NCBI RefSeq assembly: GCF_011082725.1
Contig: NZ_CP049715.1
Span: 1 to 64,000 of the forward strand
Length of the DNA stretch: 64,000 bases
Source of the DNA: Apibacter sp. B3706
Lineage (GTDB): Bacteria > Bacteroidota > Bacteroidia > Flavobacteriales > Weeksellaceae
Direction: 5' to 3'
Every line of letters begins with the position of its first letter. The stretch's first letter is position 1. Shown here piece by piece: positions 1 through 64,000 of this stretch. Below the pieces are notes generated by a model, which saw only the letters and a list, made by a program, of their open reading frames with translations, made no database searches and was not told the origin of the DNA. A program made the translations under genes and the position numbers.

Positions 1-795
1 AGGATTAGCTAACTTTTAGGAGGAACAGAGAAAAAAGAAGTAAAGAGTGAAGGAATTGATTTGGTTTTTGTAATAGATGTCTCCAAATCCATGAATGCAG
101 AAGATATAGCTCCTTCAAGATTGGAAAAAGCCAAAAAATTGTTTGTGATTTTTTATCTAAACTAGGGGGGATCGAGTAGGAATAGTAGCATTTGCAGGAA
201 ATTCCTATCCCATTATGCCTTTATCCAGTGATTATAGCGTTGCTCAGCTCTACTTAAATGGTATTGATACTAATCTTATTACAACCCAGGGAACAAATAT
301 AGCAGATGCCGTTTTAAAAAGCTTCCACTCTTTTATCTCAAACCTCCAATACATCCAAAGTAATTTTTATAATATCTGATGGAGAAGCCCACGAAGGAGA
401 CGTTAAACGGGCAATAATACGGCAAAGAAAAATAAAATTTCCATATTTTCCGTAGGGGTAGGTACAACTCAAGGAGCCCCCATTCCTTTATTTTATGAAG
501 GTAATATTCAGAATACAAAAAAGATGATAATGGGGATATTGTATTAACGAAATTGCAAGAAAGTACATTAAAACAATTGGCAGCAGGAACCGGAGGTAAA
601 TATTTCTATGGCGGTCATAATACAAAAGATGTTGTTAATAAGCTATTTAAATCCATGTCCACCTTAGACAAAACTAACCAATCCGTAAGTATTAATTACG
701 ACACAAAACAGTATTTTCATTATTTTATAGGAGCCGCATTTTTAGTTATTTTTATTGTTTCTTTAACAAATTATAGGAGAGATTTTATGATTTAA
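1..795 (+). pseudogene. batB: BatB-like VWA-domain protein, 5'-partial with multiple frame breaks
   Basis: Stitching the frames together gives the C-terminal part of a BatB-type von Willebrand A protein of the Bacteroides aerotolerance family. The MIDAS motif DVSKSM lies near 79-96, followed by a GDRVGIVAFAGNSYPIMPL stretch, an IISDGEAHEGDV stretch, and from 553 an uninterrupted tail with one transmembrane helix ending at the stop 793-795. The 5' end is outside the window. Frame changes are needed near 10-18, 139-147, 165-170 (a run of six G), 323-338, 411-416 and 503-511. Most look like one missing base, while the encoded protein is otherwise conserved with few odd residues. That pattern fits unpolished sequence at a contig end better than real decay. 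The gene precedes batC by 18 bases, as expected for a bat operon. Family assignment is firm; pseudogene status is not. Confidence 0.75.
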
Positions 796-801
796 TCTTA
801 G

Positions 802-809
802 TATCTTTG
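802..809 (+). promoter_or_regulatory. TAnnTTTG match immediately before batC
   Basis: TATCTTTG ends 4 bases before the batC ATG at 814. This matches the Bacteroidota -7 consensus, but it is so close that transcription would begin at or just inside the start codon. batC probably reads through from batB. The match may be chance or a leaderless internal start. Confidence 0.2.
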
Positions 810-813
810 TTAA

Positions 814-1640
814 ATGTATTTAAAAAATAAATATTTAGTTATAATTTTTATTTCACTAATAAATATTTTTCAAGCTCAGACGAAAGCATCAAGAAAGCAT
901 TTATTAGAGGGTAATAATAAATATTTGGCTGAATCTTATAAAGATGCAGCAGCTAATTATTTATATTCGATACAAGACGGAGAAGATTCATATAGATCTA
1001 ATTACAATTTAGGAAATGCCATGTATAAACTAAAAAAATATGATGACGCATTGATTCAATATGAAAAATCACTCCAATTGGCAGCAAATCAGTCGGAAAA
1101 AGCCAATGCTTTATTCAATATGGGAAACAGCTATTTTCAAAAAGGAGAATATGAAAGAGCAGCCGAAGCGTTTAAAAATACTTTGAAATTAAATCCGAAA
1201 GATGATAAGGCGAGGTATAATTATACGATGTCAAAACAAAAAGTAAAAGAAGCTCAACAAAAACATGAGGAGCAAAATTCCAAAGATCAAGATAAGAACC
1301 AAGGAGATAAAGAAGATAAAAAGGATAATTCTCAGCAAAATGGAAATGATCTACTGAATTCATCCAATGCTAAAGAAGATAAAACTGATAATTCAACCGA
1401 TAAAAAAGATAAAGATAATTCTTTAAATAATAAAGAAACACAGCCCAATAAAAATGAAAAAAATTCAATAAACAATCAGAAATCACAAGCTGATACAAAT
1501 AATGCTAATCTGTCAGATGCCTCTAATCAACATTATGAAAATATTTTAGGAGCAATGGAAGAACAAGAAAAAGAGCGCATCAAAAGATTATTAATAAAAG
1601 AGCTAATTCAAATCAAGGACAAAGTAGCAAAGATTGGTGA
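814..1640 (+). CDS. batC: BatC-like TPR protein (apparent frameshift near the 3' end)
   Basis: Secreted tetratricopeptide-repeat protein of the Bat operon, thought to act in the periplasm with BatB/BatD. Residues 1-21 form a signal peptide ending FQA. TPR-type helices follow at about 30-140, then a long Lys/Asn/Asp/Gln-rich linker (about 150-245) and a basic C-terminal helix. Read without correction the frame runs to 1734, 100 bases into batD, with an unconvincing tail. Moving to the -1 frame around 1595-1605 gives a tail ending SSKDW and a TGA at 1638-1640, a typical BatC ending. That stop shares its A with the batD ATG (TGATG). I therefore give the corrected end. The cause is most likely a missing base; a programmed -1 shift is less likely because there is no good slippery heptamer. 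Confidence 0.75.
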
Positions 1641-3466
1641 TGAAGAAATATGTAATACTCTTTTTACTTATCTTTTTAAGCGGAATTTGGGCAAAAGCTC
1701 AGGTTTCTTTTCAACTCATACCCCAAAAAAATGAGGTAGGAGTCAATGAGCCTGTACGCCTACAATTTTTACTTTCCATTAAAAATGAAGAAATTAAAAA
1801 TATGGGGCGTTTAAAATTACCTTCTTTTTCTAATACGCAGGTAATTGGCAGGCAGGTAATTCAGAACCAAGGCTTTGATGATGAAGGGAACAGTGTTTTC
1901 GAATATGGAATTGAAATTATATTAAGAGCTGTTAAAAAAGTGAATATCCGTATAGATGCCGCACAAATAACTGTTAATAATAGGAAATATGAGACCAAGC
2001 CCACCGTAATAACTGTGTCAGGAAATTCTAGTGGAAGTGAAGATGACACAGCTTTTAATTCAAAATTGGGTGAAGTATTTCTTAAATTTAAAGTATCAGA
2101 AAAGAATCCGTATCAAAATGAAGGGGTAGTTGCTAATTTAAAATTTTATACTCGAAGGATTGAATTACTCAATAGTATGACCAATCTGGTTTCTCCGGAT
2201 TGGCAGGGGGTATTTGTACAGCCGGTAAAAGAAAGAAGCCATACCTACGAACAGGAAATAATTAATGGAGAATCCTATTTTTCAAGAGTTATAGGGACTT
2301 ATGTTATGTTTCCAACTCAATCGGGAACCCTTGTCATAAATCCGTTTACCTTAACATTAACAATTCCGGATGGATTTTTTGATGAACACGATTTAAATAT
2401 AAAATCTGCACCGGTTACATTACAAGTTAAGAGACTTCCTGATAATGCTCCAAAAGATTTTCATGGGCTGGTAGGTCAATTTACTATGAGAGCTTCAGCA
2501 AACAAAAAAGATTTACAAGCAGAAGAAGCAGTAACTGTAAATGTAGAAATAAATGGTAAGGGAAATCTTACGCTTCTTAAATCCCCCGGACTTCTAATGT
2601 CTGATGATATAGAACAATATACCCCTAAAAGTAAATTTGATTCAGAGGCAACCGTACAAGGGATAAAAGGAAAATTAAATACATCTACCATATTAGTTCC
2701 TCAAAAAGAAGGTACTTACAATATAAATGTAGAATCAATTAGCTATTTTGATCCCATAGATGAGAAATATAAAAGTTTAATTGTACAACCAATTCCCATT
2801 AAAGTATCAGGAAATACTTTAGCAAAAAATGATGAAAAAACCGGTACAGTCATCAAAAAGGACACAAGTGATGTCAACCAATATGATCCCAAATCTGCTA
2901 TTAAAAATAAGGTCACCGAAGTATTGAAAAGAGACCATAACAGCTTAGGAAAAATATTGATAATTATATTATTTACAGGAGTTATATCAATTATAGTTAT
3001 TCTGGTAATTTGTATATTAATAATAAAAAGAAATAAAAAAAATAAGCTAAAAAAACAAGAAGAAGAACAATCGTTTGATTCATTAAATAAAGAAAAAAAA
3101 TTTACATCACGTAATTTACCTTATACAAGCTCTAACATTACTAATGATTTTAAAAATGAATTATCACAATTAAATCATTTAGCACAAGAAGGAACAGATA
3201 AAAAAGAATTTTACATTCTTTTGGAAAAGACTTTGATAGAAGCAGCAAAACAATATTTAAATTTAGAAAAAGATAGTTTTGTTTCTACTTCAGACTTAGA
3301 AGATGAATTAGCTCAGAGATTAGGAGATGAAATTTCAGAAGAATGGAAGAATATGGTTATTCAATCTCAAATTGAACGATATTCAAGCGTAACAGAACAA
3401 GAATCCCTAGAATCTGTGTATACAAAAGCTAAAGACTTAATTAAGAAATTAAATATAAAAAAATAG
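1640..3466 (+). CDS. batD: BatD-like protein
   Basis: Large periplasmic protein anchored in the inner membrane, last gene of the Bat cluster; the family is linked to aerotolerance and envelope stress in Bacteroides and Leptospira, with no known enzymatic activity. Signal peptide residues 1-22 (cleavage after AKA), an Ig-like beta-rich periplasmic region to about 430, one transmembrane helix at about 436-463 and a charged cytoplasmic tail. I choose the ATG at 1640 over the in-frame TTG at 1634, because it gives MKKY followed directly by the hydrophobic core and makes the stop/start overlap TGATG with corrected batC. About 608 residues, normal for BatD. Confidence 0.85.
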   Translation: MKKYVILFLLIFLSGIWAKAQVSFQLIPQKNEVGVNEPVRLQFLLSIKNEEIKNMGRLKLPSFSNTQVIGRQVIQNQGFDDEGNSVFEYGIEIILRAVKKVNIRIDAAQITVNNRKYETKPTVITVSGNSSGSEDDTAFNSKLGEVFLKFKVSEKNPYQNEGVVANLKFYTRRIELLNSMTNLVSPDWQGVFVQPVKERSHTYEQEIINGESYFSRVIGTYVMFPTQSGTLVINPFTLTLTIPDGFFDEHDLNIKSAPVTLQVKRLPDNAPKDFHGLVGQFTMRASANKKDLQAEEAVTVNVEINGKGNLTLLKSPGLLMSDDIEQYTPKSKFDSEATVQGIKGKLNTSTILVPQKEGTYNINVESISYFDPIDEKYKSLIVQPIPIKVSGNTLAKNDEKTGTVIKKDTSDVNQYDPKSAIKNKVTEVLKRDHNSLGKILIIILFTGVISIIVILVICILIIKRNKKNKLKKQEEEQSFDSLNKEKKFTSRNLPYTSSNITNDFKNELSQLNHLAQEGTDKKEFYILLEKTLIEAAKQYLNLEKDSFVSTSDLEDELAQRLGDEISEEWKNMVIQSQIERYSSVTEQESLESVYTKAKDLIKKLNIKK

Positions 3467-3470
3467 AGCG

Positions 3471-3487
3471 CCTAAAAACTTTTTAGG
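3471..3487 (+). terminator. Short hairpin after batD
   Basis: CCTAAAAA and TTTTTAGG form a perfect 8-bp inverted repeat around a single C, 5 bases after the batD stop. There is no clean T-tract after it, only AAATTTAATT, so its strength as a terminator is doubtful. Confidence 0.4.
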
Positions 3488-3527
3488 AAATTTAATTAAC
3501 AAAATTCTTTAAAAATATAATTTTACT

Positions 3528-4121
3528 ATGCCTTTACATTTTTCTATCCAGGAAATAGCAAGTTGTTTTATGGTTTTATTTGCCATTATAGATATTTTTG
3601 GCAGTGTTCCCGTAATAGTAAGCATAAAAAGTAAAGTCGGTTATCTTCAGGCTAAAAAAACAACATTGGTAGCTTGTGCAATCATGATATCCTTTTTGTT
3701 CGTTGGTGATAAATTACTAAAACTTATAGGAATTGATGTATATTCATTTGCTGTAGCAGGTGCTTTAGTTTTATTTGTTATTGCACTGGAAATGATTTTG
3801 GGCATTGAAATTAATAAAATCGATGAGCCGCATTCTGCTTCCATAATTCCTTTAGCATTTCCATTAATAGCAGGAGCAGGAGCTTTAACCGCCGTATTGG
3901 CTTTAAAAGCAGAATATCATACGGAAAATATAATCATAGCCATACTCCTTAATATGGTAGTCGTATATTTAGTATTAAGATATTCGGGTAAATTAGAACA
4001 AATTTTAGGACAAGGAGTAATTTCAATTATGAAAAAAGTTTTCGGTATTATCTTATTAGCTATTTCCATTAAGTTATTTACTGCAAACATAACCTCTTTG
4101 TTAGAAAAAGTATCTCCTTAA
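3528..4121 (+). CDS. MarC family (UPF0056) integral membrane protein
   Basis: Polytopic inner-membrane protein of about six hydrophobic helices, 197 residues, the usual size for MarC/UPF0056. The family motif region is visible: FAIIDIFGSVP near residue 20, PLAFPLIAGAGALT near 107, and a repeated hydrophobic core. Despite the name, MarC is not established as an antibiotic-resistance factor, and the transported substrate is unknown. It starts 61 bases after batD on the same strand; it may be read through from bat or have its own promoter. No catalytic residues are expected. Confidence 0.85.
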   Translation: MPLHFSIQEIASCFMVLFAIIDIFGSVPVIVSIKSKVGYLQAKKTTLVACAIMISFLFVGDKLLKLIGIDVYSFAVAGALVLFVIALEMILGIEINKIDEPHSASIIPLAFPLIAGAGALTAVLALKAEYHTENIIIAILLNMVVVYLVLRYSGKLEQILGQGVISIMKKVFGIILLAISIKLFTANITSLLEKVSP

Positions 4122-4140
4122 AAAATAAGATCTCATTTTG

Positions 4141-4148
4141 TATATTTG
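4141..4148 (+). promoter_or_regulatory. Promoter -7 element TATATTTG
   Basis: Exact TAnnTTTG match ending 13 bases before the ATG at 4162, giving a predicted start of transcription about 5-8 bases downstream. It argues that the upstream in-frame TTG at 4138 is not the translation start, because that TTG lies before the promoter element. Confidence 0.5.
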
Positions 4149-4161
4149 TAAAAATATAAAG

Positions 4162-4356
4162 ATGAAATATTTTTTAAATCTTACTCTTTTAGCTTTTGTC
4201 CTCTTAATAATTTTTAATGCAACGCGAATTAATTATAGTTACGGGATAACTACCGATCCAAACGATAAATATTTTTATTCAATTTTATTTGCTATTGTAG
4301 GCATTTTAATAGTATTCATAATAAAAGGACTAAAAAAATTATCCCAAACCAAATAA
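4162..4356 (+). CDS. Small two-helix membrane protein, unknown function
   Basis: A 64-residue protein with two hydrophobic segments (about residues 4-20 and 37-55), separated by a short hydrophilic loop (TDPNDKY), and a basic C-terminus. I do not recognise a family. The start is taken at the ATG at 4162 because a -7 promoter element lies at 4141-4148. The stop is one base from the 3' end of the convergent rnpA gene. Confidence 0.6.
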   Translation: MKYFLNLTLLAFVLLIIFNATRINYSYGITTDPNDKYFYSILFAIVGILIVFIIKGLKKLSQTK

Positions 4357-4357
4357 A

Positions 4358-4729
4358 TTAATCTGAAAATTTAATTTTTTCAAGCAATTTCAAATAACAG
4401 CTCTCCAATTCTTTATAGGCAGGTATTTTTTTGTCTTTACCATTATAGACAATCATTAGTAAATGAGATGTTGTAAAAGTGTTGTTTAGCTCATTTTTAT
4501 GCAAGCGGAAACATTCACGCAAAAGTCTTTTTACCCGATTTCTATCCACTGCATGTTTAAAAATTTTTTTAGAAACGGACACTCCAACCTTATGGGTTTC
4601 CAAAAATTCAGGAGAAGGACAATAAACCATAGCTAAAGGATATTTTTTATTCCACGTCCCTTTTTCAAACAAATATTTAATAAGCTTATATCCTTTTAAA
4701 TGTTCTTCTTTCGTATACTTTTGGTTCAT
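4358..4729 (-). CDS. rnpA: Ribonuclease P protein component
   Basis: Protein subunit of RNase P, which binds the catalytic RNA and helps it remove 5' leaders from pre-tRNAs. 123 residues, normal length. The family signature RNRVKRLLRE is at about residues 63-72, preceded by VGVSVSKKIFKHAVDRN. Cytoplasmic and basic. It is not next to rpmH/dnaA here. It converges with the small membrane gene, leaving a one-base gap. Confidence 0.95.
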   Translation of the reverse strand: MNQKYTKEEHLKGYKLIKYLFEKGTWNKKYPLAMVYCPSPEFLETHKVGVSVSKKIFKHAVDRNRVKRLLRECFRLHKNELNNTFTTSHLLMIVYNGKDKKIPAYKELESCYLKLLEKIKFSD

Positions 4730-4827
4730 ATAATATGCATTTCATCACAATACCATTCCCAAAGATGATATTATTGAGACTTTTGATTACATAAAATTTC
4801 AAGAAATGTTTTGTCAAAGATAGGGCA

Positions 4828-4859
4828 TTTGTAATAATCATAAACATTAATTAATTTTG
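4828..4859 (+). promoter_or_regulatory. Bacteroidota-type promoter (TTTG N20 TAATTTTG)
   Basis: TTTG at 4828-4831 and TAATTTTG at 4852-4859 are separated by 20 bases, matching the -33/-7 architecture of the Bacteroidota housekeeping sigma factor. Transcription would start about 4865, some 20 bases upstream of the bacilliredoxin ATG at 4886. It is the best two-box match noted in the window. Confidence 0.65.
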
Positions 4860-4885
4860 TATAACAATAAAAACTAATATAAAAT

Positions 4886-5299
4886 ATGTATCCAGAAGAA
4901 ATGGTTGCGCCAATGAAAGCGCAATTAACAAATAAAGGTTTTGAAGATTTAAACACATCAGAAAAAGTAGAAGAAGCATTAAAAAGACCCGGTACAACCT
5001 TATTAATAATTAATTCCGTTTGTGGATGTGCTGCCGGAGGAGCTCGTCCCGGAGTAATATTATCTGTAGAAGGCGAAGGAAAAAAACCGGATCATTTAAC
5101 TACTTCATTTGCAGGATTTGATGTGGATGCAGTTAAAACCGCTAGAGAACATCTTGCCCCTTTTCCACCTTCATCTCCGTCCATAGCACTTTTTAAAGAT
5201 GGAGAATTGGTTCATTTTCTAGAAAGACATCATATTGAAGGTCATTCTCCTGAAATAATTGCTGAAAATTTAAAACAAGCATACGCTGAATTTTGCTAA
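4886..5299 (+). CDS. BrxA/BrxB family bacilliredoxin
   Basis: Thioredoxin-fold thiol-disulfide protein of the YphP/YqiW (DUF1094) family, which removes bacillithiol from mixed disulfides on proteins. 137 residues. The characteristic CGC redox motif sits in VCGCAAGGARPG at about residues 45-56. A later LERHHIEG stretch is also typical of the family. It points to bacillithiol use in this host, relevant to the decayed YfiT-type gene at 62509-62788. It is followed after one base by the DUF59 gene, so the two are probably co-transcribed. Confidence 0.9.
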   Translation: MYPEEMVAPMKAQLTNKGFEDLNTSEKVEEALKRPGTTLLIINSVCGCAAGGARPGVILSVEGEGKKPDHLTTSFAGFDVDAVKTAREHLAPFPPSSPSIALFKDGELVHFLERHHIEGHSPEIIAENLKQAYAEFC

Positions 5300-5300
5300 C

Positions 5301-5627
5301 ATGTCTTTAAACGAAGAACAAATACAATCTCTGTCAGAAAAAATCGTTGAAAAATTAAAAACGGTTTACGATCCTGAAATTCCCGTGGATGTTTATGAAC
5401 TAGGATTGATTTATGATATTCAGATTAGTACAGAAGGAGACGTGGAAATATTGATGACCTTGACAACCCCTAATTGTCCCGTGGCAGAAACATTACCCAT
5501 GGAAGTAGAAGAAAAAATCAGTGCTATAGATGAAGTAAAAGAAGTAAATGTAAAAATTACTTTCGAACCAACTTGGGATAAAGATATGATGAGCGAAGAA
5601 GCTAAATTTAATTTAGGACTTTTATAG
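5301..5627 (+). CDS. DUF59/MIP18 family iron-sulfur assembly protein (SufT-like)
   Basis: Small cytoplasmic protein of 108 residues with the MIP18 signature: YDPEIPVDVYELGLIYDI at about 23-40 and the metal-site region TTPNCPVAETLPMEVE at about 54-69. The family acts in maturation of iron-sulfur proteins, often within suf operons; here it sits directly behind a bacilliredoxin, linking Fe-S assembly with thiol redox control. No other suf genes are nearby. Confidence 0.85.
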   Translation: MSLNEEQIQSLSEKIVEKLKTVYDPEIPVDVYELGLIYDIQISTEGDVEILMTLTTPNCPVAETLPMEVEEKISAIDEVKEVNVKITFEPTWDKDMMSEEAKFNLGLL

Positions 5628-5677
5628 CATCATAAGACAAAAGCTAAGTAACTAAACTCTAGTAAGTAAATGATAGT

Positions 5678-5714
5678 AAAGGACAGATCAAATTATATTA
5701 ATCTGTCCTTTTTT
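5678..5714 (+). terminator. Intrinsic terminator after the bacilliredoxin-DUF59 pair
   Basis: AAAGGACAGAT (5678-5688) pairs perfectly with ATCTGTCCTTT (5701-5711) and is followed by a T-run to 5714. It lies 50 bases after the DUF59 stop. Confidence 0.85.
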
Positions 5715-5864
5715 CCTAAATTTAAAAAGTAGTGGAATTGAATAAATTTAAGTGATAATAGAAAAGTGAAATTTGAGATTATGTTGAAATTGAAGCAAAT
5801 GGTTAAAAAATTTATACAACTTTAACTCAATAAATACTATCATCTCAATTCACCGGTAAATAAT

Positions 5865-5872
5865 TACATTTG
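5865..5872 (+). promoter_or_regulatory. Promoter -7 element TACATTTG for rsmE
   Basis: Exact TAnnTTTG match ending 20 bases before the rsmE ATG. No clear TTTG box at the -33 spacing. Confidence 0.45.
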
Positions 5873-5892
5873 TTAAATATAAGATTGATCTC

Positions 5893-6594
5893 ATGAGATT
5901 ATTTATAGGAGAGATATATCCGAATGAAGTGCAACTAAGGGAAGAAGAAGAACACCATATAGTAAGAGTGTTGCGATTGAAAGAAGGAGATATGGTCTAT
6001 GTGACCAATGGAAAAGGAGCATTAATAAAAGGACAATTACAAATAACAGGAAAGAAAGTTAAGGTTCAAATAATTGAAACTTTTCCCCATTCAAATAGTG
6101 GGCAAAATGGATTACATATTGCTATTGCTCCAACTAAAAATATAGACAGATTTGAGTTTTTTGTAGAAAAAGCAGTTGAATTAGGAGTATCTAAAATTAC
6201 TCCACTTTTATGTACTAATTCAGAGAGAAAGGTTTTAAATACGGAAAAAATCAAGAAACAAATTGAAACCGCCTGTAAACAATCTTTGAGAATAAATTTT
6301 CCTGAACTCTATCCATTAACTCCTTTGAAGGATTTTATACAATCTTCGAAAACAAAATTATACCTTACCCATTGTTATAAAGAATATGAGAAGATCACTT
6401 TAAACGAAACGTTAAACAGAGAAAAAGAAATAACCTTAATGGTTGGACCGGAAGGAGATTTTTCTAAAAAAGAAGTAGAAGAGCTTTATTCTTTAGGCTC
6501 TATAGGGGTTAGTTTAGGAGAGAATCGTTTGAGGACAGAAACTGCCGGAATTTTCATTGCTTCCAGTTATTATTTTTTTCACAACCAACCATAA
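5893..6594 (+). CDS. rsmE: 16S rRNA (uracil1498-N3)-methyltransferase
   Basis: SPOUT-family methyltransferase that methylates U1498 of 16S rRNA using S-adenosylmethionine. 233 residues. An N-terminal PUA-like domain (EEHHIVRVLRLKEGD near 19-33) is followed by the trefoil-knot domain with MVGPEGDFSKKEVEEL (about 182-197) and LGENRLRTETAGIF (about 207-220), the SAM-binding signatures. Monocistronic, between a terminator and the convergent waaA. Confidence 0.95.
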   Translation: MRLFIGEIYPNEVQLREEEEHHIVRVLRLKEGDMVYVTNGKGALIKGQLQITGKKVKVQIIETFPHSNSGQNGLHIAIAPTKNIDRFEFFVEKAVELGVSKITPLLCTNSERKVLNTEKIKKQIETACKQSLRINFPELYPLTPLKDFIQSSKTKLYLTHCYKEYEKITLNETLNREKEITLMVGPEGDFSKKEVEELYSLGSIGVSLGENRLRTETAGIFIASSYYFFHNQP

Positions 6595-6684
6595 ACAGAA
6601 TCATTAAAATTTATATGATCAATTTTTTATTGACTATAATTTTAAATAAAATGTTATGACCTATAAAATTAAGTTTTAAGTCAA

Positions 6685-7929
6685 TTATTGTAAGTGAACC
6701 AAATAATCAACAATAATTTGAACCGAATCAGGTTTACTAAAGACATATTCGCGAGCTCTTTCACCCATTCTATATCTTTTATTTGTATCTGTAAGTAATT
6801 CAACGAGTACTTCATTAAATTCATTTTGATTGTGAATTACTTTTGCTCCTCCATACTGGATTAATTCTACGGCCTCGATAAATTTATCATAAATGGGTCC
6901 GAATAAAACTGGAGAAGCAAAAACGGCCGGCTCCAATACGTTGTGTACCCCTTCTTTACCAAATGCACCTCCCACATAAGAAATATCGGCATAGGAATAA
7001 ACTTTCGTCAATATACCAACCGTATCTAAAATTAATACTTGATAGTCTGCAGGATGGGTGTGACTTAATTCTGAAAATAATACCGTTTTAGGTAATAACT
7101 CCGCTTTTAATTTCTGAAAATATTCATGATTCATATTATGTGGAGCTATAAGTATCTTACAATTCATAAAGAAAGAAGAATTAATAAAGTTTTTTAACAG
7201 CGTATCATCTTCTTTCCACGTACTTCCTGCAACAATTAAGGTATTGGTTCCTTTAAACAAAGACAACCAGCTTAAGTGGTTATTCTGTTTACTTAACATT
7301 TTAACTCTGTCAAAACGTGTATCCCCTGAAACCGTTACTTGTTGAATGCCGATGGAATTCAATAATTTTTTTGAATTTTCATCCTGTACAAAAAAATGAG
7401 TTACTTTCTTTAAAATCGATACAAACCATTTTCCGTTAGGCTTAAAATATATCTGGTCTTGACGAAAAATACTTGAGATAAATAAAGTAGGTATTTTTTT
7501 TGCCGCAAGTGCTTGCAATATATGATACCAAAAATCATATTTTACAAAAATAGCATAGCTTGGATGTAAGAGTTCAATTAACTGATGGGCATTTGATGGA
7601 GTATCTAAGGGAATGTAAAATATAAGATCTGCTATACAATTATTTTTAACCACTTCATATCCGGAAGGAGAAAAAAAACTAAGAGCAAATTTATGTTTTG
7701 GAAATTTTTTCTTTAAAGCAGTTAACACAGGAAGTCCTTGTTCATATTCACCAAGAGATGATGCATGCATCCAAATCACTTGATCCGTTGGTGAAATTTT
7801 ATTTTGTATTTCCGAGAAGACATGAGTCCTTCCTTGTACCCAAAGTCTTGCTTTAGGATGAAATAAAGAAGCAATCTTCATTCCTGCTCCCATAAGTTTA
7901 ATGCCGAAAGAATATAAAAATGAATTCAA
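6685..7929 (-). CDS. waaA: 3-deoxy-D-manno-octulosonic acid transferase
   Basis: Glycosyltransferase (KdtA/WaaA) that adds Kdo to lipid A precursor at the inner-membrane cytoplasmic face. 414 residues. N-terminal membrane-anchor region, then HASSLGEYEQG at about 55-65, which carries the conserved Glu. A GDTRFDR motif follows near 202, and the C-terminal sugar-nucleotide site VGGAFGKEGVHNVLEPA lies near 315-331. It lies 163 bases downstream of proS on the same strand, with a terminator between them. Confidence 0.93.
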   Translation of the reverse strand: MNSFLYSFGIKLMGAGMKIASLFHPKARLWVQGRTHVFSEIQNKISPTDQVIWMHASSLGEYEQGLPVLTALKKKFPKHKFALSFFSPSGYEVVKNNCIADLIFYIPLDTPSNAHQLIELLHPSYAIFVKYDFWYHILQALAAKKIPTLFISSIFRQDQIYFKPNGKWFVSILKKVTHFFVQDENSKKLLNSIGIQQVTVSGDTRFDRVKMLSKQNNHLSWLSLFKGTNTLIVAGSTWKEDDTLLKNFINSSFFMNCKILIAPHNMNHEYFQKLKAELLPKTVLFSELSHTHPADYQVLILDTVGILTKVYSYADISYVGGAFGKEGVHNVLEPAVFASPVLFGPIYDKFIEAVELIQYGGAKVIHNQNEFNEVLVELLTDTNKRYRMGERAREYVFSKPDSVQIIVDYLVHLQ

Positions 7930-7988
7930 AATTTATCTGTTACTGTTATTTAAAATTTAACTTTTTTCAAGACTCTAGTTTAAAAAGA

Positions 7989-8013
7989 ATTGCCTTAATT
8001 CAATTAAGGCAAT
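7989..8013 (-). terminator. Terminator after proS
   Basis: ATTGCCTTAATT (7989-8000) and AATTAAGGCAAT (8002-8013) form a perfect 12-bp stem. On the minus strand the hairpin is followed by a T-rich tract (complement of TAAAAAGA), so it ends proS transcription before waaA. There are also Ts on the plus side, so it could work in both directions. Confidence 0.75.
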
Positions 8014-8092
8014 TTTTATTCATATTTGAGTTGAAAAATAAATTAATATTTGGAAATAGTACAAATATCTTTTCGATAAAAAGTACTATTGA

Positions 8093-9565
8093 TTAGTAAG
8101 CTCTCGCAAATAAGACTCTTCTTTTGGAAGGATTCCCTGAATATATACATATTCCCTCTTCCTCTTTAGCATCTAAAGGGATGCAACGAATGGTTGCTTT
8201 CGTTTCAGCTTTTATTTTTTCTTCTACTTCTAACGAACCATCCCAATGAGCAGAAATAAATCCGCCTTTTTCGTCCAATACTTTTTTAAATTCCTCGTAA
8301 GAATTTACTTCGGTAATTAAAGAATCTCTGTGTGATTTCGCTTTATTGAAAATATTTTGTTGAATTTCTTTCAATAAATCTTGAATGTGTTCAGCTAAAC
8401 CATCTACAGAATGTTGATGCTTTTCTAAAGTATCTCTTCGAGCTATTTCAACTTGTTTATTTTCAAGATCCTTAGGGCCAATGGTAACCCGAACCGGTAT
8501 GCCTTTTAACTCATATTCATTAAATTTCCAACCCGGTTTATATTCAGTTCTATCATCAAATTTAACACTAATTCCCAACTTTTTAAGTTGAGAGATAAGT
8601 GTATCTGCTAATTCAGAAATTGCATTTAATTGTTCGTCATTTCTATGAATAGGTACAATAACTACTTGGATTGGAGCTATATTGGGAGGAAGTACTAATC
8701 CATGGTCATCGGAATGAGACATGATTAAAGCTCCGATAAGACGGGTAGATACTCCCCAAGAGGTAGCCCAAACATATTCTTGTTTACCCTCTTTTGATTG
8801 ATATTTCACATCAAATGCTTTGGCAAAATTCTGACCTAAAAAATGAGAAGTTCCGGCTTGTAACGCTTTACCGTCTTGCATCATAGCTTCAATACAATAA
8901 GTTTCTTCAGCACCTGCAAATCTTTCCGCAGGAGATTTTACCCCTTGAATTACAGGAATACCCATAAAGTTTTCAACAAAATCGGTATAAACATTTAACA
9001 TTCTTTCAGCTTCTTCAATAGCCTCTTCTTTGGATACATGGGCAGTGTGTCCTTCTTGCCATAAAAATTCAGCAGTTCTTAAAAACAATCGGGTTCTCAT
9101 TTCCCAACGAACTACATTAGCCCATTGATTAATTAAAATAGGTAAATCCCTATGAGATTTAATCCAGTTTTTATAAGTATTCCAAATTATGGTTTCAGAA
9201 GTTGGCCGAACAATCAATTCTTCCTCCAATTTGGCATCCGGGTCAACAATCACTCCCTTTCCGTCAGGAGAATTTTTTAATCGATAATGAGTAACTACAG
9301 CACATTCTTTGGCAAAACCTTCCACATGATCCGATTCTTTAGACAGATAAGATTTGGGAATAAACAAAGGAAAATAGGCATTTTCATGTCCGGTATCTTT
9401 AAACATCTGATCCAATTGTCGTTGCATTTTTTCCCAAATAGCATATCCATAAGGTTTTATAACCATACATCCTCTAACCCCGGAATTTTCAGCCATATCG
9501 GCTTTTATTACCAGTTCGTTATACCATTTACTGTAATCTTCTTCTCTTGATGTAAGTGTTGCCAT
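8093..9565 (-). CDS. proS: Prolyl-tRNA synthetase (archaeal/eukaryote-like type)
   Basis: Class II aminoacyl-tRNA synthetase that charges tRNA-Pro. 490 residues, the shorter form without the bacterial editing insertion. Class II motif 2 and 3 regions are visible: [23 protein letters not shown] near 122-144, [24 protein letters not shown] near 153-176, and a [11 protein letters not shown] stretch near 239-249. The anticodon-binding domain and the C-terminal zinc-binding-like domain of this type follow, ending in the RAY terminus typical of the archaeal form. Confidence 0.95.
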
Positions 9566-9741
9566 AATGCTTTTCTACTGTTTTTAAACTTTCTGTAATT
9601 ATAACTGTCATAATTCTTAAGATACTTTGTCACATTACTATTGCAGCAAAATAGGTATTTCTTAATTGGTACGACTTTTGCGAATTTAAAATGATTCAAG
9701 AACAAAATTATAATAAATATATAAACTACTAAAAAAATATC

Positions 9742-11112
9742 ATGAAGAATATCAGTTGTAATTTAGGACGAGTTTTCATGAAAGTTGGTACTCTCTTATG
9801 GGTGTCGGTTTTTTTAACATCATGTTATGTCGGCCAATCTTCATATGCCGGTGAGGATAGTGTATATTATTCAAATAAGACTCGAAAAAATAATAAACAA
9901 AAGTCTTATGATTACGTATATGATGAGGGTACAAGCTCATCCAATTCATATTCAGACAGTCAAGTAAGAATAGGTAAAAAATATATTGATCCAAATTCTA
10001 ATGCCAGTGATTTATTATACGATGATGATTATAACAAAAGTGATGCTTCTTCCAATACTGTTTATCGCTACAGTGATGAAATCAATCAATCTTATTCCAA
10101 TAATAATAGCAGAGACGGTTGGGGAGATGATGGCGGAACTGTAGTTAATAATTATTATTACGGAGGTTACAGTCCTTATTATTCCTATTATTGGGGCGCA
10201 CCCTATTGGGGATGGAGAAGTTATTGGAGTCCCTATTATGGATGGAATTGGGGCGTTTCAGTAGGCTGGGGCTGGGGATGGTCCGGTTGGGGATGGGATT
10301 ATCCTTCATATTGGGGTCCATCTTGGGGTTGGAATTATCCGGGTTATTGGAGGCCTCATCACCATTATTGGGATAATGGTTGGTGTTGTTCAAGATATTA
10401 TGCTAATTACGGATCAAGATCTTCTTATTTGAATAGTTCAAGAGGAAACTCATATATTTCAAGATCTTACGGAACGTCTCGTTCAAGACAAATACAAGAC
10501 ATTCAAAGACAAAATAGTAGAAATACCATCATTTCGGGAAGCCGAAGTAATGGGATAAGTAATTCAAGAATCAATAGAGGTTCTACATCTACTATTTCAA
10601 GAAACAATGAAAGTGGAAGAAACGGTTCAATTATAGGCGGCTCAAGAGCTAATGCAGCAGTTGTTACTCCCGAAAATTCAAGAAATAATTCCGGAGCTGT
10701 AATTGGAGGCTCAAGAAATAATACGATAACTAATTCAGAAGGCTCTAGATCCACCGGAGTAATTAGAGGTTCCCGAAATAGTATAGGTACATTGGAAGGA
10801 TCAAGAAATCAAGTGGGGATTGGAAATTCCGGAAACGGAAGAGAATCATCCAATTCAGGAACTATAAGAGGGTCTAGAAACAGTACGGGAATTATAGGTG
10901 GATCCAGAAATTACGAATCAGGTTCTTCTAGAATATCTTCACCAAACTATCAAACACCAAGTTCAAGCAGTCGTGAAAGTTCTCGCGGATCTATAATTGG
11001 AGGAGGTAATCGAGGCTTTGGAGGAGGTTCCATAAGTAGTGGCAGCCGTGGCGGCTTTGGAGGAGGCTCCCTGGGAGGTGGTCGCGGAGGCGTTATAGGT
11101 GGTAGAAGATAA
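9742..11112 (+). CDS. Trp/Tyr/Gly-rich lipoprotein with GSRN-type repeats, unknown function
   Basis: 456 residues. The N-terminus ends in a lipobox LTSC with Cys28, so it is probably a lipoprotein; Met13 at 9778 is an alternative start giving a more standard signal peptide. A Ser/Asp/Asn-rich spacer (about 30-130) leads to a segment (about 132-215) made almost entirely of Trp, Tyr, Gly, Ser and Pro. The rest (about 230-456) is Ser/Arg/Gly/Asn-rich with imperfect tandem units of the form I-(G/R)-G-S-R-N, ending in Gly-rich GFGGGS repeats. No catalytic domain is visible. A FadL-like porin follows after 21 bases, so the pair is probably one operon. A surface or matrix role is only inference. Confidence 0.75.
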   Translation: MKNISCNLGRVFMKVGTLLWVSVFLTSCYVGQSSYAGEDSVYYSNKTRKNNKQKSYDYVYDEGTSSSNSYSDSQVRIGKKYIDPNSNASDLLYDDDYNKSDASSNTVYRYSDEINQSYSNNNSRDGWGDDGGTVVNNYYYGGYSPYYSYYWGAPYWGWRSYWSPYYGWNWGVSVGWGWGWSGWGWDYPSYWGPSWGWNYPGYWRPHHHYWDNGWCCSRYYANYGSRSSYLNSSRGNSYISRSYGTSRSRQIQDIQRQNSRNTIISGSRSNGISNSRINRGSTSTISRNNESGRNGSIIGGSRANAAVVTPENSRNNSGAVIGGSRNNTITNSEGSRSTGVIRGSRNSIGTLEGSRNQVGIGNSGNGRESSNSGTIRGSRNSTGIIGGSRNYESGSSRISSPNYQTPSSSSRESSRGSIIGGGNRGFGGGSISSGSRGGFGGGSLGGGRGGVIGGRR

Positions 11113-11133
11113 TATAATAATATAACTCAAATT

Positions 11134-12570
11134 ATGAACAAGAAATTATTATACGGTTTTATCCTTTCATCCATGGTTTTGATAGGTAAATCACAAACCA
11201 ATAGATTTTATCCCAATGATGTATCTGATGCTTTTAGTATTTTTGGTGATAATTCCAATAATACAACAGGTACTGCTAGATATATAGGTATGGGGGGATC
11301 TATGGGGGCTTTAGGAGGTGATCTTAGTGCCGTAGAAACAAACCCTGCCGGTCTAGGTATTTTTAGAAATTCTGTAGCGAATATTTCAATGAGTATCTTA
11401 TCTAATAAAAATAAAGCTACTATGGGCAACGGAGTAAATTCCAATACCGATACCAATTTTAATGTTCCCGGTGCCGGAGTTGCATTGGCTTTAGGTGATG
11501 AAGCAGACTTATTTAAAGTAAACGTTGGAGTAAACTTTTCTTATCAAAGAGTAGATAACGACGTAAACTTTTCCAGAAATACCAAATTAAATTATTTATA
11601 TCCTAATAAAGATAATGTAGATCAACTTTATGAAATGGTCAATTATGATCAGTATACCAATGGATATAAATCAAAAATGAAATTCAGTTTGGCAACCAAT
11701 TACATGGATAGATTATATTTCGGTATTGGATTAGATTGGCATTATTTAAATATTGATCGCAATTCTGAATATGGTCATAGAAACACAGTAGATGGGGAAT
11801 ATATGAAATTCAATGAGCAATTAACGCCTTATAGTCAAGAAGCCAACGGTTTCGGATTAAATGTGGGGGTAATCGGTAAAATTACACCTGAGATTCGTTT
11901 AGGGGCTGCCTATCATTCTCCTATTTGGTGGTCTGATATGGATGATTACCGATGGATATATGGATACGATGATAAAGGACAATTCGTAGAAGATTATGTT
12001 TATTATGATCATTATAAAAATGTATCTCCCGGAAAATTGGTATTAAGTGGCGCTTTTGCTTCCAATATCGTCGATGATGATAATTCCTTGGCCTTTAATT
12101 TTGATTTTATTAATTACTTTAATAAAGACATGGAATTTAAAGGAGATGTTGACTATAGGTTAAATAATAATTTTGTTAATGACTACGTAAGAAATTCACA
12201 AGAATACCGCGCAGGTATTGAGTACAGGTTTAGAGAACTTAAATTACGCGCCGGTTACGCTTATGCATCTTCTCCTGTAAAAAGTAATTCTATATCAGGA
12301 ATATGGGATACAAACAGTGATCCTGTATTTGTGAAAAATTACTTAGCAGGTGAAAAAAATAAATTGTCTTTTGGAGCCGGATATGATATTGGTCAATTTT
12401 TTGTGGACCTAGGATATCAGTATATTAAAACAGATTATCGCACGACCCTTTCCGGTGACTTTTATACGGTAAGTGGATCCAATCTTGCAATAAGTTTAGA
12501 TAAACCGTATTTAGGAAAAGTTAATAATATCCAAAATAATTTTGTATTAACTTTGGGTATGAGGTTTTAA
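11134..12570 (+). CDS. FadL/OmpP1-type outer-membrane beta-barrel protein
   Basis: 478 residues. A signal peptide (about 1-20) is followed by the conserved N-terminal plug of the OmpP1/FadL/TodX family, in which GTARYIGMGGSMGAL and DLSAVETNPAGLG recur in flavobacterial members (about 46-75). The remainder is alternating beta-strand sequence ending with a terminal aromatic residue (MRF), as expected of an outer-membrane barrel. The family imports long-chain fatty acids or other hydrophobic compounds; the substrate is unknown. It lies 21 bases after the repeat-rich lipoprotein. Confidence 0.85.
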   Translation: MNKKLLYGFILSSMVLIGKSQTNRFYPNDVSDAFSIFGDNSNNTTGTARYIGMGGSMGALGGDLSAVETNPAGLGIFRNSVANISMSILSNKNKATMGNGVNSNTDTNFNVPGAGVALALGDEADLFKVNVGVNFSYQRVDNDVNFSRNTKLNYLYPNKDNVDQLYEMVNYDQYTNGYKSKMKFSLATNYMDRLYFGIGLDWHYLNIDRNSEYGHRNTVDGEYMKFNEQLTPYSQEANGFGLNVGVIGKITPEIRLGAAYHSPIWWSDMDDYRWIYGYDDKGQFVEDYVYYDHYKNVSPGKLVLSGAFASNIVDDDNSLAFNFDFINYFNKDMEFKGDVDYRLNNNFVNDYVRNSQEYRAGIEYRFRELKLRAGYAYASSPVKSNSISGIWDTNSDPVFVKNYLAGEKNKLSFGAGYDIGQFFVDLGYQYIKTDYRTTLSGDFYTVSGSNLAISLDKPYLGKVNNIQNNFVLTLGMRF

Positions 12571-12590
12571 AAATATATTCACAATAAAAA

Positions 12591-12618
12591 ATCCTAACTT
12601 TTGTTAGGATTTTTTTTT
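12591..12618. terminator. Bidirectional terminator between the FadL-like gene and mscL
   Basis: ATCCTAAC (12591-12598) pairs with GTTAGGAT (12603-12610) around TTTT, followed by eight Ts; As precede it, so it also serves the convergent mscL. Confidence 0.85.
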
Positions 12619-13009
12619 ATTTATTTTTGAGTAAATCTCTGATTTCAGTTAATAATTCTTCTTGAGAAGGTGGTTTAGGCGTGTTATCTTGTTCTTTTTT
12701 CTCTTCGTCTTTCTTATTAAGTCTATTGATCACTTTTATCATCATAAATAAACAAAAAGCAATAATTAAAAATGATAGACAAGTGGATAAAAAGTTACCA
12801 TATTTAATAGCTGTTCCCGGAATGGTTAATTTAGCCAAATCGGTCAAATCAGCCATCTTTAATGCAGGAGTGAGAACAAGAGGGGTGATAATATCTTCAA
12901 CTAAAGACGTGATAATCTGGTTAAATGCGCCCCCGATAATTACACCGACAGCCATGTCAACCACATTTCCCCTTAGGGCAAATTCTTTAAATTCTTTTAT
13001 TAAACTCAT
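12617..13009 (-). CDS. mscL: Large-conductance mechanosensitive channel MscL
   Basis: Inner-membrane pentameric channel that opens under hypo-osmotic stress. 130 residues. The N-terminal amphipathic segment and pore helix read EFALRGNVVDMAVGVIIGGA (about 8-27). A second transmembrane helix lies near 70-92 and a Lys/Glu-rich cytoplasmic bundle at the C-terminus, ending LTEIRDLLKNK. A -7 promoter element lies 25 bases upstream. Confidence 0.96.
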   Translation of the reverse strand: MSLIKEFKEFALRGNVVDMAVGVIIGGAFNQIITSLVEDIITPLVLTPALKMADLTDLAKLTIPGTAIKYGNFLSTCLSFLIIAFCLFMMIKVINRLNKKDEEKKEQDNTPKPPSQEELLTEIRDLLKNK

Positions 13010-13033
13010 AAATAATAATTTTAATTATAATTG

Positions 13034-13041
13034 CAAAAATA
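13034..13041 (-). promoter_or_regulatory. Promoter -7 element TATTTTTG for mscL
   Basis: On the minus strand TATTTTTG (plus-strand CAAAAATA) lies 24 bases upstream of the mscL ATG. Confidence 0.4.
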
Positions 13042-13079
13042 AATTAAATTTCAAATTAACATAATATATGCTGATTGGG

Positions 13080-15176
13080 TTAGGTTTCAAATACTATTCC
13101 GAAATTTTCATCAAATAATAAAATACCGTCCCTTTTCTCCTGAGATTCGGGAACTGTAAATCCTTTTATTTTTGTTGTCTTACCTTTACCTATTAGATCG
13201 GATATTTGTTTTAAAGTTAATTTTTTGCCGAATATTTCAAAAGGTATAGTAAAACTGCAATTTTTAAAATCGGAACAGCCGTAAGCAGATTTTCCTTTGA
13301 TCAATTTATGAGTTTTACATTTTGGACAAAATAAATCTTCTACAGGTCGTAGGGGTGTGGTTTGCTTTTTAGATTTTTCGTTTATTTCAGTATTTTTTTT
13401 CTCTTGTATGGATATTCGTCTGTATTGACAGTTTTTAACTTCTTGGGTCAGGTCGGTTACCATTTCGATAAGTTCCTTTTTAAAAAGATCGGAAGAATAT
13501 TCCCCTTTTTCAATGAGTCTGAGTTTTTTTTCCCAGAGACCTGTAAGCTCCACGCTTTTTAAAATTTCGCTTTGTATCGTGTCGATCAGATCCATTCCCG
13601 TTGAGGTGGCATAAATTTTTTTTCTTTTTTTCTCGATATACTTTCTGTGTAGTAAAGTTTCAATAATATTTGCTCGAGTAGAAGGACGTCCAATACCATT
13701 ATCTTTCATTACTTCCCTCATCTCTTCATCATCTACTTGTTTACCGGCGGTTTCCATACTTCTTAATAAAGTAGCCTCGGTGAAATATTTAGGAGGTGTA
13801 GTTTTTCCTTGATGAATGAATGGATCGTGAGGACCGCTTTCTCCAACTTCAAAAACCGGAATTAAATTTTCCTCTTTTTCATTTTTTTTATCTTTTTCAT
13901 AGATGATTCTCCATCCCGGTTCCAAAATTTGTTTACCGCTTGCTTTAAAAGGTACTTCACCAACTTTTGAAGTTACCAAAGTATTGGAAATTTTACATTC
14001 AGGATAAAATACAGCAATAAATCTTCGGGCAACAAGATCATAAATCTTTTTTTCATCAGTCGAGATACCTTCGGGTAAAATATCGGTAGGTATAATAGCA
14101 TGATGATCCGTAACTTTAGTGTCATCGAAAACAGCTTTCGATTTTGGTATCGGATTTTCTAAAAGAGGAGCAATAAGATTTTCATAATATTTCATGCCGG
14201 AAAGAATTCCGTGGATCTTAGGATATAAGTCTTCCGAAAGATAAGTGGTATCAACCCGAGGATAGGTAACGAATTTCTTTTCATAGAGGCTTTGAATGTA
14301 TTTTAAAGTATTATCAGCAGAATAACCGTACTTTTTATTTGCCTTTACTTGTAGAGAAGTCAAATCAAATAAACGAGGATTCTTTTCTTTTCCCTCTTTC
14401 TTCTCGAAAGAAACTATTTCAAAAGGATATTTCTGTAAATATTCTAATCCTTTTTTAGCTCGGTCTTCGCTTTTCAATCGGTCGATATCAGCAATGAATT
14501 CCACATTCTTATATATGGTTTTTAATTCCCAGTATTCCTCAACAACAAAAGAATCAATTTCTTTTTGCCGTTGAACAATCATTGCCAACGTTGGCGTTTG
14601 AACTCTACCGATTGATAATAAGGTTTTATTTATGGCAAATTTTTTAGTAAAAAGTCGGGTAGCATTTATTCCCAAAAGCCAATCACCGATTGCGCGGGCA
14701 CTTCCGGCAGCATATAAATTTTCATATTGGGAAGAATCCTTAAGGTTTTCAAATCCCTCTTTTATAGACTGTTCTGTCAGAGATGATATCCATAATCGTT
14801 TTACGGGAACTTTACATTTTGCTTTAAGCAATACCCACCGTTGGATCAATTCACCTTCCTGTCCGGCATCCCCGCAATTGATTACCTCTTCACATTCAGC
14901 AACCAGGCTTTCTATTACTTTGAATTGTTTTTCCACCCCTTTGTTGGAAATAAGCTTAATCCCAAAATTAGACGGTATGATAGGAAGGTCTTCCAAATAC
15001 CAATACTTCCAGTTCGGGTTATAATCATGAGGCTCTTTTAACGTACACAAATGACCAAAAGTCCAGGTAACTTGATAACCGTTTCCCTGGTAAAATCCGT
15101 CTTTTCTCTCTTTTGCCCCTACAATTTGAGCAATATCTTTAGCGACGCTTGGTTTTTCAGCTATACATACAATCAT
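13080..15176 (-). CDS. topB: Type IA DNA topoisomerase III
   Basis: Relaxes and decatenates DNA through a 5'-phosphotyrosyl intermediate. 698 residues. TOPRIM domain with EKPS (Glu7) and GDAGQEGE (Asp103, Glu107). The catalytic tyrosine is Tyr305 in FVTYPRVDT. GRVQTPTLA lies near 190, and a C-terminal four-cysteine zinc motif (CPKC...CSDFKNC) near 612-636. The usual TOPRIM DxD reads D-A-G, with Gly105 in place of the second Asp. I recall this from other Bacteroidota TopB proteins but cannot check. Such TopB genes are often plasmid- or conjugative-element-borne; none of those genes are near, so this looks chromosomal. Confidence 0.92.
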   Translation of the reverse strand: MIVCIAEKPSVAKDIAQIVGAKERKDGFYQGNGYQVTWTFGHLCTLKEPHDYNPNWKYWYLEDLPIIPSNFGIKLISNKGVEKQFKVIESLVAECEEVINCGDAGQEGELIQRWVLLKAKCKVPVKRLWISSLTEQSIKEGFENLKDSSQYENLYAAGSARAIGDWLLGINATRLFTKKFAINKTLLSIGRVQTPTLAMIVQRQKEIDSFVVEEYWELKTIYKNVEFIADIDRLKSEDRAKKGLEYLQKYPFEIVSFEKKEGKEKNPRLFDLTSLQVKANKKYGYSADNTLKYIQSLYEKKFVTYPRVDTTYLSEDLYPKIHGILSGMKYYENLIAPLLENPIPKSKAVFDDTKVTDHHAIIPTDILPEGISTDEKKIYDLVARRFIAVFYPECKISNTLVTSKVGEVPFKASGKQILEPGWRIIYEKDKKNEKEENLIPVFEVGESGPHDPFIHQGKTTPPKYFTEATLLRSMETAGKQVDDEEMREVMKDNGIGRPSTRANIIETLLHRKYIEKKRKKIYATSTGMDLIDTIQSEILKSVELTGLWEKKLRLIEKGEYSSDLFKKELIEMVTDLTQEVKNCQYRRISIQEKKNTEINEKSKKQTTPLRPVEDLFCPKCKTHKLIKGKSAYGCSDFKNCSFTIPFEIFGKKLTLKQISDLIGKGKTTKIKGFTVPESQEKRDGILLFDENFGIVFET

Positions 15177-15483
15177 TACTGATGGAAGGATTTTTCCTGC
15201 AAAATTGCAATTTTTTAAGTATACTAAGTAATTGATCTTTTAAAAAAGGTCGGATTATCATTTGAATAATTTATGATTTGAAAACAATATTTGACACTAA
15301 TTATAAAAATTAATTCAAAATTTTGTCCAAAGAACAGTTAAAACCGCATTAAATTTATAGTAAAATAAATAAAAGTTTAAAAGATGTTTTTAGCATTAAT
15401 AGTTTAAATTTGTGAAATTATGCTTAATCCAGTATCATTTGTAGCATTGAATCATAATCAGAGAATTTTACAAATAAATCTAT
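15177..15483. other. Intergenic region between divergent topB and the ABC ATPase
   Basis: 307 AT-rich bases. The only signal I can support is the -7 element at 15405-15412 reading toward the ABC gene. A 25-codon open frame at 15420-15497 overlaps the start of the ABC gene but has no recognisable features. Confidence 0.5.
15405..15412 (+). promoter_or_regulatory. Promoter -7 element TAAATTTG
   Basis: Exact TAnnTTTG match, 71 bases upstream of the ABC ATPase ATG at 15484, leaving a leader of roughly 65 bases. Confidence 0.4.
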
Positions 15484-16467
15484 ATGTTAGAAGTTAAGAA
15501 TCTATGTTTTTCATACACTAAAGATAAAAAAATAATTGAATCTCTTTCTTTCTCTTTAAAGCAAGGAAATATGCTGGCACTTGTAGGAGAAAGTGGAAGC
15601 GGTAAAAGTACCATTTTAAAGTTAGTTTATGGTTTGTTGGAATGGGAGAGTGGAGAAGTTATTTATAGAGGAAAAAAATTAGCAGGATTTAAAGGAAATT
15701 TAGTTCCCGGAGAACCTGAATTTAAATATTTGGAACAAGATTTCGGGCTTATGCCCTATGCAACCGTTGGAGAAAATGTGGGTAAATTTCTCTCTAATAT
15801 AGATTTGAAAGAAAAGCAAAACAGAATTATGTTTTTGCTCGATTTAGTGGGCATGGCGGATTATGTAGATGAAAAACCTATCTCACTAAGCGGAGGACAG
15901 AAACAAAGAGTAGCATTGGCGAAAGCCTTAGCTCAAACTCCTTCAGTATTGTTATTAGACGAACCATTTTCTCAAGTCGATACTTTTAAGAAAAATATAC
16001 TAAAAAGAGCTGTTTTTGATTTTGCTAAAGAAAATAATATTTCCATTATTTTAGCCACCCATGAAATAGAAGACGCTTTGGCATATGCAGATGAAATGAT
16101 GATTGTTAAAGAAGGTAAAATTATACGACAAGGCAATCCTCATGATATATATCGAAATCCCGAAAATACCTATGTTGCCAATTTATTTGGTGAAAATACC
16201 ATTTTAAAAAGATCAGATTTTCCGAACCTGTTTGAAGATTTAGTAGAAGATGAAATTCTAATTTATCCACATCAATTTATAATTTCTCAATCGGGTATTC
16301 CTGTAAAAGTAATAAGAAGTTATTTTATGGGCAGTCATTATCTCGTGGAAAGTATTTCAAAATTTAAAAGATTTTGGTTTATTAGTGATGAATCATTACC
16401 GATTGGCAAAGGGTGTTTTTTACAATTTTATGAATATCAGAAATTATTGGATAATAAATTTAATTAA
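15484..16467 (+). CDS. Orphan ABC transporter ATP-binding protein (PotA/FbpC-like)
   Basis: 327 residues. Walker A GESGSGKST at about 35-43, Q-loop near 82, ABC signature LSGGQKQR near 139-146, Walker B VLLLDEPF near 157-164 and switch His in ATHE near 192. About 90 C-terminal residues after the ATPase core resemble a TOBE-type regulatory domain, as in importers of iron, polyamines or molybdate. No permease or binding-protein gene is adjacent: upstream is divergent topB and downstream 250 bases of non-coding DNA. The transporter it energises must be elsewhere, or the protein has another role. Substrate cannot be assigned. Confidence 0.8.
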   Translation: MLEVKNLCFSYTKDKKIIESLSFSLKQGNMLALVGESGSGKSTILKLVYGLLEWESGEVIYRGKKLAGFKGNLVPGEPEFKYLEQDFGLMPYATVGENVGKFLSNIDLKEKQNRIMFLLDLVGMADYVDEKPISLSGGQKQRVALAKALAQTPSVLLLDEPFSQVDTFKKNILKRAVFDFAKENNISIILATHEIEDALAYADEMMIVKEGKIIRQGNPHDIYRNPENTYVANLFGENTILKRSDFPNLFEDLVEDEILIYPHQFIISQSGIPVKVIRSYFMGSHYLVESISKFKRFWFISDESLPIGKGCFLQFYEYQKLLDNKFN

Positions 16468-16695
16468 CTAATAGTTTAAAATCTCATTATAGATTTACCA
16501 AATAATCGTTATTGCTTAGCCACTTAGTATAGTAGGTTGAATTTCCTATTAATTATACTTTAAAAATAATGATTCTAAATGCAATATTGTTTTAAATACT
16601 CAGTAATAAGGATAAAAAAATAATAAAATGTATGAATTTTGTTACAAAACGATGATATTTTTAGTTGTTGATTTTTTAAGTGCATTTAATAACAG

Positions 16696-16703
16696 TATAT
16701 TTG
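16696..16703 (+). promoter_or_regulatory. Promoter -7 element TATATTTG for hemD-hemE
   Basis: Exact TAnnTTTG match ending 16 bases before the hemD ATG. Confidence 0.5.
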
Positions 16704-16719
16704 TATAAATCAATTTAAT

Positions 16720-17373
16720 ATGAAAAGAATATTATTTACTTCTTCTTTCTCAATTCCGGATGATTATGAGCAGGAATATGAAATTGATTATATTCCTTTT
16801 ATATATGTAGAAATCTATCCTTATTATGAATTTATTAAGCAAATTCCTTTAGATGTTGATTCGTTTATTGTAACCAGTAAAAATTCTGCAAAAGCGATCA
16901 AGGATATAGAACTGGAAGGTAAATTTTTTGTAGTAGGAAAAAGTACCGCAAAAGAATTATACGGACAGAACAGAGATATTGCATTTATAACCAATTATGC
17001 TGAAGATTTGTTGGAAAGAATGCTGGAAACAGATATAAAAAAATATGTTTTTTTTAAAGGAAATTTGTCGCTCACCATTTTACCGGACGCTTTACGTAAA
17101 AATGGAGTGGAAGTTATTGGAATAGAATGTTATAAAACCCTTTTAACTCCTCATAAAATAGATAAGCAATATGATGCTATTGTTTTTACAAGTCCTTCTG
17201 CAGTAAGATCCTTTAGTTCCATGAATGAGATTCCGCAGGAAACTATTATATTTACAAGCGGTAAAACCACCGCTGAAACGGTTAGTACACTGGGAGAATA
17301 CAAAATATATTATCCGGAAGATACAACAAAGGAATCCTTACTTGAACTAATAAAAAAGAAAATAAATGATTAA
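16720..17373 (+). CDS. hemD: Uroporphyrinogen-III synthase
   Basis: Closes hydroxymethylbilane with D-ring inversion to uroporphyrinogen III in heme synthesis. 217 residues. HemD sequences are poorly conserved, but the expected pieces are present: [12 protein letters not shown] near 48-59, a mid-domain FFKGNLS near 111, and [15 protein letters not shown] near 146-160. The strongest support is context: its last 8 bases overlap hemE, the next step of the pathway. Confidence 0.88.
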
Positions 17374-18391
17374 AAATACTTTATTTCTGGATGCTTTAAA
17401 AGGTAAACATGTCGAACGTCCGCCGGTGTGGATGATGCGTCAAGCTGGTAGATTTTTACCTGAATTTAGAGCTTTACGAGATAAGTATGATTTTTTTACC
17501 CGTTGTCAAACTCCTGAACTGGCAGCAGAAATAACTCTAATGCCTGTAAAAAGGTTTCCAATAGATGCGGCTATTTTATTTTCAGACATTTTAGTAGTTC
17601 CTCAAGCCATGGGATTGAATTTTGAAATGAAGGAATCCGTAGGCCCCTATTTGGAAAATCCTATCACTTCTGAATCTGATATTGATAGATTGCAAAATCC
17701 TCCAATTGAAGAAAGTTTAGGATATGTATTGGAAGCTATAACCCTTACCAAAAAACTTCTAGATAATCAAATTCCCTTAATAGGTTTTTCAGGAAGCCCA
17801 TGGACGATTTTATGCTATGCTGTCGAAGGTAAAGGTTCTAAAACATTTGATAAAGCTAAATCGTTTTGCTTTAAAAATCCAAAACGGGCTCATGTATTAT
17901 TGCAAAAAATTACAGATTATACCATCCGGTATTTATTAAAAAAAGTTGAATATGGTGTAGATGCCGTACAAATTTTTGATAGTTGGGGAGGCTTGCTTTC
18001 TCCTAAAGATTATGATGAATTTTCATGGAACTATATAAATCAGATTATTGAATCTTTAGCGCCCAAAGTTCCGGTTATAGTATTTGGAAAAGGCTGTTGG
18101 TATGCACTACAAACCATGTCCCGATCTAAGGCTTCTGCTTTAGGAGTAGATTGGACGATCACGCCTCAAAAAGCCAGAGAATTTACGGGTGGCGTAATTA
18201 CATTGCAAGGAAATTTTGATCCGGCTAAATTGCTGTCTTCTCCTGAAAAAATATATTCTGAAGCACAACAAATGATCCGTGATTTTGGTGTTCAACAATA
18301 TATAGCCAATTTAGGTCATGGAATTTTACCAAATGTCCCTTTAAAAAATGCTGAGGCATTTATTAAGGCTATTGTGGAATTTAAAGAATAG
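17366..18391 (+). CDS. hemE: Uroporphyrinogen decarboxylase
   Basis: Decarboxylates the four acetate side chains of uroporphyrinogen III to give coproporphyrinogen III. 341 residues. The N-terminal signature [20 protein letters not shown] (about 19-38) carries the substrate-binding Arg residues. An [16 protein letters not shown] stretch follows (about 69-84) with the catalytic Asp, and the C-terminal [11 protein letters not shown] near 314-324 is typical. Translationally coupled to hemD by an 8-base overlap. It supplies heme to the cbb3 oxidase encoded at 36-44 kb. Confidence 0.97.
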
Positions 18392-18695
18392 CAATAAATC
18401 GATGAAATCTGTATATTACTTAAATAATGATTAGATTTTAAATAACTTCATAGTTATATCTCTTAGAAAAAATATACTATCATCGAATAAAGATCAGCGG
18501 GATTGCATATATCCTACAACGAAACGTTTTTTTACTTCAAATTGTATAGTTGATAAATTGTAAATAATTCATACATAGCACTATATGGGCATGATATTTG
18601 TAAATTATTTAAATGCCTCTACATCTAAATTATCTGTCTGAGAAGATTTAAAGTTCTCAATTTTTACCCAAAATAACATTTTTAAATTTAATTTT
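18392..18695. other. Intergenic region after hemE
   Basis: 304 AT-rich bases with no coding potential that I can support. A short 6-bp inverted repeat (ATAACT TCAT AGTTAT) lies near 18440, without a T-tract. GATATTTG near 18592 is a one-mismatch -7 element that could serve the next gene. Confidence 0.4.
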
Positions 18696-19562
18696 ATGAA
18701 GAAAATTTTATCAATTTTCGCATTCATTGTGCATGCAATTATTCTTTTTGGACAAGTAGGTATAGGTACAGAAACTCCGGACAGCTCTTCCATTTTAGAC
18801 ATAAAATCTTCTAATAAAGGTTTTTTACCTCCTCGAGTAAATATTACTTCTATAAAAGATACCGTTACAATTAAAAAACCTGCAAACGGTTTAATTATTT
18901 ATGATCCGGATGGATTTACAGAAACAATTAATAATCAAGTTTATACTAGAGAAGCCGGAGTTTATATGTTTAATGGACATGAATGGCAACGCCTTTATTC
19001 CAGTAATAACAACAATAGTATTTCGCCTTCAGATGGTAAAAATTTAGTAGGTGTAAAAATAAGCATTAATCAATCGGGGTATGTTCCTCTTTCAGGAACT
19101 CAATCGTACGGATTATTACTTCAAAATAATTCAGTCGCAGTAAATCCTCAATTTGTAAATGGTACTTGGCCCTCACCATCAAGTTCGCCGTTAGATATTC
19201 TCAGTCCTAAAAATGGTGATTCAGGAACACTACTTTTTGAAAACAAACTGGCTGATCAAGCCAATTTTTTCCGCATTAATTTTGAATATCAAATTTTAAA
19301 CAGACAACCGATTTCAAATGGTATATTTTATGTCTCAATTGTATCCAATGCTACCGGAGAAACGGTTTATTCAGATGCAATTATTGTTCCCGCAGGAACT
19401 AATGTCGGCAGTAGTGTAAAATTTCAAATAGCTTTTCCTACACTTTCCGATTCAAATTCAATTAATCAAGGATATAAGATTATGTTTCGAGCCGATACAG
19501 CTTTACCTATATTACCAAATAATCTTGGAGTTAAAATTATTGATATTTTAAGAATCAATTAA
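18696..19562 (+). CDS. Secreted surface protein of unknown function
   Basis: 288 residues with a signal peptide (about 1-19, then QVGIGT). The mature N-terminus has the VGIGTETPDSSSILDI and GFLPPRV motifs found in many flavobacterial cell-surface and tail-fibre-like proteins. An AGVYMFNGHEWQRL motif follows near 88-101. The C-terminal half is beta-rich without a recognised domain. No gliding/type IX sorting domain is obvious at the C-terminus. Monocistronic. Secretion is well supported; the function is not known. Confidence 0.7.
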   Translation: MKKILSIFAFIVHAIILFGQVGIGTETPDSSSILDIKSSNKGFLPPRVNITSIKDTVTIKKPANGLIIYDPDGFTETINNQVYTREAGVYMFNGHEWQRLYSSNNNNSISPSDGKNLVGVKISINQSGYVPLSGTQSYGLLLQNNSVAVNPQFVNGTWPSPSSSPLDILSPKNGDSGTLLFENKLADQANFFRINFEYQILNRQPISNGIFYVSIVSNATGETVYSDAIIVPAGTNVGSSVKFQIAFPTLSDSNSINQGYKIMFRADTALPILPNNLGVKIIDILRIN

Positions 19563-19746
19563 TTAATAAAAATAGTAGCTGTAAAAAAGGGGATAACTTC
19601 TAATTTTATTTATGTAAATATTTTTATAAAAGATACTACAACTATTTTATGTATTGTGTGTATTTTTAGATTTATGATATATCACAAAGTTTAAAATAGA
19701 AAAAGGTATGCATTATTATCTATAATTATACATACAAAATGGGTAA

Positions 19747-20526
19747 CTAAAATTTAGAATTTTCATTTTCTAAGGTTTGTTTTAAGTATAGTTCCCGTAA
19801 GCCTTTTATGGTATGGAAACGATCATAAATATGAATTTTAGTTGTTAAGGGAGCAAATAGATGGCCGAGTCCTCCGGTAGCTATTACAAAAGTGTCTTCC
19901 CCTAATTCTTTATTAATCCGATCAATTAATCCTTCAACCATACTTAAAAAACCAAACACCATTCCACTTTGCATAGATTCTTCCGTGGTTTTACCAAGTA
20001 CGCTTTTAGGAGTGCGCATTTCAATATCTGAAAGTTGTGCAGTTGCTCCAATTAGAGAATTTAAAGAAGTAATGACACCGGCAGCAATAATTACCCCTTT
20101 TATATCTCCGGTTTTATCGACACAAGTTAAAGTTAATGCAGTCCCGAAGTCTACGATAATTTTTGTCCCCTTATATTTTTTATAGGCATAATATGCATTG
20201 GCATAAAGATCGGTACCCATTTGCGGAGTACTGGACGTTAGCTCTGTAGGGGTATTTCTGGTTACTTGAACCGTTTTTATATTATGAAGACGGGTTAGCG
20301 ATTTTCTTACAGGATATGTTAAATGGGGTACAACGGAGCCTACTGCTATTTCGGTAATATCATTGGGATTAATCCCATAGTTTTGATAAGTCATTTTAAA
20401 TTGAGAAAATAGCTCATCTTCACTCTTATAAGGTTTAGTATTCATTACCCAGGAATTAATACACTCTTCTTCTTGAAATATTCCAAAACGTATATTGCTA
20501 TTTCCGATGTTTACTACTAAAAGCAT
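19747..20526 (-). CDS. coaX: Type III pantothenate kinase
   Basis: Phosphorylates pantothenate in the first step of coenzyme A synthesis. 259 residues, ASKHA fold. The phosphate-binding motif VVNIGNSNIRFG at residues 3-14 differs slightly from the usual DxGN(T/S), with Asn in place of Asp. GTDLYANAYYAYKKY is near 104-118, DFGTALTL near 126-133 and ATGGLGHLF near 216. It lies 9 bases downstream of the M1 peptidase on the same strand. Confidence 0.92.
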   Translation of the reverse strand: MLLVVNIGNSNIRFGIFQEEECINSWVMNTKPYKSEDELFSQFKMTYQNYGINPNDITEIAVGSVVPHLTYPVRKSLTRLHNIKTVQVTRNTPTELTSSTPQMGTDLYANAYYAYKKYKGTKIIVDFGTALTLTCVDKTGDIKGVIIAAGVITSLNSLIGATAQLSDIEMRTPKSVLGKTTEESMQSGMVFGFLSMVEGLIDRINKELGEDTFVIATGGLGHLFAPLTTKIHIYDRFHTIKGLRELYLKQTLENENSKF

Positions 20527-20535
20527 ATGTATATT

Positions 20536-22380
20536 TTATTTAGGATAAATATTGTTTTCTCTATTGATGTCTGCCATTCGATAAGTGGCGTCTATTTCAA
20601 TAGATTTAATTTTTTCAGGTGGTACATCCAGACTAAATTCATATTCCTTTTGTGTCCATTTCCAATAAGGTAGATTTTTCTGATTAACATCAGATTCTTG
20701 TTTCTTATAATTATGCATCATATTTAAAGGAATATTATATATTTGTTTAGAACCATCTGAATATGTTACATTAACATCTATCGGCATCGGAAAATTACCC
20801 AGATTTTCAAGTGTTACCTTAGTGGTTTTTCCTTCTTTTCCTACGCTTTTGATAGCATAATCAATAGTTCGAGTGGTATAAGTCATATAATTCCAATACC
20901 ATTTTAAATCCATGCCTGATATTTTTTGAGCAATATGTATAAAATCCCTGTCGGTAGGGTGTTTAAATTTCCATGTTTCAAAGTAATTTTTCATTATTTT
21001 GAAAAAAGTTTGTTTACCAACAATATATTCTAATTGCACTAAAAACAACTCACCTTTAATATAGGCAGCAACACTATAGCCATTATTAGTTAAAAAATGA
21101 TCGGAAAATATACCCATTACTTCTTCCTGTCTAGTTTTTATAAATTCTGTGTAAAATTCAACACTATTATAATGAGGGTTTGGATAATTTTTTACATGGT
21201 CAGGAAATATTTTAGCCATCATTAAATGTTCTGCATACGAAGTAAATCCTTCATCCATCCAAGCTCTCATACTTTCATTGGAAGCAAGTATATGCTGAAA
21301 CCAAGAATGAGAGGCTTCATGAAACATCAAATCGGCAAGTCCTTCCAAAGATTTTGCATTTCCCATGATCATAGTACACATTCCATATTCCATGCCACCG
21401 TCTCCTCCTTGAATAAAAGAATAGGTTGGATAGGGATAGGCGCCAAAGTTTTCTTTCATAAGAGAAAAGTATTCCTTGATATAAGGCTTAGATTCTTCCC
21501 AATAATTGGTTTGCTCAGACTTCTGATAAATCAAATAAACCAAAGGTCCGTTTTTAATAGAGATTGAATCAACTGTATAATCAGGATCGGCAGCCCAGGC
21601 AAAATCATGAATATTTTCTGCTTTAAAATGCCATAATGTTTTATTTTTTTTAACAACCGGTTGAGCATCTGCAAGATATCCTTTAACGTCTTTGGGGTTT
21701 TGGAGAACTCCACCGGCTCCAATAATATAATTTTTATCAATTGCTATCGTTACTTCATAATTTCCAAAAACTCCTTGAAATTCTCTTGCGATATAATCAA
21801 AGGTATGCCAACCTTCATAATCGTATTCTACTACTTTCGGGTACCATTGGGTCATGGTTAAATCAATGCCTTCGGAATTATTTCTTCCGGCTCTTCGAAT
21901 AACCGGAGGAATCTGTGAGGTCCATTCCATTTCAAAATGAGTGGTGGTATGGGGTAATATGGGTTTTGCCAATTGTACTTTTAAAATAGTTTCTTCAACA
22001 GTAAACGTAACCGGTATACCTTCTTGTTTTAAGGATTTAATTTTTTGATACCCTATTTCATTAGATTTCAACGATGAGATTCGTGATTTCCCTTCACCGG
22101 TAATCATTCGTTTGTCAGCAGTCTTATTTAGTTCCTGTAATTTCTGATCCATCATTGAATTTGGTTGAAATGCATTCCAATATAAATGGAAATAAAAAAC
22201 AGAAAGTGTGTCTTCGGAATTGTTTGTATAAGTAATTTGTTGATGACCCTTATATTGGTAATTTTTAACATCAACATCAATATTCATTTTATAATCTGCC
22301 TGTTGTTGATAGTATTTATTTATTTGTGAATTAGATAGTAATCCTAAGGTTAGGAAACAAATAAAAAATATTTTTTTCAT
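20536..22380 (-). CDS. M1 family metallopeptidase (aminopeptidase N-like)
   Basis: Secreted or periplasmic zinc peptidase, 614 residues, with a signal peptide (about 1-18). The GGDGGMEYGM exopeptidase motif lies near 323-332. The zinc site is HEASHSW, with His354, Glu355 and His358, and the third ligand Glu377 lies in MDEGFTSYAEH. This is the HExxH(x18)E arrangement of M1. The C-terminal ERAP-like domain is short, as in bacterial periplasmic members. coaX follows 9 bases after its stop. Confidence 0.9.
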   Translation of the reverse strand: MKKIFFICFLTLGLLSNSQINKYYQQQADYKMNIDVDVKNYQYKGHQQITYTNNSEDTLSVFYFHLYWNAFQPNSMMDQKLQELNKTADKRMITGEGKSRISSLKSNEIGYQKIKSLKQEGIPVTFTVEETILKVQLAKPILPHTTTHFEMEWTSQIPPVIRRAGRNNSEGIDLTMTQWYPKVVEYDYEGWHTFDYIAREFQGVFGNYEVTIAIDKNYIIGAGGVLQNPKDVKGYLADAQPVVKKNKTLWHFKAENIHDFAWAADPDYTVDSISIKNGPLVYLIYQKSEQTNYWEESKPYIKEYFSLMKENFGAYPYPTYSFIQGGDGGMEYGMCTMIMGNAKSLEGLADLMFHEASHSWFQHILASNESMRAWMDEGFTSYAEHLMMAKIFPDHVKNYPNPHYNSVEFYTEFIKTRQEEVMGIFSDHFLTNNGYSVAAYIKGELFLVQLEYIVGKQTFFKIMKNYFETWKFKHPTDRDFIHIAQKISGMDLKWYWNYMTYTTRTIDYAIKSVGKEGKTTKVTLENLGNFPMPIDVNVTYSDGSKQIYNIPLNMMHNYKKQESDVNQKNLPYWKWTQKEYEFSLDVPPEKIKSIEIDATYRMADINRENNIYPK

Positions 22381-22866
22381 TAAAATTGATTTAACGCAAT
22401 TTAAAGATTAATTTTATTAAATAAGTAATAAATTACATTTCAATAATTTTTTAACTTTTGCTGGAATATCATATCATTTGTGCTTATATTTAAGTTAATG
22501 AAATGTTTTATAGTAAGAAAATTATATCCTTAAAAGGAATGTTACTAGTAACGATAAAATAACAAGATATAGTATAAATATTTAAAAATCCCAAAATCAT
22601 GTAATTTGAGGAAAATATAAAGTATTGATTTAATGCAACTAATTAGAGAATAATAATTTTTAAAAATGTTGAATTTTAAAACTTAATAATTATCATGATA
22701 GGAAAGAAGTGATTAATAGAATAATTAAACTTTCTAATACTTAAAATTCTGTTTTTTTACTTGATATTATTTTTGTAGGACCGCCTGAGTTTTTTCTCTT
22801 TTTTTATATGTTTTTTCTTGTATTTATGATAATTTATACATGTTTATTAAGCAATGTCTAATATTT
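22381..22866. other. Intergenic region of 486 bases
   Basis: Very AT-rich, between the M1 peptidase start and the cupin gene stop, both on the minus strand. I see no open frame of any quality, no RNA structure and no clear terminator. It should hold the M1 promoter, but I find no exact -7 element close to the start. Confidence 0.5.
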
Positions 22867-23202
22867 TTATAATATAGTTATAAGATCTTCATTGTCTTCC
22901 AGTAAATAATATGCTAAAAAAATAAGATTTTCTGAATCAGATGCATTATCAAAATGTTTGATAGGTTGATTTTTAGGTTCGTAAAATGCATTTCCGGATT
23001 TGATGATTTCCGGTTCATGTCCTTCAATTTGGAATAACAAGGTTCCGGATAATACATGTCCGATAACCGGACAGGGATGTAGGTGATAATCTGCTTTTCC
23101 TTTTGGAGGGATGATGACTTCCTTCATTTCAATTCTTGAAACGGTTTGGCTCTTTAGTACAACAGTCTTTAGATCTTTTCTTGTAACATTACTTTTTAAC
23201 AT
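22867..23202 (-). CDS. Cupin-domain protein
   Basis: 111 residues, one double-stranded beta-helix domain. Motif 1 reads ADYHLHPCPVIGHVLSGTLLFQIEG (about 38-62), with His41, His43 and His49 as possible metal ligands. Motif 2 lies around GNAFYEPKNQPIKHFDNAS (about 71-89), with a His. The fold resembles small cupin_2 proteins that bind metal; substrate unknown. It is preceded by a -7 element and lies downstream of a Crp-type regulator on the same strand, with 87 bases between. Confidence 0.8.
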   Translation of the reverse strand: MLKSNVTRKDLKTVVLKSQTVSRIEMKEVIIPPKGKADYHLHPCPVIGHVLSGTLLFQIEGHEPEIIKSGNAFYEPKNQPIKHFDNASDSENLIFLAYYLLEDNEDLITIL

Positions 23203-23262
23203 GATTATATATTTAAATAAAAAAACACTAACTAATTATGTGCTTATTAAATTAATTTGATC

Positions 23263-23270
23263 CAAAGGTA
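23263..23270 (-). promoter_or_regulatory. Promoter -7 element TACCTTTG for the cupin gene
   Basis: Minus-strand TACCTTTG (plus CAAAGGTA), 60 bases upstream of the cupin ATG. Suggests the cupin gene has its own promoter separate from the upstream regulator gene. Confidence 0.4.
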
Positions 23271-23289
23271 GTTGTATATAATTATTTTT

Positions 23290-23859
23290 TCATTGACTTA
23301 TGTTAAGAGATTTTAAACGGCTTAATGATTCGGGTTCAATTCCTATATAAGAAGCAATATGATATTGTGGTACCAATTGTTCCACATTTGGATATGTTTG
23401 TAGCAATAATTTATATCTTTCATAAGCAGTATTCATTAAAAGAGAAATATCTTTTTGGCATTTTTTAACGAATAAAGTATCTGAAATGTATTTTGCAACT
23501 TTAAACCATGCTTTTGATTCATTGAGAAGCAAATCATAATTAGTTTGAGAAAGACATAAAATAGTTGAATTTTCCAATGCTTGTATACTGCCAATGCTTG
23601 GTTGTCTTGTTAAGAAACTTCTGTATGAAGTTACTATTGATTCAGGAAAATAGAAGTCAATATTAAATTCTTTTCCATCTTTATCTAAATAAGATCTTAG
23701 AACTCCTGTTTTCACAAAACCAATAAAAGAACAAATTTCTCCTTCTTCTATAAGAAAATCTTTTTTAAACAATGTTTTTACTTCCAGCAATTCCGATAAT
23801 CTGGTATAATATTGAGTTGCTAATTCTAATTTAGTACAAATTAAATCCTTTAAAAACAT
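23290..23859 (-). CDS. Crp/Fnr family transcriptional regulator
   Basis: 189 residues. An N-terminal cyclic-nucleotide-binding-type beta-barrel (about 20-115; FIGFVKTGVLRSYLDKDGKEFNIDFYFPESIV) is followed by a long helix and a short C-terminal helix-turn-helix (QYHIASYIGIEPESLSRLK near 163-181). This compact form is common in Bacteroidota. The residues that bind cAMP in E. coli Crp are not evident, so the ligand is unknown. It lies upstream of the cupin gene, a possible target. Confidence 0.85.
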   Translation of the reverse strand: MFLKDLICTKLELATQYYTRLSELLEVKTLFKKDFLIEEGEICSFIGFVKTGVLRSYLDKDGKEFNIDFYFPESIVTSYRSFLTRQPSIGSIQALENSTILCLSQTNYDLLLNESKAWFKVAKYISDTLFVKKCQKDISLLMNTAYERYKLLLQTYPNVEQLVPQYHIASYIGIEPESLSRLKSLNISQ

Positions 23860-24226
23860 ATGTTGTATTTTTATGTAAATATACCTAAGTAATAAGTAAT
23901 TTTAGTGCAAAAGGAATTTATTAAGTAACTTTCGAATATCAGTCATTTCATTGTACAGTTTAGATATTAGAATATGTGTTTAAGTAATATTACAACTTTA
24001 CATCGTTTTATAATGAATTTTTAAGTAAGAAACAGATTTATACTATATGAGTATCGGCGATTTCATAGAGTAATTAAATAAAAGTTCAGAACTTTTTAGT
24101 TTATAAATAATCATTACTGAAAACGCATATAATGCATTACAAAAGTTAAAGGGCTACTAATAGTTTTTATGAAGTTATGAAATCACCCATGCGATTTTTG
24201 TGATGTAAATACTTAAAAAATAAGGA
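23860..24226. other. Intergenic region of 367 bases
   Basis: AT-rich, between the start of the Crp-type regulator gene and the end of the TonB-plug outer-membrane protein gene (both minus strand). I see only short chance frames and a weak hairpin (AAAAGTT CAG AACTTTT) near 24080-24096, which could end the outer-membrane gene transcript. Confidence 0.4.
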
Positions 24227-26671
24227 TTACATGTTTATATCGTCAAAATCTGAATTAGTATCAGTATTTTGTTGGCGATTCTTTTTATTATTACCCCTTT
24301 TATCATTACTATTATTGAATCTATAAGTAAAAGATAGGGTAAATTGTCTTGGACGCCATTGCATTTCCGAGTATCTGTAAAAATCATCTCCGTATGTTTT
24401 AAATTTCCTTTTTTTAGAATCAAAAACATCCTGAATATTGAAAAGAAATGTCCCTTGACCTTTTAATATATCTTTGCTGATTCCTAAATCCATTCCGTAC
24501 ATTTCTTTACTTTTATTTTGTCCATTTTTAAAAGGTGCCATGTAATTTCCTTGTAATTGAAAATTAAAATTTTCCGGGAGTTTTACTGTCATACTCATAC
24601 GAGTTCTCCATGTAAACCCTTTTTTATCTAAATTCTCGGTAACTAAGGTGGTACTTCCGGTTATAGTATTAATTTTTTCATACGAATAATTCCCATAGCT
24701 TTCGTATTGAAATAAATTTACATCTCCAAAAATTTTCCACCATTTATAAGGATTTACAGAATAAGACAATTCTCCACCGTATCTATTTTCATGTCCTAAA
24801 TTGGTAGGCATGGTATTTAAATTTCCGAGAGGGTCTGATGTAGTTATGAATTGTAAAGGATCTTGAGTTCTTTGATAATATAAAGAAGGAGTAATTCCCC
24901 AATTACTTTGTTGAAGGTTGTATCCCAATTCAAAAGAATTGATATAGGAAGGGTCTAAGTCCGGATTTCCTTGACGAGTATTCCTGTCATCAGAAATGTT
25001 TTTATAGGGGATAAGCATTCTGCTGTCCGGACGAAATATCCTTCGGCTGTAACTGATTTGCAATTGGCTTTTTTCCGTTAGATCATAATTTAGGTGAAGA
25101 GTAGGGAATAAGTCCGTATAATTTTTAGTAATGGTTGAATTAGCTTGACGAGAAACAACCTTGATAATTGACGTTTCTTCTCTTAATCCTGCTAAAAATG
25201 AAAATCCCCCCCATTTATTTCCATATTGTAAATAAGAAGATAAAATGTTTTCTTGATAAACCGTATTGTCTGTTTGATAAGGATTCACTACCCAAGAATT
25301 ATTTTTAAATTCATTTAAAGAAAAATCTGATTTAATTTTAGAATAATCAGCTCTCATTCCGGCTTCTAATTGAGAACCTTCTTTAAAAGGCAATACATAA
25401 TCAGATTTCAACATTATTTTGGTTTGCGTATTATCATTGGTATTTAAACCGGGAATTCGGTCAAAAATTTTAGAATCGGAATCTTTTAGATTATAAGAGT
25501 AGAATCCGTCAACGGTTAGTATATTTCCTTTTTTAAAAAAATTATGCGTAAAATTTAGGTTTCCGTCGATTCCGTAATTATTTCTGTTTTCTCGTTCTTT
25601 TCTTTCTGTAAGGCTTTGTATAAGTGAGGGATATAATGTGGTATTATAGTGGGTGGTACTTAAATAATTGCTGGTATTATAATTATATCCTATAGAGGTA
25701 GATAATGAGTTTTGTTCGTCAAAAGTAAAATTAAATCCCGTACTTGCATTTAGAGAAGTTCTTTCTCTATTCCTTTTAGAATCTTGTAGGGAATTTTCAT
25801 CCATAAGGTGGTTCATATCATAACCAATGTAATTTTTTTTCTCTTTACCTTTATTTTTACCATACCTGAAACCGATGTTGGTAAACCAGTTCCATTTTTT
25901 TTTGCCGTATCCTAAATTAATAGATGTACCGTACGATTGTGGAGATCCTCCGGACATTTGAATACTTCCGGTAACACCTTTTTTTCTATTTTTTTTGGTA
26001 ATTATATTTATAATACCGGCAGTTCCTGAAGATTCATAACGAGCAGAAGCATTGGTAACTACTTCGATTTTTTCGACCATATCAGCCGGTATGGATTTTA
26101 AAGCTTCGGCAGTATCATTAATTCCCAACATGGCAGAAGGTTTACCGTCAACTAAAATTTTAACATTGTCATTGCCTCGTAAACTGACCGTTCCATCTAC
26201 ATCTACAGTTACCGATGGAACATTTTGCATAACATCTGAAAGAGTTCCTGACTTGGCAGTTAAATCTTGAGATACGTCATATATTTTTTTATCCAACTCA
26301 ACTTTATATAATGGCTTTTTTCCTTCTACAACAATTCCCTCCAATTCTTTAGCCGTTTGTTCAATCTTTATATTTCCTAAGGAAGTTGATTGAAGAAGCG
26401 ATTTTTGATCGACATATGAATCAAATCCCGCCTGATCTATCACCAATTCATATTCTCCCGGTGTTACTTTAACAGAAAATTTACCTTTTTCGTCAGCCAA
26501 TCCTCCAAATACTTTAGAAGTATCTTCTAAATTGGTTAAAGTAATGCTGCTGTAGGGTACGGGACGGTTATTATCTGTAATTATGGTTCCTGTTATAACA
26601 ATGTTTTGTGAAAATATAAAGGTATATAGTACTAAACAAAATGTTGATAGTATGGATTTACTTGAGGTCAT
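24227..26671 (-). CDS. Outer-membrane beta-barrel protein with carboxypeptidase-regulatory and TonB-plug domains
   Basis: 814 residues. Signal peptide (about 1-22), a carboxypeptidase-regulatory-like Ig fold (about 24-105; ITGTIITDNNRPVPYSSITL), a TonB-dependent-receptor plug (about 125-230; DVMQNVPSVTVDVDGTVSLRG and GTAGIINIITKK), then a barrel of the OMP_b-brl_3 type to the end, with a short acidic/polar tail. No SusD partner or siderophore genes adjoin it, so the ligand is unknown. Monocistronic, with a -7 element just upstream of its start. Confidence 0.88.
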   Translation of the reverse strand: MTSSKSILSTFCLVLYTFIFSQNIVITGTIITDNNRPVPYSSITLTNLEDTSKVFGGLADEKGKFSVKVTPGEYELVIDQAGFDSYVDQKSLLQSTSLGNIKIEQTAKELEGIVVEGKKPLYKVELDKKIYDVSQDLTAKSGTLSDVMQNVPSVTVDVDGTVSLRGNDNVKILVDGKPSAMLGINDTAEALKSIPADMVEKIEVVTNASARYESSGTAGIINIITKKNRKKGVTGSIQMSGGSPQSYGTSINLGYGKKKWNWFTNIGFRYGKNKGKEKKNYIGYDMNHLMDENSLQDSKRNRERTSLNASTGFNFTFDEQNSLSTSIGYNYNTSNYLSTTHYNTTLYPSLIQSLTERKERENRNNYGIDGNLNFTHNFFKKGNILTVDGFYSYNLKDSDSKIFDRIPGLNTNDNTQTKIMLKSDYVLPFKEGSQLEAGMRADYSKIKSDFSLNEFKNNSWVVNPYQTDNTVYQENILSSYLQYGNKWGGFSFLAGLREETSIIKVVSRQANSTITKNYTDLFPTLHLNYDLTEKSQLQISYSRRIFRPDSRMLIPYKNISDDRNTRQGNPDLDPSYINSFELGYNLQQSNWGITPSLYYQRTQDPLQFITTSDPLGNLNTMPTNLGHENRYGGELSYSVNPYKWWKIFGDVNLFQYESYGNYSYEKINTITGSTTLVTENLDKKGFTWRTRMSMTVKLPENFNFQLQGNYMAPFKNGQNKSKEMYGMDLGISKDILKGQGTFLFNIQDVFDSKKRKFKTYGDDFYRYSEMQWRPRQFTLSFTYRFNNSNDKRGNNKKNRQQNTDTNSDFDDINM

Positions 26672-26696
26672 TTATTAATTTTATTTTCAGTATAGA

Positions 26697-26704
26697 CAAA
26701 GCTA
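26697..26704 (-). promoter_or_regulatory. Promoter -7 element TAGCTTTG
   Basis: Minus-strand TAGCTTTG (plus CAAAGCTA), 25 bases upstream of the ATG of the outer-membrane receptor-like gene. Confidence 0.45.
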
Positions 26705-26753
26705 AAACTGAAAGGTTACATCGTAAGTAAATAAGAAGAGTTATTTTTTAGTG

Positions 26754-27431
26754 TTACTTTTTCTTTCGGAAGTTATTATTTTCGATTAATTCAAAAGGAT
26801 TTTCTGTTTTAGTTTTTATAAAGCTTTTACCAAAGATAATAATGCCAAATACGATAAGGGCAATACCTACAATTTTTTTTATTTTGTAGGCAAGTTGATC
26901 GGTCAGCTGATGCTTAAACTTGGAAGCTAAAAATATTTTTAACATATCAACAGACACCATAGTAATTAATAAAATGGTTATGTATAAATAAAAATCGGAA
27001 GGTTTTGAATATTGTGCGGATATTAATACAACTGTTGTCAGCCAAAATACGATAACACCAATGTTAACCAAATTAAGTAAAAAACCATTCATATAGGTTT
27101 TAAAATAATTGGTAGTCGCAATATTAGCATCTGTTTTAATATGCAAATTACCTTTTGAAAGAATATTGTATAATCCGTAAATAAAAATTACAAAACCGGC
27201 AATCATGTATACCGATGGATGTGTGTCTATAAACTTTAGTAAACCTTTACTACCTGTATGCGAAACATAAATGCAAAGTATATCTGCAGAGATTACACCG
27301 GTTTCAAGAGCTATGGAAGGTTTTATACCTTTAGTAAGACTGGTTTCAATCAGAAGAAAAAATACGGGACCTATTAAAACAAGACTGAGAATTAGCCCAA
27401 GTAAAATTGCAGATGTGATTAGAGAAATCAT
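26754..27431 (-). CDS. LysE family amino-acid exporter-like protein
   Basis: 225 residues with about six transmembrane helices. The N-terminus IGPVFFLLIETSLTKGIKPSIALETGVISAD (about 21-51) is the conserved LysE/RhtB signature. The family exports amino acids or related solutes from the cytoplasm. The cargo cannot be assigned. The C-terminus is basic (RKKK). Confidence 0.85.
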   Translation of the reverse strand: MISLITSAILLGLILSLVLIGPVFFLLIETSLTKGIKPSIALETGVISADILCIYVSHTGSKGLLKFIDTHPSVYMIAGFVIFIYGLYNILSKGNLHIKTDANIATTNYFKTYMNGFLLNLVNIGVIVFWLTTVVLISAQYSKPSDFYLYITILLITMVSVDMLKIFLASKFKHQLTDQLAYKIKKIVGIALIVFGIIIFGKSFIKTKTENPFELIENNNFRKKK

Positions 27432-27656
27432 TAAATTATTATAATAATTTGCAAGGTACGTAATTTTGTGTTAACATAATGTGACAGATATTAGTTAGAT
27501 GAGATTATTTTATGGATTGTTTATCATGTTTATTTGAGTGTAATCCCTAATTTTTATCCCAAATACGAAAAAAAATAAAAAAATGCTCTTTATAATAATA
27601 ATGTTTATCTACTTATTTTTAATGTAAAATAAAGAGTGAATTAACTTTTTTATTAT

Positions 27657-30065
27657 TTATTTATCAAAATTCACCGTATCTTTTTTTCTGGTATCTCGAT
27701 TTATATTTTCTGTTTTATTAGAACCATGGTTTTCGTTCGATGAATTATAATACCCTCCATCCTCATCTGAAGAATAACTTCCGTCGTAAGCACCGTATGA
27801 AGCCAAATCATCACAACTAAAATTGTCATTCATTGTTTCAGGTCTTGCAAATTTATCTTTTTGGGTTATTTCCAATTTAGGATCAGCATATATTTTTTGC
27901 ATAAAATAGGGCCAAATAGGTAAAGCCATACTTGCTCCTTGACCAATGGAAGTTGATGATTCAAAATGCGCATATCTGTCTTCCCATCCAACCCATATGC
28001 CGGTAGCTAATTTAGGAGCAATTCCTATAAACCATCCGTCGGCATTTTTATTGGTCGTTCCTGTTTTACCTGCAATTTCAGCATCAATGCCCATACTCCT
28101 GACTCTTCGGCCTGTACCTTGGTCAATTACCCCTTTCATTAATTCAATCATAGTGTAAGCGTATATTTCATTCATAACTTCTCTTACCTGTGGTTGATAT
28201 TCCTTGATTACTTTATTGTTGCTGTCTTCAATACGCCAAACCATTTCAGGTTTGGTGTAATTCCCAAAATTTGCAAAAGTGCTATAGGCTCCAACCATTT
28301 CATAAATGGTTAAGTCTGCAGATCCTAAGGCAATAGTATTGTTTCTGGGGATAGGACTTTCAACTCCTAAATCTCTGGCCATTTTTATAACTGCATCATA
28401 TCCGGTAGCATCAATTAACCTTGCTGTTACCGCATTTTTGGAATAGGCAAGTGCTGTTTTTAAAGGCATAGAAGCGCCGTTACCGGCAACAGTCCATTTA
28501 CCTTTGGTATAAGTTGCATTTGAAACTTGTGTACAAGGGGTGTAATTAAGGTTTTTAATGGCTGTGGCATATACAAAAGGTTTGAACGTGGATCCAACCT
28601 GTCTACGTGCTTGTTTAACATGGTCGTATTGAAAATGTTTCCAATTGATTCCTCCAACCCATGCTTTTATATTTCCCGAATGAGGCTCCATTGCCATTAG
28701 CCCTGCTTGTATAATATGTTTATGATATCTTATAGAATCCCAAGGAGATAGTAAAGTATCTTTATCGCCTTTCCATGTGAAGATTTGTAAGTTGATTGGT
28801 TTTTTAAATTCCGCAACAATTTCCTCATCAGATAATCCCTTATTTTTCAGGTTTTTATACCTTCCGGTTCTTTTCATGGCATCTGTCATGAGTTTGTTGT
28901 ATAAAAAATCAATTTTAGGATCTCCCGGATAAGTGTAAAAAGGAGCATATTTCCTTTGTTTTTGCTCTCTGAAAAAAGATTTTTGTAGATTTTTTAAATG
29001 CTTTTCAATTGCTTCTTCAGCATATTTTTGCATTCTAGAATCTAGAGTTACATATATTTTTAGTCCGTCTTTATAAAGATTATATTTTTTTCCTGTTTGG
29101 TTTTCATAATCATTTAAAACGGCATTTACTTCCTTTTTTAACGCATGTTTAAAATAAGCGGAATATCCTTCGCCAATTTCTTTTACTGGTCTGTAGTTAA
29201 GCTCAATAGGGGTTTCTTTAATCGAATTGAATTCTGCTTCAGTAATGTAACCTTGGTCCTTCATTAAGCCCAAGACAACATTTCTTCTTTTTTTGGCATT
29301 TTCAGGATTAATTTTAGGATTGTTTACTACCGGATTTTCTAACATAGCAACCAATGTGGCACTTTGTGATAGATCCAAATCTTTAACATTTTTATTAAAA
29401 TATACCTTGGATGCGGTTGCAATACCATTAGCATTAAATAAAAAATCGAATTTATTTAGATAAAGAGTTAAGATTTCATCTTTAGTATATAATTTTTCGA
29501 GTTGAACCGCGATTATAATTTCCTTTATTTTTTGGAAAGCTCGTTGAAATTTATTTTGCGATACCCCTTTGTAAGAAAAGTTACCCTCGTCATCATCTTT
29601 TTGCGTAAAAAGAAGTTTAGCTAACTGTTGGGTTATGGTACTACCCCCCCCTCTTTTTCCACCATAAAAAACAGCCCTGAATAAAGCTTTTTTATCAACC
29701 CCTGAATGGTAAGGAAAACGTTCGTCTTCTTTAGACATTAAAGCATAAATAAGGTATGGGGGTAAATCTTGATATTCTACCGGGATTCTTTTTTCTTTTT
29801 CAAACTTTTGAATTACAACACCATCTGCAGATATAATTTCAGAGGCAACAAATATATCCGGATTTTCCAAATCTCTAACATTGGGCATTTCTCCAAAAAA
29901 GCCATAAATTGTTAATAAAAAAAGCAAAGCAAATGATAAAATTCCGGCAAAAAATAATCCCCAAAACCATATAAAAAATTTTCTTATAAATTTTTTAGTG
30001 GAATTAGATTTATTTATTTTATTTATAGTATTGGTCTTATTCTTATTTTTATTTGTTAATGCCAT
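27657..30065 (-). CDS. Bifunctional penicillin-binding protein 1A-like (transglycosylase/transpeptidase)
   Basis: 802 residues. Basic cytoplasmic N-terminus, one transmembrane helix (about 30-56), then a GT51 glycosyltransferase domain with catalytic Glu113 in KEDERFPYHSGVD and GGGSTITQQLAKLLF (about 135-149). The transpeptidase domain follows with GSTFKPF, SKNAVTA and KTGTT as its SxxK, SxN and KTG motifs. The C-terminus (about 760-802) is a Ser/Gly/Tyr/Asp-rich tail. It polymerises and cross-links peptidoglycan at the inner membrane. It is downstream of gldH (21-base gap), as in other flavobacteria by my recollection. Confidence 0.95.
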   Translation of the reverse strand: MALTNKNKNKTNTINKINKSNSTKKFIRKFFIWFWGLFFAGILSFALLFLLTIYGFFGEMPNVRDLENPDIFVASEIISADGVVIQKFEKEKRIPVEYQDLPPYLIYALMSKEDERFPYHSGVDKKALFRAVFYGGKRGGGSTITQQLAKLLFTQKDDDEGNFSYKGVSQNKFQRAFQKIKEIIIAVQLEKLYTKDEILTLYLNKFDFLFNANGIATASKVYFNKNVKDLDLSQSATLVAMLENPVVNNPKINPENAKKRRNVVLGLMKDQGYITEAEFNSIKETPIELNYRPVKEIGEGYSAYFKHALKKEVNAVLNDYENQTGKKYNLYKDGLKIYVTLDSRMQKYAEEAIEKHLKNLQKSFFREQKQRKYAPFYTYPGDPKIDFLYNKLMTDAMKRTGRYKNLKNKGLSDEEIVAEFKKPINLQIFTWKGDKDTLLSPWDSIRYHKHIIQAGLMAMEPHSGNIKAWVGGINWKHFQYDHVKQARRQVGSTFKPFVYATAIKNLNYTPCTQVSNATYTKGKWTVAGNGASMPLKTALAYSKNAVTARLIDATGYDAVIKMARDLGVESPIPRNNTIALGSADLTIYEMVGAYSTFANFGNYTKPEMVWRIEDSNNKVIKEYQPQVREVMNEIYAYTMIELMKGVIDQGTGRRVRSMGIDAEIAGKTGTTNKNADGWFIGIAPKLATGIWVGWEDRYAHFESSTSIGQGASMALPIWPYFMQKIYADPKLEITQKDKFARPETMNDNFSCDDLASYGAYDGSYSSDEDGGYYNSSNENHGSNKTENINRDTRKKDTVNFDK

Positions 30066-30086
30066 AATATATATTCTATGGTAAGT

Positions 30087-30539
30087 TTATTCAATAGTTA
30101 CTCCAAAGTCTACAATGCCTTTTAAAGTGTCTTTCCTCATTCCTTGAACAACGGAAAGTGTATAGTCCCCGTTTTTAGTAAATGAGAAATCTTTTTTATA
30201 TTGAAAATAAATTTCTTTAATGGATCCCATGCCCGAACCAAGCCACTTTCCTGTTTTATCAGCTAATATATAATTTAAGGTATCGGTACTAATAACTTTT
30301 TTTCCTTCTTTTAATTTAATAAATAAATAGAGATTACTAAACTGATAATCCTCATTATTCCTTACTATAAAATTTATATTTTTTTTGTCGGAAGCATTTT
30401 TAACGGTAAAATTAAAATTTAAAGTATCTTTTTTACTCCAAGAATTATTGATGCTTTTCATTTGTGAGTATTCATACTTATGATTACAATTTATGAAAAG
30501 AAACATTGAGCAAAGAGATATAAAAAGAAATTTTTTCAT
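30087..30539 (-). CDS. gldH: Gliding-motility lipoprotein GldH
   Basis: 150 residues. Signal peptide with a lipobox-like FINC (Cys18). The mature part resembles GldH: a beta-rich single domain with VRNNEDYQFSNLYLFIKL near 63-80, LGSGMGSIKEIYF near 96-108 and a terminal VDFGVTIE. In Flavobacterium it is required for gliding, but homologs also occur in non-gliding members, so motility cannot be inferred. It sits between ricT and the PBP1A gene on one strand with gaps of about 20 bases, so the three are probably an operon. Confidence 0.85.
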   Translation of the reverse strand: MKKFLFISLCSMFLFINCNHKYEYSQMKSINNSWSKKDTLNFNFTVKNASDKKNINFIVRNNEDYQFSNLYLFIKLKEGKKVISTDTLNYILADKTGKWLGSGMGSIKEIYFQYKKDFSFTKNGDYTLSVVQGMRKDTLKGIVDFGVTIE

Positions 30540-30558
30540 TTAAAATTGTTCTAAAAAA

Positions 30559-31788
30559 TTACTTAGGTTTTTTAGGAGTTCTTTTTTTGGGTTGATTAGA
30601 ATTTGATTGAACGTTAGTATTAGTTTTAGCTTTTGGTTTAGGCTTTTCAGTTGTATTTTTTGAATTGGTTCGCTGTTGATTTTTATTTTTGGATTTCCGT
30701 TTAGTATTTGATTTCGATTTTTTTTCAAATCGATTCAAATTATTTTCTTCAATTAAATCAACTTTTAAATCTTCTTTTTCCTGAAGTTCATCTAATGGTT
30801 TAATAGTTACACCTTTTTTATTAAGTTCAACTAATTTTTTAACCTCATAAATATTTACAGGATACCAAGAAATAGAATTATCAGTATATGTAAACCACAT
30901 TTGATTTCTAAATACATCCACTTTAATGCAATATGCTTTACCCTTTTCAGTTTCTAATACTGTTTGGCTGGAAGGAAAATCAGCTAAGGCATCCACATAG
31001 GTATCTAACTCAAAATTAAGACAACATTTCAATTTACCACATTGTCCGGCTAATTTTTGCGGATTGATGGATAATTGTTGATATCTTGCCGCCGCAGTAT
31101 TAACTGATCTGAAATCTGTCAGCCAAGTAGAGCAACATAACTCTCGCCCACAGGATCCAATTCCTCCCACTTTGGCACTTTCCTGCCTGTAACCAATTTG
31201 CCGCATATCAATTTTTGAGCGAAAGGACATAGCATATTCCTTTATCAACTGTCTAAAATCTACTCTGCCTTCTGCCGTATAATATAACGTAACTTTTGAC
31301 CCATCCCCTTGGAATTCTACATCACAAATTTTCATTTGAAGTCCCAAACTCCTGGCAATTTGTCTCGCATCAAGCATAACCGAGTGCTCTTTGTTTTTAT
31401 AGTTTTGCCAAATTTCAATATCTTTTTGAGATGCTTTCCTATAAACTTTAAACAGTTCATCAATTTTAGCCTTTTTTTTCCTCATTTGGATTTTGACTAA
31501 TTCTCCGGTTAAAGATACAATCCCTACATCATGTCCTGAATTAGCTTCCACAGCAACTATGTCGCCAATTGATAGGGGTAAATGGGAATCATTTAGATAA
31601 AAATCTTTTCTATCGTCTTTAAATCGTACTTCAATATATTGGGGTTGATTTTTTTGAGTAGGGGGGTGTATGTCGGATAACCAATTGAATACAGAAAGTT
31701 TACTGTTGCAATTTCCAGTTCCACAAGCTCCATTATTTTTACATCCTTTAGGTAGTTCTCCCGAACCACAAGAACTGCATGTTTCCAT
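30559..31788 (-). CDS. ricT: PSP1-domain protein, RicT-like iron-sulfur regulatory protein
   Basis: 409 residues. A Cys-rich N-terminus (Cys4, 7, 16, 22, 27) leads into the PSP1 domain (about 50-270). That domain has VAVEANSGHDVGIVSLTG, GIGSCGRELCCSTW and LAGQCGKLKCCLNFELD, whose cysteines are the family's cluster ligands. The C-terminal 70 residues are Lys/Asn/Thr/Pro-rich and look disordered. In Bacillus, RicT works with RicA and RicF and influences mRNA maturation. No partner is visible here. A -7 element lies 22 bases upstream. Confidence 0.88.
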   Translation of the reverse strand: METCSSCGSGELPKGCKNNGACGTGNCNSKLSVFNWLSDIHPPTQKNQPQYIEVRFKDDRKDFYLNDSHLPLSIGDIVAVEANSGHDVGIVSLTGELVKIQMRKKKAKIDELFKVYRKASQKDIEIWQNYKNKEHSVMLDARQIARSLGLQMKICDVEFQGDGSKVTLYYTAEGRVDFRQLIKEYAMSFRSKIDMRQIGYRQESAKVGGIGSCGRELCCSTWLTDFRSVNTAAARYQQLSINPQKLAGQCGKLKCCLNFELDTYVDALADFPSSQTVLETEKGKAYCIKVDVFRNQMWFTYTDNSISWYPVNIYEVKKLVELNKKGVTIKPLDELQEKEDLKVDLIEENNLNRFEKKSKSNTKRKSKNKNQQRTNSKNTTEKPKPKAKTNTNVQSNSNQPKKRTPKKPK

Positions 31789-31810
31789 ATTTTGATATTA
31801 ATCTAATTCA

Positions 31811-31818
31811 CAAAGATA
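31811..31818 (-). promoter_or_regulatory. Promoter -7 element TATCTTTG for ricT-gldH-PBP1A
   Basis: Minus-strand TATCTTTG (plus CAAAGATA), 22 bases upstream of the ricT ATG. Confidence 0.5.
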
Positions 31819-31860
31819 GATATTTTTAAAGTTATAAGTCTTAAAAATATTTTTTACAAT

Positions 31861-31880
31861 TACCTTTCTCAAGAAAGGTA
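31861..31880. repeat. Perfect inverted repeat between divergent ricT and the SprT-like gene
   Basis: TACCTTTC-TCAA-GAAAGGTA: an 8-bp perfect stem with a 4-base loop. It lies between the two divergent promoters, where an operator would be expected, and lacks a T-tract. Role unknown. Confidence 0.6.
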
Positions 31881-31917
31881 TATAGTCGTTATATTCCATT
31901 ATTTAATATAAAAGGCT

Positions 31918-31925
31918 TACTTTTG
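31918..31925 (+). promoter_or_regulatory. Promoter -7 element TACTTTTG for the SprT-like gene and manC
   Basis: Exact TAnnTTTG match, 31 bases before the GTG at 31957. Confidence 0.45.
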
Positions 31926-31956
31926 AAGAAAATTTACAGAAATATTTAAAAATATA

Positions 31957-32571
31957 GTGGAAACTTCTAAAAAAGTAGATTATTCAAAATTAAATCCCCA
32001 TATCCCTAAAGAAGCAATAGTTTATATTGAAAAATGGCTGGAACCATATTGGTTTCATTTGGTTATAAAAAAACCACGATCAACTAAATTAGGAGATTAT
32101 AGAGTTCCAAAAGAAGGTAATCCTCATATAATAACAGTAAATTCGGGTATGTTAAAATCGTTATGTTTTTTAACTTTAACCCATGAAATAGCACATTTAA
32201 GAGCTTTTGATTTGTATTCTAGAAGAATTCAACCTCATGGTAGAGAGTGGAAAAAAACATTTTCTGAAATGATTTCTGAAAGTATTGATGTATATGAAGA
32301 AGAATTAAAAGTGATATTGAAAGTTTTTATGCAGAATCCCAAAGCAAGTTTTTATGCAGATAAAAAATTATCTGAATATTTTATAAGAAAACAAGATCCG
32401 AATGCGTTGTTATTGAAAGATTTACATGTAAATGCTTTATTTAAAATTAACAATAAATTTTTTTATAAATTAAAGAAATCAAAAACTCGCTATATTTGCA
32501 TTGAAAAAAATACAGGTAAAAGATATTTGATTGCGGAGAATGCTCCGGTTACTGAAATAAATGTTTTATGA
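31957..32571 (+). CDS. SprT-like zinc metalloprotease-fold protein
   Basis: 204 residues, probable GTG start at 31957. The zinc site is THEIAHLRA (HExxH, about residues 75-79) with a third His in PHGREWK near 98-104. This is the SprT-like arrangement seen in Spartan/SprT proteins, some of which cut DNA-protein crosslinks. The C-terminal part has no zinc ribbon (no cysteine pairs) but contains a small beta domain (KTRYICIEKNTGKRYLI). Its stop overlaps the manC start by 4 bases (ATGA). Activity on proteins is inferred only from the motif. Confidence 0.8.
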   Translation: METSKKVDYSKLNPHIPKEAIVYIEKWLEPYWFHLVIKKPRSTKLGDYRVPKEGNPHIITVNSGMLKSLCFLTLTHEIAHLRAFDLYSRRIQPHGREWKKTFSEMISESIDVYEEELKVILKVFMQNPKASFYADKKLSEYFIRKQDPNALLLKDLHVNALFKINNKFFYKLKKSKTRYICIEKNTGKRYLIAENAPVTEINVL

Positions 32572-33665
32572 CAAAGAATAAGAATTATTATTGTGTAATT
32601 ATGGCCGGAGGTATAGGTAGTCGTTTTTGGCCAATAAGCACCACAAAGTTCCCAAAGCAGTTTCATGATATTTTAGGTACAGGGAAAACATTAATTCAGC
32701 AAACATTTGAAAGATTAAGTAAAATTATCTTAAAAGAAAATATTTTTGTTATCACTAATCAAGAATACGTTGATCTTACATTGAGTCAATTACCCGATAT
32801 TTCAAAAAACCAAATTATTGGTGAACCCAAAATGATGAATACAGCTGCCTGTAACATTTATATGGCAGAAAAAATCCATAAATTAAATCCGGATGCAAGT
32901 ATTATCGTTGCTCCTTCAGATCACTTAATTATCAATGAGAATCAATTTGTTACTAATGTATTAAACGCTTTAAAACATGCTAGTCATGATAATATATTGG
33001 TAACTTTAGGTATTGCTCCGACAAGACCTGACACCGGATATGGATATATTGAGTACATTAAGGAAGGCAAAGAGGGGCTTTATCAAGTGAAATCTTTTAA
33101 AGAAAAACCGAATCTAGAAACGGCTAAAGAGTTCTTAAAAAGTAAGAATTTTTTATGGAATTCAGGAATTTTTATCTGGTCAAGTCGAAGTATTTTAAGT
33201 TCTTATCAAAAATATCTTCCGGATATGTATCGATCTTTTGAATCTATAATCCCTGAATATAATACAGATAAAGAACCGGAGGCTGTAGAAAAAATTTATT
33301 CTAAAATTGAAAAAATTTCAATTGATTATGGCATTTTAGAGAAATCTGATAATGTTTGGGTGATTCCTTCTACTTTCGGGTGGAGTGATTTAGGAACATG
33401 GAGTGCATTATATGAGAACTTTAACAAAAATGAAGAAGGGAATGCAGTACACGGTAACAATATTTATACATACGATACCAGTAATACCATTATAAAAACA
33501 GACCTCTCGAATAAAATATATATTATTGATGGACTAACAGATTTTATAATAGTGGATACTTCAGAAGCACTATTAATATGTCCCCGAAATAATGATCAAA
33601 AAATTAAGGATTATTTAGAAAATATTAAAAAATTGGAAGAAAGTAAGAAATCTTCAAAAGAATAA
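32568..33665 (+). CDS. manC: Mannose-1-phosphate guanylyltransferase
   Basis: Makes GDP-mannose from mannose-1-phosphate and GTP, for surface polysaccharides. 365 residues. Nucleotidyltransferase motif AGGIGSRFWPISTTKFPKQF (about 13-32), then PSDHLI near 122, FKEKPNLETA near 178-187, and the family signature FGWSDLGTWSAL near 269-280. It lacks the C-terminal cupin isomerase domain of bifunctional ManC/AlgA, so it does only the transferase step. Translationally coupled to the SprT-like gene. It ends 14 bases from convergent mlaF. Confidence 0.93.
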   Translation: MTKNKNYYCVIMAGGIGSRFWPISTTKFPKQFHDILGTGKTLIQQTFERLSKIILKENIFVITNQEYVDLTLSQLPDISKNQIIGEPKMMNTAACNIYMAEKIHKLNPDASIIVAPSDHLIINENQFVTNVLNALKHASHDNILVTLGIAPTRPDTGYGYIEYIKEGKEGLYQVKSFKEKPNLETAKEFLKSKNFLWNSGIFIWSSRSILSSYQKYLPDMYRSFESIIPEYNTDKEPEAVEKIYSKIEKISIDYGILEKSDNVWVIPSTFGWSDLGTWSALYENFNKNEEGNAVHGNNIYTYDTSNTIIKTDLSNKIYIIDGLTDFIIVDTSEALLICPRNNDQKIKDYLENIKKLEESKKSSKE

Positions 33666-33679
33666 TATTTCTTCGTTTC

Positions 33680-34456
33680 TTACTTTTTATTATTTTGATG
33701 ATATAGCATGGCTTCACGAGCCATTTTAAATATTTTTGAAGAGAACACGAAATCTAATAAAGCTTGGTTATCAGAAGTTACGATAGAGTTTTTATCTCCT
33801 TCCCATTCTTTAACACCGTTTTTTAGGTAAACTATATTTTCACCTATTTCAAGAACAGAATTCATATCGTGAGTATTTATAATAGTAGTTGTGTCGTATT
33901 CACGGGTAATTTCATGAATAAGTTTATCTATTATTTGAGAAGTCTGAGGGTCTAAACCTGAATTTGGCTCATCGCAAAATAAATATTTTGGATTATTAAC
34001 AATAGCACGTGCAATAGCTACTCTTTTTTGCATTCCTCCGGAAATTTCAGATGGAAATTTCTTACGCGCATTTGTTAGATTTACTCGTTCTAATACTTGA
34101 TCTACCCGTTCCCTCATATCTTTTTCAGATATATTTGCAAACATTTCAAGAGGAAACTTTACATTTTGTTCAACCGTCATGGAATCAAACAGGGCACTCC
34201 CTTGAAACACGGTTCCTATTTCGCTTCGTAAATTTTGCCTTTCAGATACAGATAATTTGGATGCATCTGTATTTTCGTATAGAATTTGTCCGGAAGTAGG
34301 TTCAAATAAGCCAAGAAGACATTTAAGAAAAACAGTTTTTCCGGAACCACTTTGTCCGATAATTAAATTTGTTTTTCCTTTTTTAAAAGTAGTAGTAATC
34401 CCTTTAAGGACTTCTACACCATCAAATGATTTAGTAACGTTTATTGCTGAAATCAT
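33680..34456 (-). CDS. mlaF: MlaF-like ABC transporter ATPase
   Basis: Cytoplasmic ATPase of an MCE-type lipid transporter that maintains outer-membrane lipid asymmetry. 258 residues. Walker A GQSGSGKT near 34-41, signature SGGMQKRVAIARA near 138-150 (the SGGM form is typical of MlaF), Walker B FCDEPNSGLDP near 159-169 and switch-His THD near 194. It follows mlaE by 3 bases. No MCE (MlaD) gene is in the window. Confidence 0.92.
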   Translation of the reverse strand: MISAINVTKSFDGVEVLKGITTTFKKGKTNLIIGQSGSGKTVFLKCLLGLFEPTSGQILYENTDASKLSVSERQNLRSEIGTVFQGSALFDSMTVEQNVKFPLEMFANISEKDMRERVDQVLERVNLTNARKKFPSEISGGMQKRVAIARAIVNNPKYLFCDEPNSGLDPQTSQIIDKLIHEITREYDTTTIINTHDMNSVLEIGENIVYLKNGVKEWEGDKNSIVTSDNQALLDFVFSSKIFKMAREAMLYHQNNKK

Positions 34457-34459
34457 TGT

Positions 34460-35206
34460 TTAATCTAGTAAAAGTTGAGTTAACATTAAATTTGTGATGA
34501 TGATAAGGACTGTTGTCCATACAACAGCTGAAGTACTATTACGCCCAACTTCCAATGAACCACCTTTTACGGTATAACCATAATAAGAAGGTACTGTTGC
34601 TATGATAAAGGCAAATACGATAGTTTTTATAAAACAATAGTAAATAAAGAAATCAGGTGATGCCATTTGAAGTCCTTGAACATAATCTACCGGGGCCCAG
34701 CTTCCTGAAAAACTTCCCGCAAAATAACCTCCCAGAATGCCCATCAAAAGACTAATCATGATTAAGATTACATTAAAAAATAAAGAAGCAACCACTTTCG
34801 GAAGAATTAGATACGATGGGCTGTTTACTCCCATGATTTCCAAAGCATCAATCTGTTCGGTAACTCTCATAGTACCGATGCTCGATGCAATAAAAGAACC
34901 CACTTTTCCGGCTAATACAACACTAATTATTGTAGGGCAAAATTCCAGTATCAGAACCACTTTGGTTGCATATCCCACATAATAATCAGGAATAGGGAAA
35001 GAGGATGTCTTGAAATTATTATACATTTGAATGGCAACTACTGCACCCACAAAAAAAGAGGTGAAAGCAACCAAACCCACGGAATTAACTCCTAAATCAT
35101 TTATTTCTCTAAGTAAATTTTTTCTGAAAATTTTTCTTTTTTGGGGTTTTTTAAAAACCCTTGCCATTAAGAAAGAATATGCTCCAATATTCGAAATCAT
35201 CCCCAT
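34460..35206 (-). CDS. mlaE: MlaE-like ABC transporter permease
   Basis: 248 residues, MlaE/PQIB family permease of about five transmembrane helices. The conserved core reads GKVGSFIASSIGTMRVTEQIDALEIMGVN (about 99-127), the segment usually seen as AGRVGAAIAAELGTM(R/K)VTEQIDAL. It partners with MlaF, 3 bases downstream, in lipid transport between the membranes. Confidence 0.93.
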   Translation of the reverse strand: MGMISNIGAYSFLMARVFKKPQKRKIFRKNLLREINDLGVNSVGLVAFTSFFVGAVVAIQMYNNFKTSSFPIPDYYVGYATKVVLILEFCPTIISVVLAGKVGSFIASSIGTMRVTEQIDALEIMGVNSPSYLILPKVVASLFFNVILIMISLLMGILGGYFAGSFSGSWAPVDYVQGLQMASPDFFIYYCFIKTIVFAFIIATVPSYYGYTVKGGSLEVGRNSTSAVVWTTVLIIITNLMLTQLLLD

Positions 35207-35271
35207 AATGGTGCGAAGTTACTATTTTTTTATTTTTAAAAAAAGAAAGATTATTTTTAAAGGAAACCGTT

Positions 35272-36003
35272 TTAATGGCAACAACTTTTCGCATGTGATC
35301 TTTGTTCCAATTTTAAAGCTTTATCTGAGGGAGACAATAGATGAATACCTAACCCCAACCCTCTTAATATGAATAAAATGCCTATTAAAACTATAAAATA
35401 AGGAAATATTTTTAGAATCTTAAATCTAACTTTAGCTCCAATAAATTTACCGGTTAATGTTGTTATGAACATGAAAGGAAATGTCCCTAATCCAAAAACG
35501 GCCATAAATAGCATACCTTGAATAATTCCACCGGCAGCAATCGAAGAAGTTAAAGCCACATAAACAGCTCCACAAGGAAGAAATCCATTAAGTACTCCGG
35601 TAAGATATCGGGAAGTATTGTCTTTCCTTTGAAGAAATCTACCTAAAAATAGTTTAATTTTAATCATGAACTTATTTATCGGTCTGAAATTATCTCCGAT
35701 TTCAGTGGTTTTTCCCGGCAATAATACCATGAGAATTAATAGAATACCGGCAAAGATAGATATGTATTTTTGATATCCGGCTATATTAAAGCTTTTACCT
35801 ACAATTCCTAAAATGCCTCCTAATAAAGAATAAGTAGTTATTCTTCCCAATTGATATAAAATATTCTGAGTATAGAATTTAAATTTATTAGTAGCATCCA
35901 GACCAATGGAAAAAGCGATCGGGCCGCACATTCCTATGCAATGAAATCCCCCCAATAATCCTAAACTAAGTGCTGTATATAAGTAAACGATATCTAATTC
36001 CAT
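35272..36003 (-). CDS. SafE/UreH-type membrane protein linked to cbb3 oxidase assembly
   Basis: 243 residues, about six to seven transmembrane helices. N-terminal motif GGFHCIGMCGPIAFSIG (about 18-34), a Cys/His-rich first helix conserved in this family. A similar helix has GFLPCGAVYVAL near 136-147. The C-terminus ends SCCH, a possible copper-binding tail. Members near ccoGHIS are thought to help copper handling or oxidase maturation. It overlaps ccoH by 10 bases and is last in the cluster. Confidence 0.82.
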   Translation of the reverse strand: MELDIVYLYTALSLGLLGGFHCIGMCGPIAFSIGLDATNKFKFYTQNILYQLGRITTYSLLGGILGIVGKSFNIAGYQKYISIFAGILLILMVLLPGKTTEIGDNFRPINKFMIKIKLFLGRFLQRKDNTSRYLTGVLNGFLPCGAVYVALTSSIAAGGIIQGMLFMAVFGLGTFPFMFITTLTGKFIGAKVRFKILKIFPYFIVLIGILFILRGLGLGIHLLSPSDKALKLEQRSHAKSCCH

Positions 36004-36455
36004 GTTAACGGTATTTCCATCTGATAGTTAGTTTTTTCTTTTTCCCAATATAATTTTAATGTATAATTTCCTTTTACTAAAACTTTAGCCGGTATTAAAA
36101 TGGTATTAGAAGGAGATAAATCAAGTTCTTTCTTGTTAATATCTAAAGCTTGAGAATTGGCTCTGAAAAGTTTAAATTTTCCGGTGGTATTAGTATAATT
36201 AAATTCTTTTGGAAAGATTATTTTAATGCCGGATTCAGGTAATATTTCAATTTTAGGTTTTTCTTGTAATAAAGCAGCATGGTTGGTAGCATCAATCTCT
36301 TTTTGATAATTTATTTCTTCTTCATAATAATTATCTGTTACCAGGTCAAAAGTATTCTTTGAAAATTCTATGGTGAATATCAATGTACAAATAAATATAA
36401 TAAAGCAGGCAAGTGTTAAAATAACCCCGTGCCCCCAAGTAAATTTAAATTTCAT
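35994..36455 (-). CDS. ccoH: CcoH/FixH-like cbb3 oxidase assembly protein
   Basis: 153 residues with one N-terminal transmembrane helix (about 8-30) and a periplasmic beta-rich domain. The N-terminal pattern WGHGVILTL and the LVTDNYYEEEINYQKEIDA stretch (about 39-57) are typical of FixH. It is needed for stable assembly of cbb3 oxidase in other bacteria. It starts 2 bases after ccoG ends and overlaps the SafE-type gene. Confidence 0.88.
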   Translation of the reverse strand: MKFKFTWGHGVILTLACFIIFICTLIFTIEFSKNTFDLVTDNYYEEEINYQKEIDATNHAALLQEKPKIEILPESGIKIIFPKEFNYTNTTGKFKLFRANSQALDINKKELDLSPSNTILIPAKVLVKGNYTLKLYWEKEKTNYQMEIPLTWN

Positions 36456-36457
36456 AA

Positions 36458-37918
36458 TTAAAATCGGATTTTAGACGGACCAATAAAATTAGTTTTATAC
36501 TCATCTACTTTCTTACCATTTTCGTCAAAGATACCAATAATTACTTCTTCTTTGGTTTTAATTAAATCAGACTGAGGAATTTTAATAGTGGCTGTACCTT
36601 TGAGAGTTTGTTTAGGTTGTATGATAAATTGTGTACCATATCCTACTAAAGTTATACTTGCATGATTGGGTTTAAGTATTTTTACGTTTAGTTTTTTCTT
36701 TTCGGTAGTTTTATTAGAAAATATAAATTGATATTCATCAACAACTAATTGTTCTTCTATAGTAAACTGAGTACCAACAATTTTTAAAAATTTGGTTTCC
36801 ACACTTGATCTAATGAACAATAATGATATACAAACCGATGTCAAAACCAATAAAGCTATAGTGTAGGCAATTAGTCTCGGAGTAAATTTGAAATCCGTTC
36901 TTTTTTCAATCATATTTTCCGAAGCGTACCTAATTAGACCTGTTGGCATTTTCATTCGGGTCATTACCATATCACAAGCATCAATACAAGCAGTACAGTT
37001 CACGCACTCCAATTGACTTCCGTTTCTTATATCAATACCCGTTGGACAAACTTCAACACATTGTTTACAATCTATACAATCTCCTTTTCCTAAAGCTTTT
37101 CTGTCTTCATTTTTCCTCCAACTTGCTCTTCCGGCAGTACCTTCTCCTCTCACGAAATCATAAGCAATATTTATCGTGTCTTTATCAATTAGTACCCCTT
37201 GAAGTCTGCCATATGGACAAACAAAAGTACAGGCTTGTTCTCTGAACCAAGCAAATACAAAATAAAATAAAGTGGTAAATATGATATATACTATAAATAC
37301 GGTGACATTTTTTGAAATACCTTCTTTAAAAATTTTTAGTATCTCATCGGTGCCTAAAACGTAGGAAAATAATACAGCACATATTAGTAAAGAAACAATT
37401 AAAAAGATGGACCATTTTAAAATTCTCTTTTTAATTTTTTGACCGTTCCATTCTTGTTTGTCGAGGCGAATTTGCATATTTCTGTCTCCATCGATAAGAA
37501 ATTCAATTTTCCTGAAAACATGTTCCATAAATATAGTTTGTGGACATATCCAACCGCAAAAAATTCTACCATATGTCACGGTAAATACAATGATGAAAAC
37601 CGTAGTTGTCACTAAACCTATACCAAAAAGATAAAAGTCTGATGGGGAAAAATAAGCTCCGAATATATAGAATTGCCTGTTTAATATATCAAATAGGAAA
37701 ATAGGATTTCCATTGATTTTAACAAATGGAAATATAAACAAAATGATGAGAAGGAATGCACTGACTATATCTCTGTATTTTGTGAATTTGCCATGAGGCT
37801 TTCGGACATAAACCCATTTTCTTTCTCCTGATACGTCTGCAGTAGCAAGGTTCTCTCTGAATTCTTCCTTTTGTTGTTCAAGGTCAGGAATTTTTTTATC
37901 CTCCGTTTCCTGAGACAT
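36458..37918 (-). CDS. ccoG: CcoG: cbb3 oxidase accessory protein with two 4Fe-4S motifs
   Basis: 486 residues. Membrane protein with an N-terminal cytoplasmic region, CGWICPQTIFMEHVFRKIE (about 126-144) and FVCPYGRLQG near 234-243. Ferredoxin motifs CIDCKQCVEVCP and CVNCTACIDACD lie near 281-318. The C-terminal part is an Ig-like periplasmic domain. CcoG is a copper(II) reductase that supplies Cu(I) to the oxidase. First gene of the second half of the locus, after a terminator that follows ccoP. Confidence 0.95.
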   Translation of the reverse strand: MSQETEDKKIPDLEQQKEEFRENLATADVSGERKWVYVRKPHGKFTKYRDIVSAFLLIILFIFPFVKINGNPIFLFDILNRQFYIFGAYFSPSDFYLFGIGLVTTTVFIIVFTVTYGRIFCGWICPQTIFMEHVFRKIEFLIDGDRNMQIRLDKQEWNGQKIKKRILKWSIFLIVSLLICAVLFSYVLGTDEILKIFKEGISKNVTVFIVYIIFTTLFYFVFAWFREQACTFVCPYGRLQGVLIDKDTINIAYDFVRGEGTAGRASWRKNEDRKALGKGDCIDCKQCVEVCPTGIDIRNGSQLECVNCTACIDACDMVMTRMKMPTGLIRYASENMIEKRTDFKFTPRLIAYTIALLVLTSVCISLLFIRSSVETKFLKIVGTQFTIEEQLVVDEYQFIFSNKTTEKKKLNVKILKPNHASITLVGYGTQFIIQPKQTLKGTATIKIPQSDLIKTKEEVIIGIFDENGKKVDEYKTNFIGPSKIRF

Positions 37919-38023
37919 GATGTTTTGTTTATTTAGTTAATTATTAAGTTTGATATCTATAATTATACTTTATTTCATTAAATTCTACATTTATAAAAAA
38001 GAGTAAAATTATATTTAAAAAGC

Positions 38024-38063
38024 AAAAGTCTGTTAATCTCCAATTGAAACTAAACAGACTTTT
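38024..38063 (-). terminator. Terminator between ccoP and ccoG
   Basis: AAAAGTCTGTT (38024-38034) and AACAGACTTTT (38053-38063) form an 11-bp perfect stem. On the minus strand it is followed by Ts (complement of TTTAAAAAGC). It separates the structural ccoNOQP genes from ccoGH and the SafE-type gene. Confidence 0.75.
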
Positions 38064-38077
38064 ATATAATTTTTATT

Positions 38078-39082
38078 TTACTTCTCTGAGTTTGATGAGT
38101 TTTGCGTAGTTGCAGCCGGGGGAGTTGTTTCGGTTGGTGTTGCAGCTGTACCGGATCCTCCTTTATATGCTTTGGACCAAGGTGCTAAATTACCTTGAGG
38201 TTCTTTGGCGGTTTTATCTACTGAACGGCCTTCAGAATCTTTAGGAGAATTTTTATTAAGTTGGTACAAGTAACTTGCCACTTTAACAATATCATTTCCT
38301 TTTATTTCTCCGGTCGCTCCGAACGCTCTCATGGTAGGATTATTTTTACTACCGTTCCATACTGTATAAAAAATATTTTTAAATTCAGAGTCTTCTTTTG
38401 CGTTATTGTATTCTTCTTGAATATTAATCCAATAATCATCCGTTTGGTTAGGACCGGAAAGTCCTTTAGCTCCCTCGCCATGACAAGTTTTACAAATTTG
38501 TTCATAAATTACCTTTCCATCTGCTACTGCATCCGGATTAAATTGAGCGGTTTCTATAGTGGCTTGAGGAGCTATCTTTTCATATTCGGCAATTTCAGCC
38601 ATCTGAGTTTTATATTCTTCTTCATATTCAACATCCGGATGCGCAAAACTTGTAAATGCATAGGAAAAAAGATACACAACACCGTAAGTGATAGTTACGG
38701 CAAATAAACCTATATACCATCTAGGCAATTGATTATCCAATTCTTTTATATTGTCATACCCATGATCTATTAATTTAATCTCACCGGTTTCTTCTGCTTT
38801 GCTTTGTTTGAATGCATCTCTCCAAAGTCGAGTTAAATAAGGGGTTTTTAAAAGTTCTAAATAGTCCTTTTTTTCACTGTCTGAAAGTAACTTAAATTTT
38901 TCAGCATCTATTAAAGCATTTAAAGAATTGTTAATAAGTAATAACACAAAAGAAATGGCAATAGTGGCTAAAAATATAGGATTTGTGATGAAATCAAAGT
39001 TTTGCAAGAACATGTAAAATGCACCGGTAATTAAAAATACCGATAAGATAGCATTTATGACAAAGGGTGTTCTAGGTTTCAT
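38078..39082 (-). CDS. ccoP: CcoP: cbb3 oxidase c-type cytochrome subunit III
   Basis: 334 residues. N-terminal transmembrane helices at about 10-30 and 34-52, a linker, another membrane span near 122-145, then a periplasmic c-type cytochrome domain. The single heme motif is CKTCHG near 196-201, and a Met ligand candidate sits in PTMRAFG. The C-terminus is Pro/Thr/Ser-rich. Proteobacterial CcoP usually carries two CxxCH motifs; only one is here. It is 4 bases downstream of ccoQ. Confidence 0.93.
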   Translation of the reverse strand: MKPRTPFVINAILSVFLITGAFYMFLQNFDFITNPIFLATIAISFVLLLINNSLNALIDAEKFKLLSDSEKKDYLELLKTPYLTRLWRDAFKQSKAEETGEIKLIDHGYDNIKELDNQLPRWYIGLFAVTITYGVVYLFSYAFTSFAHPDVEYEEEYKTQMAEIAEYEKIAPQATIETAQFNPDAVADGKVIYEQICKTCHGEGAKGLSGPNQTDDYWINIQEEYNNAKEDSEFKNIFYTVWNGSKNNPTMRAFGATGEIKGNDIVKVASYLYQLNKNSPKDSEGRSVDKTAKEPQGNLAPWSKAYKGGSGTAATPTETTPPAATTQNSSNSEK

Positions 39083-39086
39083 ATGA

Positions 39087-39287
39087 TCATTTAGTATTTA
39101 TATTATTAGTTCTTTTTTCATTATCCTCCAAGGGTAGATTGCTCATATCGTTATAGTAATTTTTTGGTTTGTTCATTACCATAAAAGTTACTCCAAGAAA
39201 AAATAAGACAAAAAGCAGAAGAGCTAAGCTTTGATAAATTATGGCATTATCTACTCCTGCAATTATTTTATTATAAAATTTGAGCAT
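39087..39287 (-). CDS. ccoQ: CcoQ-like small cbb3 oxidase subunit
   Basis: 66 residues with one transmembrane helix (about 18-40) and a polar C-terminal tail containing the NKPKNYYNDMSNLPLED stretch seen in flavobacterial CcoQ. Identified mainly by size, topology and place between ccoNO and ccoP, with 4-base gaps on both sides. Confidence 0.8.
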   Translation of the reverse strand: MLKFYNKIIAGVDNAIIYQSLALLLFVLFFLGVTFMVMNKPKNYYNDMSNLPLEDNEKRTNNINTK

Positions 39288-39291
39288 TTTT

Positions 39292-41523
39292 CTAATTATT
39301 TGCCGTTTCTACCTGTGTTTTTTTGATATCAACACCAAGTCTTTGTAAATAAGCAATTATAGCTACAATTTCTCTTTTTTCCAATGGAACAAAGTTAGCA
39401 CCCTCAGCCTTTGCAGAGGCATCAAAACCGGCCTTATAGTCGGGTCTGTCTGTAAATATACTGGCTGCAATTTCTTTTGCTTGAGCCTCCATATTAGATT
39501 TATAATTGTCAATATCCTTTTGTTCGTAAGGAACATTGAACCAATTATTCATTAATTCTAACTTTTCTTTAGTTTTGGAGACATTTAATTCGTTATAAAT
39601 TAACCACGGATATCTAGGCATAATGGATCCGGGAGAAGTTTCTCTAGGGTCGAATAAGTGAGTAAAATGCCATGAATCCGGATTTTTTCCTCCTTCTCTG
39701 TGTAAATCAGGTCCGGTTCTTTTAGATCCCCAAAGGAAAGGTCTATCGTATACGTACTCTCCTGCTTTAGAATATTCTCCGTATCGAACTACTTCATCTC
39801 TAAAAGGACGTATCATTTGGGAATGACAGGCATTACAACCTTCACGGATGTATAAGTCTCTTCCTTCCAATTCTAAAGGGGTATAGGGTTTTACACTTGT
39901 TATTTGTGGTATATTGGATTTAACGAAAATGGTTGGTAAAATTTCCACGGCTCCACCGACTGCCAAAGCAATTATTGCTAAAACAGAGAAGAAAAGAGGC
40001 ATTCTTTCTAACCAGGAATGCGTTTTTTCGTTCGGGCCTTTTGCCGGAGAAACATGTAAAGCAGGGGCTTCTGCCTCTTCGTTAGCTACAAATGTACCTT
40101 TTCTAACAGTTGCAATAATGTTTATAACTAATAATATGGCTCCAGAAAGATAAAGTACCCCTCCAATAAATCTAAATATAAAGAAATATCTAAGCGATGT
40201 AACGGTTTCAAGGAAATTCTTCGTAACAAGAGTTCCATCCGGATTAAATTGTTTCCACATTAAGCCTTGAGTAAAACCACTCATGTACATTGGGATAACA
40301 TATAAGATGATTCCCATAGTTCCTAACCAAAAATGCCAGTTGGCTAATTTTACAGAATATAGATTGGTTTTATATATTCTTGGGATGATATAATAAATAA
40401 CTCCAAAAATGATGAAACCGTTCCATCCTAAGGCTCCTAAATGTACGTGTCCTATAACCCAATCGGTAAAATGTCCGATTTTGTTTAATGTTTTAGTAGC
40501 TAATAAAGGACCTTCAAAAGTAGCCATACCGTAGCAGGTTACTGCCACAACAAACATTTTAAGGATAGGATCTTCTCGTACTTTGTCCCATGCACCTCGT
40601 AAGGTTAATAACCCGTTAAGCATACCTCCCCAAGAAGGTGCTATTAGCATAATGGAAAATGCGGTTCCCAGCATTTGAGCCCATGCAGGTAAAGAGGTAT
40701 ATAGTAGGTGGTGAGGACCGGCCCACATGTAGACAAATATTAAGGACCAAAAGTGTATAATAGATAATTTGTAAGAAAACACCGGTCTATTGGCAGCTTT
40801 AGGTAAATAATAATACATTAATCCTAAGATAGGAGTAGTCAAGAAGAATGCTACTGCATTGTGGCCGAACCACCATTGCACCATGGCATCTTGAACTCCT
40901 GAATATATAGAGTAACTTTTTGCTCGTAAAATATTTGAATCTAATGGGATTGCCAAGTTATTAAATACCCACAACAAGGTAATTCCACCCCAAGTAGCTA
41001 TAAAAAACCAAATGGCAACATACATATGACTGATTCTTCTTTTAGCAATGGTAATAAACATGTTCAATCCGAATAATATCCAGATAATGGCTACCATAAT
41101 ATCAATCGGCCATTCATGCTCTGCATATTCTTTGGATGTATTGATTCCCATTAAGAAGGTAATTACTACAGAAACGATAATTAATTGCCATCCCCAAAAA
41201 TGAATCCAACTTAACAGATCACTGGTTCGAGATTTTAATAATCGCTGGGTAGCATAATAAAACCCTGTAAAAAAACCATTACCTACAAACGCATAAATAA
41301 CGGCACTGGTGTGAAGCATTCTCAATCTTCCATATCCCAAAAAGCCTTGAGATCTGGCTAAATCGGCTCCTTCAGTACCAAAGAAAAATTCAGGTAATGT
41401 CGGTATGAATAATAATGAGGCTACAGTAAGTCCGACTATAAAACCAACAATACCCCAAAGTATAGTGGCATAGGCAAACGCTTTTGTAATTTTATTATCA
41501 TATGAAAATTTTTGTGTTTCCAT
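39292..41523 (-). CDS. ccoN: CcoNO: fused cbb3 oxidase catalytic and monoheme cytochrome c subunits
   Basis: 743 residues. The N-terminal ~480 form the 12-helix CcoN subunit, with heme/copper-ligand regions WWFGHNAVAFF near 215-225, AGPHHLLYTSLP near 271-282 and a distal DWVIGHVHLGALGWNG. After a transmembrane segment (about 510-530), the CcoO domain follows with GCNACHSQMIRPFRDEVVRY near 574-593 as the c-type heme motif. Fusion of CcoN and CcoO is usual in Bacteroidota. It pumps protons while reducing oxygen at low oxygen tension. ccoS lies 21 bases upstream. Confidence 0.96.
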   Translation of the reverse strand: METQKFSYDNKITKAFAYATILWGIVGFIVGLTVASLLFIPTLPEFFFGTEGADLARSQGFLGYGRLRMLHTSAVIYAFVGNGFFTGFYYATQRLLKSRTSDLLSWIHFWGWQLIIVSVVITFLMGINTSKEYAEHEWPIDIMVAIIWILFGLNMFITIAKRRISHMYVAIWFFIATWGGITLLWVFNNLAIPLDSNILRAKSYSIYSGVQDAMVQWWFGHNAVAFFLTTPILGLMYYYLPKAANRPVFSYKLSIIHFWSLIFVYMWAGPHHLLYTSLPAWAQMLGTAFSIMLIAPSWGGMLNGLLTLRGAWDKVREDPILKMFVVAVTCYGMATFEGPLLATKTLNKIGHFTDWVIGHVHLGALGWNGFIIFGVIYYIIPRIYKTNLYSVKLANWHFWLGTMGIILYVIPMYMSGFTQGLMWKQFNPDGTLVTKNFLETVTSLRYFFIFRFIGGVLYLSGAILLVINIIATVRKGTFVANEEAEAPALHVSPAKGPNEKTHSWLERMPLFFSVLAIIALAVGGAVEILPTIFVKSNIPQITSVKPYTPLELEGRDLYIREGCNACHSQMIRPFRDEVVRYGEYSKAGEYVYDRPFLWGSKRTGPDLHREGGKNPDSWHFTHLFDPRETSPGSIMPRYPWLIYNELNVSKTKEKLELMNNWFNVPYEQKDIDNYKSNMEAQAKEIAASIFTDRPDYKAGFDASAKAEGANFVPLEKREIVAIIAYLQRLGVDIKKTQVETANN

Positions 41524-41544
41524 TGGTGTTATGTAGTTACTTTA

Positions 41545-41727
41545 TTATTTTTCTTTCTTATCGTTTTTGGATTCTTTTGAATTGCCATCATTGGAATCAA
41601 ATAAAATTCTTACTGCAGGTGATTCATCATCATCAAATTGTCCTTTCTTGATTCCATAGATAAAAAGGATCAAAAATATAACAGCTAATGAAACACTGCA
41701 TAATATCATTAAATATAATATTTCCAT
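41545..41727 (-). CDS. ccoS: CcoS-like cbb3 oxidase maturation protein
   Basis: 60 residues from the ATG at 41727; an upstream in-frame ATG at 41748 is less likely because family members start MEIL-. One transmembrane helix (about 3-25), then the conserved GxxKGQFDDDESPA motif (about 24-37) and a charged Lys/Asp tail. CcoS is required for cofactor insertion into the oxidase. It lies between ccoI and ccoNO. A minus-strand TATTTTTG at 41738-41745 just upstream would place transcription close to the start codon. Confidence 0.88.
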   Translation of the reverse strand: MEILYLMILCSVSLAVIFLILFIYGIKKGQFDDDESPAVRILFDSNDGNSKESKNDKKEK

Positions 41728-41737
41728 ACTGACTGAA

Positions 41738-41745
41738 CAAAAATA
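41738..41745 (-). promoter_or_regulatory. Possible promoter element for ccoS-NOQP
   Basis: Minus-strand TATTTTTG, 10 bases before the ATG at 41727. If used, transcripts would be nearly leaderless. The gap between ccoI and ccoS (143 bases) makes a separate promoter plausible. Confidence 0.3.
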
Positions 41746-41870
41746 CATTTTATTTGATATGAATGATAATGATTTGTAACATATTTTTACATTGCATCTT
41801 TAATTTAGAATATTTCTAAATTGAGGTATATTTTAGGTTATTTGATGTGTTTTCTAATAAAGAAATTACC

Positions 41871-44255
41871 TTATCTTTTTTTAAATGTTTCATATCCAAT
41901 AACTTTACTTACCACGGTGGTGAAAAGTACTACTGAAATGGAACTTACAGGCATAAGTATGGCTGCTACTAAGGGAGAAAGCCTGTTAGAAACTGCAAAA
42001 CTTAATCCTATTATATTATAGCAAAAACTAATAATGAAGCAAATGGAAACTATAACTAAGGCTTTTTTTGATAATTTTAAATATTTAGGTAGATAAGCAA
42101 AATTATTTCCGTCTAAAATGGCATCTGACGAAGGAGTGAAACTGTTTATATCATCTGATATGGCAATACCCACATTAGATTGTTTTAAGGCTCCTGCATC
42201 ATTGAGTCCGTCGCCAAGCATTAAAACTATATGCCCTTGATCTTGTAAATTTTTAATGTAATCGAGCTTATCTTGAGGAGACTGATTAAATTTAATAACC
42301 GTGTCAGTGGAAAATATTTTTTCTAAATTATGCTTTTCGGAATTATTATCTCCACTTACTAATGATATTTTATAATGGTTAAGTGATCTGATAATTTCTT
42401 TTAAATCTTTTCTGTATTGGTTTTTAATTTTATATAACCCTTTGTATACGCCATTGATGGAAATATAAACTGAAGTTTCAGAATTAATATTTTTTTTATT
42501 TCCTACAAAGTCGCATGAGCCTATTTTGTATTCTATACCCTTAATGAACCCTTTTATTCCTTTACCTATTATTTCTTCGTAGTCCTTAATAGATATATGA
42601 TCAATGGGCATGGAAATAGATTCATAAAGTGATCTGCTTAAAGGGTGATTGGAATTTTGAAGTATAGCTTTTAAGTTTTTTAACTCTTCAACAGTAAGTT
42701 TTTCTCCTTCATAACTAATTTTGTTGACTTTATTAATCGTCAAAGTGCCGGTTTTATCAAAAACTATATGGTCTATTTTTGCCAGTTTCTCAACTGTGAT
42801 AGCATCTTTTACGTAAAATTTTTCTTTACCGAAAATTCTCATGATATTTCCGATGGTAAAAGGTGCGGAAAGAGCTAATGCACAGGGACAGGCAACAATC
42901 AATATAGCCGTGATTACTTGGTACATTTGCGAAGTGTTTTTTTCAATGAAATACCAGTATAATCCGCTTACAATTGTGATGATCAGTATGACCATCACAA
43001 AATATTTACTTATGTTATTGGTTATTGAATCAATAGTTGAAGTATCTTTTTTAAATGCTTCATTATTCCATAGCCGGGTAAGATAGCTTTGATTAACTTC
43101 TTTAATGATCTCGAGTTCTATAGTAGTGCCGGATTGTTTTCCTCCGGCAAATATTTTTTCTCCTGTCTTCTTTTCTATTAGTTTGGATTCTCCGGTAATA
43201 AAGCTGTTATCAATAAACGCTTCTCCATGAATGAGAATAGAATCGGCAGGAATTATTTCTTGATTACGTATTAGTATTCTGTCACCAATTTTTAAATTTG
43301 AGATCAGAACATTTTCATGAGTTTTATTGGAGGTAATTTTAGTTACGGCTATGGGATAAAAGGATTTGTAATCTCTATCAAAAGCTAAAGTTTTATAAGT
43401 TCTTTGCTGAAAATACTTACCTAAAAGCATAAAAAATAAAAGTCCGCTTAGAGAATCGAAATAACCGTTACTCATTCCCGTATACGCTTCAAAGCAACTA
43501 CGGAAAAATAAGGCAAATATACCGATAACAATGGGCAAATCAATATTTAATACTCCGTGTTTTAGAGCTCCCCATGCAGATTTATAATAATCTGAAGCGC
43601 AATAAAAAACTACGGGTAATGAGAAAAGGAACATAAGGATTCTGAAAAAATAACTGTATTGTTGAAGCCAAGGGTCTTTTTCAGTTTCGAGAAATTCCGG
43701 AAAGGCAAAAAGCATAATGTTTCCGAAAGCAAATCCGGATATCCCTATTTTTACAAGTAGGGTGTGATCTACTTTTTCAGGTTTTTTTTCAGTAGTTTCA
43801 AAATTAATGACCGGCTTATAGCCTAAATCTGTTAGAAAATTAGCTAATTCACTTAATTTATAGAATTCATTTTTGTAGGCAATTTGTACCGTTTTAGAAG
43901 AAAAATTTACAGTAGAATATGTAATATTAGTATTAATATTTTTTAAACTTTCCAATAACCAAATACAAGCACTGCAATGAATAACGGGTATTTTAAAAGT
44001 TATAAGAGTTAATCCCCCTTCCGAATAATCAATAATTTTATCAAAAATTTGAGGGGTGTCTAAAAATTCAAAATAATTTTGCCCCTTTTCAGGTTTTATT
44101 CCGGCTTTGGAGTTTAAATTATAGTAATTATCCAATTTATTTTGATTTAAAATTTCGTATACAGATTTACATCCGTTACAGCAAAATAATTTATTATCAA
44201 AATCAATTGGAGTGTCCTCAATGATCTGTCCGCAATGATAACAATGCTCACTCAT
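41871..44255 (-). CDS. ccoI: CcoI-like copper-transporting P1B-type ATPase
   Basis: 794 residues. N-terminal Cys-rich metal-binding region with CYHC (5-8) and CCNGC (25-29), then an HMA-like domain with CSAC at 94-97. Eight transmembrane helices with the CPCALAL copper motif, the phosphorylation motif DKTGTLT and a GDGLNDAGALK hinge follow. This exporter type delivers copper for cbb3 assembly rather than detoxification, matching its position upstream of ccoS-NOQP-GH. Divergent from a Crp/Fnr regulator with an 85-base gap. Confidence 0.93.
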   Translation of the reverse strand: MSEHCYHCGQIIEDTPIDFDNKLFCCNGCKSVYEILNQNKLDNYYNLNSKAGIKPEKGQNYFEFLDTPQIFDKIIDYSEGGLTLITFKIPVIHCSACIWLLESLKNINTNITYSTVNFSSKTVQIAYKNEFYKLSELANFLTDLGYKPVINFETTEKKPEKVDHTLLVKIGISGFAFGNIMLFAFPEFLETEKDPWLQQYSYFFRILMFLFSLPVVFYCASDYYKSAWGALKHGVLNIDLPIVIGIFALFFRSCFEAYTGMSNGYFDSLSGLLFFMLLGKYFQQRTYKTLAFDRDYKSFYPIAVTKITSNKTHENVLISNLKIGDRILIRNQEIIPADSILIHGEAFIDNSFITGESKLIEKKTGEKIFAGGKQSGTTIELEIIKEVNQSYLTRLWNNEAFKKDTSTIDSITNNISKYFVMVILIITIVSGLYWYFIEKNTSQMYQVITAILIVACPCALALSAPFTIGNIMRIFGKEKFYVKDAITVEKLAKIDHIVFDKTGTLTINKVNKISYEGEKLTVEELKNLKAILQNSNHPLSRSLYESISMPIDHISIKDYEEIIGKGIKGFIKGIEYKIGSCDFVGNKKNINSETSVYISINGVYKGLYKIKNQYRKDLKEIIRSLNHYKISLVSGDNNSEKHNLEKIFSTDTVIKFNQSPQDKLDYIKNLQDQGHIVLMLGDGLNDAGALKQSNVGIAISDDINSFTPSSDAILDGNNFAYLPKYLKLSKKALVIVSICFIISFCYNIIGLSFAVSNRLSPLVAAILMPVSSISVVLFTTVVSKVIGYETFKKR

Positions 44256-44279
44256 ATATTTGTACTATCACTAAACCTG

Positions 44280-44287
44280 CAAAGTTA
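44280..44287 (-). promoter_or_regulatory. Promoter -7 element TAACTTTG for ccoI
   Basis: Minus-strand TAACTTTG (plus CAAAGTTA), 24 bases upstream of the ccoI ATG. Confidence 0.45.
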
Positions 44288-44313
44288 TATCCTTTTATTT
44301 AAAATTAAAGTAT

Positions 44314-44321
44314 TATTTTTG
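44314..44321 (+). promoter_or_regulatory. Promoter -7 element TATTTTTG for the Crp/Fnr gene
   Basis: TATTTTTG (TAnnTTTG), 19 bases before the ATG at 44341. It is back to back with the ccoI element, leaving 26 bases between the two. Confidence 0.45.
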
Positions 44322-44340
44322 TCCGTAAATTATTAAAAAT

Positions 44341-45054
44341 ATGAGTAATATCATGCCTAAAAATTCAGTAGATTTAATAATATCAGAATTAAAAAATAAA
44401 GATGTTTTAAGCCAATTTACAAAAGAAGAACATAGCATATTGGATAAAGAAATGAAGGAGATTCGTTTTGAAAGAGGTCAAGAAATTATACATGAAGGTT
44501 ATAAACCTACCGGAATATTTGGAGTTATAAGCGGTACGGGTAAAATTAACAGAAAAGGATATAATGGTAAAGATCAAATACTGCGTTTAGTAAAAAAAGG
44601 AGAAATTGTAGGATACCGTTCTTTATTAGGGGGAGAAAGTTTTAGTGCTTCTTGTACCGTTCTAGAAGATATTACTGCAGTATATATCCCTGAAATTATT
44701 TTTCATCGACTGTTAGAAATAAGTTCCAGAGTTTCTTTTGATGTATTAAAAAAAATATCCCAAGACTTAGGAGAAGCAGGAAAAACCATCACTTGGTTAG
44801 CTCAAAATACGGTGAGAGAAAGATTGGCTGCCGTTTTACTTCTTTTAGAGAAAAAACTTGATGTTGATCATGAGGGCTTCATTAAAATTACTCTTACTCG
44901 TGAAGAAATGGCAAATTTAATCGGTACAGCAACAGAAAGTGCGATACGATTAATTTCTGAATTTAAAAATGATGAGCTTATAGAAGTGGAGGGACGAAGA
45001 ATAAAAATTCTTAATCATCAAAAATTGTCCCGACTAGGGCATATTACGTCATAA
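44341..45054 (+). CDS. Crp/Fnr family regulator divergent from the cbb3 locus
   Basis: 237 residues. Cyclic-nucleotide-binding-type beta-roll (about 18-130), dimerisation helix, and a C-terminal winged HTH with LTREEMANLIGTATESAIRLISEF (about 184-207). The N-terminal cysteine cluster of oxygen-sensing Fnr is missing: the only cysteine is in ASCTV. So it cannot be a classical 4Fe-4S Fnr. Its divergent place next to ccoI suggests it controls the oxidase genes. I did not find a convincing TTGAT-N4-ATCAA site in the shared 85 bases. Confidence 0.88.
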   Translation: MSNIMPKNSVDLIISELKNKDVLSQFTKEEHSILDKEMKEIRFERGQEIIHEGYKPTGIFGVISGTGKINRKGYNGKDQILRLVKKGEIVGYRSLLGGESFSASCTVLEDITAVYIPEIIFHRLLEISSRVSFDVLKKISQDLGEAGKTITWLAQNTVRERLAAVLLLLEKKLDVDHEGFIKITLTREEMANLIGTATESAIRLISEFKNDELIEVEGRRIKILNHQKLSRLGHITS

Positions 45055-45072
45055 AAATTATAAATTTTAAAT

Positions 45073-46956
45073 TTAAGCGTTGAGATCGCTGAGTTCCAGC
45101 CATCTAGATTCTTTGTAATCTAAACTTTGAATAAGATTTTCCAGCTTATTGCTAATTTCTTGTATTTCATCAAAACTTAAACTCGAAGAGGATAATTGTT
45201 CAGTTAATTTATTTTTTTCTTCTTCTAACTGAGGAATTTCTTTTTCTAGCATTTCTAATTCTCTTTTTTCCTTGAAAGAAAGTTTAGGAGATTTGTTCCC
45301 GTTAGTTGGATTACTATTTTTTATTTCCTTTTTAGAAACGTCTTTGATGATTTCATTTTCTTTTTCCTTTGAATTTAAATAATAATCTGTATAATTACCT
45401 ATAAACCAGGAAATTTTACCGTTGCCCTCAAAAATCATCAATTCATCAACCACTTTGTCCATAAAGTATCGGTCATGGCTTACGATCAAAACACAGCCTT
45501 GATATTCATTTAAAAAATTTTCAAGAACAGTTAAGGTTGGTAAATCTAAGTCATTTGTAGGCTCATCAAGTATTAAAAAATTAGGATTGCTAAATAAAAT
45601 TGATAGCAATTGCAATCTCTTTTTCTCTCCGCCGCTTAATTTAGATATATAAGTATATTGAGATTCCGGTGTAAAAAGAAACATTTCTAAGAATTGACCG
45701 GCAGTAATTTGTTTTCCATTGGATAGAGGAAAATAATCTGCTATTTCTTTTACAAAATCAATAACTCGTTGATCTTCTTTGTATGCGAGTCCTTCCTGTT
45801 TAAAATGCCCTATTTGTAAAGTTTCGCCCCATTCAATAGTTCCTGAATCAAATTCTTCCTTTCTTTCAAGTATCTTCAAAAAAGTTGTTTTACCTACTCC
45901 ATTTTTACCGATGATCCCGATTTTTGATCCTCTGGCAAAAGTATGGGAAAAGTTGTCCAAGATTATTTTATTTCCAAAATGTTTGGAAACATGTTCCATT
46001 TCAATGATTTTTTTTCCCAAACGAGTCATTTGCATGTCCAATTGAACTTGAGCATCAGAGATGCTTTTTTTAGCAAGTTCTTCCGTTTTATAAAAACTTT
46101 CAATTCTGCTTTTTGACTTGGATGTTCTAGCCTGAGGTTGTCTGCGCATCCATTCCAGCTCTTTTCTATATAAATTTTTAGCTTTATTGGTTTGAGCTAT
46201 CTGATTTTCAATTCTCAGAGATTTATTGGTTACATAGGTCTCATAATCGCCATTATGCGAATATAAGGTTCCGTCTTCCATTTCTAAGATCCGAGTGCAA
46301 ATAGCATCTAAAAAATATCGATCATGAGTAACTAAAATAAGGGTTTTGTTTTCTTTGTTAAGAAAAAATTCCAACCATTCAACCATTTCAATATCTAAAT
46401 GATTAGTTGGTTCATCCAGAATTAATAATACAGTGCCTTTTTCAAAGCTTATATCGATCAGGAATTTGGCAAGAGAAATTCTTTTTTGTTGTCCACCCGA
46501 TAAATTTTGTATCTTTTGATTAAGGAAATCAATTTTTAATTTATTGATAATTTCTTGAATTACAGGTTCGACTTTCCATCCATCCCATTGATCCATTTTT
46601 TCTATTAATCCTATCAATTCAGAATTGGAAGGATCATTCTGAACCATGGTATCGTATTGATGAACGATATCCAATACAGGGTTAGAATGGGTAAATATAT
46701 AATCTTCAGCAGTTAAATCATCATTAAATAGTTCAGATTGTTCAAACATAACTACTTTTATGTCTTTATTGAGCGTAACCGATCCGGAATCGGCAGATTC
46801 TAATCCGGACAGGATTTTTAATAAAGTACTTTTTCCACTACCGTTTTTAGCAACTAAAGCAATTTGATCTCCTTCATTTATATGAAAAGAGACATTGGAA
46901 AATAAAGTTCTTATGCCAAAAGACTTACTGATGTTTTCAACTGAAAGATAATTCAT
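45073..46956 (-). CDS. ABC-F family ATPase (Uup/EttA-like)
   Basis: About 627 residues with two ABC domains and no membrane region. Domain 1: Walker A AKNGSGKST, LSGGQQKR, LLILDEPTNHLD. Domain 2: GKNGVGKTT, LSGGEKKR, FLILDEPTNDLD. The linker between them has WMRRQPQARTSKSKSR, and a coiled-coil C-terminal tail follows (ELEMLEKEIPQLEEEKNKL). ABC-F proteins act on the ribosome. I choose the ATG at 46956 over 46977, because a -7 element at 46975-46982 overlaps the longer start. It ends 18 bases from the convergent Crp/Fnr gene. Confidence 0.9.
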   Translation of the reverse strand: MNYLSVENISKSFGIRTLFSNVSFHINEGDQIALVAKNGSGKSTLLKILSGLESADSGSVTLNKDIKVVMFEQSELFNDDLTAEDYIFTHSNPVLDIVHQYDTMVQNDPSNSELIGLIEKMDQWDGWKVEPVIQEIINKLKIDFLNQKIQNLSGGQQKRISLAKFLIDISFEKGTVLLILDEPTNHLDIEMVEWLEFFLNKENKTLILVTHDRYFLDAICTRILEMEDGTLYSHNGDYETYVTNKSLRIENQIAQTNKAKNLYRKELEWMRRQPQARTSKSKSRIESFYKTEELAKKSISDAQVQLDMQMTRLGKKIIEMEHVSKHFGNKIILDNFSHTFARGSKIGIIGKNGVGKTTFLKILERKEEFDSGTIEWGETLQIGHFKQEGLAYKEDQRVIDFVKEIADYFPLSNGKQITAGQFLEMFLFTPESQYTYISKLSGGEKKRLQLLSILFSNPNFLILDEPTNDLDLPTLTVLENFLNEYQGCVLIVSHDRYFMDKVVDELMIFEGNGKISWFIGNYTDYYLNSKEKENEIIKDVSKKEIKNSNPTNGNKSPKLSFKEKRELEMLEKEIPQLEEEKNKLTEQLSSSSLSFDEIQEISNKLENLIQSLDYKESRWLELSDLNA

Positions 46957-46974
46957 AGGGTATATATAGAAAAG

Positions 46975-46982
46975 CAAAAATA
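46975..46982 (-). promoter_or_regulatory. Promoter -7 element TATTTTTG that fixes the ABC-F start
   Basis: Minus-strand TATTTTTG, 18 bases before the ATG at 46956. The alternative start at 46977 would lie inside this element. Confidence 0.45.
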
Positions 46983-47020
46983 CGCTTTCTAAATTATTTT
47001 ATAAAAAGTCAATTTGGGTA

Positions 47021-47284
47021 TTAATTTGATGATTTATATAATATCATATGACAAACCAGCAAAATAGTTAGAAAAACATTGAGTATAACTCCTACAGAAG
47101 CATCAATATTTTTAAAATCTTTAATACGGGCATAGATACTAAGCAGGAGACAGAATAATTCAACACCGACCATAGTATAGTTTAGCCAGGAAGGTACAAA
47201 ACAATATAAATTGCCAAGTAAGAAAGCTATTAGATTTAAAATTACTATTCCTGCTAAAAACACGAAAATACTGACGTTATTCAT
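47021..47284 (-). CDS. Small membrane protein, unknown function
   Basis: 87 residues with about three hydrophobic segments (about 5-28, 33-52 and 61-82). I do not recognise a family. It lies 64 bases upstream of the ABC-F start on the same strand, and the coding quality (length, clean ATG) is reasonable. A membrane location is the only thing the sequence supports. Confidence 0.55.
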   Translation of the reverse strand: MNNVSIFVFLAGIVILNLIAFLLGNLYCFVPSWLNYTMVGVELFCLLLSIYARIKDFKNIDASVGVILNVFLTILLVCHMILYKSSN

Positions 47285-47931
47285 AATTTATTAAAATTAA
47301 ATTTAAAAAATGCTTATTATGTATAAGATGTTTTCTTTAATTTCTAAATGATATATTTAAGTAAAAGAAATTAATAGTGTTACATTTTTAATAATCTAAT
47401 TTTATTCCAAGATTTAAACAATCAAACAAAAAATATTAAATATTCGATGTTTAAGAAATAGAGGTAATAGGTAATTGTGTAAATTAATGTAAGCATATTA
47501 CTAGGTAAATAAGAGACAAAAGAGGCTTTTTATATCAAGATTTTTAACAACAGTAATTTATTGATTTAAAAAAATGCTAACTTGGTATATACAGGGGTTT
47601 AATTGGAATAAAACATAAATCCCCCTTTCATATTAATTAATTTTGCCTGTTGCTTATTGGATAAAAATGACTATAAAGCAATGAAAAAAGATAATATTAT
47701 TCATGAACCACTGCCTAAAAGCATTGACTTTATTCAACGATAGTTTCTGAAAGTATATGTTTTGCGGCAGGAAAAAAGAAAATTTTCTGATTTTTTACAT
47801 GGGATTATATAATATTATATAAGGAAAAAATGCTAATGTATTAGAAACTTCAACAGTAAAAAATATTTCATTTTATAAAATCAAATGCTTTTTTATAGAA
47901 ATTCTTAAGGAATATATCACTTAAAAAAACA
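47285..47931. other. Gene-free region of about 650 bases upstream of the small membrane gene
   Basis: AT-rich. A TAATTTTG -7 match at 47638-47645 is followed by a 20-codon open frame at 47681-47743. Beyond its stop the same frame continues for another 22 codons. This could be a degraded gene, but I cannot name the family. No RNA or repeat structure is evident. Confidence 0.4.
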
Positions 47932-47969
47932 AAAAATCCACAATCTTTTTGAATTGATTATGGATTTTT
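47932..47969 (-). terminator. Terminator after tRNA-Phe
   Basis: AAAAATCCACAATC and GATTATGGATTTTT pair along 14 positions. The single mismatch becomes a G-U pair in the minus-strand transcript, with a U-run on its 3' side. It directly follows the tRNA. Confidence 0.75.
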
Positions 47970-47973
47970 GAAG

Positions 47974-48046
47974 TGGTACCTCTTGGAATCGAACCAAGGA
48001 CACAAGGATTTTCAGTCCTTTGCTCTACCAACTGAGCTAAGGTACC
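47974..48046 (-). tRNA. tRNA-Phe (GAA)
   Basis: 73 bases. The acceptor stem GGTACC pairs with its complement at the 3' end. The D-arm reads GCTCAGTTGGTAGAGC. The anticodon stem-loop has the loop CTGAAAA with anticodon GAA, and the T-arm reads TTGGTTCGATTCCAA. CCA is not encoded. Confidence 0.96.
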
Positions 48047-48216
48047 CTCGTTTGGGATTGCAAATATAGGGCATATTTTTAAATCACAAAATATTTTTAA
48101 AAAAAAATTGAATTTTTTTTTCGGCTATAAAATTTCACTAAGAATTTTTACTTATAATTATTTTTATAATCGGTACATTATTAACATATTTGTACTTTGT
48201 ATATAAAACACACTGA

Positions 48217-49488
48217 ATGAAAATTAGATTTTTCTCCATATTATCATCATTTATCATATTTCTGAATGCAGCTTATGCCCAGCAAACTTCTACCTCTCCT
48301 TATTCTTCATTTGGCTTAGGAGAAAGTAAAACCAATTCCGATATAGTAATTTCTTCTATGGGAGGATTGGGAACCTCATATATTTCAGATTTTACCAATG
48401 AAGCCAATTTTGTAAATCCGGCAGCGAATAGAAACTTGCGATATACCAGTTATAACATCGTGATCAATACCGATTATACCAATGCTAAAACTTCTAACGT
48501 AAGCAGTGATCGATCCACTACTTATTTAGCTAATTTATCATTAGCCTTTCCAATCGGAGCTAAGTCCAGAGTAGGAGTAAATTTACAACCTTACACCAAT
48601 ATAGGATATGATATAAATACAGATAATTCAGATGTTGTAAATCAAAAATCTTTATTTAAGGGAAGGGGAGGACTTAATGCTTTTAGTGGTATGTATTCAT
48701 ATAATATATCCAATGAGTTTTCCTTAGGAGCTAAAATCGGGTATGTTTGGGGCGATTTGAAAAAAGATCAAGAAACATCTTTACAGAATGCTAATTTGAT
48801 TTCCGGTATATTTAATAAGCAAGAATATGGTTTTTTCGATTATACTTTAGGAGTAGCCTATCGAAAAAAATTAACTAATAATCATTTACTTAAAATCGGA
48901 GCAACTTATAATATAGGGCATACCATAGATGCTGATGTAAATTATTTGTATTCAACCTATTATTATAACAATAATAATGAAAAAGTTTCAATGGATACCT
49001 TAAACTATGTTAAGGGAACACATGATGCAAAATTACCTTCATCATACTCAATAGGAGTGGCCTATGGAAAAGAGCATAAATGGTCATTAGGAGCAGATTT
49101 TAAATTTACAGATCAATTTAAACTAAAGATACCGGAAGATAATTTTGATTACAAAAATAAGTATCGCGTAGCTGTAGGAGGCTGGTATTTGCCTAATATA
49201 AACGGTTTCAGATCTTATTTTGAAAAAATTATTTATCGGTATGGGCTGTATTATGAAAATACAGGGCTTAATGTGAACAATAAAACCATTGACCAATATG
49301 GGGTAACCGCCGGTCTAGGCCTGCCTTTGGGTAAATCCGGTAAACATGATCCTTCCATGCTAAATTTAGGAATTGAATTAGGACAAAGAGGTTCAAAATC
49401 AAACGGTCTAATCAAAGAGAATTTCGTAAATTTTAAGGTTGGATTTAATTTTGATGATCTTTGGTTTAGAAAGAGACAGTACGATTAA
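48217..49488 (+). CDS. Flavobacterial outer-membrane beta-barrel protein, unknown function
   Basis: 423 residues with a signal peptide (about 1-21, ending AYAQ). The mature N-terminus has TSPYSSFGLGE and SSMGGLGTS, FVNPAANRNL. This pattern occurs in a barrel family common in flavobacteria that resembles OmpP1/FadL. Many short alternating beta strands follow, and it ends in WFRKRQYD. It precedes lptC with a gap of 33 bases, so the two may be co-transcribed and both serve the outer membrane. No substrate can be assigned. Confidence 0.75.
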   Translation: MKIRFFSILSSFIIFLNAAYAQQTSTSPYSSFGLGESKTNSDIVISSMGGLGTSYISDFTNEANFVNPAANRNLRYTSYNIVINTDYTNAKTSNVSSDRSTTYLANLSLAFPIGAKSRVGVNLQPYTNIGYDINTDNSDVVNQKSLFKGRGGLNAFSGMYSYNISNEFSLGAKIGYVWGDLKKDQETSLQNANLISGIFNKQEYGFFDYTLGVAYRKKLTNNHLLKIGATYNIGHTIDADVNYLYSTYYYNNNNEKVSMDTLNYVKGTHDAKLPSSYSIGVAYGKEHKWSLGADFKFTDQFKLKIPEDNFDYKNKYRVAVGGWYLPNINGFRSYFEKIIYRYGLYYENTGLNVNNKTIDQYGVTAGLGLPLGKSGKHDPSMLNLGIELGQRGSKSNGLIKENFVNFKVGFNFDDLWFRKRQYD

Positions 49489-49521
49489 AATTTATAACTA
49501 TCATTTTTTATCCATGGAAAG

Positions 49522-50100
49522 ATGGTGACTATAAAAAAAATAAAAATCTATTTATATCTTATTTTTTTTGCGATTATTTCCATATCATGTTCCGATGAAA
49601 AAGGGGATAATTTAGGAGAAAAAAAAACCAACTTTGCTTCCAGGAGAATCTATAATGCTAATATAACTTTAACAGATTCAGTGTATGCAATTATTAGATT
49701 AAGGACTCCACTTATGGAAGAATATGAATTTGTAGAGACACCGTATACAGTTTTTCCTAAAGGTTTAGATATGGATTTCTACCAAAAAGGTAAAGATCCC
49801 GGGCATTTGAAAGCAGATTATGCCAAGATAATTGAAACTGCAGGATGGTATGAAGCAAGGAAAAATGTAGTTATTATTAATTCGGATAAAGACACATTAA
49901 AAACCAATCAAATTTTTTGGAATAAGAAAGAAAGAAAAATTTTTTCAAACGATACCGTTAAAATCTACAGGGCAGACGGGGTAACTACGAATATTTCTGT
50001 TCATGGAATTGAATCTTCAGAAGACTTTAAGAATTTTAAACTGAAAAAAAACACAGGTACTTTGCCCTATGCAAATGATTTAAAAACAGATAGCAAATAA
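49522..50100 (+). CDS. lptC: LptC-like LPS export periplasmic protein
   Basis: 192 residues. A hydrophobic N-terminus ends in a lipobox-like SISC, and the LptC domain reads LTDSVYAIIRLRTPLMEEYEF to HLKADYAKI (about 53-115), with a later TNQIFWNKKERKIFSNDTV (about 131-149). LptC is the periplasmic-side bridge that receives LPS from the LptB2FG ABC transporter and passes it to LptA. Assignment is from sequence pattern rather than clear motifs, supported by its neighbours at the outer membrane. Confidence 0.78.
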   Translation: MVTIKKIKIYLYLIFFAIISISCSDEKGDNLGEKKTNFASRRIYNANITLTDSVYAIIRLRTPLMEEYEFVETPYTVFPKGLDMDFYQKGKDPGHLKADYAKIIETAGWYEARKNVVIINSDKDTLKTNQIFWNKKERKIFSNDTVKIYRADGVTTNISVHGIESSEDFKNFKLKKNTGTLPYANDLKTDSK

Positions 50101-50216
50101 ATTTTATTTTGAATAAAAATAATATAAACGTTATTTACAAATAAAATATGAAATTATTAAATAAAGATGTATATTAGTAGCTTCAAAATTTATATTTTTA
50201 ATAAAAATAGCGAACA

Positions 50217-51266
50217 ATGAAAAAAAAGTATACTGTTTTTCTTTTAATACTTACGCTTTCTGTTTATGCTCAAGAAGGAAAAGTAAAAGAAACTTCTGAA
50301 AAAGGAGTTTATTTTGAACAGAATGGGGAAATGATTTTAGTTTATAGGGGATCAAAGGAAGGTAAAGCTAATAGTGGCTATACATTCACTTATGGAAAAG
50401 ATGGAACATTAGAAGTAAAAGGAAAAGCATCTGCTCCTACATTTAAATCACCCAATGATGTGGTAATAGTTCAAGATGCTGCAGGAAATCGATATTGGAA
50501 ATTGATTGATGGAACTATTGTAAAAACAGAATTAGCGGGAGAAGTATCAAAATCTGCGGCTGCTAAAGAAGTTTCTGTAATCAGAAAAGAAGAAAATAAT
50601 GCAGTAGTAAATGAAGTTCCGGTTGAAACAGTAATTAAAGAAGTTCCTATAGAAGTTGTTGAAGAAAAAATAATTGAAACACCGGAAACAGTAAATGCTT
50701 TACCGGAAAAAGAAATAGAAATAGAAATTGAAGAGGCAGACATAGCTGAAGAAAAACCTGAAGAGGAAACACTAATACCGGAAGCTCAATTTATAAATGA
50801 ACAAGATTCAGATGATGTATCTGAGACTGAACAAGCAGAGTCTATCGCTATTCCTACTCCGTCTGCTACAGAAGAGGTGGAAACAGTACCTAGTTCTTCT
50901 AGCATAGTTATAGATGAAAATGAATCAAAAAATATAGAAGAAATTTCAACCCCAACTCCGCAAATTGAAGAAGCAGAAACAGTAGAAATCGAATCTATTC
51001 CTAGTCAAGAAGCTAATTCAGAAGTTTCAGTACCATCAGAAGAAAAAATTATTTTAGAAGAAGATGCCCCGGAAGAAGATAAAACTATAATTTCTACTAT
51101 AGGAGATGATGGAATTGAAGAAATTCAAGTGATAGATGGAGAAGTAGGAGATGTGTCTAATATGTTTGAAAAAAATTATGAAGACATGTCTAGAAAGGAA
51201 AAGAAATTATATAAAAAGAATGAAAAAAAATTAATGAAGCAATTAGAAAAAGAACTTAAAAATTAA
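50217..51266 (+). CDS. Secreted acidic protein, unknown function
   Basis: 349 residues. Signal peptide (about 1-18). The region 20-105 is a small folded-looking domain (KGVYFEQNGEMILVYRG, RYWKLIDGTIVKTE). Residues about 120-310 are a low-complexity stretch very rich in Glu, Val, Ile, Pro and Ser, with VETV/EIE-type repetition. The last 30 residues turn strongly basic (KKLYKKNEKKLMKQLEKELKN). I do not recognise a family. It lies 116 bases after lptC on the same strand. The charge pattern suggests an extended periplasmic spacer, but that is inference. Confidence 0.7.
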   Translation: MKKKYTVFLLILTLSVYAQEGKVKETSEKGVYFEQNGEMILVYRGSKEGKANSGYTFTYGKDGTLEVKGKASAPTFKSPNDVVIVQDAAGNRYWKLIDGTIVKTELAGEVSKSAAAKEVSVIRKEENNAVVNEVPVETVIKEVPIEVVEEKIIETPETVNALPEKEIEIEIEEADIAEEKPEEETLIPEAQFINEQDSDDVSETEQAESIAIPTPSATEEVETVPSSSSIVIDENESKNIEEISTPTPQIEEAETVEIESIPSQEANSEVSVPSEEKIILEEDAPEEDKTIISTIGDDGIEEIQVIDGEVGDVSNMFEKNYEDMSRKEKKLYKKNEKKLMKQLEKELKN

Positions 51267-51291
51267 TAGATATAAAATTTAATATAAAAAA

Positions 51292-51332
51292 TGAACCTAT
51301 TCGGTCTACCACTGAATAGGTTCAATTTTTTT
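51292..51332. terminator. Bidirectional terminator between the acidic protein and ung
   Basis: TGAACCTATTC (51292-51302) pairs with GAATAGGTTCA (51314-51324), followed by Ts and preceded by As. It serves both convergent genes. Confidence 0.85.
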
Positions 51333-51965
51333 TGAGGTTAAATATTCATTAGTAAGACTAAAAGGTCTTGAACCGAAAAAGCCTCTATGTGCGGATAAAG
51401 GAGAGGGGTGTACCGATTTAATTATGAAATGTTTTCGAGTATCTATTAAATTAATTTTCTGTTGTGCATAGCTTCCCCATAAAATAAATACAACATGTTC
51501 TTTTTCTTCAGATATTTTATGAATTACAGAATCCGTGAACGTTTCCCATCCTTTTTTTTGGTGAGAACCCGCTTGATGGGCTCGTACCGTTAAAGTAGCA
51601 TTGAGCAAAAAAACACCCTGTTTGGTCCATGGAGTTAAATCCCCCGACTTTAATTCAATACCGGTATCATTTTTTAATTCAATAATAATATTCCTTAAAG
51701 AAGGCGGATATACTATTCCATTGGGAACAGAAAAACATAATCCCATAGCTTGTCCTTCTCCATGATATGGATCCTGTCCCAGTAAAACCACTTTTACTTG
51801 ATCAAAGGGAGTCAATTCAAAGGCCTTAAAAATATTTTTACCTTTTGGATAGCAAGTATGTTCTTTATATTCTTGCTTAACAAAATTTATTAAAGATGAA
51901 AAATAAGGCTTTTCAAATTCAGGCTTTAATAAATTTTTCCATGATTCTTCAATATTTATATTCAT
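51306..51965 (-). CDS. ung: Uracil-DNA glycosylase
   Basis: Family 1 UDG, 219 residues; removes uracil from DNA to start base-excision repair. Catalytic motif GQDPYHGEGQAMGL (about 62-75) contains the catalytic Asp, and the minor-groove loop HPSPLSAHRGFFGSRPFS (about 186-203) contains the key His. Other family cues are LLNATLTVRAHQAGSH near 118-133. Its 3' end shares a terminator with the acidic-protein gene. Confidence 0.97.
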   Translation of the reverse strand: MNINIEESWKNLLKPEFEKPYFSSLINFVKQEYKEHTCYPKGKNIFKAFELTPFDQVKVVLLGQDPYHGEGQAMGLCFSVPNGIVYPPSLRNIIIELKNDTGIELKSGDLTPWTKQGVFLLNATLTVRAHQAGSHQKKGWETFTDSVIHKISEEKEHVVFILWGSYAQQKINLIDTRKHFIIKSVHPSPLSAHRGFFGSRPFSLTNEYLTSKKIEPIQW

Positions 51966-52014
51966 TCAGTAAAGGTAAAAATAAATATAAAAATAGTTGG
52001 AAATAAGACAAATA

Positions 52015-53895
52015 TTAAGCAGAATATGTGTTGAAATTTAATGCTTTAATTTTATTTTCTGAAATTAGATCTTGTAAGCATTCATGAATTTTTTCAAAAG
52101 AAACATTCCTAAATTCGGCATAAATATCCTCTCTGCTTCTAGGCTGTTCTTTTATATAAGATAAAATATCTTTCAGGTAAGATTGTTCATCTAATTTGGA
52201 TTTACAACATACATCACACTTACCGCATATTTGATTGGTTTTTTCACCAAAATATCCAAGGATTAATTTCATCCTGCAATATTTTGAATTTTTGATAAAA
52301 AATTCCAACTCTTTATATTTAACTAATTTATTTTGTTGTATAAGTTGAAATTCATTCCAAAAGCTTCCTAAAAGTTTTTGATCGTTTCGTGGTTCTAAAA
52401 AGTAAATTTTTTGCTTATTACCATCAACGTAAGAAATATCGCCTGATTGGTTATATTTAATGAATTTGGAGTGTAATACGGAAAGAGGAATTAAAAGGCT
52501 GTCGGCTAATTTTTTTTCATCAAATTTTATTTGATAAGAAAAAACACCTGTTATTTTTCTGGCAATTTTTTCAAATAAAAAGGAATCATTGCCGTAAAAA
52601 TTAGTGTCAAGTCTTTCTATAGGAAAGTTAATTTTAAGCAGACTATCTGAAGGCTCATATTTCCATTGAAGAACTGAGCTATTATGAAGAAATTCTAAAA
52701 TAGGTATAATCTTACTTTTATTAATTTTTGTACGTTGTTGAAATAATTTCAAGTCGAAATCAAAAATTGTATCGGGTAACTCATTAGGAACAATACAAAA
52801 CATTGAATATAAATAACGGATAACTTTTTCATATTCCGATTTTGAAGATATAGTTTGTATGAGTGATGAGTATATATCAGAAAGTTCCGCTTCATTCCAT
52901 AATAAAAATGTATGTGATAAAAGTCCGTCCCTTCCTGCACGACCAACTTCCTGATAATAATTTTCTAATGAATAAGGAGGAGAAAGATGAATGATCACAC
53001 GAACGTCTTTCTTATCTATACCCATTCCAAAAGCATTTGTTGAAATTAGAATTTGGTTGGTACTTTCCGTCCAATTTTTTTGTCTTTGCATTTTTTCACT
53101 AGGGGATAATCCTGCATGAAAAAATTCAACCTCAAATCCCTTTCTTTTTAAAGTTTCAGACAAAGTTTTAGTTTCATTACGAGTTCTACAATAAATAATT
53201 CCCGAACCCTTATACCTATGTAAAATTCTTTCAATTTCCCCAAATTTGTCTCCGGCATTTAAAACTTGTAAAGAAAGATTTTCTCTATTAAATGATCTTT
53301 TAAATACCTGAACATTATGTAAATCAAGTTTTTTTATTATTTCAATTAAGACCTTTTCAGTTGCGGTTGCAGTAAGTGCCATGCAAGGAATTTGAATCCC
53401 GATATATTCTCTAAACTTTATAATTTGTTGATACGATGGACGAAAATCATTACCCCATTCAGAAATACAATGAGCTTCATCAACTGCGATAAACGAAATT
53501 TCAATATCTTTAATGATCTCTAGAAAAGTTTTATTTAACAATCGTTCCGGAGATACATATAATAATTTCAATTCATTATTTCTCAATTTATTAAATACGG
53601 AAAGTTGTTGATCCGCTGTTTGATCCGAAGAAATATACTCGGCCGGAATTAATTTCCTTTTTAATGAATACACTTGATCCTTTATAAGAGCCAATAATGG
53701 AGAAATAATAATACAAGTGCCTTGAACCAAAAGAGCGGGGACTTGATAGCAAATAGATTTTCCTGCTCCTGTAGGTAAAAGAGCAATATTATCTTTACTT
53801 TCCAATATAGAAAGTATGATCTCTTTTTGAAGAGGTCTGAATTCTTTATACCCCCAGTAAGATTCAAGAATTTTATTTGGTAATGAAAAGTCCAT
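52015..53895 (-). CDS. recQ: RecQ-type ATP-dependent DNA helicase
   Basis: 626 residues, 3'-5' SF2 helicase for recombination and fork repair. Motif I LPTGAGKS near 39-46, motif II DEAHCISEWGNDFRPSY near 138-154, TATAT motif III and motif VI QEVGRAGRDG near 316-325. A C-terminal RQC region with zinc-binding cysteines (CRMKLILGYFGE and CGKCDVCC) follows. No HRDC domain is apparent at the C-terminus, which ends in a short winged-helix-like segment. A -7 element is 29 bases upstream. Confidence 0.95.
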   Translation of the reverse strand: MDFSLPNKILESYWGYKEFRPLQKEIILSILESKDNIALLPTGAGKSICYQVPALLVQGTCIIISPLLALIKDQVYSLKRKLIPAEYISSDQTADQQLSVFNKLRNNELKLLYVSPERLLNKTFLEIIKDIEISFIAVDEAHCISEWGNDFRPSYQQIIKFREYIGIQIPCMALTATATEKVLIEIIKKLDLHNVQVFKRSFNRENLSLQVLNAGDKFGEIERILHRYKGSGIIYCRTRNETKTLSETLKRKGFEVEFFHAGLSPSEKMQRQKNWTESTNQILISTNAFGMGIDKKDVRVIIHLSPPYSLENYYQEVGRAGRDGLLSHTFLLWNEAELSDIYSSLIQTISSKSEYEKVIRYLYSMFCIVPNELPDTIFDFDLKLFQQRTKINKSKIIPILEFLHNSSVLQWKYEPSDSLLKINFPIERLDTNFYGNDSFLFEKIARKITGVFSYQIKFDEKKLADSLLIPLSVLHSKFIKYNQSGDISYVDGNKQKIYFLEPRNDQKLLGSFWNEFQLIQQNKLVKYKELEFFIKNSKYCRMKLILGYFGEKTNQICGKCDVCCKSKLDEQSYLKDILSYIKEQPRSREDIYAEFRNVSFEKIHECLQDLISENKIKALNFNTYSA

Positions 53896-53923
53896 TTAGA
53901 CTAGAATTTTTATTGGCATGTAA

Positions 53924-53931
53924 CAAATATA
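53924..53931 (-). promoter_or_regulatory. Promoter -7 element TATATTTG for recQ
   Basis: Minus-strand TATATTTG (plus CAAATATA), 28 bases upstream of the recQ ATG. Confidence 0.5.
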
Positions 53932-54119
53932 TAAAAGAAAAAATTATCCTAATTTGAATTGACCCAATTGTTTGGTGTTGATTTTATGTAAGATAAATTA
54001 AAAAAGAATTATATATTTACAGGCAAGATAAACAAGTATTAAAAAAAATACTTAAAAAAAGTGATTTTAACGTAACAAAATTTGTTAAGATAATACAAAT
54101 TATAGTGAAATAAGTTGTC

Positions 54120-55232
54120 ATGAATAATAAGGTTCTTAAAATAGTTTTATCTGTTGCTTTTATTGCACTTTTATTGTATTGTATATGGTACGTAATTATA
54201 ACCAATACACGATCTAATGATAAGTTTGAGACAGAGTCTCCGGTTACTATGACTATTCAGCAAAAAGCTGTGGCAACCGGTAAAATTAATCCAAAAGAAA
54301 AGATAGAAATCAAACCTAATATTTCCGGGATTATCAAGGAGATTTATATTAAAGAAGGAGATGAAGTAAAAGTAGGACAATTATTGGCTACAATTAAAGT
54401 GGTTCCGGTCGTTTCTACAGTAAATACTGCTATGCAGAATATAAATTCAGCAGAAATTAAGTTAAATAATCAAAAAAGAATTTTTGAACGTCAAAAATTA
54501 TTATATGAGCAAGGAGTAATTTCTAAGCAGGATTATGAAAGTGCTGAAACGGAATATAAAATAGCAAAACAAAATTTAATTCAAGCACAGAAAGATTATG
54601 ATATTGCTAAAACAGGTATTACTTCAGGATTAGAAGATTTAGCGAGTATTCAAGTTCGTTCTACTGCAAATGGACAGGCACTGGAAGTACCCGTTGAAGT
54701 AGGGGATCAGGTAATTGAAGCTAACACATTTAATGCAGGAACAACTATTGCAAGCATTGCCGATGTCAGCAAAATGATATTTGAGGGTAAAGTGGACGAG
54801 TCAGATGCAGGGAAAATGCATGAGGGAATGAAATTAAAAATAATAATCGGAGCGCTTCAAGACAAAGATATAAATGGTATTTTAACCTTTATTTCTCCTC
54901 AAGGTAAAGAAGAAAACGGGGCTGTTAAATATGAAATTAAAGCAGATATAATTATTCCGGAAGGGGTTTCCATTCGCGCCGGATATAGTGCCAATGCAGA
55001 AGTAATATTAAGTGAGAGAAAAAATATTTTAGCAATGAGAGAAGCTTTAATGCAATATGATGGAGAGAGACCTTTCGTTGAAGTACAACAGCCTGATGGA
55101 AAATTCAAAAAAGTTTATGTAAAACTAGGGTTATCAGACGGAATATTTGTTGAAGTTCAAGGTATTTCACTGAAAGATCAAATTAAAATATGGAATTCTT
55201 CAGACGAAGATAAATCATCAAGAAAAAAGTAG
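54120..55232 (+). CDS. HlyD/MacA-type efflux periplasmic adaptor protein, orphan
   Basis: 370 residues. A transmembrane anchor (about 7-27), a lipoyl/barrel-sandwich half (GKINPKEKIEIKPNISGIIKEIYIKEGDEVKVGQLLATI near 54-92), a long helical hairpin (about 100-160; INSAEIKLNNQKRIFERQKLLYEQGVISKQDYESAE), then the second half and beta-barrel. It should bridge an inner-membrane pump and an outer-membrane channel. A strong terminator follows directly, and no ABC permease or TolC-like gene is adjacent, so its partners must be elsewhere. Confidence 0.85.
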   Translation: MNNKVLKIVLSVAFIALLLYCIWYVIITNTRSNDKFETESPVTMTIQQKAVATGKINPKEKIEIKPNISGIIKEIYIKEGDEVKVGQLLATIKVVPVVSTVNTAMQNINSAEIKLNNQKRIFERQKLLYEQGVISKQDYESAETEYKIAKQNLIQAQKDYDIAKTGITSGLEDLASIQVRSTANGQALEVPVEVGDQVIEANTFNAGTTIASIADVSKMIFEGKVDESDAGKMHEGMKLKIIIGALQDKDINGILTFISPQGKEENGAVKYEIKADIIIPEGVSIRAGYSANAEVILSERKNILAMREALMQYDGERPFVEVQQPDGKFKKVYVKLGLSDGIFVEVQGISLKDQIKIWNSSDEDKSSRKK

Positions 55233-55256
55233 TTTTGAAAAAATAGTTTAAACAAG

Positions 55257-55282
55257 CACCTGATGTAAATCAGGTGTTTTTT
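55257..55282 (+). terminator. Terminator after the adaptor gene
   Basis: CACCTGAT (55257-55264) and ATCAGGTG (55269-55276) with a GTAA loop, followed by a T-run. It ends transcription before dnaG. Confidence 0.85.
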
Positions 55283-55481
55283 ATTTTATAAAATCTAAAT
55301 CGATCTTTATTTGATAGTATAAAAATTATCAAAACATAAGATTTCTAAAGTTATTCCACAGGGTAATATTTTTATTATACCATTAAAAATTCTATTTTAC
55401 TCTTGAGTACTGATACTTATATAATTAAATTTAAAAAGAACCATGTGAAGATTTTTTCAAAAATGGAAATTTAAATTAACG

Positions 55482-55489
55482 TATTTTTG
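55482..55489 (+). promoter_or_regulatory. TATTTTTG element close to the dnaG start
   Basis: TAnnTTTG match ending 5 bases before the dnaG ATG at 55495. If functional, dnaG would be transcribed almost leaderless. Confidence 0.3.
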
Positions 55490-55494
55490 TACTT

Positions 55495-57429
55495 ATGATT
55501 TCAAAAGAGACCATAGATAAGATTTTCTCTACGGCAAGAGTGGAAGAAGTAATATCGGATTTTATAAACCTGAAAAAATCAGGGAGTAATTATAAAGGCT
55601 TAAGTCCTTTTGTAGATGAAAAAACGCCGTCATTTATGGTTTCCCCATCCAAACAGATTTGGAAAGATTTTTCATCCGGTAAAGGCGGTAATGTGGTTAC
55701 CTTTATAATGGAACAAGAACATTATACCTATCCGGAGGCCTTACGCTATCTGGCAAAAAAGTATAATATTGAAATTGAAGAAGACAGTAAAGAACTGTCT
55801 GACAGTCAAAAAGAATTACAATTAAATAAAGAAAGCCTATATCAATTATCAGAGGTTGCCAATGAATATTTTCAAAACCAACTTTGGAAAACTGAAGAAG
55901 GTAATACCATAGGAATATCTTATTTTAGAGAAAGAAGTATACGGGATGACATTATTAAACAATTCCAATTAGGGTATTCACCGAAAGAGTGGGATTCATT
56001 TACACATTTTGCATATGAGAAAGGGTATAAAAAAGAAATATTAGAGCAATCCGGTTTAAGCATTTTTAAAGAAGGATCAGATAAAGGATTCGATCGTTTT
56101 AGAGAGCGAGTACTATTTCCCATTCATAGTTTTTCGGGAAGAGTATTGGGATTTGGAGGTCGGATATTACAAAATAATGCAAAAACGGCTAAATATGTTA
56201 ATTCCCCTGAAAGTGAAATCTATCATAAAAGTCAAGTTTTATATGGGTTATTTCATGCAAAATCTTTTATCATTAAAGAAGATAATTGTTATTTGGTGGA
56301 AGGATATATGGATGTAATATCCCTTTATCAAAATGGTATTAAAAATGTAGTAGCCTCTTCAGGAACTTCATTAACTGTTGAGCAAATTAGATTAATAAAA
56401 AGGTTAACCAACAACATTACTGTTTTATATGATGGGGATCAAGCAGGAATTAAAGCTTCATTCAGAAGCATAGATATGATCCTTGAGCAAGAAATGAATG
56501 TTAAAGTATTGCTGTTTCCGGATGGAGAAGATCCGGATAGTTTTGCAAGAAAACATACTGCCGATGAAATAGAAGCATTTTTTAAAGAAAACAGTAAAGA
56601 TTTTATTCAATTCAAAACAGATGTTTTATTAAAAGAAACGAACGGCGATCCCATAAAAAAGGCCGGATTAATTAGAGATATAGTTGGGAGTATAGCCTTA
56701 ATAAAAAATCTTATTCAAAAAGAGATTTATGTAAAAGAATGTTCGAGAATATTGGATATCTCGGAGCAAGTTCTGTTTAGTGAATTGGCTCAACTAACAC
56801 AACAAAATATACATTCTAGAGATCGGAATACAAGAAAACAAGTTGCTTTACAACCTGTAACTACATCTCAACAAGAAGAAATTGATTTTACCTATAAAAT
56901 TGAAGAAGATATTTTAGAATTAATGCTATCCTATGGAGACCATGAAATTTTAATAAACTATGTGGAAGAAGAAGAACCCTATAAAACTACTGTAATAGAA
57001 GAAATTGTTCACCGCTTAAAAGAAGATGATTTACAATTTACCGTAGATTTTTACAATAGAATTTATTTGGAAATCATGGAAGGTATTGAAAACAATCAAT
57101 TGAGAACCGGAGAATATTTTGTTAAATCTAAAGAAGTCGACATCACCGAATTTGCCGTAGGAAAATTATTAAAAAAATACTCAATAAGCAATAATTGGGA
57201 ACTCAAAGAAATATATGTTCCAACACTAGAGCAAAATCTTGCAAAAAACACAAAAGATGTAATACTTAAATACAAAGCGATAAGAATAGCGGAAATGAAT
57301 AAAAATTTAGCTAAAGAATTAAGTTCGGGGAATATATCAGAAGAAAGAAGATTAGAAATTTTTAATCAGATTATAACTTTAGATAAGCTTCTAAAACAAA
57401 TACATAAGCTGGAAAATCGGGTAATTTAA
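55495..57429 (+). CDS. dnaG: DNA primase (DnaG)
   Basis: 644 residues. The N-terminal region aligns with the CHC2 zinc-binding domain of DnaG (KGLSPFVDEKTPSF, then IWKDFSSGKGG), but all four zinc ligands are replaced: Ser37, Val40, Asp58 and Ser61 stand where Cys/His are expected. The RNA polymerase core and TOPRIM domain are intact, with LVEGYMDVISL, VASSGTSLT, LYDGDQAG and FPDGEDPDSFA. The C-terminal part is the helicase-interacting domain. By my recollection other flavobacterial DnaG proteins share the loss. Makes RNA primers for replication. Confidence 0.95.
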   Translation: MISKETIDKIFSTARVEEVISDFINLKKSGSNYKGLSPFVDEKTPSFMVSPSKQIWKDFSSGKGGNVVTFIMEQEHYTYPEALRYLAKKYNIEIEEDSKELSDSQKELQLNKESLYQLSEVANEYFQNQLWKTEEGNTIGISYFRERSIRDDIIKQFQLGYSPKEWDSFTHFAYEKGYKKEILEQSGLSIFKEGSDKGFDRFRERVLFPIHSFSGRVLGFGGRILQNNAKTAKYVNSPESEIYHKSQVLYGLFHAKSFIIKEDNCYLVEGYMDVISLYQNGIKNVVASSGTSLTVEQIRLIKRLTNNITVLYDGDQAGIKASFRSIDMILEQEMNVKVLLFPDGEDPDSFARKHTADEIEAFFKENSKDFIQFKTDVLLKETNGDPIKKAGLIRDIVGSIALIKNLIQKEIYVKECSRILDISEQVLFSELAQLTQQNIHSRDRNTRKQVALQPVTTSQQEEIDFTYKIEEDILELMLSYGDHEILINYVEEEEPYKTTVIEEIVHRLKEDDLQFTVDFYNRIYLEIMEGIENNQLRTGEYFVKSKEVDITEFAVGKLLKKYSISNNWELKEIYVPTLEQNLAKNTKDVILKYKAIRIAEMNKNLAKELSSGNISEERRLEIFNQIITLDKLLKQIHKLENRVI

Positions 57430-57460
57430 AAAAAGATATTTAGGTTAATTTAAAATTCGA

Positions 57461-57468
57461 TATATTTG
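57461..57468 (+). promoter_or_regulatory. Promoter -7 element TATATTTG for DUF47-pit
   Basis: Exact TAnnTTTG match, 29 bases before the ATG at 57498. Confidence 0.5.
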
Positions 57469-57497
57469 CTTACATAAAGTAAACTAAAAAGCAAACT

Positions 57498-58139
57498 ATG
57501 GGTATTAGTGCATTTTTTAGATTATTTCAACCAAAAGATAAGGTTTTCTATACTTTATTCGAACAAGTTGTTGATAATCTGGCTGCCATGTCCAAGGATA
57601 TGGTAGAAGGAATGAAATCACAAGAAACTATAACAGAAGCATTTTATAAAAAAATGGAAGATTATGAACATGCTAATGATAAGTTGTCTCACCATATTTT
57701 TATAGAATTAGGTAAAAATTTCATTACCCCTTTTGATCGAGAAGATATACATCAGTTAACTTCTGCACTTGATGATATTGCTGATATCTTGTTCGCATCC
57801 TGTAAATACATATTACTGTACAAATCTCCGTATATTCCGGCATATTTTACATTTGCAAATCTGATACATGACTGTGTATTAGAGCTGCAAAAAGCAATCT
57901 ATAATCTAAGAAACTTTAAGAAACCCAAAGAGGTATTGGCTTCATGTGTAGAAATCAATAGAATTGAAAATGTTGCCGATGACTTTTTTAGCAAAGAAAT
58001 TGGAGATTTATTTGAAAGCAAAAGAGATGTATTAGATATTATAAAACTGAAAAATGTATTAGAATATTTAGAAGATGTCACAGACAAATGTGAAGATTCA
58101 GCAAATATTATAGAATCTATTTTAGTTAAATATTCATAA
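57498..58139 (+). CDS. DUF47/PhoU-like protein paired with Pit
   Basis: 213 residues, all-helical PhoU-like fold with YEHANDKLSHHIFIEL (about 52-67), LTSALDDIADIL (about 85-96) and NRIENVADDFFSKEIGDLF (about 154-172), the acidic metal-binding positions of the DUF47 family. The family is genetically linked to low-affinity phosphate transporters and is thought to regulate them. It is followed by pit after 9 bases, so the two are an operon. Confidence 0.9.
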   Translation: MGISAFFRLFQPKDKVFYTLFEQVVDNLAAMSKDMVEGMKSQETITEAFYKKMEDYEHANDKLSHHIFIELGKNFITPFDREDIHQLTSALDDIADILFASCKYILLYKSPYIPAYFTFANLIHDCVLELQKAIYNLRNFKKPKEVLASCVEINRIENVADDFFSKEIGDLFESKRDVLDIIKLKNVLEYLEDVTDKCEDSANIIESILVKYS

Positions 58140-58148
58140 CCTTTTTTC

Positions 58149-59213
58149 ATGACTCTACTTATAACCATCGTCATATTAGCATTAATATTTGATTATATTA
58201 ATGGTTTTCACGATTCGGCAAATTCAATAGCCACGATTGTATCGACAAAAGTATTAACGCCATTCCAGGCAGTATTATGGGCAGCATTTTTTAATTTTGT
58301 TGCCTATTTTGTTTCTTTATATATCGTAGGAGAATTTAAAATAGGAAATACGATAGCAAAATCTGTTCATGAGAATTTTATTACTCTCGAAGTTATCTTT
58401 TCAGGACTGGTAGCTGCAATCATATGGAATTTATTTACCTGGTGGGCGGGTATTCCTTCTTCTTCATCCCATACATTAATAGGAGGATTTATAGGAGCGG
58501 CTGTTGCTCATGTTGGCGGTTTCAGTAAAGCAGGAGAAACAGTAGTCAATTATCCCGTAGTTATCCCAATTATTTTATTTATTTTCATAGCACCGATAAT
58601 TGGAATGATCGTCTCATCCATCATTACACTCATAATAATGAATATTTGTAGAAATGCCAATCCTTACAAAGCAGATAAATGGTTTAAAAAATTACAATTA
58701 GTGTCTTCTGCAGCTTTTAGTATAGGTCATGGAGGTAATGATGCTCAAAAAGTAATGGGAATTATTGGTGCAGCCTTTATCTTCTATGAAGTGAATATTG
58801 CCCATTCTGCAGAATATGTTAATCTAACGACAGCCGAAAGATTTCAGCATTTTACAACCGATTATTGGTGGGTGCCCATAAGCAGTTTTATAGCAATTGC
58901 TTTAGGAACTATGTCAGGAGGATGGAAAATTATTAAAACAATGGGAACTCGTATTACGAAAGTAACTCCTTTAGAAGGGGTAACAGCAGAAATATCCGGT
59001 GCAATTACCTTATTCCTTAGTGAACATTGGGGGATTCCGGTAAGTACAACCCATACTATAACAGGTTCAATAATTGGAGTAGGATTGGTTAAAAGGGTAT
59101 CTGCCGTACGCTGGGGAATTACCATTAAATTATTGTGGGCATGGGTTCTAACTATTCCGGTAAGTGCAGTATTAGCAATGATCGTTTATTCTATAGTTAA
59201 ACTCTTTATGTAA
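58149..59213 (+). CDS. pit: PiT family inorganic phosphate transporter
   Basis: 354 residues with about ten transmembrane helices. Duplicated PiT signatures are visible: FDYINGFHDSANSIATIVST (about 14-33) and SIGHGGNDAQKVMGI (about 193-207). The paired AAIIWNLFTWWAGIPSSSSHTLIGG and ITLFLSEHWGIPVSTTHTITGS repeats are also present. Low-affinity, metal-phosphate symport across the inner membrane. The DUF47 protein immediately upstream is its likely regulator. Confidence 0.95.
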   Translation: MTLLITIVILALIFDYINGFHDSANSIATIVSTKVLTPFQAVLWAAFFNFVAYFVSLYIVGEFKIGNTIAKSVHENFITLEVIFSGLVAAIIWNLFTWWAGIPSSSSHTLIGGFIGAAVAHVGGFSKAGETVVNYPVVIPIILFIFIAPIIGMIVSSIITLIIMNICRNANPYKADKWFKKLQLVSSAAFSIGHGGNDAQKVMGIIGAAFIFYEVNIAHSAEYVNLTTAERFQHFTTDYWWVPISSFIAIALGTMSGGWKIIKTMGTRITKVTPLEGVTAEISGAITLFLSEHWGIPVSTTHTITGSIIGVGLVKRVSAVRWGITIKLLWAWVLTIPVSAVLAMIVYSIVKLFM

Positions 59214-59224
59214 TACTAATAAGC

Positions 59225-59656
59225 CTATCTTTTAGACGAAAAAAAATTTTTTAACAATAAAGAACATTCATCTTTTAAAACTCCCGATACGTATTCCGTT
59301 TGAGGATGAAGAGATAAGCCTTTAGACTGAAAGCCTCTTTTTTCATCTGATGCCCCTACAACAACTCTGCTTATTTGAGACCAATATAAAGCTCCGGCGC
59401 ACATTGTACAAGGCTCTAAGGTAACATACAAAGTACAATTAGTAAGATATTTTGCACCCAGTAAATTACTGGCAGCGGTAATAGCTTGCATTTCGGCATG
59501 AGCCGTAACATCAACTAATAATTCAGTTAAATTATATGCTTTAGCTAAAATTTTGTTATTACTGACTATAATGGCACCCACCGGGACTTCATCCTTATAC
59601 ATAGCTTCTTTAGCTTGTTGTAAGGCTATTTTCATATAGTATTCATCGGTAAACAT
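59225..59656 (-). CDS. tadA: tRNA-specific adenosine deaminase
   Basis: 143 residues. Converts A34 to inosine in tRNA-Arg(ACG). Zinc-binding and catalytic motifs HAEMQAI (His-Ala-Glu, about 53-59) and PCTMCAGAL (about 82-90) with the two cysteines. GAIIVSNNKILAKAYN precedes them. Convergent with pit; the gap is 11 bases. Confidence 0.95.
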   Translation of the reverse strand: MFTDEYYMKIALQQAKEAMYKDEVPVGAIIVSNNKILAKAYNLTELLVDVTAHAEMQAITAASNLLGAKYLTNCTLYVTLEPCTMCAGALYWSQISRVVVGASDEKRGFQSKGLSLHPQTEYVSGVLKDECSLLLKNFFSSKR

Positions 59657-59677
59657 GATTAGTTATAAAATTTTAAA

Positions 59678-60583
59678 TCAACTGTTTAAATCATTATTTT
59701 TAGTAGGAGTATTTAAAATATGACCGCAATGTTTACAGTATATAGCATCCGCTTCATTATTTATGGTATTACAAAAATTACACTTTTTACTGTTTAATTG
59801 ATTTTTTTTATGTCTGGTATATTCAGCAGATAACAAACCTGCCGGAACGGAAATAATAGAATATCCTAAAATCATAATTCCCGATGCAATAATTTTCCCT
59901 AAGACCGTTACAGGAGCTACGTCTCCATAACCAACAGTTGTCAAAGTAACTACGGCCCAATACATCGATTGAGGAATACTGGAAAAACTTTCTCGATTTC
60001 TTCCTCCTTCAATTACATACATTAAAGATCCTAAGATTAACGTAGTAATTATGATGAAATATAAGAATACAAAAATTTTACGTTTACTTCGTCGTAAGGA
60101 AATTAAAAGAGAATTACTTTCATCGATATAAGTACCCATTTTAAAAATCCTGAAGATTCGCAAAAGCCTTAGTATACGTATGATGGCTAAATAATGCGAT
60201 TGTACGAAAAAAATACTTAAATAGGTTGGAATGATCGATAATAAATCAATAATTCCATAAAAGCTGGTCGAATATTTTTTTGCTTTTTTGGCACTGGATA
60301 TTCTTAAAATATACTCTACGGTAAAAGAAATAGTAACCCACCAATCCAGTATATAAAGCCAAAATCCGATTTTTGAACTAATACCAGGAACACTTTCCAA
60401 CATAATAATTAGAGTGCTTAAAGTGATGAAAAAGAGAAGAATGATGTCAAATATTTTACCTTTCACCGTATCAGACTCAAAAATAATGTCGTGAAGTTCA
60501 GCCTTCCAAATGGCAGTACCTTTTTTACATTCCGGTGTCTTACCTATAAAAAATAATTTTATTTCTTTTACAATTTTTTTCAC
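59678..60583 (-). CDS. Voltage-gated-type potassium channel subunit with a C-terminal zinc ribbon
   Basis: 301 residues. Six transmembrane helices: S1 about 42-61, S2 about 77-97, the Arg-rich S4 IIRILRLLRIFRIFKM (about 132-147), and a pore region with selectivity filter TVGYGDVAP near 216-224. After S6 (about 235-250) comes a zinc-ribbon-like CNFC...CKHCGH (about 270-290) and an Asn/Asp-rich end. This resembles the Kv-type ion transporter family of bacteria. The soluble zinc ribbon may set assembly or binding; unknown. A minus-strand TATCTTTG at 60636-60643 may be its promoter. Confidence 0.88.
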   Translation of the reverse strand: MKKIVKEIKLFFIGKTPECKKGTAIWKAELHDIIFESDTVKGKIFDIILLFFITLSTLIIMLESVPGISSKIGFWLYILDWWVTISFTVEYILRISSAKKAKKYSTSFYGIIDLLSIIPTYLSIFFVQSHYLAIIRILRLLRIFRIFKMGTYIDESNSLLISLRRSKRKIFVFLYFIIITTLILGSLMYVIEGGRNRESFSSIPQSMYWAVVTLTTVGYGDVAPVTVLGKIIASGIMILGYSIISVPAGLLSAEYTRHKKNQLNSKKCNFCNTINNEADAIYCKHCGHILNTPTKNNDLNS

Positions 60584-60635
60584 AACTAAATTATTAATAG
60601 TAAAAAAATTATCTTATTATTAATTAATATGATAA

Positions 60636-60643
60636 CAAAGATA
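60636..60643 (-). promoter_or_regulatory. Promoter -7 element TATCTTTG for the channel gene
   Basis: Minus-strand TATCTTTG (plus CAAAGATA), 52 bases upstream of the channel ATG. Confidence 0.35.
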
Positions 60644-60758
60644 AAAATAAAATTAATTATACTTAAAATGAATACCCTGAATTGTTCATTTAGTAGCGAA
60701 TTTGTTTATATTTTAAAGAATTTATATAAAAACATGTATAGGTTGAAGATTAATTTTA

Positions 60759-60766
60759 TATATTTG
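60759..60766 (+). promoter_or_regulatory. Promoter -7 element TATATTTG for the Lrp-type gene
   Basis: Exact TAnnTTTG match, 45 bases before the ATG at 60812. Confidence 0.45.
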
Positions 60767-60811
60767 TAAAATAAAGATAAATTAAATTAACAAACAATAA
60801 AGTTTTTTACC

Positions 60812-61288
60812 ATGAAAGAGAAATTTTATATAGATGAAACTGATAAGAAAATTTTACAATTTTTATCTATTAATACCAGAATGCCTTTTACCGAGATTGC
60901 AAAAAAAATGGATGTATCCGCAGGAACAATACACGTAAGAGTTAAAAAGATGGAAGATGTAGGAGTTATTAAAGGAACATGTTTAAATATTGATTATAAT
61001 ATTTTAGGTTATAGTTTTATAGCTTATGTTGGGATTTTATTAACCAAATCAAGCAAAACTCAAAGTGTATTAGAAAAATTAGCAGCAATACCAAACGTAA
61101 CAACCGCTAATGTAATTTCAGGTAAATACAATATTTATTGTAAAATCAGCGCAAAAGATGCTGAAGATGCAAAAAATGTTATTTATAAAATAGATGATAT
61201 TGATGACGTATTAAGAACAGAAAGTATGATTTCTTTAGAAGAAAGCATCAATGATCAAAACCGATTAATGGATGCTTTGTTTAAATAA
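60812..61288 (+). CDS. Lrp/AsnC family transcriptional regulator
   Basis: 158 residues. An N-terminal winged HTH (LDxxILQFLSINTRMPFTEIAKKMDVSAGTIHVRVKKM pattern at about 12-47; I quote it as a pattern only) is followed by the RAM sensor domain with its beta-alpha-beta fold, and GKYNIYCKISAKDAEDAKNVI (about 104-124) is visible. Lrp/AsnC proteins sense amino acids. The Nudix-like gene starts 5 bases after it, so the two are co-transcribed. Confidence 0.9.
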   Translation: MKEKFYIDETDKKILQFLSINTRMPFTEIAKKMDVSAGTIHVRVKKMEDVGVIKGTCLNIDYNILGYSFIAYVGILLTKSSKTQSVLEKLAAIPNVTTANVISGKYNIYCKISAKDAEDAKNVIYKIDDIDDVLRTESMISLEESINDQNRLMDALFK

Positions 61289-61293
61289 AAATA

Positions 61294-61989
61294 ATGCTTC
61301 CTGAAGAAAAAGAAATTTATTTTAAAGTAGCAATTTCTGTATCTTTGGTTTTATTTGGGTTTGATGGGGAAATGCTGCGTATTTTATTAAGTAATGATAC
61401 AAAAAATGGACCTTTTAAAGGAGCTCCAAGACTTCCCTCAGTTTATGTGAAAGCCCATGAGGGCATTGATTCAAATGTAGAAAAATTATTATTCTTACAT
61501 ACACAAAAAGACCACATATTTGTTGAACAACTAAAAGCTTTTGCAAAAGTTTTTAGAAATCCACTAGGAAGGGTAGTAAACATTGCTTACTACGCAACGG
61601 TAAAATTAGATGAAGAACTATTGCAATACACTAAAGAAAGAGGTGAAGAATGGGTTGAATACTCAAAAATCCCGGACTTAGCATTTGATCATAATGAAAT
61701 CATTGATTATGCAAAAGAACGGTTGAAACGGAGAGTTAAAAGAAGACCCATAGGTTTTTATCTATTACCGGAACATTTTACCATTTCGCAATTACAAAAG
61801 TTGTATGAAACCGCATTAAATCGAGAAATGGATAAAAGGAATTTTAGAAAAAAAATTGTTAATTCTCAATTGATTTTAGAAACAGGTTTAACAGATAATT
61901 CCTCGTCAAGAAAATCAGCAAAATTGTATAAATTTGATGAAGAAAAATATCAGAAACTTAGCTTAAAAGGATACGATTTTTTATTTTAA
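61294..61989 (+). CDS. NrtR-like regulator with degenerate Nudix domain and winged HTH
   Basis: 231 residues. The N-terminal part has a Nudix-like fold (VSLVLFGFDGEMLRILL, then NPLGRVVNIAYYATVKL at about 89-105). The catalytic Nudix box is lost: around 45-80 it reads as a non-catalytic AHEGIDSNVEKLLFLHTQK, with no REx2EE. The C-terminal HFTISQLQKLYETALNREM (about 161-179) to RNFRKKI matches the NrtR-type winged HTH. So it is probably a ligand-sensing transcription factor, not an enzyme. It sits in an operon with the Lrp-type regulator. The regulated genes are unknown. Confidence 0.8.
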   Translation: MLPEEKEIYFKVAISVSLVLFGFDGEMLRILLSNDTKNGPFKGAPRLPSVYVKAHEGIDSNVEKLLFLHTQKDHIFVEQLKAFAKVFRNPLGRVVNIAYYATVKLDEELLQYTKERGEEWVEYSKIPDLAFDHNEIIDYAKERLKRRVKRRPIGFYLLPEHFTISQLQKLYETALNREMDKRNFRKKIVNSQLILETGLTDNSSSRKSAKLYKFDEEKYQKLSLKGYDFLF

Positions 61990-62021
61990 AATTATCAAAA
62001 AATACTTCATAAATTAGATGA

Positions 62022-62053
62022 ACAGGAGGAATATTATTCCTCCTGTATTTTTT
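62022..62053 (+). terminator. Strong terminator after the Nudix-like gene
   Basis: ACAGGAGGAATA (62022-62033) and TATTCCTCCTGT (62035-62046) are perfect complements, followed by ATTTTTT. It ends the Lrp-Nudix transcript. Confidence 0.88.
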
Positions 62054-62104
62054 ATATACCATTATAAATGTTGTATATTTACTTAAGTTACTAAATAATA
62101 ATAT

Positions 62105-62506
62105 ATGAGTAGTGATGAAGAAATTTTCGGAAAGCGCCCAAAAGAATATTTTGAAGTAAAAGAAAAAAAATCAATACCTTTTATTCTTTCATGTATTTAC
62201 ATGGGCTTTATGGGCTTTATACCTATCTTTCTGGGTATTCTTGGCTTTATGAAAATTTATTTTCCCGGTGCTCCCGCTTGGTTTTTTATTCTAAATATCA
62301 TTTTAGGAATAGTAATGATTATCGGATCGATCAGTACCTATTATTTTAAAAAATGGGGAGTTTTTCTTTTCGGTTTGACCTTATTTGTAGATATTTTATT
62401 TCATTTATCGTTAGGATTTGAAGAGCTTGATGCAATTAACGGCTTATATTTATTTATAGGTTTTGCTTTAGTTCCCATAATACCTCGATGGAAATTTTTT
62501 AACTAA
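62105..62506 (+). CDS. Small integral membrane protein, unknown function
   Basis: 133 residues. A charged N-terminus (about 1-22) is followed by four hydrophobic segments (about 23-46, 53-75, 79-97 and 108-125). No family recognised. It lies between the Nudix-like gene's terminator and the decayed YfiT-type gene. Its stop at 62504-62506 abuts that remnant. Confidence 0.65.
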   Translation: MSSDEEIFGKRPKEYFEVKEKKSIPFILSCIYMGFMGFIPIFLGILGFMKIYFPGAPAWFFILNIILGIVMIIGSISTYYFKKWGVFLFGLTLFVDILFHLSLGFEELDAINGLYLFIGFALVPIIPRWKFFN

Positions 62507-62508
62507 AT

Positions 62509-62788
62509 GATACGATCATACAAAATATTGAAAAATTAAAATATCCTATAGGCACTTTTAAAATTCCTGAAAACATATCTAAAGAAGATATAACTTTATG
62601 GATTACTCAATTAAAATCTTTTCCGGAAAGATTAAAACAAGCAGTACTTCCACTATAAGACACGCAGTTAGATACGCCTTACAGATCGGGTGGATGGACT
62701 ATAAGACAGCTAATGAGCAAGTAATCGGTTATTTACATGGCATGGATATTATCATTTAGCCCATATAACAAATTCAATTGATTTATAG
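62509..62788 (+). pseudogene. Decayed YfiT/DinB-family (bacillithiol transferase-like) gene
   Basis: Translating from 62509 gives IEKLKYPIGTF (YfiT-like start), then about 30 residues with ITLWITQLKSFPERLKQAV matching the first helix, followed by a stop TAA at 62656. Reading on in the same frame gives DTQLDTPYRSGGWTIRQL, the next YfiT motif (usually TPYRPGGWTVRQ). Then homology ends at a second stop (62722). About 25 bases later a different frame (62738-62788) encodes WHGYYHLAHITNSIDL. This matches the C-terminal metal-binding WHGxHHLAHI. So the N- and C-terminal ends of one gene remain, with an internal deletion of about 80-90 codons, two stops and a lost start codon. Confidence 0.8.
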
Positions 62789-63003
62789 CTATATAGTTCT
62801 AATACTCAGTAATCCTTTAAGTTAGTTATAATTGTAATATATAATTTTTTTCTGTATATATACGAAAATCTTAAATGATCCAAAGGTCAGAATCGGCTGA
62901 ATTTAAAATATGTAGATATTCGAATTAATAAAAAGGCCATAAAATACTGAGAATTTTTTTAATAGCTAAATTAAAATAATAAAGACTTAGTTAACATTGT
63001 CGG

Positions 63004-63035
63004 TTGATATAATTAATCATTAAACGTTACTTTTG
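63004..63035 (+). promoter_or_regulatory. Promoter for trmD (TTG N21 TACTTTTG)
   Basis: TTG at 63004-63006 and TACTTTTG at 63028-63035 with 21 bases between, 29 bases before the trmD ATG. Confidence 0.5.
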
Positions 63036-63064
63036 TATTTCAATCATTGCCAAATTAAAAATGT

Positions 63065-63745
63065 ATGAGAATAGATATTATAAGTGCGGTGCCAAAACTA
63101 CTAAAAAGTCCTTTAGAAGAATCAATTATGAAAAGGGCGCAAGACAAAGGATTGGTACAACTATATTTCCATGATTTACGGGATTATGGACAGGGAAATT
63201 ATAGGCAGATTGATGATACTCAATATGGAGGAGGTGCAGGAATGGTTTTAATGATTGAACCGATTGATAAATGTATTTCCCAACTACTTTCCCAAAGATC
63301 ATACGACGAAATTATCTATATGACTCCTGATGGCGATACTTTAAATCAGAAAACATGCAATACACTTTCACTAAAAGAAAATATAATTATACTTTGTGGG
63401 CATTATAAAGGTGTAGATCAAAGAGTACGTGATTTATATATTACCCGTGAAATATCTATTGGTGATTATGTACTAAGCGGAGGAGAATTAGGAGCTTGTG
63501 TACTGGTTGATGCCATAGTCAGGCTGATACCCGGGGTTTTAAGTGATGAGACATCTGCCTTATACGATTCATTTCAAGATAATTTACTTGCACCTCCGGT
63601 TTATACCCGTCCGGAAGAATATAAAAATTTGAAAGTTCCGGATATACTCTTGAGTGGTAATTTTGCAAAGATAGATGAATGGAGACAGGAAATGTCTTAC
63701 AAACATACACAAGAGAGAAGACCCGATTTACTAAATGAAAATTAA
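63065..63745 (+). CDS. trmD: tRNA (guanine37-N1)-methyltransferase
   Basis: 226 residues, SPOUT fold with the deep trefoil knot. The SAM site is [12 protein letters not shown] near 117-128 and [16 protein letters not shown] near 138-153. [17 protein letters not shown] lies near 51-67. It methylates G37 next to the anticodon, preventing +1 frameshifting. Start chosen at 63065; an ATG at 63061 is out of frame. The DUF2480 gene follows after 21 bases. Confidence 0.96.
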
Positions 63746-63766
63746 TACCACTATTAATTAAAAATT

Positions 63767-64000
63767 ATGGATGAAATAATTAATAAAGTCGAAAAAAGCG
63801 GACTCATTACTCTAGATTTAGAAGATTTTTATCCTAAAGAACCCAGGATGCTATTTGATTTAAAAGACTATTTATATGAAGGTTTAGTTTTAAGAGAAAA
63901 AGAGTTTCGTGAGAGTCTTTCAAAATTGGATTGGAAAATGTATGAAAATGCTTATGTAGCAGTAACTTGTACATCTGATGCAATTGTGCCTTCCTGGTCA
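63767..64000 (+). CDS. DUF2480 family protein, 3' end cut by the window
   Basis: First 78 codons only. It starts MDEIINKVEKSGLITLDLED, then FYPKEPRMLFDLKDYLYEGL and LREKEFRESLSKLDW. It continues AVTCTSDAIVPSW, the pattern of the flavobacterial DUF2480 family of unknown function. Downstream of trmD on the same strand. Confidence 0.85.
   Translation, partial: MDEIINKVEKSGLITLDLEDFYPKEPRMLFDLKDYLYEGLVLREKEFRESLSKLDWKMYENAYVAVTCTSDAIVPSWS

Follow-up and report, generated by a model that had tools for sequence, protein, structure and literature searches.

A low-complexity lipoprotein and a FadL-like outer-membrane barrel form an ancient Bacteroidota gene pair that recurs across the phylum. The lipoprotein looks like an unnamed, probably periplasmic part of the cell envelope of these bacteria; a relative is present in most of the Bacteroidota genomes examined, as a rule encoded beside the same barrel gene. 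We identified the pair in a window of 64,000 nucleotides from Apibacter sp. B3706 (contig NZ_CP049715.1, positions 1 to 64,000), the whole stretch of DNA that was analysed.

In the window, the lipoprotein is encoded on the forward strand by an intact open reading frame (9742..11112; 456 amino acids plus stop), identified from the ORF list and its translation and matched by homologues at the corresponding position of other genomes. The gene for the barrel, which was assigned as FadL/TodX-like by profile and Pfam comparisons, begins 21 bp downstream (11134..12570, forward strand; 478 amino acids). On the other side lies the divergent gene proS (prolyl-tRNA synthetase; 8093..9565, reverse strand), a context conserved within the class, and both promoters presumably lie in the 176 bp between proS and the lipoprotein gene (9566..9741). 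The product opens with a signal peptide and lipobox (9742..9825, forward strand, as are all parts of this gene) that ends in the lipidated Cys28 (codon 9823-9825). Just after the anchor comes E-D-S-V-Y-Y (9853..9870), the local form of a D-D-x-[IV]-Y-[YF] motif seen in our family alignments A2 and A4, followed by an acidic Ser/Asn/Asp linker defined by composition (residues 44-135; 9871..10146), a W/Y/G block (residues 136-222; 10147..10407) and a cationic Ser/Gly/Arg/Asn tail with an Arg-Arg C-terminus (residues 223-456; 10408..11109). An earlier note on this DNA had described a lipoprotein with a segment of about 85 residues rich in W, Y, G, S and P next to a FadL-like porin gene, and these points held: the lipobox reads LTSC28 behind a signal peptide, the block covers 87 residues (77% W/Y/G/S/P, 41% W+Y), and the barrel gene lies where described. 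The highest density of W+Y+F per 80 residues is 0.42 in the lipoprotein, the next among the 45 ORFs of the window being 0.26. The note had also claimed more than 200 residues of I-G-G-S-R-N units. A tail of 234 residues does exist (79% S/R/G/N/I, net charge +23) and it is enriched in GSR, with 10 GSR[NSAG] units where shuffled tails average 0.86 (at most 6; 0 of 5000 shuffles reached 10) and 7 occurrences of [IVL]xGSR against 0.21, but its regularity had been overstated: the GSR units are irregularly spaced, only 4 fit [IV]xGSRN, and Tandem Repeats Finder detected no tandem array in the tail. A second, identical copy of the lipoprotein gene near the end of the contig was considered as a paralogue and rejected as an assembly overlap. 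The contig ends repeat each other over about 15.8 kb (C1:2281866-2297680, in locus L045, against window 1-15825; 99.78% identity, 1 mismatch, 30 gap openings). This is a circular overlap that was left untrimmed and contains indel errors, and it makes all genes of the first 15.8 kb appear twice.

When the lipoprotein was used directly in protein searches, matches were confined to its genus (9 of 40 genomes, its own included; 1 of 32 genera), and the barrel found matches in 37 of the 40, again counting its own genome. Upstream of the barrel gene, an ORF of the same build was present in 35 of 36 other genomes from the genus, family and order, and in the 36th (G011) the lipoprotein gene lies on another contig. 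A barrel orthologue was found in most Bacteroidia genomes sampled, a profile matching 82 of 99 genomes from the order and 106 of 119 from the class (the window's genome counted in each); in a draw from the phylum it matched 72 of 99 genomes at E <= 1e-10 (own genome included), some of these matches probably being paralogues. We then compared 60 further loci, of which 10 came from the order and 50 from the class, the latter mostly a single locus for each family. The lipoprotein gene lies directly upstream of the barrel gene in 56 of them; of the four exceptions, L100 and L141 stop at a contig end, and the genomes of the other two (L122 and L126; G159 and G201) carry the lipoprotein elsewhere. 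Divergent proS accompanies the pair in 51 of the 60 loci and was not found in 9. Outside the class, 11 of 12 barrel loci encode a similarly built lipoprotein, in most cases one that begins C-Y-T-Q/E/K (L168, which had no candidate, was excluded from the phylum statistics, hence 11/12); at three of the 11, a gap of 200-750 bp separates its end from the barrel ORF, and proS was not found beside the pair in the 12 loci. Six loci outside the class (L162, L164, L167, L169, L170 and L173) also have a third gene, of about 260-290 amino acids, upstream of the lipoprotein gene, its product showing a conserved stretch around D-x-P-T-A-G.

Both genes are retained even where they are unlinked (G011, G159, G201 and G234). 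In family f58 (L157, L159), the lipoprotein gene still adjoins proS and it is the barrel gene that has been relocated, by about 12 kb in G201. A profile search of 22 barrel-less genomes gave no convincing case of the lipoprotein without the barrel: of its four raw matches, two are so close to the end of a contig that the barrel gene would be cut off, and two are short proteins that share the N-terminal motif only. Family f27 encodes short lipoproteins (L154:4780-5331 and L155:3360-3962) with an anchor-proximal Y-S-D-G-F-Y and neither aromatic block nor basic tail, possibly a stripped-down relative. The lipoprotein profile matched 11 of 14 barrel-bearing genomes, four of the 11 being members of the profile itself; because it missed the lipoprotein in the other three, the co-occurrence is approximate, and because many of the barrel-less genomes are very small or incomplete, it backs the pairing only moderately. 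Shared regulation could be the cause of the linkage.

Since the lipoprotein candidates had been picked partly by composition, the picking was tested with four criteria: an aromatic fraction of at least 0.30 in an 80-mer, a net basic last 150 residues, R or K among the last four residues, and a tail of at least 60% S/G/N/P/Q/R/T. Of the lipoproteins in the 60-locus set, 52 of 56 passed all four, as did 31 of 34 from the order set and 9 of 11 from the phylum set; among the other ORFs of at least 150 amino acids in those 60 loci, the count was 0 of 164. The aromatic block occurs in all three family sets. Charge is segregated throughout, the first 100 residues after the anchor being net negative in 99 of 101 members and the last 150 net positive in all 101, and 82 of the 101 end in R or K. 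As called, the proteins are 263 to 661 amino acids long. A scripted rule detected a lipobox in 89 of the 101 members and ten have a plain signal peptide instead; two of the 12 that fail the rule do so solely through a start called too late. The family build thus begins with a signal peptide, either with a lipobox or plain, and continues through an acidic part and an aromatic block to a tail that is cationic and of low complexity; within the class, the acidic part holds a D-D-x-Y-Y motif. In A4, an alignment of 50 selected members (the window's, 3 from the first order set, 2 from the 10 further order loci and 44 of 46 class-set lipoproteins), D39 and Y42 (window numbering) are invariant besides Met1, and Cys28 is conserved in at least 90%; alignment A2 omits L047 and L072, with an unresolved N-terminus, and L051, which has no adjacent lipoprotein. 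Outside the window's branch, the A4 consensus and motif listing reveal a core of Y-Y-D-Y-x-Y-x-x-R-I-R-R-F and N-S-x-D-x-N-S-x-Y-Y-G-P-R; by the pattern used, 26 of 56 members are of the R-I-R-R-F type, and the window protein lacks the core. A profile of A4 recovered members outside its build, for example in G156 (E 8.6e-60), G206 (2.3e-71) and G077 (3.4e-38).

The family appears to have escaped existing databases. None of the 50 members matched Pfam at E 0.001, and NCBIfam gave only two unrelated weak matches, each to a single member. Searched against the PDB, the lipoprotein profile gave only weak matches to ribosomal proteins (best E 0.0024), which we took as composition matches and rejected. 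We recognised no description of this lipoprotein in open-licence PubMed Central text, the literature covered. The family databases missed the pair because the lipoprotein is low-complexity and, outside short motifs, fast-diverging, and for the same reason a plain similarity search ends at the genus.

Within Apibacter, constraint is unevenly spread over the protein. Compared with Apibacter mensalis (L013), the closest named relative (barrel identity 93%), dN/dS was 0.02 in the W/Y/G block, 0.04 in the barrel, 0.16 in the tail and 0.35 in the N-terminal part, the block being 97% identical. Against a second relative (L067), with dS near or above 1, the values were 0.08, 0.05, 0.22 and 0.22 respectively, so that the block did not fall below the barrel in this comparison. 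Averaged over nine Apibacter sequences, identity to the window protein was 0.71 in the block and 0.43 in the mid-tail. The W/Y/G block is therefore the most constrained part of the lipoprotein within the genus. The tail can expand by repeat duplication, since in L067, from an uncultured Apibacter relative, it contains 5.7 copies of a 90-bp unit (96% match; L067:4609-5122), a recent expansion. The variation in the tail that the earlier note had raised is thus seen between species, total length ranging from 263 to 508 amino acids in the Flavobacteriales set. A conserved length and sequence with a known folded domain, which that note had named as speaking against its reading, were absent, length and sequence being variable and the protein having no known domain. 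With the block under strong constraint and the tail drifting, the block evolves as though tied to a specific partner or shape, and the tail as a spacer would.

Turning to location, surface lipoproteins of Bacteroidota are described as carrying acidic residues directly after the cysteine (PMC5080379; PMC12578637), and we scored two or more acidic residues in the six after the cysteine as an export signal. Such a signal was present in 27 of 29 SusD-like controls, most of them from one genome, G026 (L198 and L201 lacked it, and L221 was unreadable), and in 0 of the 89 lipobox-bearing members of the family; the hexamer after Cys28 of the window protein, YVGQSS, has no acidic residue. Together with the members that have plain signal peptides, this points most simply to a periplasmic protein that is usually tied to the outer membrane, and the lipoprotein probably sits on the periplasmic face of that membrane. 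The test yields a location prediction, and a missing signal would be compatible with another route outward.

The downstream barrel appears, from profile comparisons, to belong to the FadL/OmpP1/TodX family. The window's barrel itself falls just below the Pfam cut-off for Toluene_X (E 2e-6; 26.8 bits against 29.7), and 16 of 35 members of the barrel family match PF03349 at E 0.001. TbuX is the best solved relative of a 35-sequence barrel profile (E 2.6e-14), which also matches a FadL paralogue, CymD and TodX, and PorV weakly; the barrel is thereby related to channels for hydrocarbons and fatty acids. A structure prediction from three barrel sequences reached a mean pLDDT of 24. The window's genome also encodes a separate classical FadL (L081).

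We tentatively favour, with slightly less than even confidence, a reading of the Apibacter lipoprotein as a periplasm-facing, partly disordered partner of the conserved FadL-like barrel. Lipidated on the periplasmic face of the outer membrane, it would use the motif near its anchor and its aromatic block to dock at or inside the barrel's periplasmic end, and its flexible cationic tail would extend into the periplasm to touch polyanions, for instance peptidoglycan or lipid head groups. In this way it might gate, cap or supply the barrel, most likely for hydrophobic molecules crossing the outer membrane, the kind of transport carried out by characterised FadL relatives. A bolder extension strikes us as rather unlikely. 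In it, the two genes would encode a so far overlooked core component of the Bacteroidota outer membrane that dates from close to the root of the phylum. The barrel would be a conduit dedicated to lipids, to hydrophobic metabolites or perhaps to lipoproteins in transit to the surface, and the lipoprotein would act as a disordered periplasmic wick, its aromatic block taking up cargo or closing off the barrel and its arginine tail linking the conduit to peptidoglycan or the inner membrane.

Alternatively, the lipoprotein could act independently of the barrel as an envelope tether or spacer, with its lipid in the outer membrane and its disordered cationic tail gripping peptidoglycan or the surface of the inner membrane. 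The predicted periplasmic location, the 234-residue cationic tail of the window protein and the generality of charge segregation in the family are all consistent with this, but some members have no lipid anchor, the linkage to one barrel has lasted, and the strictly conserved part is the aromatic block, not the tail; we consider a tether unlikely, if still worth weighing. The earlier note had instead likened the composition to that of sticky, matrix or phase-separating proteins, which would make this a protein exposed at the cell surface, its aromatic and arginine residues serving as stickers. The composition would suit such a role, with a block that is 41% W+Y and a tail of Arg, Ser, Gly and Asn, as would the variable tail length and the 90-bp repeat expansion in one relative. 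The surface or matrix side of this idea was not borne out, and we think the whole improbable: the export signal is absent from all 89 lipobox-bearing members but present in 27 of 29 controls, an ordinary signal peptide replaces the lipobox in ten others, and the protein is conserved across the phylum beside a single barrel. The strong sequence-level constraint on the block further argues against stickiness by composition alone, a dN/dS of 0.02 implying that its exact sequence matters, at least within the genus.

Two further alternatives concern the barrel. Were it a type IX secretion shuttle of the PorV/PorQ type, with the lipoprotein as its accessory, the weak PorV_fam matches in 11 of 35 barrels (best 8.5e-11) and the presence of a PorV structure among the weak PDB matches would be explained; this is nonetheless very doubtful, as the window's barrel scores 23 bits against a PorV_fam (NF033709) cut-off of 90, a separate PorV-like gene (L089) exists in the same genome, and the best solved relative is TbuX, not PorV. 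A reading of the barrel as BamG, which would make the lipoprotein a subunit so far missed in the BAM complex of Bacteroidota, is scarcely tenable and, for the identity with BamG, largely refuted: BamG is a FadL-family barrel across Bacteroidota (PMC12611786), and the window-type barrel is likewise FadL-like and present in most genomes of the class, but the barrel profile matched no chain of 9N2D even at E 10, although 9N2D was in the searched structure set, the chain 9n2d_B ('Bam G') is matched by a different G026 gene (E 1e-200), NCBIfam BamG (NF053685) matches only 2 of 35 barrels, the window's not among them, and the account of the F. johnsoniae complex that was consulted names no such lipoprotein (PMC12611786).

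If lipoprotein and barrel do work together, as the partner reading proposes, the outer membrane of Bacteroidota gains an unnamed component, and a low-complexity protein whose aromatic part is strictly constrained while its tail is free to vary becomes available as a natural case. Genes kept adjacent across a whole phylum usually do something basic, and Bacteroidota are abundant in the human gut. In this light the locus is more interesting than the earlier note had stated, a fast-diverging low-complexity protein having been held in one place across the phylum.

Among known systems, the FadL/TodX/TbuX channels (PF03349) align with the downstream barrel (TbuX E 2.6e-14), although the window's own barrel stays below the Pfam cut-off. 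To our knowledge, no lipoprotein partner of such a build has been described for classical FadL. The BamG-BamH pair (PDB 9N2D) likewise joins a FadL-family barrel to a lipoprotein, the lipidated tail of BamH running along the barrel (PMC12611786). Our barrel, however, is not BamG, and BamH is a folded surface lipoprotein, whereas the window lipoprotein is low-complexity and has no surface signal; moreover, judged by locus number, bamG and bamH lie apart in F. johnsoniae (Fjoh_1412, Fjoh_0823), unlike the pair in the window. Fjoh_4941/Fjoh_4940 is another case of a FadL-family barrel gene adjoining a lipoprotein gene (PMC12045153). In the window's genome, the classical FadL gene adjoins a gene for a 471-residue lipoprotein (L081:48-2727), an arrangement that resembles this F. 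johnsoniae pair (PMC12045153). This locus, at C1:1439111, looks like the equivalent of Fjoh_4941/Fjoh_4940; it is separate from the one described here, and its 471-residue lipoprotein has no low-complexity character. Finally, BamP, a BAM subunit of Flavobacteriaceae, differs in having folded end domains and in binding BamA, but with its loop inside the BamA barrel it offers a precedent for a flexible periplasmic segment entering an outer-membrane barrel (PMC12611786).
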